Shown piece after piece: positions 1 to 40,926 of a stretch of DNA of 40,926 nt. Under the pieces are notes generated by a model. It did not search any database. It was given only the letters and a program-made list of their open reading frames with translations, and was not told the origin of the DNA. A program made the position numbers and the translations under genes. Origin of the DNA: Treponema sp. (GTDB taxonomy: Bacteria; Spirochaetota; Spirochaetia; Treponematales; Treponemataceae). The stretch is taken from positions 1 to 40,926 of the forward strand of contig JAAYQG010000144.1 in NCBI GenBank assembly GCA_012519415.1, written 5' to 3'. Within the stretch, counting starts at the first letter, position 1, and every line of letters starts with the position of its first letter.

Positions 1-67
1 ATTATGTCTATTATTGATATAATTTGCTTGACTTGAAAATAAAGAACATTTACCATTATTTTGATAT

Positions 68-910
68 TTGGAGAGAATCTTGCGCATAGTAGAAACTGTT
101 TTTGTATATCGTCTTACGCATGGTGAAAAGCTTGCATGGCATGGACGGTATCATGCACATAACGATAACGAATTTGAAATACACTTTTTTCTTTGTGGAA
201 CAGGCTCTTTTCTTATTAATACGGCAAAAATTTCCATAGAAGATAACGCTTTGTTTTTAGTGGGACCACATGATTTTCATTCTATTGTTCCTGAGCAAGT
301 TACCAGCCCTTTGACTTATTATGCTGTGCTTTTTGAACTTGATGAACAGCTCGATAATGAAATATATCTTTTATTGACTAATTTTATTAAGCAGCGTTCT
401 ATAAAACATTATGCAGCTGATACAAATCGTTTTTTATTTGATGAACTTCTACGCCTTTCTTCGCCTAAGCAAATCGGATTAAAAAAATCTGCTGAATATT
501 TGCTTTATAGTTTGCTTTTCCGCTGGTATTCGGGAGATTCACCTTCTGTATCTGCCTCTGCTTCAGTTTCTGCTCATAAAAATACAAATACAATAATACG
601 AAATGCTATGGATTATTTTAAGGCAAATATGCACAAATCAATTACAATTACGCAAGTTGCTTATATGCTTGGACTTTCGGCAGAACATTTTATTCGTGTT
701 TTTCGTGAAGAAATGCATATGACGCCGTATCAATATTTTATGCGATTGAGAACTGAAGCAGCTGCAGCTGAATTAATTACAACCGATTTGCCGGTTTCTG
801 AAATTGCGGAACGTTATGCCTTTGAAAATCAATTTCATTTTTCGAAAGTGTTTAAAAAATGTACAGGTTTTACGCCCACAGCTTACAGGCGCTGCTATAT
901 GCAAAAATGA
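68..910 (+). CDS. AraC-family transcriptional regulator with N-terminal cupin-like sensor domain
   Basis: C-terminal double HTH (ITITQVAYMLGLSAEHFIRVFREEMHMTPYQYFMRLRTEAAAAELITTDLPVSEIAERYAFENQFHFSKVFKKCTGFTPTAYRR) is typical of AraC. ORF starts at TTG, so the exact start is uncertain. Confidence 0.92.
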   Translation: MERILRIVETVFVYRLTHGEKLAWHGRYHAHNDNEFEIHFFLCGTGSFLINTAKISIEDNALFLVGPHDFHSIVPEQVTSPLTYYAVLFELDEQLDNEIYLLLTNFIKQRSIKHYAADTNRFLFDELLRLSSPKQIGLKKSAEYLLYSLLFRWYSGDSPSVSASASVSAHKNTNTIIRNAMDYFKANMHKSITITQVAYMLGLSAEHFIRVFREEMHMTPYQYFMRLRTEAAAAELITTDLPVSEIAERYAFENQFHFSKVFKKCTGFTPTAYRRCYMQK

Positions 911-1138
911 AAGTTACGTTTTGCTGCTTTCTAAACTTTGCGGTAAATCTGTAATTGTCATCGTTATTGGTTTTTCTTCTAAAATCAATTGCAAAAAGCA
1001 ATTGCAGATTTAGTCAACAAATACGGCTTGTTAGAGTTGCATTTTTGAAGATTATTATGTATTAAGAAGATGTAAAGATTAATACAATTTTTAGCGAAAG
1101 CTTCAGTCAATAAATATTTTATATATAAGGAAGAAACA

Positions 1139-3184
1139 ATGAAATTTACAAACGGGTTTTGGCTTGAAAAAGACGGCATAGTGGGAAATTATGCTGCTCA
1201 CGTTTACGAAGTTGAACAAAAAGACAATCAACTTATAGTTTATGCACCGGTAAGATATGTTGCAACAAGAGGCAACACGCTTAGTATGCCGCTTTTAACA
1301 GTGCGCTACAGTGCTCCTCTGAAAGATGTTCTTAAAATAAGCATAACCCATTTTGAAGGCGAAGTTGATAAAGCACCCCATTATGAAATTTTTTCAGACA
1401 ATGAAATAATTCCAAAAATAAATATTGACGAAAAAGAAGCGGTCATTGAATCGGGAGCTTTGTCTGCTCATATTTCGCTTGGTTCTAACTGGCTTGTTCA
1501 GTTTTATGGAAACGGCAAAAAGCTGACCAAAAACGAATGGAAATCTACAGCATTTATGCGAGAAACTACGGAGCCTATTCAGCATTTGTTTTACAGCGGA
1601 GAAAAAACATATATAAAAGATGAACTTTCTCTTGCTGTTGGAGAAAATGTTTATGGTTTTGGTGAACGCTTTGGTGCTTTTGTTAAAAACGGTCAAAGTA
1701 TTGAAACTTCAAATCAAGATGGAGGAACTGCCGGAGAACAATCTTATAAAACAGTGCCGTTTTATTTAACAAACAATGGTTATGGTGTTTTTGTAAATTC
1801 TTGTGATAATGTTTCTTTTGAAGTTGCAACAGAAAAAGTTGCTCGTGTTCAGTTTAGCGTTCCCGGCGAAAAACTTGAATATTTTATTATTTACGGTCCA
1901 TCTCCAAAAGAAATTATAAAAAAATACACGGATTTAACCGGAAAACCTGCAATGATTCCAGAATGGTCGTTAGGACTTTGGCTTTCTACATCGTTTACAA
2001 CTTCTTATGATGAAAAAACCGTAATGTCTTTTATTGACGGCATGAACGAACGAAATATTCCACTTAGCGTATTTCATTTTGACTGTTTCTGGATGAAAGG
2101 CTTTAATTGGTGTGATTTCACATGGGATTCAAAGACTTTTCCTGACCCAAAAGGGCTTATTGAACGGCTACATAAACGGAATCTTAAAGTTTGCGTTTGG
2201 ATAAATCCATATATTGCACAGCGCTCCCCATTGTTTGAAGAAGGCAAAAAAGCTGGTTATTTTATTAAAAAAAGCGATGGTTCTGTTTGGCAAACTGATA
2301 TGTGGCAAGCAGGTATGGCTATTGTTGATTTTACAAACCCTGAAGCTTGTCGCTGGTATGAATCAAAACTTGAAGCATTAATTGATATGGGCGTAGATTC
2401 TTTTAAAACCGATTTTGGCGAACGCATTCCTACAGACTGTGTATATTTTAACAATGCTGACCCTGAAAAAATGCACAACTATTACACGTATTTGTATAAT
2501 AAATGCGTGTTTGAATTGCTTGAGCGAAAATACGGCAAAGGAGAAGCTTGTCTGTTTGCACGCTCTGCAACGGCAGGTTCGCAAAAGTTTCCGTTGCATT
2601 GGGGCGGTGATTGCGAATCTACATTTGAAGCTATGGCAGAAACTCTTCGCGGCGGTTTATCGCTCGGTTTATGCGGTTTCGGCTTTTGGAGCCATGATAT
2701 TGGTGGTTTTGAAGGAAATCCTCCTCCATCGCTGTTCAAACGCTGGCTTCAGTTTGGGCTTTTGTCTTCACATAGTCGCTTGCATGGAAGTAATTCTTAT
2801 CGCGTTCCCTGGTCTGTTGATGAAGAATCAAGTGAAGTTGCGCGTATTTTTACGAATATAAAAAACGAACTCAAACCATATTTGCTTGAAATGTCAAAAG
2901 AATCATGCAAAACAGGAGTGCCTGTTTTGCGCGCTATGTTTTTGGAGTTTGAAGACGACCCGACGTGTGTTTTTCTTGATAGGCAGTATATGCTTGGTGA
3001 TTCTTTGCTTGTTGCGCCTATTTTTACAGAAGACAACTCTGTTGAATATTATCTTCCACAAGGTATATGGACACATTTTATAGACGGACGAAAAATCGAC
3101 TGTAGTGCTGGAGGGCGTTGGTTAAAAGAAACATACGACTTTACGAGCCTCCCGCTGTGGAAAAAATCAGGCGGAAAATTATAA
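1139..3184 (+). CDS. Glycoside hydrolase family 31 (alpha-xylosidase/alpha-glucosidase-like)
   Basis: GH31 signatures: SLGLWLSTSF, FHFDCFWMKGFNWCDFTWD, MGVDSFKTDFGERIP (nucleophile region), FWSHDIGGFEG. Divergence in substrate unknown. Confidence 0.93.
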   Translation: MKFTNGFWLEKDGIVGNYAAHVYEVEQKDNQLIVYAPVRYVATRGNTLSMPLLTVRYSAPLKDVLKISITHFEGEVDKAPHYEIFSDNEIIPKINIDEKEAVIESGALSAHISLGSNWLVQFYGNGKKLTKNEWKSTAFMRETTEPIQHLFYSGEKTYIKDELSLAVGENVYGFGERFGAFVKNGQSIETSNQDGGTAGEQSYKTVPFYLTNNGYGVFVNSCDNVSFEVATEKVARVQFSVPGEKLEYFIIYGPSPKEIIKKYTDLTGKPAMIPEWSLGLWLSTSFTTSYDEKTVMSFIDGMNERNIPLSVFHFDCFWMKGFNWCDFTWDSKTFPDPKGLIERLHKRNLKVCVWINPYIAQRSPLFEEGKKAGYFIKKSDGSVWQTDMWQAGMAIVDFTNPEACRWYESKLEALIDMGVDSFKTDFGERIPTDCVYFNNADPEKMHNYYTYLYNKCVFELLERKYGKGEACLFARSATAGSQKFPLHWGGDCESTFEAMAETLRGGLSLGLCGFGFWSHDIGGFEGNPPPSLFKRWLQFGLLSSHSRLHGSNSYRVPWSVDEESSEVARIFTNIKNELKPYLLEMSKESCKTGVPVLRAMFLEFEDDPTCVFLDRQYMLGDSLLVAPIFTEDNSVEYYLPQGIWTHFIDGRKIDCSAGGRWLKETYDFTSLPLWKKSGGKL

Positions 3185-3285
3185 CATTTTTGAAATAATA
3201 ACAAGCTTGTGCATCCAAAGGATATATCATATAGTTTTAGCACTATAACAATCTCAAAGATTTGTTGTTATTGGAGGTCGCTATT

Positions 3286-6200
3286 ATGAAGGGAAAATTT
3301 AATGTTGCAAAAAAAATGCTGGCTGTTTTATTTATTACAGCTTTAATAATGAGCTGTAATAAAAAAAATAAAACTACAACAAATACAAATGAGTTAGATA
3401 AATTTTATGTGCTAAGTTATGAACCTAGCGGTACTTTGCCGAATGAAATTAAAAAACCTTCAATTTATGTGCAGTTTTCCGAACCTGTAGTGCCTTTAAG
3501 CAAGCTTGGGGAACCTTCAGATAAATCAGATATAATTTCGATTGAACCTGCATTAAATGGTGTTTTCCGTTGGTATGGCACAAGTCTTTTGAGTTTTGAA
3601 TGTACTGATGAAGTTATTCCGCAGATGGAATATATTGTTAAAATTAATTCTTCTGCAAAGTCTATTAATGGCAATATGTTAACAGGAATGAATTCCTTTT
3701 CATTTAAGACAGAAGAATTAAAAATGGTTTCTGTTGTACCCGGCTATGGTGCATTAAAAAAACTTCTTGATGAAAATCCAAATGCTTTAACTCCTTACAT
3801 TGACCAAGACGATGTGCCGCTCGCTGCTGCTGGCGACATCGGTATTTTTTTCAATTATCCTGTAGACCTTGATGTTATAAAAAATTCCATTGAAGTAAAA
3901 GACGAAAACGGCAAAACTTACAATCCAAGTTTTAGCAAAATAAAAGATGAAAACGCTATTTTGCTAAAAATAAAAGATAAAATGCCTGAAAACAAGCGAA
4001 TAGATGTAACTCTTAAAAACGGTGCGCAAGCTCAAAAAGGTTATCTAAAAACAGAACAAGACCAAACGAATGGATTCCATACAATTTTGCCGTTTTCTTT
4101 GCTTAATACAGATACACGTGCGGCAAGTTACGGCAAATTTTCAAACCCTGTTTATTTTTATTTTTCACACCATCTTGATAATAACATTTCTGATTTTCTT
4201 GTAAAAAATATTAAGACGAATCCTGCAATGGAAATTACAAAAGATAATATAAATATTACCGGACGATGTCTTATGGTTTATGGACTTCCTGTTACGTATG
4301 AAGATACTTATTCAATGTCAATACCTTCCGGTATTAGCGACATTTATGGAAGAAAAACAACCGAGTCTTTAACAGTTCAAGTAGAAGTTCCTGCAGCTGC
4401 AAAACTTGCTTTTTTCAAAGATTATGGTTCTGGCATTTTAGAAGCCCAATTTACACCAAAGCTTGCATTCCAATTTCAAAACATAATTCCCGGCTCTTTT
4501 TATGAAATAAATGCTAAAAACGGCAAACAAAAAGAAGAACAATTTGTAAAAATTTATAATGAATCTGATATTCCTAAAAATATGTGTTTTACAGAAACTG
4601 TAGACTTAGAACAGTTCCTCATAAAAAACAACGGTCTTTCTGTTGGCAATATATTTTTTGAAGCGAGAATGCAAGTTGAAAACGATTGGTATGATGATGT
4701 TTATATTCAGCGAAATGAGCAAACTATACAAGTTACCGATTTAGGAGTAACAGTTCGCTATGGTTATAATAAAGCTATTGTAGTTGTTTCTTCTCTAAAA
4801 ACAGGCGAGCCGATTGCAAATGCTGATGTTGGTGCTTTTGCTGCTCCTTTTTCAAACGAAAAAAAGTTTTTCTATAATTTGCTTAATAATGTTTCGCTTT
4901 TCAAAAAAGAATTTAAAGGCGGCACTTATATAGAGTTAGGCAAAGCTATAACAGACAAAAATGGACTTGCAGTAATTAATTTCAAAAAGAACTCTTTTGG
5001 AGATGCACTAAAAGATTATTCGCGTAATTTTTATATTGAAGTTGTTAATCAAAATGACCGCATAGTATTCAATCCTGATATTACGAGTATGTGGAGGTAC
5101 AATACTTCTTCTATAGAATCGCCGCAAGATGCGGAAAGAGAATCTATGCGTGTCTTTATGTTTACAGACAGAAAGCTTTATAAACCCGGCGAAAAAATTA
5201 CTTTTCGGGGAATTGACCGCACTCAAAAACTTGGGAATCTTGATGCTTACAAAGGTGAATATTCGATTGAAATAAAAGAAGATGCTTGGAAAGGCGAAAC
5301 GATAAAAACTTTTCAAGGCAAAACAACTTCATCGGGCGGGTTTTTTCATAAATTCAATTTAGCTTCGGATTTGAAGCCGGGCGATTATGTTATTAAATAT
5401 TCAAGAAAGCTTTCTGACGGAAATGTTGCTACTAAAAATGAATATTTCCAAGTTGCGTTTTTTGAACGTTTGCGTTTTCAAGCTTCTGCTTCAATTCCAA
5501 ATATAATTTACACGCGAGGAGATCGCATCGATGCTTCTGTTTCGGCTGAATATCTTGGCGGCGGCAGTCTTGCGGGTTGTGTTTTTGAATCTTCTTGGTT
5601 TTGCGAACCTTGTGGATTTAGTTTGAGCGATGCAAAATTCGACGGTTATACTTTTGGTCCTCTACATGGTTATGATAGCCGCTCTTATTTAGGTAGCGAT
5701 AAAGGAACTCTTTCTGTTGCTGGCAAAGGTTCTACATCAATAACTTCCGGCGGCGAATCATTAAAAGGCATGGCATATCAATATCGTTCAGAAATTCGAG
5801 TTACAGATCAGAGTAATCAAATGATTGCAGCTTCCGCAGCTACTGTTGTTCACCCTGCGCTTTATTATATTGGATTAAGTTCGCCTACAAATATTAAAGG
5901 TTTTGCCAAAAAAGGTGATAAGCTTGATTTTAAATATCAAGTAGTTATGCCGGACGGCACTGATTTAAAAGATGATGCATTGCCTAAAAATAAAAACAAA
6001 CGCTCGATAAATGTTGAGCTTCTCCGCGAAGAATGGAAATTAGTTCAGCAAATGGGCGTTTATGGCACTGTAAATACAAGATATGTTCGCAATATGGTAA
6101 GCGAACAGACAACGACAGTTGCTCTTGATAAATCCGGATCATTTTCAATTACAGCTAAAAAAGGCGGTTCTTATCTTCTTAGAATGTCTTGCACAGATAA

Positions 6201-9105
6201 AAACGGCAACGATGTTGTTACAGAACGCAGATTTTATGTAATCGGTTCTGACTGGTACTGGCACGGCAATCAAAGTGAAGAACTCACATTGACGTGCAAT
6301 AAAAATTCATATGCTATAGGCGAAACCGCTCAGATTATGCTTCAAAGTCCTCTTGAAAAAGGGCATTATCTTCTTACTATTGAACGAGAAGGCGTTTTCC
6401 ATCAAGAAATTCTTGATATTTCGGAATCTGTAACTGTTTTGGATATTCCTGTGAAAGCTGAATATTTACCTATTGCTTATGTAACTCTTTCAACATATTC
6501 GACAAGAACAGGCGAGCCGAGCCAAGATTTTGATACTCCTGATATTAATAAACCAAAAGGCTATTTTGGTCTTGCGCCGATTTATGTAAATAAAGATTCT
6601 GTAACATTTGATATATCTGTAAAAGGAGACAAATCTTCTTATAGACCTGGCGAAACTGCTAAATTCAAATTGAAAGCAACTCAAAACGGAACTCCTTTAG
6701 CCGGCGTAGAACTTTCTTTGTTGGCTGTAGACAGGGGCGTAATTGATTTGATTAATTATCATATTCCAAATCCTGTTGAATTCTTTTATAACGAATACTA
6801 TTTCCCAATTTGCACAAAAGGTGGAGATTCTCGTTCGTTGCTTATTGACCCTGTTGTTTATGCTCCTAAAAATATGTTTGGCGGGGACGCAGATTCAGAT
6901 GATTCTGATAAAATGAATGAACGCAAAAATTTTGATCCGACAGCTGTTTTTGAGCCGTATCTTGTAACAGGCGAAGACGGAACTGTAGAATGCACTTTTG
7001 TTTGGCCTGATAATCTTACAGCGTATAGAGTTACTGCGGTTGGCGTTAACGGAAACCACTTTGCAATTTCGGAAAATGAAGTAAATGTTTCTAATCCGAT
7101 TTCTGCAAGAGATGTTGTGCCTTCAACCATTCGCCTCAATGATATAAGCGAGGCAGGTCTTGTAATTTCTAATCTTCAAGATTCTTCGCAATCTTTAGAA
7201 ATTGAAGCTGTAATTTTTGACGGTATTGAAAAATCAGGAAAGCCGATTGAAGTTGATGGCATTGAAAGAGTTGTTGGCCATGCAACTTTAATTAAAGAAA
7301 CTAAAAAAACAGTTTCTATTCCTGCAAATTCTACAAACATTGTGATGTTCCCTCTAAAAGCAGAAGCAGCAGGATTTGTTACTGTTCAGTTTACAGTGCG
7401 TTCAAAAATTCTAAATGAAAAAATATTAAAGCCAATAGAAATTGAACGCCCGTATGTATTTGAAACAGTAACAACGACAGGTTCTACAGGAAAAGAAAAA
7501 AATGCTTCCGCTAAAGAACTTTTGATAATTCCTTCAGATTCGGATAACAATCAGGGGAATATTTCAATAACACTTGATGCAACTCGGCTTGGAGTTTTGA
7601 AAGAAGCTGTCGATTTTGTGTTCCGTTATCCATACGATTGTCTTGAGCAGCGTTCAAGTGCCATTATGCCGATGATTTATTTTGCAGACTACATTAAGGT
7701 ATTTGGTCTTGAAAGCGAAGTTAAAAAGCCCAGAAAAGTTGTTGAATCTGAACTTCGTAAATGGAAAAATTATCAGCTAAGCGACGGAGGATTCCCATAT
7801 TGGCCGTCCGGTTCGACTTCGGCGTTTGCTGTTAGCGTTCGCATTGGTGAAATTATTGCGGCTGCAAAAGACAAAAACTATGATGTTTTAATAAATGAAC
7901 AAATGCTTAAAAGCTATATTTCTGCGGAATATTCAAAGCTGTATCAAGAAAAGAGAATGTCTTTGTATATGAGAGCTTATGTAAATTATGTTCTCACGCT
8001 TTTAGGTCAGCCTGTTTCTGAAACAACTATTGATTCTATTGTGCAAGATGAAAACGCAACTATTTCCGAACTTTGTTATGCCGGTCTTATGTATGTAAAA
8101 CGGAATCAGATGAACAAGGCAAAAAATGTAATGAAGAAAGTTTCCGGTTTTATGCGTCCAACAACGCGTGGTATTGATATTACTTCAAAAGGCGGCTGGT
8201 CTTATTGGCAATTTTTTGGCGGCGAAATTGAAACTTATGCACTTGCATTAAAGCTTTATTCTGCGGTTGACCCTGAAAACTCAAATGTTGGACATCTTGT
8301 TTATCAGCTTTTGCAATTCCAGCGTGCTCATAAAGGTTATTGGAAATCTACTGCAACAACAGCGCGTGTTCTTGATGCATTTGCTACATATATAGAAGCA
8401 AATGATCTTAAAGATACAAACTTTACGGCAGAAGCTTTGATAGATGGCAAAAAATTTGTTAATGGAAAGTTTAAAGGCGTAGGTGCAGATCCTGTTGAAA
8501 AAACCGTTGCATTAACAGATGACTTTGTGAAAACAATGAAAAAAAATGAAGAATTGCCGATTGAGTTCTCTAAAAACGGAACAGGAGATTTGTTTTATAC
8601 AGTTTCCATGAAATATGCGATAAGTGCAGACAAACAAATGCCACGTGATGAAGGTCTTGGTGTTTATTGCGAGTTTATAGACATTGTTACTGGAAAAATT
8701 GTAACGCAAGATAAACTTGTAGCTGGCAAAACTTATAAAGCACGTGTTATTGTTTCTACAACTAAAGCTCGTACTTTTGTGGCGTTGCGTGTTCCAATTC
8801 CTGCCGGTGCAGAAGTTCAGAATGCGGCTTTTGTTACAACAGGTTCGTTCCAAGAATATGAACAAAAGCAAGCTGACGATGAGCTGTGGTGGGACGATTC
8901 TTACAATGGACTTTCGAATGAAACTATTTATGAAAACGAGGTACAATATTTCTGGAATTATATGGGACGCGGACGACAAGAAGTAGATTTCTTGTTTAGA
9001 GCTGTTCGTTCCGGCACATATCACACACCAGCTGTAACTGCTGAATGTATGTATGAGCCTGAGATTTTTGGTCGCTCAAGTGGCAAAATTTGGATTATTG
9101 AATAA
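3286..9105 (+). CDS. Bacterial alpha-2-macroglobulin family lipoprotein
   Basis: About 1940 aa; lipobox-like signal (FITALIMSCNKK); MG-domain repeats; thioester motif CLEQ in YPYDCLEQRSSAIMPM; complement-like helical domain. GGAGG ribosome site precedes ATG at 3286 (ORF track starts at 3262). Confidence 0.93.
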   Translation: MKGKFNVAKKMLAVLFITALIMSCNKKNKTTTNTNELDKFYVLSYEPSGTLPNEIKKPSIYVQFSEPVVPLSKLGEPSDKSDIISIEPALNGVFRWYGTSLLSFECTDEVIPQMEYIVKINSSAKSINGNMLTGMNSFSFKTEELKMVSVVPGYGALKKLLDENPNALTPYIDQDDVPLAAAGDIGIFFNYPVDLDVIKNSIEVKDENGKTYNPSFSKIKDENAILLKIKDKMPENKRIDVTLKNGAQAQKGYLKTEQDQTNGFHTILPFSLLNTDTRAASYGKFSNPVYFYFSHHLDNNISDFLVKNIKTNPAMEITKDNINITGRCLMVYGLPVTYEDTYSMSIPSGISDIYGRKTTESLTVQVEVPAAAKLAFFKDYGSGILEAQFTPKLAFQFQNIIPGSFYEINAKNGKQKEEQFVKIYNESDIPKNMCFTETVDLEQFLIKNNGLSVGNIFFEARMQVENDWYDDVYIQRNEQTIQVTDLGVTVRYGYNKAIVVVSSLKTGEPIANADVGAFAAPFSNEKKFFYNLLNNVSLFKKEFKGGTYIELGKAITDKNGLAVINFKKNSFGDALKDYSRNFYIEVVNQNDRIVFNPDITSMWRYNTSSIESPQDAERESMRVFMFTDRKLYKPGEKITFRGIDRTQKLGNLDAYKGEYSIEIKEDAWKGETIKTFQGKTTSSGGFFHKFNLASDLKPGDYVIKYSRKLSDGNVATKNEYFQVAFFERLRFQASASIPNIIYTRGDRIDASVSAEYLGGGSLAGCVFESSWFCEPCGFSLSDAKFDGYTFGPLHGYDSRSYLGSDKGTLSVAGKGSTSITSGGESLKGMAYQYRSEIRVTDQSNQMIAASAATVVHPALYYIGLSSPTNIKGFAKKGDKLDFKYQVVMPDGTDLKDDALPKNKNKRSINVELLREEWKLVQQMGVYGTVNTRYVRNMVSEQTTTVALDKSGSFSITAKKGGSYLLRMSCTDKNGNDVVTERRFYVIGSDWYWHGNQSEELTLTCNKNSYAIGETAQIMLQSPLEKGHYLLTIEREGVFHQEILDISESVTVLDIPVKAEYLPIAYVTLSTYSTRTGEPSQDFDTPDINKPKGYFGLAPIYVNKDSVTFDISVKGDKSSYRPGETAKFKLKATQNGTPLAGVELSLLAVDRGVIDLINYHIPNPVEFFYNEYYFPICTKGGDSRSLLIDPVVYAPKNMFGGDADSDDSDKMNERKNFDPTAVFEPYLVTGEDGTVECTFVWPDNLTAYRVTAVGVNGNHFAISENEVNVSNPISARDVVPSTIRLNDISEAGLVISNLQDSSQSLEIEAVIFDGIEKSGKPIEVDGIERVVGHATLIKETKKTVSIPANSTNIVMFPLKAEAAGFVTVQFTVRSKILNEKILKPIEIERPYVFETVTTTGSTGKEKNASAKELLIIPSDSDNNQGNISITLDATRLGVLKEAVDFVFRYPYDCLEQRSSAIMPMIYFADYIKVFGLESEVKKPRKVVESELRKWKNYQLSDGGFPYWPSGSTSAFAVSVRIGEIIAAAKDKNYDVLINEQMLKSYISAEYSKLYQEKRMSLYMRAYVNYVLTLLGQPVSETTIDSIVQDENATISELCYAGLMYVKRNQMNKAKNVMKKVSGFMRPTTRGIDITSKGGWSYWQFFGGEIETYALALKLYSAVDPENSNVGHLVYQLLQFQRAHKGYWKSTATTARVLDAFATYIEANDLKDTNFTAEALIDGKKFVNGKFKGVGADPVEKTVALTDDFVKTMKKNEELPIEFSKNGTGDLFYTVSMKYAISADKQMPRDEGLGVYCEFIDIVTGKIVTQDKLVAGKTYKARVIVSTTKARTFVALRVPIPAGAEVQNAAFVTTGSFQEYEQKQADDELWWDDSYNGLSNETIYENEVQYFWNYMGRGRQEVDFLFRAVRSGTYHTPAVTAECMYEPEIFGRSSGKIWIIE

Positions 9106-11317
9106 TTTGAAACGAATCAGCATTAGCTTTTTTGCTAAGATTTGTCTTTTGTGGAAAAAACTGCCACAACTTGTAAAGTTAATTGTAAAAGTTGCGTCTA
9201 TTATTTTGGCAGCCAAGCTAATAATGTTGATTTGTTTTAAGTATTTGCCATTTAGAGCATTGTACGCATTTCAAAATCATCAATACAGCACTCGTTTCTA
9301 TGACCGCAATAATAATCTTGTAGAAATTATGGCACTTGATGATGGTTTGCGTCGGGAATGGACACCTATTGATAAAATTCCTCTTGAAGTGCAAAAAGTT
9401 TTTATAGAAGCAGAAGATAGTGAATTTTATAAACATCGTGGAGTACATTTGCCTTCAGTTTTGCGGGCTGCGTTTCAGAATATTAAAAATGCCAGAACGG
9501 TAAGCGGTGCATCTACAATTACAATGCAGCTTGCAAGAATGATTGTGCCGCGTTCTTCCGATCGAGTTTCTTTTGGAAAAAAATTACAAGAAGCTTTTAA
9601 TGCAGTAAGAATTGAATCAAAGCTTAGCAAACAGCAAATTCTCGAATTATATTTGAATAATCTGCCTTTCGGTTTTAGAACAGAAGGGATTACAAGTGCT
9701 GCAAGAAATTTCTATTCCGCTAATTTATATGAACTTACGGAAGAACAGATAAAGACGCTTTCGCTAATTCCGCGCCGCCCGTCTTTGTACATAAAGCAGG
9801 TTCCTTCCGCTACCTCGTTTGATTATCCAAAAGAAGTTCCGCATTTTGTAACGTGGGTAAAAAATCAATATAAAAATCGAATAATTCCACCGGATGTGTA
9901 TCTTTCTGTTGATGCTTCTTTTTCTGAAAGCGTGCGCTGCCGTATTGAGCAAATTGCAAATATGTATTCAGATGCGCGCGTTGCAGACGGTGCTGCTTTA
10001 GTTTTCGATAATGAAACCGGCGAAATCATTGTATGGTGCGGAAGTATCAATTTTTATAAAAAAGATACAGGTCAAATTGACGGCGTGCTTGTTAAAAATC
10101 AAACAGGCAGTTCGATGAAACCTTTTCTTTATGCAATGGCACTTGAAAATGGATTTTCTCCGACATCTGTTCTAGCTGATGTTCCAACAGATTACGGTAC
10201 GACAGAAGTTTATGTTCCTCAAAATTTCAATAACCGATTCAATGGGCCGCAACTTTTTCGCATAAGTCTTGCCTCAAGTTTGAATTTTCCAGCAGTTACT
10301 TTGCTTTATAGGTTGGGGGTAGACCGCTATATTGAGCTGTTAAATCATGCCGGATTCGAGTCGCTTTATACACAGCGAAAAAAACTGGGACTTTCGCTAG
10401 CGCTTGGTGCCGGTGAAGTTCCATTATATGAACTTGTTCGCGGTTTTTCTGTTTTTGCTCGAGGCGGAACTGTGCGCAATTTGCGATTTACTACCGTTAA
10501 TTCTGAAATTATCGAAAAAATCGAAACGGAAGTTTTTTCAAAAGATACAGCCGCAATCATATGCGATATGCTTTCAGATAAAGATGCCCGATATTTGGGT
10601 TTTGGGCCTGCAAAAGTTTTTGATACGCCATATCCTGCAATTTTCAAAACCGGAACATCAAATCAGTTTCAAAATATTGTTGCACTCGGTTCTACAAAAC
10701 GCTACACGGCAGGAGTATGGATGGGCAATGTAACAGGCGAAACTGTTATCGGCGAAACAGGCAGCTCAATTCCTGCCGGTGTAGTAAGATATATTTTAGA
10801 CAATCTTGAAAGCTCCAATGTTTCAAAGGATATATATTTTGAAAAACCGGAACGATATAAAAAACAAAAAATTTGCGCTCTTTCCGGAATGCTCCCGACA
10901 AAATATTGCACAGCTATCGCAGAAGAATATGTTATGATTGGCGAAAACCTAGAACCGTGCAATTACCACGTTTTTAATAATGGAAAAATCGAAGTTCATT
11001 ATCCTAATGAATATCAATGCTGGTTTGGCGGCAAAAATATGAACGGTTCGCTAAAATATAGCGGAGATTTTGAATTTTATTATCCTAAAGATAATTTTGT
11101 TTTTATTTATGATGAAACATTGAAAAAAATGCAGCAACTTAAAGTTGATGTTGCCGGCGGAAACGGGCATCATGCAGAACTTTTTATTAATGGAAATTCT
11201 TGCGGCATTTCAGAGCGTCCATTTAGATGGTTTATTCCCATTATACAAGGCAACCACTTTTTAGAAGCTGTATCGGAAACTGGTGAAACTTGCTCTATAA
11301 ACATTCTGGTAAAATAA
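9053..11317 (+). CDS. pbpC: Penicillin-binding protein 1C (GT51 transglycosylase plus transpeptidase)
   Basis: GT51 motifs EAEDSEFYKHRGVH and GASTITMQLARM; transpeptidase motif TGSSMKPFLYAMALE and KTGTSNQF; C-terminal PBP1c-type domain. Follows the A2M gene. True start may lie downstream of 9053 because this ORF overlaps the A2M end. Confidence 0.93.
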   Translation: MSLRFLVAQVAKFGLLNNLKRISISFFAKICLLWKKLPQLVKLIVKVASIILAAKLIMLICFKYLPFRALYAFQNHQYSTRFYDRNNNLVEIMALDDGLRREWTPIDKIPLEVQKVFIEAEDSEFYKHRGVHLPSVLRAAFQNIKNARTVSGASTITMQLARMIVPRSSDRVSFGKKLQEAFNAVRIESKLSKQQILELYLNNLPFGFRTEGITSAARNFYSANLYELTEEQIKTLSLIPRRPSLYIKQVPSATSFDYPKEVPHFVTWVKNQYKNRIIPPDVYLSVDASFSESVRCRIEQIANMYSDARVADGAALVFDNETGEIIVWCGSINFYKKDTGQIDGVLVKNQTGSSMKPFLYAMALENGFSPTSVLADVPTDYGTTEVYVPQNFNNRFNGPQLFRISLASSLNFPAVTLLYRLGVDRYIELLNHAGFESLYTQRKKLGLSLALGAGEVPLYELVRGFSVFARGGTVRNLRFTTVNSEIIEKIETEVFSKDTAAIICDMLSDKDARYLGFGPAKVFDTPYPAIFKTGTSNQFQNIVALGSTKRYTAGVWMGNVTGETVIGETGSSIPAGVVRYILDNLESSNVSKDIYFEKPERYKKQKICALSGMLPTKYCTAIAEEYVMIGENLEPCNYHVFNNGKIEVHYPNEYQCWFGGKNMNGSLKYSGDFEFYYPKDNFVFIYDETLKKMQQLKVDVAGGNGHHAELFINGNSCGISERPFRWFIPIIQGNHFLEAVSETGETCSINILVK

Positions 11318-11430
11318 ACAACTCTGATATTTTGTTCAAAAAATAATTGTATTTATTAGAAAAGAAATGTATTATTTATTTTAAGGCAATCGGTTGCCTT
11401 AAAATAAATTACTTTATATGGGGGAATTAT

Positions 11431-12267
11431 ATGAAGAATACGTTTGCGTTTATAATGATTATGTTATCGTGTTGCTTTAGTTTTTTTGTTTTAGCTTGTG
11501 AGAAAGAAAACATTTCTGAACAATCGGATTCTTTACCGGCATATTTACCGGAAGGAATGAAGCTCGTCTGGTCTGATGAATTTGATGTTGACGGTGCGCC
11601 GGATAGTCAAAAATGGGATTATTCACTTGGTGCCAACGGGTGGGGAAACGGAGAAATACAAAAATATACAAACACAAGAGATAATTCTTTTGTAAAAGAC
11701 GGGCTTCTAAATATTGTTGCTATAAATGATGGTGGAATGTGGACAAGCGCAAGGTTAAAAACTCAGTATAAAGCATCTTGGACTTATGGTTTTATTGAAG
11801 TGCGTGCAAAATTGCCCGCCGGTGTGGGAACATGGCCTGCAATATGGATGATGCCAGAATTTGACCGCTACGGTTCATGGCCGAGAAGCGGCGAAATAGA
11901 TATTATGGAACATGTAGGTTTTGAACAAGATGTAATTCATACATCAATACATACTTTAGATTTTAACCATAAAAAAAATACGCAAAAATCAAAATTTAGA
12001 AAATTCGATAAAGTATCTAAAAAGTTTCATACTTATGCGATAAACTGGACACCAGATTATATCGAATGGTTTATTGATGGCGAAAGCTTTTATAAATTTG
12101 AAAACACAGGAAAAGGCGTAGCCCAATGGCCGTTTGATAATAAATTTTATTTAATTTTGAATGTTGCCATAGGTGGCAGCTGGGGCGGACAAAAAGGCAT
12201 AGATAAAAAATTGACAACACCAACAATGTTCGTTGATTATGTTCGTGTATATCAATTAGAAGAATAA
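11431..12267 (+). CDS. GH16 family beta-glucanase (laminarinase-like) lipoprotein
   Basis: Catalytic motif GEIDIMEHVG, WSDEFDVDGAPDSQKWDY, AIWMMPE; lipobox LACEKEN. ATG at 11431 preceded by GGGG ribosome site. Confidence 0.93.
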   Translation: MKNTFAFIMIMLSCCFSFFVLACEKENISEQSDSLPAYLPEGMKLVWSDEFDVDGAPDSQKWDYSLGANGWGNGEIQKYTNTRDNSFVKDGLLNIVAINDGGMWTSARLKTQYKASWTYGFIEVRAKLPAGVGTWPAIWMMPEFDRYGSWPRSGEIDIMEHVGFEQDVIHTSIHTLDFNHKKNTQKSKFRKFDKVSKKFHTYAINWTPDYIEWFIDGESFYKFENTGKGVAQWPFDNKFYLILNVAIGGSWGGQKGIDKKLTTPTMFVDYVRVYQLEE

Positions 12268-12469
12268 CTTGCATAGTTTGTAAAAACATCTTGAATCAAC
12301 AACCTCGCCGGAGATTCGTATAAAATTCGAATATTGACGAGGTTGTTGAACATTTTGCTGAATAAAATATAAAAAAGACAAATAATATAATCTAAAACAC
12401 ACAAAAAAATCGTTTTAATTTGAATATATCTATTAGCTGATTTTTAAACAAAAAATAGCATGGAGATAT

Positions 12470-13462
12470 ATGGAAAAATTTACAAAACGATTGGTTGTTG
12501 CTGTTCTTGTTTTTTTGTTTGCTTATAAAATTATTCAATTTATTGAATATGTTGATCCAAAAAAAATAAGCATAGCAACGTGGAATGTTCAAACATTTTT
12601 TGATGTCGATTTTTCCGGCACTGAATATTCTGAATTTAACAACCCAAAAACAGATTGGTCTAAAGAAAAATATTATGTTCGACTTTTGCGTATGGCAGAA
12701 GCTTTAACAAAAATTAATGTAGATGTTGTCGCTCTTGAAGAAATCGAAAATATCAATGTTGTTTATGATATTGTGGATGTTTTGCCATATACAAGCAAAT
12801 TTCATTACGCAGTTTTTGCAAAACAACAAGGAAGCCCTTTCGGGCTTGCACTTTTTTCGCGTTATCCAATAAGCAAAGCAAGAACGCACCAGATACAGCC
12901 GATGCAAAATATTTCAGTTGAGTCTGTTTCGTTTCGACCAATTTTAGAAGTTCATTTAAAAGTGCCCAAAAACGATGTAGTAATTTTTGTAAATCACTGG
13001 AAATCAAAAGCTTCCGATGCAGAATTAAGCAAAATTTTTCGCCAAAGTCAGCAACGTATGCTTGCAGATTGCATTTTTTACACAAAAGAAGAAACCAAAA
13101 GCGAAAATCTAGTTATTGCTGCTATAGGTGATTTTAACCAAAAAACGGAAGAATTTGAAATTGATAAAACTACATCAGAGATTATTTTTTCTGGAACTCA
13201 TTCCGTTGAGTATATGAAATCTTCATGGCTTGAAAAATCAAATGAAAGCGTTGGCTCTTATTATTTTGCAGACAATTGGGAGCAAATAGACCATATTTTT
13301 TTATGGTCAAAGACAGCTCACCTTAAAAAATGCGGAACAGTAAAAAAACGGATTTTTTTTAATTCAGCCGGCACTCCCAATTCCTATAAAATCCATTCCG
13401 GCACAGGGCTTTCCGACCATCTTCCCTTAAAGGCCGAAATTCATTTTAAAAGTGAACCTTAA
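12470..13462 (+). CDS. Endonuclease/exonuclease/phosphatase (EEP) family protein
   Basis: Motifs ATWNVQTFFD, ALEEIEN, VNHWKSK, GDFNQ, SDHLPLKAEI; N-terminal membrane/signal segment. Confidence 0.88.
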   Translation: MEKFTKRLVVAVLVFLFAYKIIQFIEYVDPKKISIATWNVQTFFDVDFSGTEYSEFNNPKTDWSKEKYYVRLLRMAEALTKINVDVVALEEIENINVVYDIVDVLPYTSKFHYAVFAKQQGSPFGLALFSRYPISKARTHQIQPMQNISVESVSFRPILEVHLKVPKNDVVIFVNHWKSKASDAELSKIFRQSQQRMLADCIFYTKEETKSENLVIAAIGDFNQKTEEFEIDKTTSEIIFSGTHSVEYMKSSWLEKSNESVGSYYFADNWEQIDHIFLWSKTAHLKKCGTVKKRIFFNSAGTPNSYKIHSGTGLSDHLPLKAEIHFKSEP

Positions 13463-13553
13463 AAGTGAATATAACAATTTTATACTCGCTGAATTCTGTA
13501 AAATCCAAAACAGAAAAGTTTTTGTTTCGCAAGCTCAATCCTAAATTTGGAGT

Positions 13554-14558
13554 TTAATCACAAAGCGAAACACCAAAGTAACAAAAGAAATAACTTGTTA
13601 TATCATTTTCATCTTTATTGGAAAGTTCGTAAGAATTTGTGTTAAAAAGAATTGAAGTTTCAATGTTTTCAGGCAAAAGATTTTTTAACAAATACATTGC
13701 AGGGCGATTATCGCATATGGCAAGAATCCAGCTTTGCGAGGATATGTTTTCTAAAAAATGCCTGCTTTTATTGTCGCGATTTTTTGTAACATCTACGTTT
13801 TGATGATGAGAAAAATCAGCAGAAATTAATAGAAAAACATCATTTTTATTTGGGTTTTGTTCAAAATCAATATGCTGTTTTATAGCATCGCACAAATTTT
13901 GCGCCATAATTTGATTTACAGGCGGTTCTCCATTATATGCAATAGCTGCAATTTTTGCATTTGGAAAATAACGCTTGATATATGGTGCAAGAGTAGAAAC
14001 TCCATGTTCAACAGAAAATACATTATCGTCAATTCTTGCATTCAAATCGGACAAAAGCTTATTTTCAATTAAAATGTCTGTTTGCAATATTTTTTCAACA
14101 TCGTTCTCTGTATCGTGAATAACCCATGAGCCAAATGTAACTGAAAATAATCCGGTGGAAAGGTGCCAGTGAGATGGAGATAAAACTATAAATGTTGAAA
14201 TATCGTTTCTTTTAGATGCAAGTTGTTCGAACCATTTTTCAATTTGAACGTGAGCTAATAAATGATGACTTACAATTCCTGCTATTGGGTATACATTTTG
14301 GGGAAGGAAAGATTCTTCTTTAATTTTGTATGTGGGCATAAGAGAAGAAGAATCTATTTTTTGGCAGAAAAACTTCGCTTTACGAGATTTTTCTATTTCT
14401 TTTGAAAAATCCGCCCCCGCACTATTTTCCTTCAACGGTGCGGTAGCTTCAGTTTTAGAATTGTTTGAGGAACAGAAAAAAAGCAAGCTTATGCAAGTGT
14501 TTGCACAGACAAAGATTATCAGGAAGCGAAGTCCTGCAAGTTTTTGTTTAGTTGTCAA
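13554..14558 (-). CDS. AmmeMemoRadiSam system protein B (MEMO1-like), predicted exported/lipoprotein
   Basis: AGIVSHHLLAH, TFIVLSPSHW, HGVSTLAPYIKRYFPNAKIAAIAY, LLISADFSHHQNVD resemble the MEMO family; N-terminal hydrophobic segment ending LLFFCSSN. Confidence 0.82.
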   Translation of the reverse strand: MTTKQKLAGLRFLIIFVCANTCISLLFFCSSNNSKTEATAPLKENSAGADFSKEIEKSRKAKFFCQKIDSSSLMPTYKIKEESFLPQNVYPIAGIVSHHLLAHVQIEKWFEQLASKRNDISTFIVLSPSHWHLSTGLFSVTFGSWVIHDTENDVEKILQTDILIENKLLSDLNARIDDNVFSVEHGVSTLAPYIKRYFPNAKIAAIAYNGEPPVNQIMAQNLCDAIKQHIDFEQNPNKNDVFLLISADFSHHQNVDVTKNRDNKSRHFLENISSQSWILAICDNRPAMYLLKNLLPENIETSILFNTNSYELSNKDENDITSYFFCYFGVSLCD

Positions 14559-17355
14559 AGCCAGCTGCTTTTAATGTCTGGTTTTGGCACCAGAATGGTT
14601 TAAATGCTTCTAGCGATTGTCCGCTGTAAACTGTTTCTCTCCATATTTCATCTGTAAGGCGGTCGTCCATTGGGTGGGGAAACTCAAAATAACTGAATGT
14701 GTAGCCAACCGCAATGCGCTTGCCGCCTTGTCCGTCGTTTAAGGCTACATAAATGCGATAAGGAATACCGACGCCTGTTTCAAGCACAAGGCCGATTTCT
14801 GCATTTGTAAACACATCTGCAATTACTGCCATTTTAAATTGATCATTTGAATCCGAATAACCAAAATGAGATTGATAAATCATTATATGTTTTGCAAACT
14901 CGGCAGGAATTGTGGGAATCCATGCAAGTTGTTCTTCTGGAACAGGTTGGTCGTTAAGTTCAAGTGTTGCAATTTGCAAAGCTTTATCTGCAATTTCGTT
15001 AAGTGCATTTAGTGTGCTTTCTGCATTATTATCAAGCAAACCGAATCGCTGATACGTTTGTTTTAATAAAATATTTGCAAGTTTATATCCTTGAAAAAAT
15101 GGAATATTAGGTTCAATGTAATGAACTGTTTGCGGAAGTTTTTCTGCACGATAAGTCGGTTCGCAGTCGCCATTGCCGCCTTTTTCTGAATAGCTTTGCT
15201 TTACATAAAGCAGCGTGTCATGGCGTAATTCTGCCCATGTTCCATGTGAAGAAAGCATAGCTTTTATTGCCCATTTTGGTGTTTCTGTAAAATAAAACCC
15301 AGAACCGGGCTCAAATCTTGATTGTGCAGCTGCTTCAAAAAGAACCATGTTGTAGTAGTTGTTTGTCCAAAACGTTTCGTCTTTTTTTGCAAAAAATTCT
15401 TCAAATTCGTTTAATGTAGATTTTAAGTTTGGGTGCTTATCGTATTCATCTCTAAGATATAAGTCTGCGGTATTTGAGCCGAGTGCTTTCATTATATCAA
15501 GTCCTGAAACCATTTCTCGTGTAATAAGTCGTGGTGCAGATACTTTGTGATGAATCCATGAATCATATGTGAATCTCTGTCCGAATAGTCGCCATCCCAT
15601 TGCTTGTTTTATGTTTTTTGCGTCTGTTTGGTTTCCTTCGTATTGATTTGCGTAAAAAAGACTGTTGCCTGCTATTGCCGGAGGTTCAAGTTTGTTTCGG
15701 GCTGTTTCGGCAAATTTAATAATATTTTTTGTGTCTGTAATCCATGTGGTAACATTTGAAACATTTTGTTCTTGCCAAAGCGGTATAACTTCTAGAAAAC
15801 TTAAATCGTCAGATTTTCCTATTAGGGCTGTAATAGGCTCAAAAAGGTTGCGCCATGTTTCAAACAGATGTTCGTCTTTAGATGTTATGTCTGTTATTAA
15901 AATTGCAATAGGTGTCATTCGTAATGCAAGAATCTGAGATTCCGACAAACGTTTGTTTTGTTCATTTTTAAGTGAGTTTGGGTCTGCAATGGAAAAATTT
16001 ATTCTACCAAACCACATCATTGCGCGAAAATATGATTTTAATCGCTCGTTTTTTGTGTAATGTCCGCGTGGTTTATATTGAGAATAATCTTCTTTATATT
16101 TTGTGCCGTCTGAAAATGAAAAAACTGATGAATATGCCAACCCGGACGCACTTTCCATAAGTTCAATTTCTTTTTTTACACTTTCCGGATATTTCGCAAA
16201 AACCGCAAATCTGTCTACAGCTTTTTCTGGTTCATTTATTTCTTTTTTTGGTGCAAGTTCTAAAAGTGCGCGTGCTGTCTTAAAATAAAGTATTGCTTTT
16301 TCAATAGTTTCATCGCTGCTTATAACAATACTGTTTTCTGCAACGCTGTCTGTGTTTTTTTTGCCTATGTTTTCTGCTGTATCTATTGTTTGTTCATATA
16401 AGTCTGAAAGTTTTGCAATATAACTATCGCAAATATTGATAAGTTTATCTTTAAACGCTGTTTCTTCTATATGCTGAAGCATTTCATCAAAAATTAAATG
16501 TTGTGTATGTGCAAAAAGGTCTGTAGTAATAAAAAGAGGTGTAATGTTTTTTCCCATTGACGAGTATTGCCAGCCAAATGGTTGCGAAGAAAGGTGATTC
16601 ATATAAAGTGAAACCATATCATCGGGAGTTTCTGTGTCAAGATAATATTCATCTGCGGCAACTTCTTGTAAAGCAATTCTATTTGTATGCAATGTTGTTT
16701 GAATTTCCGGCGAAAGATTATTATAGCCGCATATAGGATAAAATTTGTCAAAATGGCTCTTGCTTTTATATAAAAGCGAAAGAATGTTGTTTCTGTTTGT
16801 ATCTCCTAAAAATAAATCTGCGCCAAAAACAATGCCTTTTTGCCCTTCATATTCTGTTTTGTAAAACCAGTTGTAGCATTTTTCATATTCAAAAAGCCCG
16901 TTGTACCAGTCTTCTTTGTTTTGGGCTTCTAGTTTTTCATCTGAAATATTCAAAACTGTGCCAATTGGAATTGGAATGCCGTTTTTTAGATTTTTTGCTT
17001 CTTCATCTGTTGTAATATTTTGGATAGGGTAGAGTTTGCAAAAGCTTGATGTGACTAAAGCTGTTCTTTTGCTCTGTTTTGCAGGAGTTGGTATCGGCAA
17101 AAATGTAAGCATATCGTTAAGATATTTTTTATGTGCTTCTGCTTTTGTGCCGTTTTTGCTTGCTTTGAATGCTTCAAGGAATGCTTCAAGGTCAATTTCC
17201 GTTATGTTTTCTGTTTCTGTTGGTTCTGGTAGCTTTATTTCTACTATTTTGAGTTCTTCTTCTTGAATTTGTATTGCTGTTTCTGTGTTTTTTTTGCAGC
17301 TTAATAGGGTGAATGTTAAAAAACAAGCGATAATAAATAAAAATGTTCGTTTCAT
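14548..17355 (-). CDS. DUF3160 domain-containing lipoprotein
   Basis: Lipobox FTLLSCKKN; DUF3160-like motifs PLFITTDLFAHTQHLIFDEMLQHIE and WAELRHDTLLYVKQSY. Confidence 0.8.
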   Translation of the reverse strand: MKRTFLFIIACFLTFTLLSCKKNTETAIQIQEEELKIVEIKLPEPTETENITEIDLEAFLEAFKASKNGTKAEAHKKYLNDMLTFLPIPTPAKQSKRTALVTSSFCKLYPIQNITTDEEAKNLKNGIPIPIGTVLNISDEKLEAQNKEDWYNGLFEYEKCYNWFYKTEYEGQKGIVFGADLFLGDTNRNNILSLLYKSKSHFDKFYPICGYNNLSPEIQTTLHTNRIALQEVAADEYYLDTETPDDMVSLYMNHLSSQPFGWQYSSMGKNITPLFITTDLFAHTQHLIFDEMLQHIEETAFKDKLINICDSYIAKLSDLYEQTIDTAENIGKKNTDSVAENSIVISSDETIEKAILYFKTARALLELAPKKEINEPEKAVDRFAVFAKYPESVKKEIELMESASGLAYSSVFSFSDGTKYKEDYSQYKPRGHYTKNERLKSYFRAMMWFGRINFSIADPNSLKNEQNKRLSESQILALRMTPIAILITDITSKDEHLFETWRNLFEPITALIGKSDDLSFLEVIPLWQEQNVSNVTTWITDTKNIIKFAETARNKLEPPAIAGNSLFYANQYEGNQTDAKNIKQAMGWRLFGQRFTYDSWIHHKVSAPRLITREMVSGLDIMKALGSNTADLYLRDEYDKHPNLKSTLNEFEEFFAKKDETFWTNNYYNMVLFEAAAQSRFEPGSGFYFTETPKWAIKAMLSSHGTWAELRHDTLLYVKQSYSEKGGNGDCEPTYRAEKLPQTVHYIEPNIPFFQGYKLANILLKQTYQRFGLLDNNAESTLNALNEIADKALQIATLELNDQPVPEEQLAWIPTIPAEFAKHIMIYQSHFGYSDSNDQFKMAVIADVFTNAEIGLVLETGVGIPYRIYVALNDGQGGKRIAVGYTFSYFEFPHPMDDRLTDEIWRETVYSGQSLEAFKPFWCQNQTLKAAGFDN

Positions 17356-17734
17356 TTATTTTTCCTGTAAGTTTATTTATGTTGCGTTTTCAGCTTTGGT
17401 AAATATTAGAACGTGCTAAACATTACCATAATATGAATTTTGCGTATGAATTTTGCGAACTGCTAAAAATATTATAGTTATAAACTTTAGTATATTATTA
17501 CATAATTATAATGTTTAGAAAAGCAAAATAATTAAAGATATATATCAAACGTTTAGCTTTAATATTCGATTTTTCTGAACAGAAAAGTTATATCAAATCG
17601 ATTTTATATTCAAAAACAGTTAAATCAGTATTTTTTTTAATTTTTATCTTGCCGTTTTTCAGTAAAATTAGTATTTTTAATCTAGATAATCAAAAACAAA
17701 AAGGCTAATCAAATTTGGAAGCCTATAATTTTAA

Positions 17735-19390
<1,656 letters not shown>

Positions 19391-19420
19391 TACATTTTGA
19401 AATTATAGCTTCAAAAGCAA

Positions 19421-19457
19421 AAAAAAGGCTGTCCGATTTTTCGGGCAGCTTTTTTTT
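19421..19457 (+). terminator. Rho-independent terminator of groEL
   Basis: GCTGTCCGA-TTTT-TCGGGCAGC stem (one G-U) followed by a T run. Confidence 0.88.
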
Positions 19458-19627
19458 ATTTATGCGGGATTTTTTTTATAGATAATAAAATCAAAACTGA
19501 AATTTAGAATATCGCCATTATAACGCTTCTCCAAATGATATGATAATGTGCGAAGGTGCTCACTTGTAAAGTGTTTAAGGATTTTTTTTAAGTTTAAAAA
19601 ACTCTATATTTGCAGTACTATGTATTT

Positions 19628-20506
19628 ATGGCAATAAATGAAAAACCGGTTGTAGCTTTGATTTATGATTTTGACGGAACGCTTTCTCCCGGCAATATGC
19701 AGGAATTCAGTTTTATAAAAGCATTGAATATGAGTGCCGGTGAATTCTGGAAAAAGACGAACGAGCTTTCCAAATCAAATGATGCAAGCAGTATTCTTTG
19801 TTATATGAAGACAATGCTTGATGAAGCAAAATACAGAAACATTTCGATTTCTAAAAAATCTTTTACAGAATTCGGAAGGGAAATTAAACTTTTTGAGGGT
19901 GTAAAAAGCTGGTTCAAGACAATAAACGAATACGGAAAATCAAAAGAGCTTGAAATCAAGCATTATATAAATTCTTCCGGTCTTAAAGAAATGATTGAGG
20001 GAACTTCTATCGCAGATGAATTTGAACAAATTTTTGCATGTTCCTTCCTATATGATTCAGACGGAATTGCTATGTGGCCTGGTGTTGCAATTGATTATAC
20101 GACAAAAACTCAATTCATTTTTAAAATCAATAAAGGCATTAAAGAAATCAGCGATTCTGTTGCAATAAATAAATTTGTGCCAGAAAACGAGCGAACAGTG
20201 CCTTTTAAGCGCATGATTTATTTTGGCGACGGCGAAACAGACATTCCGTGCATGAAGCTTGTAAAGCAGAACGGCGGTTATTCTGTTGCGGTTTATAAGC
20301 CGAAAGACACAAAAAAGCGCGAAAAAGCAGAACAGCTGATTTTAGACGAGCGTGTGAATTTTGTGTCCAAAGCAGATTACAAAAAAGACGGCGAGCTTTA
20401 TAAAATAGTAACTGTAATTTTAGACAAAATAAAGTCTGATTTTGATTTTGACAATCTTTTACAAAAACATAAGAATAATGCACAAAAGATAAATTCTGCA
20501 AATTAA
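19628..20506 (+). CDS. HAD-family phosphatase (phosphoserine phosphatase-like)
   Basis: Motif I YDFDGTLSPG and motif IV YFGDGETDIPC. Confidence 0.88.
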   Translation: MAINEKPVVALIYDFDGTLSPGNMQEFSFIKALNMSAGEFWKKTNELSKSNDASSILCYMKTMLDEAKYRNISISKKSFTEFGREIKLFEGVKSWFKTINEYGKSKELEIKHYINSSGLKEMIEGTSIADEFEQIFACSFLYDSDGIAMWPGVAIDYTTKTQFIFKINKGIKEISDSVAINKFVPENERTVPFKRMIYFGDGETDIPCMKLVKQNGGYSVAVYKPKDTKKREKAEQLILDERVNFVSKADYKKDGELYKIVTVILDKIKSDFDFDNLLQKHKNNAQKINSAN

Positions 20507-20604
20507 GATAGATTGATATTTGCGCCGCTTATTGTTGATAGTAAAATCTTCCGTTAGATTTTTATGAAAAAATGAACGCTTCCCCAACGCAGACAATCTG
20601 CGCT

Positions 20605-20648
20605 GTTGCTCAAGCGCTGCTCAAGCGTTGCTTAAGCGCTGCTCAAGT
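20605..20648. repeat. 11-bp tandem repeat, four copies
   Basis: GTTGCTCAAGC GCTGCTCAAGC GTTGCTTAAGC GCTGCTCAAGT, read directly. Confidence 0.85.
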
Positions 20649-20748
20649 GAATATTCTACGCACATTGCGACAAAACGCTTGTGCAAGATGATTAGGTATG
20701 TTGTAATTTTTTGTTGTAAATATTTGGCTTTATATGTAGGATTTGAAA

Positions 20749-21786
20749 ATGAAACGTATGTTTTTTTCTTTGTTGATAATCTTTTTTTGTTTTCAGATTT
20801 TTGCGCAAAATGCAGAAACCAAACTTGTTTTTGAAAAAATCGGCGTATATTCATGCGGAAAGCAGCCCAAACAGGTAATTTTCAGTCCTGATGATAAATT
20901 TATTTTACTTCCACTTCTTGAAGATGAAGGTTTTGATATATTCAGCATTGAGCAGAAAAGAATTGTAAAAAGAATTAATCCGCCCGAAAAAAAGAAATTA
21001 GGTTTTGCAGAAGGGCTTTTTGTGCAATCTAAGCAATCGTTTTTTGTTTCGCAGATGACAACCGGCAATATTTACGAATATTCTTATCCGAATTTTGAGT
21101 TTAAACGGACAATCAACACAAAAGGCACTTGGAGCAAATTTATTGCATATAATTCAAAGTGTAATATGCTTGTTGTTTCAAACTGGGTTTCAAACGATGT
21201 TTCTGTAATTGACTATGATTCTGGAAATGTAAAAAAGCTCATCAAAACAAAAGCTGCTCCGCGCGGTATGACATTTGTTGAAAATAAAAATGTTCTTGTT
21301 GTGCTTTCGTTTGATGGCGGAACAATTCAAAAGTTCAGTATGAAAGATTATGAATTGCTTGATTCAATTTATATTGAAAATTCGGCTATGCGTCATATTG
21401 TAACGAATGCGGAAAAATCGAAAGCATGGATAAGCGATATGTATCATAGTGATATTTTAGAGCTTGATTTGAAAAATTTCAAAATCGTAAAAAAATATCA
21501 TGTTTTTAATAATCCAAATACAATAGATTTGCTCAAAAATCGTTATCTTTGCGTTTCTTGTCGAGGTCCGAATAATAAAGTTGATTATACAAAAAGAAGC
21601 CCTGCAAACGGCAAGATTATTGTAATTGATACATACGAAAAAAAGCAGCTTTGCGAAATCAATGGCGGAAATCAACCAACAGGGCTTGCACTTTCGCAAA
21701 AACAAGATTTGCTCGTATTTTCAAATTTTCAAGACGCAACATTGGAACTTTACAAAATTAAGTTTGAGGCGCAACCTTTGCCGTAA
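20749..21786 (+). CDS. Secreted YncE/YVTN-type beta-propeller protein
   Basis: Signal peptide (MKRMFFSLLIIFFCFQIFAQ) and repeated propeller blades such as MLVVSNWVSNDVSVIDYDSGNVKKLIKTKAAPRGM. Confidence 0.78.
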   Translation: MKRMFFSLLIIFFCFQIFAQNAETKLVFEKIGVYSCGKQPKQVIFSPDDKFILLPLLEDEGFDIFSIEQKRIVKRINPPEKKKLGFAEGLFVQSKQSFFVSQMTTGNIYEYSYPNFEFKRTINTKGTWSKFIAYNSKCNMLVVSNWVSNDVSVIDYDSGNVKKLIKTKAAPRGMTFVENKNVLVVLSFDGGTIQKFSMKDYELLDSIYIENSAMRHIVTNAEKSKAWISDMYHSDILELDLKNFKIVKKYHVFNNPNTIDLLKNRYLCVSCRGPNNKVDYTKRSPANGKIIVIDTYEKKQLCEINGGNQPTGLALSQKQDLLVFSNFQDATLELYKIKFEAQPLP

Positions 21787-21895
21787 TGCTGTAGCAAACT
21801 AAAAGATTATGTGTTTCCGGAAAATTCAGATAAGTTTGATATGAATGTTTTGTTCTAAAATTGAAATTTAATTTAAATGCAAATATAATACAGCT

Positions 21896-23701
21896 ATGTC
21901 TACGGTAAAAAAACTTCTTTTGGGGTTGGAGCAAAAATATAAAATATGTGCAGTTTTAGCTCCTGTTGCAATTATGGGCGAAGTGCTTCTTGAAGTATTT
22001 ATTCCATTTATTATGGCGAAAATTATTGATGTGGGTATTGCTGAACAAGATGCAGCTTATGTAATTAAAACAGGAAGTCTTATGATTGGGGCTGCGCTTT
22101 TTTCACTGATATTCGGTGTTATTGCGGGGCGGTTTGCCGCAGTTTCAGCATTAGGATTTGCGCGCAATTTGCGCCGCCGTCTTTTTGCAAAGATTCAAGA
22201 GTTTTCTTTTTCAAACATTGATAAATTTAGTACATCATCGCTTGTAACACGGCTTACTTCTGATGTAACAAATTCTCAAAACACATTTCAAATGATTATC
22301 CGTATGTGCGTACGTTCTCCGTTTATGTTTATTAGTGCAATTGTTATGGCTTTTTATATGAACTCAGAGCTTGCGCTCATTTTTGTTGTGTGTATTCCGC
22401 TGATTGCTGTGCCAATGATATTCATTATGAAAACCGCTCATCCTCGTTTTCAGGTTTTGATGAAAAATTATGATAATCTGAACGCAAAAGTGCAAGAAAA
22501 TTTAATCGGAATCCGTGCAGTTAAAGCTTTCGTGCGCGAAGAAAATGAAAAAACAAAATTCAACGATGCGGCTGAAGCTATCCGCAATGCGCAAGTTCGA
22601 GCTGAAAAAATAGTCATTTTGAGTATGCCGCTAATGATTTTGGTCATTTATATTGCATTAATTGCGTTGCTTTGGTTCGGCGGAAATTTTATTATTGCCG
22701 GTAAAATGCAGACAGGTGAACTTATCAGTTTTATTACATATATGGTTCAGATTCTTTCTTCTTTAATGATGCTTTCTATGATATTTATTATGATTGTAAT
22801 TTCAAAAGCAAGCATAGGACGCATAATAGAAGTTTTTGATGAAGAGCCGGATGTAAAAGATTCTGTAGATTCTGCTTTGAGTGCGGATAAAGCTCCTGCT
22901 GACGGTTCTGTTGAATTTAGAAATGTTTCTTTTAGTTATGATAAAACCGAAAAAAATGCAGTTTTGCATGATATTTCATTTTTAATAAAAAGCGGTGAAA
23001 CAATTGGAATCATCGGAGGAACGGGGTCTTCAAAATCTACGATTGTGCAACTTATTTTGCGCCTTTATGATACATTGTGTGGTTCTGTTTTGGTAGGCGG
23101 CAATGATGTGAAATCTTATAAACTTGAAAAGCTTCGCGAAAATATTGCTATAGTGCTTCAAAAAAATGTGCTTTTTTCCGGCACAATTCTTGAAAATTTG
23201 CGTTGGGGAAATAAAAACGCTTCAACTGAACAAATTGAAAATGCGTGCCGAACAGCTTGTGCTCATGATTTTATTATTTCGTTCCCGAAAGGATATGAAA
23301 CTGAACTAGGTCAAGGTGGAGTTAATCTTTCAGGCGGACAAAAACAGCGGCTTTGCATTGCAAGAGCTTTGCTTAAAGAACCGAAGGTTCTCATTCTTGA
23401 TGATTCAACAAGTGCGGTTGATACAGCTACAGATGCAGCAATTCGTAACGGCTTAAAAAATACATTGCCTGAAACAACAAAAATAATTATTGCGCAGCGC
23501 ATCGCTTCGGTAAAAGATGCAGATAGAATCTTTGTAATTGATGAGGGGCGAATTTCTTCTATTGGAACTCATGATGAACTTATTAAGTCAAATAAGATTT
23601 ATCGAGAAGTTTTTGAGTCGCAACAAAAAGGCAGCGATTTTGACGGTGCCGGAGATTCTGCTGCGAAAGAAGCTGCCGCTTCTAAAAAGGAGGCTTTATA
23701 A
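21896..23701 (+). CDS. ABC exporter, fused TMD-NBD, degenerate ATP site subunit
   Basis: Six-TM ABC exporter domain; Walker A GGTGSSKST; signature NLSGGQKQR; Walker B VLILDDSTSAVD. Confidence 0.95.
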   Translation: MSTVKKLLLGLEQKYKICAVLAPVAIMGEVLLEVFIPFIMAKIIDVGIAEQDAAYVIKTGSLMIGAALFSLIFGVIAGRFAAVSALGFARNLRRRLFAKIQEFSFSNIDKFSTSSLVTRLTSDVTNSQNTFQMIIRMCVRSPFMFISAIVMAFYMNSELALIFVVCIPLIAVPMIFIMKTAHPRFQVLMKNYDNLNAKVQENLIGIRAVKAFVREENEKTKFNDAAEAIRNAQVRAEKIVILSMPLMILVIYIALIALLWFGGNFIIAGKMQTGELISFITYMVQILSSLMMLSMIFIMIVISKASIGRIIEVFDEEPDVKDSVDSALSADKAPADGSVEFRNVSFSYDKTEKNAVLHDISFLIKSGETIGIIGGTGSSKSTIVQLILRLYDTLCGSVLVGGNDVKSYKLEKLRENIAIVLQKNVLFSGTILENLRWGNKNASTEQIENACRTACAHDFIISFPKGYETELGQGGVNLSGGQKQRLCIARALLKEPKVLILDDSTSAVDTATDAAIRNGLKNTLPETTKIIIAQRIASVKDADRIFVIDEGRISSIGTHDELIKSNKIYREVFESQQKGSDFDGAGDSAAKEAAASKKEAL

Positions 23702-25614
23702 TGGCACCACCTACACAAAGACACGGCAGGCATGGTCGTCCGGTGCAAAAACCTAAAAATGCGAAAAAAACAATAAAACGATTATTGAAATACCTTGCTT
23801 TTTATAAATTCCTTTTTGTGTTTGTATTTTTATGTATTATTGTTTCGTCTGGAGCAAATGTTGCAAGCTCTTATTTTTTGCAACCGATTTTGAACGATTA
23901 TATTGTTCCGGCAATCGGTAGTAAATCTCCGGATTTGTCGGGATTTGTTTTTCTTTTAAGCAAGATGGCATTGATTTTTGCATTAGGTTCAATTGCCGGA
24001 TGGGCAAACAACCGAATTATGATACATATTTCTTCAAAAACATTGTACAAATTACGCACGGAACTTTTTGCTCACATGGAAATGCTTCCGCTTCGCTATT
24101 TTGATTCACATACACATGGCGAGCTTATGAGTCATTTTACAAATGATATAGATGCGATTCGCGATATGTTAAGTCAAGCAGTGCCGCAGCTTTTTTCTTC
24201 GCTGTTGACTGTCGTCGCTTGTTTTGTGATGATGCTTTCTTTAAGTCCCGTTTTGACATTAGTTGTTGTTCTAACTGTTGTTGCAATGATTGCTGTAACA
24301 GGCATTGTCGGCAAATATTCAGCAAAAGCTTTTAGAAGTCAACAAGAATCAATCGGTAAAGTAAACGGATATATAGAAGAAATAATTGAGGGGCAAAAAG
24401 TTGTAAAAGTTTTTTGTCGCGAAGAAACGTCAAAAATTGAATTTGATTCCTTAAATGATATGTTATGTAAGGCGGGAACAAAAGCCAACACATTGGCAAA
24501 CATTTTAGCACCGCTTATGAATAACATGGGACACATAAGTTATGCTTTTACTGCAATTATGGGTGTAATGTTTATTATTGCAGGCAAAATGGATTTAGGG
24601 CGAATAGCTTCGTTTCTTGAATATTCAAGAAGTTTTAAAAACCCTATTACACAAATGGCGCAAATGTTCAACGGCGTTTTAAATGCCCTTGCCGGTGCAG
24701 AACGTGTTTTTGCTGTAATTGATGAAGAAACCGAAGTTGATGAAGGATATGTAACGTTAGTTAATGCAAATATTTTAAGCGATGGTTCAGTTGCAGAAGC
24801 TTTTTTTCCGACAGGGCAGTGGGCATGGAAACATCCGCACCACGATAATACTGTTTCATATGTACTTTTAAAAGGTGAGGTTCAGTTTGAAAATGTAACA
24901 TTCGGATATGAAAAAGAAAAAACAGTTTTACATAACATTACAATGACTGCTCACCCGGGTGAAAAAATCGCACTTGTCGGTTCTACAGGTTCCGGAAAAA
25001 CAACAATAACAAATCTCATAAACAGATTTTATGATGCATCTACAAATGTTGACGGCGGATCAAAAATTAGGTTTGACGGCATAAATATTAACAAAATCAA
25101 AAAAGCGGATTTACGTCGTTCTCTTGGAATAGTTCTGCAAGATACGCACTTGTTTACTGGTTCTGTAGCTGACAATATTCGTTTTGGAAAACTTGATGCA
25201 TCTATGCAAGAAGTTGAAACTGCTGCGAAACTTGCCAATGCGGATTATTTTATAAGACATCTTCATCAAGGTTATGAAACTATAATTACAGGCGATGGTG
25301 AAAGTTTGAGTCAAGGGCAACGACAACTTCTTGCAATTGCGCGTGCAGCTGTCGCAAATCCGCCGGTTCTTATCTTAGATGAAGCTACAAGCTCAGTCGA
25401 CACAAGAACCGAATCTTTGATTGAAAAAGGCATGGATAGTCTTATGCAAGGACGCACTGTTTTTGTAATAGCTCACAGACTTTCGACTGTTCGCAATGCT
25501 GACAAAATCATTGTTCTTGAACATGGCAGAATTATTGAAAACGGAAGCCACGATGAGCTTATCGCTCAGAAAGGCAGATATTATAAACTTTATACAGGTT
25601 CTTTTGCTTCTTAG
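23701..25614 (+). CDS. ABC exporter, fused TMD-NBD, canonical subunit
   Basis: Walker A GSTGSGKTT; signature SLSQGQRQ; Walker B LILDEATSSVD. Start overlaps upstream stop (TAATG). Confidence 0.95.
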   Translation: MAPPTQRHGRHGRPVQKPKNAKKTIKRLLKYLAFYKFLFVFVFLCIIVSSGANVASSYFLQPILNDYIVPAIGSKSPDLSGFVFLLSKMALIFALGSIAGWANNRIMIHISSKTLYKLRTELFAHMEMLPLRYFDSHTHGELMSHFTNDIDAIRDMLSQAVPQLFSSLLTVVACFVMMLSLSPVLTLVVVLTVVAMIAVTGIVGKYSAKAFRSQQESIGKVNGYIEEIIEGQKVVKVFCREETSKIEFDSLNDMLCKAGTKANTLANILAPLMNNMGHISYAFTAIMGVMFIIAGKMDLGRIASFLEYSRSFKNPITQMAQMFNGVLNALAGAERVFAVIDEETEVDEGYVTLVNANILSDGSVAEAFFPTGQWAWKHPHHDNTVSYVLLKGEVQFENVTFGYEKEKTVLHNITMTAHPGEKIALVGSTGSGKTTITNLINRFYDASTNVDGGSKIRFDGININKIKKADLRRSLGIVLQDTHLFTGSVADNIRFGKLDASMQEVETAAKLANADYFIRHLHQGYETIITGDGESLSQGQRQLLAIARAAVANPPVLILDEATSSVDTRTESLIEKGMDSLMQGRTVFVIAHRLSTVRNADKIIVLEHGRIIENGSHDELIAQKGRYYKLYTGSFAS

Positions 25615-25659
25615 AAAAGGCAATTGATATGTTTTAACGAGGTTTTGTTTAGCACCTCC

Positions 25660-25708
25660 TCAAGACGAAGAGTATTTTTAATTTTGTGGCGGTTGCTCTT
25701 CGTCTTGA
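25660..25708. repeat. Intergenic inverted repeat (13-bp perfect arms, 23-nt loop)
   Basis: TCAAGACGAAGAG ... CTCTTCGTCTTGA, read directly; no immediate T run. Confidence 0.8.
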
Positions 25709-25870
25709 TGAATTAAGGTTATCATAAGTTTTTTTTGAATGCTTTATAAGGTCGTTAAAAAATAGTTAGAAAAAATTTAAAAATAAAATTAATTTGTTAA
25801 GAGTTTTTTAATGATTCATTTGTAACGCTAATTTGATGTTATAGAATAAAATTCATATCAAAGCATATCT

Positions 25871-25910
25871 AAAAAGCCCTTCCGAGTTTAATCAATCGAA
25901 AGGGCTTTTG
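25871..25910 (-). terminator. Rho-independent terminator for the GH73 gene, possibly bidirectional
   Basis: AAAAGCCCTTCCGA ... TCGAAAGGGCTTTT, adjacent to the stop codon at 25912. Confidence 0.82.
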
Positions 25911-25911
25911 T

Positions 25912-26997
25912 TTAGAATCGTGCAAGTTCTTTCATCAATGAATAAATCTTACGATCATAGTTTGGGTCTGTTGCCCATGTTCCTGTTAATCCTGCTAACG
26001 TTTTTGCCTTTCCTCTTGGCTGAACATATTTGTAGCGAGGATCAATCAACGTACCGCCTAAAGTGCCTGTTGAACCATACGCATGTAAATGCTGAACATG
26101 AGCTATTACTCCTTCTCGCTCTGTTGCAAAGCGATGACCTGGTGATGCTTTTGAAATAGAACCCAAGCCGCAGAAATTATTCATGTCCGGTGTTACTAAA
26201 TTACCAAAATTTAGGAAACCTGTTTCGTGGCACATTTGAACAAATGCAAGATCGGAATTTACACCTTCGTATGCACATTCTTCCACATAAAGTTGTGCCA
26301 AAATCCACGCACGCTGTAAATCTCCTTTCGGATTTTTTGATGCAAAGTAGTTGTAAAGTTGTTTCGCACTTTTTCTTCCCTTTGCCATAAGTTTGTCAGA
26401 CGGAAATGAAGCAGGTCCGAATTTTTGCAATGTTTCGTTATATGATTTATCTCCATAATTATAGCCGCTATAGTCGCTGTATTCGGGGCTACTATAATCA
26501 ATGTAAAACGAGCTATTTGATACAGTGGGTTTTTTGTTGCCTGATGAGCTTGCAACATTAGATGATTTTGCATTATTTGAAGAATCTGTTTTGCTGGTTG
26601 TTGCAACTGTTTGTTCAGCAGGATAATCATCTGAATAATCGTTATTAACTAAAGATTCGTCATAACCTGTTTCTATAAATTCAGAATCGAAATTATCATA
26701 ATCTGAGTAAATGTCTGTGTAACTTTTGTCATCGTCAACATAAATATAATCATTTTCGCTAACATCAACAAAAACTTCTTCCGTATCATAATAATGATCA
26801 TCTTCGCTACTTGTTGTTTGTGGCGGAGGTGTATCATCAAATGTTTCATCTGTTGCTGTGAAAACTTCTGTTTCAACGTATTCGGCACTTTCCGTACCAA
26901 CAGTCTTTACTTTTTTGGTTGATTTGCAGCTGGTAATCATAGTTACAGCGGCAACCGTCAGTATAAACATTCCAACTGTTCGTAATTTCATGAACAA
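25912..26997 (-). CDS. GH73-type glucosaminidase lipoprotein with long acidic Asp/Tyr/Ser linker
   Basis: LYVEECAYEGVNSDLAFVQMCHETGFLNFGNLVTPDMNNFCGLG ... REGVIAHVQHLHAYGS; lipobox MITSCKSTKK. Confidence 0.85.
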   Translation of the reverse strand: MFMKLRTVGMFILTVAAVTMITSCKSTKKVKTVGTESAEYVETEVFTATDETFDDTPPPQTTSSEDDHYYDTEEVFVDVSENDYIYVDDDKSYTDIYSDYDNFDSEFIETGYDESLVNNDYSDDYPAEQTVATTSKTDSSNNAKSSNVASSSGNKKPTVSNSSFYIDYSSPEYSDYSGYNYGDKSYNETLQKFGPASFPSDKLMAKGRKSAKQLYNYFASKNPKGDLQRAWILAQLYVEECAYEGVNSDLAFVQMCHETGFLNFGNLVTPDMNNFCGLGSISKASPGHRFATEREGVIAHVQHLHAYGSTGTLGGTLIDPRYKYVQPRGKAKTLAGLTGTWATDPNYDRKIYSLMKELARF

Positions 26998-27081
26998 AAC
27001 CTCTAAAATATTTACATTGTTTCTGTCAAAAAAATGACTGAAAAAATAAAAAAAAATCTATATATATAGCAGGAGGTTATA

Positions 27082-27783
27082 ATGATTCAATTAAACCAAT
27101 CTGCTATCTTTTCTTATATCGGTAACATATCTGATGATTGTGAGAGTAAAAAGTTAAATATTCGTGAAAGAGTTTGGAAAAATGGTATAGAATGCGCAAC
27201 AACAGAAGAGCTTATTATGCTTATTCTAGGTTCAGGTACAAAAGAGCGTAGTGTGGCTGTTATTGCAAAAGATGTTCTCTCTTGCATATCTAAATGCGAT
27301 CCGGAATGCCTGTTTTTTGAGTTGAAATGTATCAAAGGCATATCTCTTGGCAAGGCTGCTGCTATTATGGCAAGCCTTGAGCTTGGACGCCGCAATTATG
27401 GAATGGGAGGCACAATTATCAAAAAACCAAAAGATTTAATACCTCTTGTTCAACATTATACATTAGAATCACGGGAGCATTTTTTATGTATAACTCTTAA
27501 TGGTGCGCATGAAATTATAAAAATAAGAGAAATAAGCGTAGGCTCGCTTAACCGTTCTTTGATTCACCCGCGAGAAGTTTTTGTTAATGTTTTAAAAGAT
27601 CATGCAGCAGCAATAATTATATGTCATAATCATCCATCTGGAAGAACCGAACCGTCTGAAAACGATATTGAGATAACTGCAAGATTAAAAGATTGTGCAG
27701 ACCTTTTGGGTATAACATTGCTTGACCATTTGATAATCGGTAAAGAAAGCTATTACAGTTTTTCGTCGGCGTGTCTTCTGTAA
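27082..27783 (+). CDS. radC: RadC family JAB-domain protein
   Basis: N-terminal helix-hairpin-helix region plus HNHPSGRTEPSENDIEIT metal-binding motif. Confidence 0.95.
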   Translation: MIQLNQSAIFSYIGNISDDCESKKLNIRERVWKNGIECATTEELIMLILGSGTKERSVAVIAKDVLSCISKCDPECLFFELKCIKGISLGKAAAIMASLELGRRNYGMGGTIIKKPKDLIPLVQHYTLESREHFLCITLNGAHEIIKIREISVGSLNRSLIHPREVFVNVLKDHAAAIIICHNHPSGRTEPSENDIEITARLKDCADLLGITLLDHLIIGKESYYSFSSACLL

Positions 27784-27874
27784 AAAATGCAATCAACGGA
27801 CACATCTCGATAAAATAAATGGAATTTAATCCGGCATTATAAAATTTTGAAACAGCAATTCGTCTGTAATTTAT

Positions 27875-28453
27875 TTACACAAACCTCTGCGGCGGAGTTA
27901 CAATCCACAAAGCTTTCAAAATTTTATTGCTTGTGTTTGTTAATATATGCGGAGAAAAAGCTGCAAACGAAACGCTGTCGCCTTCATTTAATGTGTATAA
28001 AACAGTTTCATATTGAAGTGTTGCTGTGCCTTCTATTATATAGCCGAATTCTCTACCGGGGTGTCCATAAGAGCCCCTATGTGTTTGTGTCATTTGTGGA
28101 AGCGTAATAATATATGATTCCAGTGCATGAAGTCCGTCGCTTTCGGCGGGGTGGATAATTTCTTCGTATGTTATTCCGGCTTCTACAATTTTTCGGCGTT
28201 TAGCGGTCGGTGATATTCTTACAGGACGAGATTGTCTATATTCTTCAAATATGTATTCAAGGCTTATATCAAGTACATCTGCAAGAGATAGCAACGTGTC
28301 TATCGCAGGAGAAACTTTATTTCGTTCAATTTGAGAAACAAGACTTTCACTTACACCTGCTTGTTGTGCAACAACTTTTAACGTAAGACCTTTGCGCTCG
28401 CGTACCTTCCTTAGCTTTTCGCCGAATCGGAAAGGTTCCTTTTTATCTTGCAT
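27875..28453 (-). CDS. XRE-family regulator with C-terminal cupin domain
   Basis: HTH GLTLKVVAQQAGVSESLVSQIERNKVSPAIDTLLSLADVL; cupin HPGREFGYIIEGTATLQYE. Start MQDKKEP at 28453 is more plausible than 28516. Confidence 0.9.
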   Translation of the reverse strand: MQDKKEPFRFGEKLRKVRERKGLTLKVVAQQAGVSESLVSQIERNKVSPAIDTLLSLADVLDISLEYIFEEYRQSRPVRISPTAKRRKIVEAGITYEEIIHPAESDGLHALESYIITLPQMTQTHRGSYGHPGREFGYIIEGTATLQYETVLYTLNEGDSVSFAAFSPHILTNTSNKILKALWIVTPPQRFV

Positions 28454-29558
28454 AAGCGTCTTTATGTTGTTTTTCCCTGTTTTGTTCAAGAATAAACTTA
28501 ACAAAATGATCTTCAAGTGTTTTGTGCGGCCCGACTTTGTTCATTCGCGAGCGCGCACGTGCATTATCTCGCCTTACTGTATAGCGCAAATAAAAATTGC
28601 GCGGGTCAAATTCTATATCTACAGGAGTATGTTCTCCGAGCAATGCATAAACATCATCTCTGCTGATTGATAGATATTTTTGTTCTTTGATTTTTTCTTT
28701 TAGAAGATTTATCTGCTCAAAAGATAAGCCAAACAAAAATTCCTCAAGAGCTTTTGAAACATCAGGATCGTCAAGTCTGTTTTTAATAAACGCTGTCCAC
28801 TGTTCATCAAGTTCAATAGTTAATCGCAAAAGTTCACTTGTTCCAACCATTGTGCCAAAAGCAGGAACAATTTTATCTCTCGCATGCCAAACTGCTTCAA
28901 GAACAGGTGCAATGTCGGCAACAGTTTGGTCGCTTCGGTGTTCCCACAGGATTATAAGAGATGCTGCGATTTGTTCTCTAATATCAGTTGGAATTGTTGT
29001 GTCTTCAAGCAGCGAAAGATAAACGTCTTCTGCCATGATTGTAAACATTATTGCAAGTGTTGCAGAACGAAGTTGCTCAAGCTCCACGCGCGGGAAATAC
29101 TGTCCTCGTGCTGTTTTTGAAATTGCAACAAATGTATGAAATTTTGCTACAAGAAAGCCTTTACCCAAAATAGCCTTTGTAGGTAAATGTAGCATTCTAT
29201 CTCCATTTCGAAAATCAAGAAGTGCATGTATAAGAGATTCTTGTGTGCGCACTTCTTGATCTGCAATAACTTGACGCTGCAACAAAGACGGAAATCGAGC
29301 AATCGTTGCTGTAAGTCGCTCCAAGTCGCTTATTCGTGCTGCAAGATTTTCAAGAGCATCGGAAGATGAAGTTCTAAGTCGCTCAAACACCATATTGACA
29401 AGCTGTCGTTCTTTTGGAGTAAGTACAATAATATTTGTGTTGTACTCATCCATTTTTTGAGCATATTGTTCATCTTCAAAAAATTCATCGAGAGCAACTG
29501 GAGTAAAAATTATTTCTTCTTTCTTTTCTGATGATCCCACAGCTGGGAATTGTATCAT
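28443..29558 (-). CDS. Conserved hypothetical protein (no recognised family)
   Basis: Long ORF with sound helical protein composition; overlaps the downstream XRE-cupin start. MIQFPAVG start at 29558 inferred. Confidence 0.75.
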   Translation of the reverse strand: MIQFPAVGSSEKKEEIIFTPVALDEFFEDEQYAQKMDEYNTNIIVLTPKERQLVNMVFERLRTSSSDALENLAARISDLERLTATIARFPSLLQRQVIADQEVRTQESLIHALLDFRNGDRMLHLPTKAILGKGFLVAKFHTFVAISKTARGQYFPRVELEQLRSATLAIMFTIMAEDVYLSLLEDTTIPTDIREQIAASLIILWEHRSDQTVADIAPVLEAVWHARDKIVPAFGTMVGTSELLRLTIELDEQWTAFIKNRLDDPDVSKALEEFLFGLSFEQINLLKEKIKEQKYLSISRDDVYALLGEHTPVDIEFDPRNFYLRYTVRRDNARARSRMNKVGPHKTLEDHFVKFILEQNREKQHKDAYAR

Positions 29559-29650
29559 AAAACTCTTTTCAAGAAAAGCATAAATCCCCAATAATCACGG
29601 TTTTTGCAAAAAGCCCAACCGCAAGATTAATCTCCAATTATTAGCATAAT

Positions 29651-29899
29651 CCCACTGGTGCACAATCTTCAAGTTTTTGCACTGCGAAAACTTGCGTGGG
29701 TGCGCAAGATTAATCCCCAATTATTAGCATAATCCCACCGGTGCACAATCTTCAAGTTTTTGCTTTGCGAAAACTTGCGTGGGTGCGCAAGATTAATCCC
29801 CAATTATTGGCATAATCCCACCGGTGTACAGTCTTCAAGTTTTTGCTTTGCGAAAACTTGCGTGGGTGCGCAACATTAACCCCAAAATATTAGTATAAT
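29651..29899. repeat. 83-bp tandem repeat, three full copies plus degenerate flanking copies
   Basis: CCCAC(T/C)GGTG... starts at 29651, 29734 and 29817, with the phase continuing at 29900; exact 83-bp period. Each unit holds CAAGTTTTTGC-N3-GCGAAAACTTG. Confidence 0.97.
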
Positions 29900-30035
29900 C
29901 CCAATCGCGCACCCCCCCCTCCCCATATTTCCCATTCTCACATTTTTGTGCTATATTTTGAACCAGAACGGTTTGAAACTTGTATTATAGTATTGAACTT
30001 TTCGCGTGAATAATTTAAATAACAGGATTAATTAA

Positions 30036-32426
30036 ATGGAAAAAAAGTCTACTTTAGCATCTCTTGAAGTTGGGCAAGAAGCTATAATAAAAACAGTTGG
30101 AGCCGAAGGAGCTTTGCGCCGGCATTTTTTAAATATGGGAATGACGCCGGGAACTGAAGTTACTCTCATAAAAAGAGCACCGCTTGGAGATCCGATTGAA
30201 ATTGAAATTCGCGGATATGAGTTGACCTTGCGTCTTGCTGATGCTGAAAAAATTGATGTAACCGACATTCATTTAAGTAATCATACACACAAAAGTGTGG
30301 AACGTATAAAAGACATTCCTCATCCTCGACGAGGTGAATTTGGAGTTGCTCACTTTACAGAGCATGCTGAAAAACCCAAAATTACCATTCCGAATGGAAA
30401 AAGACTTTGTTTCGCACTTATCGGAAATCCAAACAGTGGGAAAACAACTCTTTTCAATCAACTTACAGGCTCATGCCAGCATGTTGGAAATTTTCCGGGT
30501 GTTACGGTTGAAAAAAAAGACGGAATAATGAAAAAGTGTAACGGACCTGCTGTAACGGATCTTCCGGGAATTTATTCACTTTCGCCTTACTCAAAAGAAG
30601 AAATTATTACAAGAGATTTTTTGTTGAAAAGAAAACCCGCCGGCATAATCAACATAGTAGATGCAACAAATCTTGAAAGAAATCTGCTTTTAACGACGCA
30701 GCTTTTGCAGCTTGGCATTCCAATGGTAGTTGCGTTAAATATGATGGACGAATTAACAGGAAATGGCGGTTCGGTGCTTATAAACAAGCTTGAAGATTCA
30801 CTTGGCGTTCCTGTTGTTCCAATTTCTGCCGCAAGAAACGAAGGCATAGATGAACTTATTGCTCATGCAATTCATGTTGCAGAATATGCAGAAACACCAG
30901 TTCCAATTGATTTTTGTTCTCCAGATGAAAGTTCAAAAGAAGCGGCTGTTCATCGTTGTGTTCATGCTATTGAACATGTAATTGAAGATCATGCAAAAGC
31001 GGCAGGGCTTCCTTTGCGGTTTGCTGCGTCTAAGCTTATAGAAGGTGATTCTCTTATAGAGGAAGCACTTAAGCTTGGAAAAAACGAAAAAGATTTGATA
31101 AAACATGCTATTGTAGAACTTGAATGGGAAACAAATCTTGACAGCGAAGCTGCCATTGCAGATATGTCATTTAGTTTTATTGAAAGATTAACAGCAGAAA
31201 CTTTGATAAAGCCGCACAAAAGCAAAGAGCAAGAAAGAAGCAGTAAAATTGATAAAATTTTAACAGGGAAACATACTGCATTAATTTCTTTCTTCGCAAT
31301 AATGGTTTTTATTTTTTGGATGACTTTTGGTGTGATTGGGTTATTTCTTTCAAATGGTCTTGAGTTTTTAATTGATAAATTTACAGCGATTTGTGATAAT
31401 GCACTTTCTGTTTATGGTATAAATCCTGCGGTTCACAGTTTAGTTATAGATGGTGTGTTTGCAGGTGTCGGTAGTGTTTTGAGTTTTTTGCCGACGATAG
31501 TAGTTTTATTCTTTTTTCTTTCAATTTTGGAAGATTCAGGATATATGGCTAGAATTGCTTTTGTTATGGATAAATTGCTGCGGCAAATTGGTCTTTCAGG
31601 GCGATCGATTGTGCCTGTTCTTATGGGTTTCGGTTGTTCTGTTCCTGCAATTATGGCTTCAAGGACACTTTCGTCTGATAGAGATCGCCGCCTGACGATT
31701 TTACTTACTCCTTTTATGAGTTGTTCTGCCAAACTGCCCATTTATGCTATGTTTTCAATGGCCTTTTTCCCAAAACATTCTGCAATTGTAATGATTTCTC
31801 TTTATTTCCTTGGTATTTTGATAGGCGTTTTATATGCAATTTTTTTGAAATTTACGGGTTTTAGAGGTGAACCTATTCCTTTTGTAATGGAATTGCCAAA
31901 TTATCGTTTGCCGTCTGCAAAAAGCGTATATATGTTAGTATTTGAAAAAGCCAAAGATTTTGTTGTCAAAGCTTTTACAATCATTTTTCTTGCATCTATT
32001 GTTATTTGGTTTTTGCAGACTTTTGATTCTCGTTTTAATGTCGTTGAAAATTCATCAGATAGTTTACTTGCAATGGCTGGCGGTTTTATTGCTCCAATAT
32101 TTAGACCGCTGGGTTTTGACGATTGGCGCATTTCTACTGCTTTGCTTACGGGATTTATTGCAAAAGAAAATGTTGTTTCTACATTAGCTGTTTTGCTTGG
32201 CGGTTCCGGTGCTACACTCAATTCGCTTTTTACTCCGCTTAGTGCTTATGTTTTTTTGATTTTTACGCTGCTTTATACTCCGTGTGTTGCAGCAGTTGCT
32301 GCTGTTAAGCGTGAAATGGGTACAAAATGGGTTGTCGCTGTAGTTATTTCACAATGTGCAATAGCGTGGATTTCTGCCTTTGCTTTTCGCATTTTGATTG
32401 GTTTTACAATTTTTAGATTAATCTAG
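30036..32426 (+). CDS. feoB: Ferrous iron transporter, FeoA-FeoB fusion
   Basis: N-terminal FeoA SH3-like domain (LEVGQEAIIKTVGAEGALRRHFLNMGMTPGTEVTLIKRAPLGDPIEIEIRGYELTLR) fused to FeoB G domain (GNPNSGKTTLFNQLTG, NFPGVTVEKK, DLPGIYSLSPYS) and Gate domains. Confidence 0.97.
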   Translation: MEKKSTLASLEVGQEAIIKTVGAEGALRRHFLNMGMTPGTEVTLIKRAPLGDPIEIEIRGYELTLRLADAEKIDVTDIHLSNHTHKSVERIKDIPHPRRGEFGVAHFTEHAEKPKITIPNGKRLCFALIGNPNSGKTTLFNQLTGSCQHVGNFPGVTVEKKDGIMKKCNGPAVTDLPGIYSLSPYSKEEIITRDFLLKRKPAGIINIVDATNLERNLLLTTQLLQLGIPMVVALNMMDELTGNGGSVLINKLEDSLGVPVVPISAARNEGIDELIAHAIHVAEYAETPVPIDFCSPDESSKEAAVHRCVHAIEHVIEDHAKAAGLPLRFAASKLIEGDSLIEEALKLGKNEKDLIKHAIVELEWETNLDSEAAIADMSFSFIERLTAETLIKPHKSKEQERSSKIDKILTGKHTALISFFAIMVFIFWMTFGVIGLFLSNGLEFLIDKFTAICDNALSVYGINPAVHSLVIDGVFAGVGSVLSFLPTIVVLFFFLSILEDSGYMARIAFVMDKLLRQIGLSGRSIVPVLMGFGCSVPAIMASRTLSSDRDRRLTILLTPFMSCSAKLPIYAMFSMAFFPKHSAIVMISLYFLGILIGVLYAIFLKFTGFRGEPIPFVMELPNYRLPSAKSVYMLVFEKAKDFVVKAFTIIFLASIVIWFLQTFDSRFNVVENSSDSLLAMAGGFIAPIFRPLGFDDWRISTALLTGFIAKENVVSTLAVLLGGSGATLNSLFTPLSAYVFLIFTLLYTPCVAAVAAVKREMGTKWVVAVVISQCAIAWISAFAFRILIGFTIFRLI

Positions 32427-32438
32427 CGAAACTTGTAG

Positions 32439-32479
32439 TTTGCAGTTTAATAAGGTGTTCTGTCTGATTAAGCTGCAAA
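32439..32479. terminator. Likely bidirectional terminator between convergent feoB and smr genes
   Basis: TTTGCAGTTTAAT ... ATTAAGCTGCAAA inverted repeat in the convergent intergenic gap. Confidence 0.55.
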
Positions 32480-33061
32480 TTACAAAGATTGGTTTTCTGT
32501 ATCGGGTCTAACAATAACCCATGTTGCGCCACGTCCACCTGTGTTTTTGTCCGGATGTCCTGATGCACCCAAGCGGTAATCTTTTTCTATGAAATTACGA
32601 ACAACGCTATATAAAACCGGACTTTCACTTGAATGGTTGCCTTTCCCGTGAATGATAAGAATCTTTTGAATTTTACGCTTTTGGCAGTCTGAAACAAATC
32701 TATCAAGCGTAATCCATGCTTCATCGCGCGTCATTCCATGCAAATCTAAAGATGCTTCTATCGGCATATAGCGCAAATATTCAAAATCTTTTGAACGCTG
32801 TTCTTCTGCTTCTTTTTTTGCAAGAGCGTCTTTGTCTACAACGCCGTAGCGCAAAATCCACCTTTTCATAAGATCTTCAGTTGTTTTTGTTTTTTGCGAT
32901 TCTTTTCGCACTTTTTGTTTTAATTGCTCGTTTTTTGTTTCTTCTTTTTCAATAAAAGACGGTGCATTAAGTTTTTTGCCGGAACCTGCCGGGCGTTGTT
33001 TTTGTTTATGGTTTTCTTTTTGATATTTATCCCATTTATCAAGAATATCACCAAAATCCAT
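32480..33061 (-). CDS. Smr (small MutS-related) domain protein
   Basis: Smr core SLDLHGMTRDEAWITLDRFV ... ILIIHGKGNHS ... GGRGATWVIV. Confidence 0.92.
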   Translation of the reverse strand: MDFGDILDKWDKYQKENHKQKQRPAGSGKKLNAPSFIEKEETKNEQLKQKVRKESQKTKTTEDLMKRWILRYGVVDKDALAKKEAEEQRSKDFEYLRYMPIEASLDLHGMTRDEAWITLDRFVSDCQKRKIQKILIIHGKGNHSSESPVLYSVVRNFIEKDYRLGASGHPDKNTGGRGATWVIVRPDTENQSL

Positions 33062-33063
33062 TT

Positions 33064-34425
33064 CTATTTTCCTTGTGTTAAGATAAACGAAATGTTGATT
33101 GGAATAATTGTTTCTTCGTTAACCCAGCCCATTTTTCGACCATCATATTCAATTAAAGCCCAGTTTCCGACTTTTTTGACAACGTTAATTCTTGTTCCGG
33201 CTGTCAACTCGCCAGCAACCAAAGATTCTGCATCTGGAACAGTGCAGATTTCCCCACCTGTAAAAATTCCTGGAATATGCCGGTAATCTCTTGTGTAATG
33301 AACTCCGCGCACAAGACAAAGGAGTCCAACCAAAAACAGGAGAAAAGAACGAATTTTTTTGTGCTGTATTTTTAAAATTAAAGAACTAATGAGAAAAAGA
33401 AATGTAATAGAAATCCACAAAATAAGTAAAAATTGAGGATTTTCATCCGGAGTATCATGCAACTCAAGCTGATTTTCCAAAATCTTGCGCTGTTCTCTTG
33501 TATCGGATTTGAATAAAGCTTCATGTTCTTTTGCACGAAGTTCAGCTAGTTGAACAAGCAAAGGTTTTAATTCTTCAGCTGAAGCTTTTCGAGCTTTAAT
33601 TGCTTTAGATGATTTAGCATTTGGAGAACTTGTTGATGTTTCCTCGCTAAAAGCTTTTGAAAAAATAGAATCTTCATTTTGCGTAAGCTTTGCGTCAATG
33701 GAATTTGAGGGAATAACATTAACAAAAATTTCGGGTGCTTTAATAAACTGAACTTCGCCGTTGGTGCCTGTTACTTCAAGCTCTGCTTTTGGAAGGCTAA
33801 GCTTTCCTTCTTCAAGCGGAATCCACTGATAAACAGCGGCAGTTTCACCATTAGCAAAATCCGCATTTTCATCAAAGGAAAGAATCATTGCTGTTTTTCT
33901 TGAAATTGCGGCATGTTCATCTAAGGGAACATCAAAACGTTCTATAGAAGAAACATAGCGAATTTTTAAATTGAGCTCTATCGGTAAAGTGCATTGAATT
34001 TCATTTTCGGAATTAAAATCCCAAAAAACTTCTGCTGTTTTTAGTTTTGCATTTTCAGATACTTCGATAGTGGGGATATCAATTGTGTGTTTTTTTTGTC
34101 CTATTTTTACAATAAGAGGCGGCAACTTAAATGAGCCTGATTCATCAAAAATAAAAACGGATTCAATAATTACATCAGAAGAATTTTGAGGATCAACATA
34201 TTTTTTAAGCAACATTCGGCGAACATTTTCTGACGGTTCATCGAAAGAATAATTCACTTTTTTTAGAGTAGTTTCTGTAATGCGCACTTTTACAATAACT
34301 TCTTCGCCTTTTTTTACATTCGTTTCAAAGCTTTCAAGAGATGTTGTCGTTGCAGCAAAAGTAAAAACTGCACAAAAAATTAAAATGCAAATAATTGCGG
34401 CTTTTTTAAAAAAAACTAAGTTCAT
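33064..34425 (-). CDS. batD: BatD-like protein with C-terminal SH3-like domain
   Basis: Signal peptide, BatD-type beta domains, C-terminal TM segments, then AGTRINVVKKVGNWALIEYDGRKMGWVNEETI (bacterial SH3). Follows batA/batBC. Confidence 0.75.
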   Translation of the reverse strand: MNLVFFKKAAIICILIFCAVFTFAATTTSLESFETNVKKGEEVIVKVRITETTLKKVNYSFDEPSENVRRMLLKKYVDPQNSSDVIIESVFIFDESGSFKLPPLIVKIGQKKHTIDIPTIEVSENAKLKTAEVFWDFNSENEIQCTLPIELNLKIRYVSSIERFDVPLDEHAAISRKTAMILSFDENADFANGETAAVYQWIPLEEGKLSLPKAELEVTGTNGEVQFIKAPEIFVNVIPSNSIDAKLTQNEDSIFSKAFSEETSTSSPNAKSSKAIKARKASAEELKPLLVQLAELRAKEHEALFKSDTREQRKILENQLELHDTPDENPQFLLILWISITFLFLISSLILKIQHKKIRSFLLFLVGLLCLVRGVHYTRDYRHIPGIFTGGEICTVPDAESLVAGELTAGTRINVVKKVGNWALIEYDGRKMGWVNEETIIPINISFILTQGK

Positions 34426-34454
34426 TTTTTTTTCACTTTCTTTTATAAAGCAAT

Positions 34455-36107
34455 TTAATAATCCAAAATATCCGATTTTTCTTGAGGTTCGCTTTTCCAT
34501 TGTTTATTATCATTCTCCTGCATCATTGAAAAAATAGTGTCTTGCATAGAACTTCCTTCTGTTTGTTGAAAAGGTTGTAGTTCCGATTGTGCGGTTTTAG
34601 ATTGAACTTCAATCTGCGACATTGCAAGTTCCAAATTTATTTTTGCATTAATCTGACTGTTATCAATTAAAAGTGCTTGCTTAAAAAATTCAGCTGCTTT
34701 ATTAAAATCTCCTTGCTGGTAAGAAACAATTCCGCTGTTATAAAACGCACCAAAACGAACTAGCGGTGGAATATCGTTGCCTGTAAGATTTTCGAGCTGA
34801 TTAAGCGTAGCATTTTTCTCGTTTAACATCAAATATGATACAGCAAGCCCATATTGTGCATAAATCTTCGCCATAGAATCTTGCTGTTGAACCGATATTT
34901 CTCGTGCTTCAAGAAAATCAGCCGAAGCTTCTTGATAATCTTCTTGAACCCAATTAATTACACCTTTTAAAATATTAAATGACGCTTTGTTCTTTTCTGA
35001 ACAAGAAGTAAACAAAAGTGCACACAAAAAAACGCCGGAAAATTTTAGCAATGTTCTTTTTGCATTAAAACGCATAACAAAAAGCCCTGCGCAAAAACAA
35101 ATTATCGCTAAAAATGCAAAAAAACTTTGACGACGAACGGGTTTTGTTTCATAAAGTGTAAGTGAGCCGCTTTGCGTTTTTTCATTTGAAAAAAGCACAC
35201 CGTTAAGAACTGTCAACGCAGAACCAATATTAACCGCATTTACATAAGAAGCTTTTATGTTAAAAGAATCTCCATGTCGGCGTTTTACTTGTTTTGTAGC
35301 ATCTTCGCAAATTTTTTGCATTTTAGCTTCTCTAAGTGCTGTTTTCGCTTTTCTCTCTCCATCGCCTGTAATAATTTCTGTTTCAGCAACAGAGCCGAAA
35401 CCGACAATAAAAACAGGAATTCCTTGTTCTAAAGAATTTTCAAGAGCAGCTTTTAATGTTTCTTCCGTTTCATCTCCGTCTGTAAAAAGCACAATCGCTG
35501 CAGAAAGACTTGTGTTTTTTGCAAAAGACCGTAGAGCCGTTTCAATACCTGCACCAAGATTAGAACCGGCAGAAGTAAGTAACGTCGGCGAAAGGTTTTC
35601 AAGCAACGATTGAATCACTGTAAAGTCATCTGTTTGTGGAACAGTAAGAACGCCAGAACCTTTTGCAAGTACAACAGAAACAGAAGCATCTTTCATACGA
35701 CTTAACAACGCATAAGCATATTTAGAAGCCGAATAAAGTCTTGTTGTTCCGTCCGGCATATCGTCCGCATTCATACTGTAAGAAACATCAAATACAAAAG
35801 CAACAGAATTTCCGGTTATTTGCATTGTTTCAAGACGGCTTCCAAAGCTTGGATCTGCTGCGGCAATTACAAGAAAAATAAATCCAAAAGACCAAAAAAT
35901 ACCTCTAAAGACAATTTTCTTTTTTAAAAGCTGAACTGATTCAATATATTTTTTCTTTGCATTTTTTTCAATATTTGTAATTTTCTTTTGTTTTTCTGTG
36001 ATATTTAGAGCAGAAAGGAGTAAATGCGCTCGCATGGCAACAATAATCCATGCGAGTGGTAACGCTAAAAGAGTATATAATACAACAGGATACTCAAATT
36101 TGAACAT
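34455..36107 (-). CDS. batB: VWA plus TPR protein (BatB-BatC fusion)
   Basis: MIDAS DVSYS in VAFVFDVSYSMNADDM; C-terminal TPR region (GAFYNSGIVSYQQGDFNKAAEFFKQALLIDNSQINAKINLELA). Confidence 0.87.
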   Translation of the reverse strand: MFKFEYPVVLYTLLALPLAWIIVAMRAHLLLSALNITEKQKKITNIEKNAKKKYIESVQLLKKKIVFRGIFWSFGFIFLVIAAADPSFGSRLETMQITGNSVAFVFDVSYSMNADDMPDGTTRLYSASKYAYALLSRMKDASVSVVLAKGSGVLTVPQTDDFTVIQSLLENLSPTLLTSAGSNLGAGIETALRSFAKNTSLSAAIVLFTDGDETEETLKAALENSLEQGIPVFIVGFGSVAETEIITGDGERKAKTALREAKMQKICEDATKQVKRRHGDSFNIKASYVNAVNIGSALTVLNGVLFSNEKTQSGSLTLYETKPVRRQSFFAFLAIICFCAGLFVMRFNAKRTLLKFSGVFLCALLFTSCSEKNKASFNILKGVINWVQEDYQEASADFLEAREISVQQQDSMAKIYAQYGLAVSYLMLNEKNATLNQLENLTGNDIPPLVRFGAFYNSGIVSYQQGDFNKAAEFFKQALLIDNSQINAKINLELAMSQIEVQSKTAQSELQPFQQTEGSSMQDTIFSMMQENDNKQWKSEPQEKSDILDY

Positions 36108-36108
36108 T

Positions 36109-37107
36109 TCAAACCTCTTTCATGCAACAGCGATAAAGTAGCCATGCAAAAATAATCAGTCCCAAAGCAATCCACAAGCATACTGAACCATAAGATTTAT
36201 TCACGTTTATCATTCTAAAACTTTGAGCTACATCTTGCTTTTTTACAATTTCTGCAAGACTGTTTGATAAAGTAGCAGTATTTTCTGCACCAAAATATGC
36301 TCCTCCAGAAAGTTGTGCTAAATTTATTAGCTTGGTTTCATCAAAAGAAGAATCCAAATAACCAGATTTAACTGTATTTGTAACAGGATCAACATATTCT
36401 ACGGGCACCATTCCTTTTGTGCCGATTCCAACTATAAAAAGATTAATTCCAAAACTATTTGCTAATTTTGCAGCAGTATTAGGATGAATTTCGCCAGCAT
36501 TATTTTCACCGTCTGTAATAAGCACAATACATTTTTTCGGAGCTTTTGTCTGTGCAATATGATAAACAGCTGTGCTCAAACCTGTTCCAATAGCTGTGCC
36601 GTCCCCTAATTCGCCAATAACAAGAGAATTTAATCTATCGATAAAAGATTTATGGTCAACTGTAACAGGTACGATTAAAGCTGCATCTAAAGAAAGAGCA
36701 ACAAGCCCAAAAGAAGCACCGTTTGTTTTTTGAACAATTTGCATTATCGTTTCTTTTGCAATTTCCAGTCTATTTTCATTTTGCATATCGCGGGCTGCCA
36801 TAGATGGACTTGTATCAATTACAAACATTATTTCAGTTCCGCGACTTGTGTAAACTTTTTTTTGATGTGACACGACGGGTGAACAAATTGCAATAATAGT
36901 AAGAATAAGTGCCGATATTGTTGCAAAATACGCCAAAAAAAACACAAATCGAATACGTTTTGATGAAAAGCTGAAAGTTTTGCCGCCCCAATCGCTTAAA
37001 ACAAGCGGCAATGTAAACAATTTAAAAATGCCAAAATGGCGCAGCACAAAATATAGAGGCAAAAGCAGAAGCAGTAAAAGCCCCGCAGGATATTCAAAAT
37101 GAAACAT
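36109..37107 (-). CDS. batA: VWA-domain membrane protein BatA
   Basis: MIDAS DTSPS in IMFVIDTSPSMAARD; GDGTAIGTGLSTAV; flanking TM segments. Confidence 0.9.
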   Translation of the reverse strand: MFHFEYPAGLLLLLLLPLYFVLRHFGIFKLFTLPLVLSDWGGKTFSFSSKRIRFVFFLAYFATISALILTIIAICSPVVSHQKKVYTSRGTEIMFVIDTSPSMAARDMQNENRLEIAKETIMQIVQKTNGASFGLVALSLDAALIVPVTVDHKSFIDRLNSLVIGELGDGTAIGTGLSTAVYHIAQTKAPKKCIVLITDGENNAGEIHPNTAAKLANSFGINLFIVGIGTKGMVPVEYVDPVTNTVKSGYLDSSFDETKLINLAQLSGGAYFGAENTATLSNSLAEIVKKQDVAQSFRMINVNKSYGSVCLWIALGLIIFAWLLYRCCMKEV

Positions 37108-37111
37108 TTTT

Positions 37112-37285
37112 CTCCCATAAAAAGTCAATGAGGAAGTTTCAACTTCCGAATTGAGTTTTTAGCGCACTTTCGCAATGAAATGAGAAAGTGCAGTGAATAA
37201 ACAAGTTTGCGACGCAAACTTGGGAACGAAAACTTTGACGCTATTTCCGGCAAAGTTTTCGTTAGCCACTCCCATAAAAAGTCAA
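37112..37285. repeat. Multi-hairpin array bounded by 17-bp direct repeats
   Basis: CTCCCATAAAAAGTCAA at 37112-37128 and 37269-37285; inverted repeats at 37133-37146, 37164-37191, 37202-37222 and 37227-37261, read directly. Confidence 0.9.
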
Positions 37286-37311
37286 CAAGCAAGGCGACTT
37301 TCTATATCAAA

Positions 37312-38421
37312 TTACATAGCAACAGACAAAGCCTGTTCAGGAAGATTCATTGGTTTATAAGTTCCAATCATCCTTGCTGAATCAAACTCTGTTTTTGCAG
37401 TGAGCAACGCCCATACAATTTCTGCTACTTTTCTGGCTCCGGAAATTATTGATTTTCCAGAACCTTTGTTTTTTTTCATATATTCATAACGTTGCATCAT
37501 TCTCCAAGACTTGGTATCCTTGCAACGTCTCATTCCCATAAACAACTGTACGAATGCAGTTCTCAACTCAACAGGTCCATGTCTAGTTATACTTCCATGA
37601 TGAACAGTCTCATTAGAATCCCTGACTTTTGGGACAAGTCCACTAAAGGATGCATATTTCTTTGAATTTGAAAATCTCGAAATATCCTCTGTGTATGCCC
37701 TTATAATCCATGCTGTGATTTTTCCACAGCCTCGAATTGTCAAAAGCAGTTTTACCATATCATCATCTTTTGTCAGTTCTTCCAGTTGCTTTTCGATTAT
37801 CTTTATCTTTTCTGCAAAAGTATCTATAATATCAAGCATCAGTTTTACTGATTGTGCCTCGAGCACGTAGTCGTTATTCGACTCAAGGGCGTCCAGAACC
37901 TTCTGGCGCCCTTTCTTACTTTGTAAGCTTCTGGGCTCATCTGACAAGCCTAAACTTACCAAAAGTGCATGTATTTCATTTTTCTGCCCAACTTGAGCAC
38001 GAACAAGTCTTTCACGTGACTTTATAAGGCGTCTCATGTTTTCTGTTTCTTTACTGCACAGATAACTCTGTGGAAGTTTATAGTCTTTTAGAAACTCTGA
38101 TAAAGTTGCCGCATCATGCTTGTCGGTCTTTGATACAGATTCATTTATTACCTTAAACTTCACTGTGTTTACTACAATCACTTCTGCTCCAGCTTTTTCC
38201 ATCTGATTCTTGAAATGTTTTGTGTTTCCTGTAGATTCAACAGCCAACTTTACAACTGCTCCCGTTGCCTTATAAGTCCTGATTCTTTTGCAAAACTCAG
38301 CGTATCCTATTTCTGTTGTAGGATACATCCTGATTTCGTTCATGGACTCAATCTTTTCTTCTGTTCTTACATGAACTGTAAACTGTGTTTTGTGTAAATC
38401 AACACCAACGTAAAATGTCAT
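37312..38421 (-). CDS. IS110-family transposase (DEDD RuvC-like domain plus IS116/IS110/IS902 domain)
   Basis: VGVDLHKTQFTVHV, LAVESTGN, KTDKHDAATLSEFL; C-terminal LLTIRGCGKITAWIIRAYTEDISRFSNSKKYASFSGLVP ... HHGSITRHGPVELRTAFVQ. 369 aa, intact. Confidence 0.97.
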   Translation of the reverse strand: MTFYVGVDLHKTQFTVHVRTEEKIESMNEIRMYPTTEIGYAEFCKRIRTYKATGAVVKLAVESTGNTKHFKNQMEKAGAEVIVVNTVKFKVINESVSKTDKHDAATLSEFLKDYKLPQSYLCSKETENMRRLIKSRERLVRAQVGQKNEIHALLVSLGLSDEPRSLQSKKGRQKVLDALESNNDYVLEAQSVKLMLDIIDTFAEKIKIIEKQLEELTKDDDMVKLLLTIRGCGKITAWIIRAYTEDISRFSNSKKYASFSGLVPKVRDSNETVHHGSITRHGPVELRTAFVQLFMGMRRCKDTKSWRMMQRYEYMKKNKGSGKSIISGARKVAEIVWALLTAKTEFDSARMIGTYKPMNLPEQALSVAM

Positions 38422-38661
38422 TTTGACCTCCGTATGATTTTGTGCGGAAAGTCTAATAGGTTATGTGTTCCATTCTGCTTGAAGCTTCGCTGCAGTTACC
38501 CATTCAGTCCTCAAAGGACTACTTTATGATGCGGCTGATAGCTCTTCATTCTCCCATCCAGAGGTCATGCCTCTACTAAAAATGCCGAACTAACGCCTGG
38601 TTTCCGCTAAATCACTTTAGCATATCACATATCCTCTTGCTCGTTTGCTTTTTTATCACGC
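38422..38661 (-). ncRNA. Candidate IS110 bridge RNA region (5' non-coding end of the element)
   Basis: Hairpins on this segment: GCTAAA-N4-TTTAGC (38606-38621), AGAGG-N5-CCTCT (38560-38574), AGTCCT-N3-AGGACT (38506-38520), CTGC...GCAG (38475-38495). The position upstream of the transposase matches bridge RNA in IS110-group elements. Confidence 0.55.
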
Positions 38662-39125
38662 CTCCCATAACATAACTATAACGCCATTTTCCATATATTT
38701 CATTATTTTTCACTGCTGTCTAAAATAAATAGACTTTTTAAAGCCGATTTCTGTGATATTTGTTAATTACACTCATAAATCAATATAACATAAGGAAATC
38801 GGATATGAATAAATGAGCCACTTGCAAAAGTCTAAAAAAGCAAGGTAAGGTACTAAAAAAAGTTTCCAAATGTTGTAAAATTTGATTGAAAAAAAACAAA
38901 CAACAAAAGAAAACTTAGTATGAATAATTTAATACAAAGCATAGATGAATGACATCACACAATTTTTTACCACCGTTTGTTGTTTATTCTAATTTGAAAA
39001 CGTACCGACAAATAGCAATGGACAATAGTGATAGAGCTAGTTATTTAATTAATTTTTAATTATGGTGTATAAAACTTGATTTAATATATAATAATAACTA
39101 AAAACGTTTGCAGGAGGTCTGTTTT

Positions 39126-39953
39126 ATGAAAAAATTTTTTATTATTTTGTTTCTTGGATGCACATTTTTGTTTTGCGTCTTTTTGTATAGAAGAGCTGTA
39201 TCGGAAAGAAAGATAGCAAAATTATTTAAAGAATCATCTTCATGTAACAGGCTTCCTTTTACGTTGGATTTTCCTAACTCCAGATTAAAACCTGTAGTTA
39301 GGCTGAAACTGAACAACCAGTATTTTTATATGGCAGTAGATACAGGTACTCCTAGAAGCACCTTGTTCAAGAAAGGGGTAGCCAAACTGGAAAAAGAAAT
39401 AAGCGTTGAAGATGATACCGTAACATATTGCGGAATTCATTTCTTTTTGGACAGGACGAATACTTATGCAGTTAACGTTGAATCACCGATAGATGGCTAT
39501 CTTGGGCTGGATTATCTAAGCAGATTCGGAGTAGTAAGCTTTGACTATATAAACAATGAAATAATCCTGCATGACGAAAGAAGTCTTGAGAACGGACTAC
39601 CGCTGTATGTCAAGCAGTGCTGCCATTTGAGCCATTTGTTTTGTGACTTTTCTGTAAACGGCAGAACTTACAGGGGTTGCATTGACACAGGATCTGACAG
39701 CTGTCTGTTTACCAAAGAAGTTTTCACGGACAACGGTTTTGGAGCAGATTCACACAACTATACGGTTGAAGAAATACTATTCGGAAATCAGAGGTATGAA
39801 AACGTATATTCCTTGCAGACAGACAATCCGGTCGTAAAGGTTAATGCCATTGCTTATAATTTTATGCTAGAGAATAATATATTGGGAGCACCTTTGTTCG
39901 TGCAGCATATTCTCAGCATTGACTTCAACAAGATGCAGTTTGAGGTTTTTTAG
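39126..39953 (+). CDS. Retropepsin-like aspartic protease with two DTG lobes and N-terminal membrane anchor/signal
   Basis: AVDTGTPRSTLF (DTG 39339-39347) with YLGLDYL; CIDTGSDSCLF (DTG 39684-39692) with ILGAPLF. AGGAGG ribosome site before ATG at 39126. Confidence 0.82.
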   Translation: MKKFFIILFLGCTFLFCVFLYRRAVSERKIAKLFKESSSCNRLPFTLDFPNSRLKPVVRLKLNNQYFYMAVDTGTPRSTLFKKGVAKLEKEISVEDDTVTYCGIHFFLDRTNTYAVNVESPIDGYLGLDYLSRFGVVSFDYINNEIILHDERSLENGLPLYVKQCCHLSHLFCDFSVNGRTYRGCIDTGSDSCLFTKEVFTDNGFGADSHNYTVEEILFGNQRYENVYSLQTDNPVVKVNAIAYNFMLENNILGAPLFVQHILSIDFNKMQFEVF

Positions 39954-39989
39954 GTTAATCCCAAAAAAGGTAAGCAAAGAGATTGTATA

Positions 39990-40130
39990 ATGAAATACTT
40001 CCAACAACTTGATATTACAGACTGTGGTGCTGCATGCATTGCAATGATAGCTTCGAACTTTGGTAGACATCTTTCTATCGCAGAAGTGCGTGCAGCAAGG
40101 TATCAATTTCCTCAAGCAAAAAGGGAATAA
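39990..40130 (+). pseudogene. Truncated C39 peptidase domain (bacteriocin/peptide ABC exporter type)
   Basis: MKYFQQLDITDCGAACIAMIASNFGRHLSIAEVRAARYQFPQAKRE* matches the start of C39 domains (catalytic Cys in DCGAAC), then ends with no exporter domains following. Confidence 0.65.
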
Positions 40131-40359
40131 TTCCTGCTATACCGAAAAACATCGTAAATCGACGAAATCCGTTATGGTTATAATGAGCATTGAGAGTCTT
40201 TTTGTAATGTTTTATTGTAAAGTGCAATGGTATTCCAGTTTGTTTCCGGTGTTTTTCTGGTGTATAATCGACACGTAGCCTTTCTATAAAAGAAAAGGTG
40301 CGCCTCTTAGAAACGGAAATTATTACAATTGGTGTCTGATGTATAATGGATTTTAAAAA

Positions 40360-40902
40360 ATGAAAACAAAGAATTCTAAAGTCTTATGTATTTTACTGAT
40401 TTGCCTTGTCGGAATATCGGCATGTAAAAAAATCAATACAGAAGTCGAAAACGAAGTTAGTCCTAAAGAAATTTACTATGATATTGAGCGTATAAAAATA
40501 GATATATCATCCACTTATTCTGCAATTCGCGAGTTCTATGATCCCGCTCCCTTTGAGCAATTACAGGAAGAAGTCTTAGCCGGCAAACTTAGCCGTAAAG
40601 AAACGATATACCGACTAAAGCGGATTCTAAGCGATTACAAAATTATACATTTGGGTATTTCCCCGATTAGATATGAATTCAATAAAATTGCCCCTTTCAA
40701 ATTTTATTGTTTTGGAAGCAATTATTACGTAATTTCAGCCAATATAAAATACAGCAAATATCTTGGCTGGAAATTAAAAGGCATAGGGGGCTTGTCTGTT
40801 AGAGCTTTTTCGGCAGCAACCATATATAGAAGAAAAACAACTACTGAAAATAAAATACCCCAAAAAAGCATCAAAAAGGGCTTAAAAATGCATACATATT
40901 AA
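40360..40902 (+). CDS. Lipoprotein resembling the N-terminus of an S41-type peptidase, probably frameshifted
   Basis: Lipobox GISACKK; KLSRKETIYRLKRILSDYKIIHLGISP ... FKFYCFGSNYYVISANIKYSKYLGWKLKGIGGLSV resembles S41 N-terminal regions; after GIGGLSV the +1 frame (LELFRQQPYIEEKQLLKIKYP) fits better than the annotated one. Confidence 0.45.
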   Translation: MKTKNSKVLCILLICLVGISACKKINTEVENEVSPKEIYYDIERIKIDISSTYSAIREFYDPAPFEQLQEEVLAGKLSRKETIYRLKRILSDYKIIHLGISPIRYEFNKIAPFKFYCFGSNYYVISANIKYSKYLGWKLKGIGGLSVRAFSAATIYRRKTTTENKIPQKSIKKGLKMHTY

Positions 40903-40926
40903 AAAATATAGTATAATGACCCCACA

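What the first reader, a model, noticed from the sequence alone, without database searches (positions are those of the whole stretch)
38422..38670. Candidate bridge RNA of an IS110-family element, with the CTCCCAT motif shared by both junctions
Seen: the intact IS110 transposase is preceded by about 240 nt of non-coding DNA with at least four short stem-loops. CTCCCAT (ATGGGAG on the transposase strand) occurs at both proposed element edges (37269, 38662), inside the hairpin-rich leader (38551) and in the batA leader (37112). Known: IS110-group elements such as IS621 encode a bridge RNA upstream of the transposase, with loops that base-pair to target and donor DNA; left guide segments read like the top strand of the left target. 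Inference: GGAUGGGAG may be a guide segment and TATGGGAG the recognised target/donor sequence. If so, the specificity of a potentially programmable recombinase can be read from this locus.
Basis: partly seen in the sequence, partly recalled or inferred. Interest (0 to 1): 0.68.

Follow-up and report, generated by a model that had tools for sequence, protein, structure and literature searches.

The report
RNA-guided transposon that targets ribosome-binding sites
A spirochaete (Treponema) jumping gene carries a guide RNA whose loops match the ribosome-binding site in front of genes, so it lands exactly there and puts a ribosome-binding site back, which shows how its target is encoded and how a selfish element may insert next to genes with little damage.

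Summary
The ~240-nt leader of this Treponema IS110-family transposase encodes a conserved bridge RNA. Twenty relatives share its fold (14 pairs with two-sided changes; shuffles give 5.7). CTCCCAT/ATGGGAG at 38551 is the target guide: across 29 elements it tracks the DNA beside the element's left end (0 of 20,000 permutations). A relative with ten copies in one complete genome carries the same seven-base guide, and all ten sit at ATGGGAG or ATAGGAG. Uninterrupted sites in sister genomes show precise insertion.

Three corrections. (1) The target is a Shine-Dalgarno sequence plus a nearby ATG; the element's right end, TTTTTATGGGAG, rebuilds that site before the host gene (13 of 14 unselected relatives). 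IS900 is a known precedent for such a target. (2) The element is a hybrid: IS1111-type ends and guide order, but an upstream guide RNA as in IS110. (3) The CTCCCAT in the batA leader belongs to a separate 157-bp MITE-like repeat (67 copies here, none in seven congeners) that shares the element's right end.

Recombination itself is untested. New variant of a known kind.

The parts
37269..38661 (-). inserted element (about 1393 bp; register ambiguous within the shared ATGGGAG)
   Evidence: end of conservation on both sides among relatives; precise uninterrupted sites for the ten-copy relative
37312..38421 (-). IS110-family DEDD recombinase, 369 aa
   Evidence: Pfam PF01548 and PF02371, NCBIfam NF033542 204 bits, cut-off 140, IS621 and ISCro4 structures
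38459..38634 (-). bridge RNA core, from closing stem GGATATGTG to CACATAACC
   Evidence: covariation in 20 relatives; fold z -2.85
38551..38557 (-). target guide ATGGGAG, 3' side of the target loop
   Evidence: tracks the left flank in 29 elements
38575..38585 (-). 5' side of the target loop, GCATTTTTAGT; CAT is the complement of a start codon
   Evidence: CAT nearly invariant in relatives; no covariation with the right flank; role inferred
38499..38505 (-). donor guide GAATGGG, 3' side of the donor loop, matching the element's right end
   Evidence: GAATGGGAG with right end ATGGGAG in Treponema, GAATAGGAG with ATAGGAG in Thiospirochaeta
38521..38532 (-). 5' side of the donor loop (GCATCATAAAGT), ATCAT matching the left end
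   Evidence: comparison of relatives; partial match only
38662..38668 (-). left target ATGGGAG, remaining Shine-Dalgarno half of the target
38636..38656 (-). left subterminal inverted repeat
37274..37293 (+). right subterminal inverted repeat
37269..37275 (-). right end ATGGGAG, which serves as a new Shine-Dalgarno sequence in relatives
37112..37268 (-). 157-bp MITE-like repeat with the same right end, 67 copies in the genome
36109..37107 (-). batA-like gene; true start ATG at 37107, 4 nt after the MITE's GGGAG
   Evidence: orthologues in the genus start at the same residue

Best explanation
This is an RNA-guided insertion sequence of the IS110/IS1111 kind whose bridge RNA, encoded upstream of its recombinase, is programmed for translation-initiation sites. 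Shown by comparison: the 3' side of the target loop (AUGGGAG here) matches the Shine-Dalgarno half of the target, and insertion is precise after ..GGAG. The 3' side of the donor loop matches the element's own right end, TTTTTATGGGAG. Because that end is itself a Shine-Dalgarno sequence, each insertion separates the host leader from its gene but leaves an equivalent ribosome-binding site, usually 5-7 nt before the ATG. Inferred: the 5' side of the target loop (CAU plus about 5 nt) reads the ATG; recombination runs through a circular intermediate with an AG (CT) core; the rebuilt site can be used again, giving stacks of elements and MITEs before one gene. In this copy target guide and donor end are both ATGGGAG, so it is programmed for sites that look like its own and the MITEs' right ends.
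For: Conserved fold with 14 two-sided covarying pairs, 0 of 500 shuffles. Guide and left flank agree at 6.45 of 7 positions against 5.47 permuted, 0 of 20,000; holds with multi-copy genomes collapsed. Ten copies in G080 with guide ATGGGAG: eight at ATGGGAG, two at ATAGGAG. Precise uninterrupted sites in sister genomes. ATG within 12 nt of the right end in 13 of 14 unselected loci and at 67 of 73 places in a wider search. Donor guide and right end change together in Thiospirochaeta.
Against: No experiment. The 5' target guide does not covary with the right flank (p 0.14-0.78). A few relatives (L062, L063, L171) match their left flank at only 2-5 of the seven positions. The window copy is single in its draft genome and its donor loop has an extra hairpin that displaces the core bases, so this copy may be weak or inactive. 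Its present right flank is a MITE, not a gene start.
Confidence: 0.88

Rival explanations
1. The leader is only a regulatory 5' UTR or leader peptide of the transposase, and ATGGGAG recurs because Shine-Dalgarno-like words are common near genes.
For: The 7-mer is barely enriched in the window, and ATGGGAGAATGAAG could be read as a start site.
Against: The short frame is not kept between relatives. The guide varies in step with the left flank, and ATGGGAG-guided copies choose ATGGGAG where AAAGGAG-guided ones choose AAAGGAG. The helices covary.
Confidence: 0.04
2. The guide resembles the left flank because the flank was copied or gene-converted into the element, or because each genome has its own favoured Shine-Dalgarno word, not because the RNA selects the site.
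For: All sites share GGAG; a genome-wide bias could give some agreement.
Against: Uninterrupted sites already had the matching word before insertion (L172, L152). Ten identical copies in one genome have one guide and ten unrelated flanks.
Confidence: 0.05
3. The 157-bp repeats are not passengers of such elements but an older REP-like host repeat that this element happens to target, as IS621 targets REP elements.
For: IS621 targets REP elements (PMC11208160). The repeats' left ends in this genome (TTGCAACGAAAAC and the like) do not match this element's donor guide. The repeat is rich in hairpins.
Against: The repeats share the element's 17-nt right end, are orientated towards gene starts, form tandem arrays and are absent from seven congeners. 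In G080 their left ends (ATATGATAAACAG) match the donor guide at six of seven positions.
Confidence: 0.3

Closest known systems
IS621 and the IS110 group with bridge RNA (PMC11208160)
   Same: DEDD recombinase; RNA gene upstream of it; 5' hairpin followed by two stem-loops with internal loops, the first variable (target), the second conserved (donor)
   Different: Long subterminal inverted repeats; the guide that matches the left target is on the 3' side of its loop instead of the 5' side; target is Shine-Dalgarno plus ATG, not REP
IS1111 group with seekRNA (ISEc11, ISPa11, ISKpn4; PMC11187229)
   Same: Subterminal inverted repeats, 7-bp left and 3-bp right extensions, top-strand match 5' of the bottom-strand match
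   Different: Guide RNA upstream rather than downstream of the transposase; ISMtsp17 is the one close relative named there with an upstream region
IS900 of Mycobacterium avium subsp. paratuberculosis (IS110 family)
   Same: Targets translation-initiation signals; motif CATGNNNNNNTCTCCTT is the complement of a Shine-Dalgarno sequence plus ATG (PMC8141618, citing Doran 1997)
   Different: Guide not described there; from memory, its transposase points against the host gene, whereas here it points with it; this element and its relatives rebuild the Shine-Dalgarno sequence with their right end

Membership tests
IS110 family (sensu lato) | DEDD_Tnp_IS110 and Transposase_20 domains | tested here: met
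IS110 family (sensu lato) | Insertion in one orientation at a specific site without target duplication beyond a short core | tested here: met
   uninterrupted sites of the ten-copy relative; always co-directional with the gene
bridge RNA / seekRNA systems | Structured non-coding RNA with a target loop and a donor loop that covary with target and element ends | tested here: met
   fold; target guide; donor guide (few independent cases)
bridge RNA / seekRNA systems | RNA bound by the recombinase and needed for recombination | not testable with these tools
   needs experiment
IS110 group (IS621 type) | Guide RNA upstream of the transposase, long left end, short right end | tested here: met
   about 240 nt upstream, about 40 nt downstream
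IS110 group (IS621 type) | No or very short subterminal inverted repeats | tested here: not met
   20-21 bp repeats, covarying between relatives
IS110 group (IS621 type) | Bottom-strand (left target) guide 5' of the top-strand guide | tested here: not met
   left-target guide is on the 3' side of the loop
IS1111 group | Long subterminal inverted repeats with 7-bp and 3-bp extensions | tested here: met
   the count of 7 and 3 includes the AG core on the left
IS1111 group | Top-strand match 5' of the bottom-strand match | tested here: inconclusive
   bottom-strand guide clearly 3'; the 5' top-strand match rests on the conserved CAT only
IS1111 group | Guide RNA downstream of the transposase | tested here: not met
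IS1111 group | Transposase in the IS1111 clade | not tested
   no ISfinder reference set at hand; the GL-P----S motif does not discriminate, since IS621 has it too

The most novel reading that the evidence does not exclude
Bridge-RNA elements and non-autonomous MITEs mobilised by them form a genome-wide system that replaces ribosome-binding sites in treponemes: tens of genes per genome start translation from a transposon-supplied Shine-Dalgarno sequence, elements stack because each insertion rebuilds its own target, and some guides have switched to the elements' own ends.
Probability: 0.45. Interest if true: 0.78.

Novelty: new variant of a known kind. Interest (0 to 1): 0.62.

Why it matters
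The target specificity of a bridge recombinase can be read from genomes here, with natural guide switching and uninterrupted sites as support. The target is a site that nearly every gene has, and the element's end restores it, which would explain how it can insert before genes at low cost. The mix of IS110 position with IS1111 ends and guide order bears on how the two groups are related. The shared right end gives a candidate for MITEs mobilised by a bridge RNA.

Tried and rejected
Rfam at gathering threshold: no match in the window. A conserved leader peptide: rejected, the frame is not kept. Covariation of the 5' target guide with the start-codon flank: no signal at eight offsets. The idea that ATGGGAG guides occur only in MITE-rich genomes: not supported, since genomes with AAAGGAG guides also carry many such ends. 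Literature searches for IS110 in Treponema, IS110-family MITEs, or bridge RNAs at ribosome-binding sites gave nothing directly relevant; the library is open-access only. A tree of full-length relatives was made: the window copy lies outside the well-supported AAAGGAG-guided clade, but its placement relative to the ten-copy element is weak (support 0.36). Independent guide switching is suggested only by RNA features shared with L061 and L068.

Full report
What is there. The window (a Treponema-like draft genome, G000) holds one IS110-family transposase gene on the minus strand, 37312-38421, intact over 369 aa; no second copy is held in the assembly. Upstream of it lie about 240 non-coding bases; downstream only about 40. 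As a 7-mer it is only weakly enriched in the window, so its meaning had to come from comparison.

Relatives. One scan of bacterial genomes gave 14 related loci, nearly all Treponema. Their upstream regions align with this one, and conservation begins at GAGGC(A/G)TGATAAAA. Their downstream ends stop at CGTTGACTTTTTATGGGAG, after which sequence diverges (L074 has a variant end). These are the element's ends; here the inserted DNA runs from about 37269 to 38661. In 13 of the 14 loci the right end is followed within 12 nt by an ATG. The exception, L068, is followed by a MITE-type repeat. A wider search for the exact right end found 73 places, 67 with an ATG 2-12 nt on, most often 5-7 nt. In that search the genomes were chosen for having at least one such place, so 13 of 14 is the cleaner figure. 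The left flanks read AAAGGAG, CAAGGAG, ATGGGAG and the like. The element sits in Shine-Dalgarno sequences, and its right end puts one back.

The RNA. Twenty upstream regions, including Thiospirochaeta perfilievii (50% protein identity) and an order-level relative (58%), share a closing stem, a 5' hairpin and two stem-loops with internal loops. Of 35 pairs, 14 show changes on both sides (shuffles 5.7 +/- 1.6; 0 of 500 reach it); 92.1% of cells pair, while slid controls pair at 33-43%. The two distant sequences pair poorly in the closing stem as aligned. The structure tested was set by hand on one of the sequences, which favours it on the percentage paired. This is the arrangement described for IS621 (PMC11208160).

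Target guide. On the 3' side of the first loop lies ATGGGAG here (38551-38557) and AAAGGAG, CAAGGAG and so on elsewhere. Over 29 elements its seven bases agree with the element's own left flank at 6.45 positions, against 5.47 when flanks are permuted (0 of 20,000; the same with multi-copy genomes collapsed). The best single case is G080, a complete genome with ten copies that carry GAATGGGAG: eight sit at ATGGGAG and two at ATAGGAG, where a G-U pair would serve, and all ten right ends have an ATG 5-7 nt on. Joined flanks of six of these sites were searched in sister genomes; four gave uninterrupted sites, for example ..TTTTAATGGGAG|ACAACATG.. at 98% identity, and insertion is precise. Two of the ten copies appear to lie within reading frames at GGGAG-N5/6-ATG that is not a start codon, which suggests that sequence rather than translation context is read. 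The 5' side of the loop carries a nearly invariant CAT, the complement of ATG, but shows no covariation with the flank. Start-codon reading is therefore inference.

Donor guide. The second loop has GAATGGGAG in Treponema and GAATAGGAG in Thiospirochaeta, whose right ends are ATGGGAG and ATAGGAG. Its 5' side has AUCAUAC in most relatives, matching left ends GTATGAT fully and GCATGAT at six of seven. In the window copy the donor loop carries an extra hairpin of about 22 nt, as in L068 and L080, which displaces the bases that would pair with the core. Activity of this very copy is uncertain.

Classification. The ends have subterminal inverted repeats of 20-21 bp that change together between relatives, with 7-bp left and 3-bp right extensions, and the guide for the bottom strand comes second. 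Both are IS1111 features according to PMC11187229. The RNA gene, however, is upstream of the transposase, as in the IS110 group. The same paper names one close IS1111 relative with an upstream region, ISMtsp17. The transposase clade was not placed.

The MITE. The CTCCCAT in the batA leader belongs to a 157-bp repeat (37112-37268) with the same right end, TTGACTTTTTATGGGAG. Its signature occurs 67 times in this genome and not at all in seven congeners. The repeats form tandem arrays of period about 157, and in 12 of 13 arrays inspected the last unit is followed at once by a start codon. Orthologous batA genes in the genus lack it. Related repeats occur in other treponemes, tens per genome in the sisters of G080. 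TTTTTATRGGAG followed by ATG occurs 1-49 times per genome against 0-3 for the reversed pattern. In G080 the repeats' left ends match the donor guide at six of seven positions, and at least four of its ten copies stand at a repeat's right end. In the window genome the repeats' left ends do not match this element's donor guide, so passenger mobilisation is a proposal. A likely history is that the element entered at TTATGGGAG-AAAAATG before batA (both sides of the target loop fit) and the repeat then entered at the rebuilt site; this order is inference.

Relation to known work. IS900 of the same family is known to target translation-initiation signals (motif CATGNNNNNNTCTCCTT, PMC8141618), so the kind of target is not new. 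What this analysis adds is the guide that explains such a target, natural variation of that guide in step with the site, the rebuilt Shine-Dalgarno sequence, the hybrid architecture, and a right end shared with MITEs. No report of these was found in the open library, which lacks most subscription journals.

Noticed in passing
window 37112-37268; loci L010-L029: A 157-bp MITE-like repeat with four hairpins, 67 copies in this genome and none in seven congeners, in tandem arrays upstream of start codons, sharing the IS110 element's right end.
   Followed up: partly
L105 (G086), L132 (G180), L139 and L140 (G228), L144 (G256), L152-L180 (G080): Other treponemes carry related short elements with the same right end; tens of genes per genome have TTTTTATRGGAG just before their ATG.
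   Followed up: partly
window 38665-38800; G000:C169:634-769 (L010): The left flank of the element is a 99% identical 136-bp copy of the promoter/leader of another gene, whose uninterrupted site reads TTATGGAGGGATTTATG; batA's usual upstream operon partner is missing, so the locus has been rearranged.
   Followed up: partly
window 38477-38498; L068, L080: An extra hairpin of about 22 nt interrupts the donor loop after GGG or GGGA in three elements; it may make a multi-loop like those reported for IS1111 RNAs.
   Followed up: no
L061, L068, L069, L070, L143: Several relatives have broken or truncated transposase genes but keep both the right end and the downstream start codon.
   Followed up: no
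L168, L172 (G080): Two copies of the ten-copy element seem to lie inside coding sequences at GGGAG-N5/6-ATG, suggesting sequence rather than translation context is recognised.
   Followed up: partly
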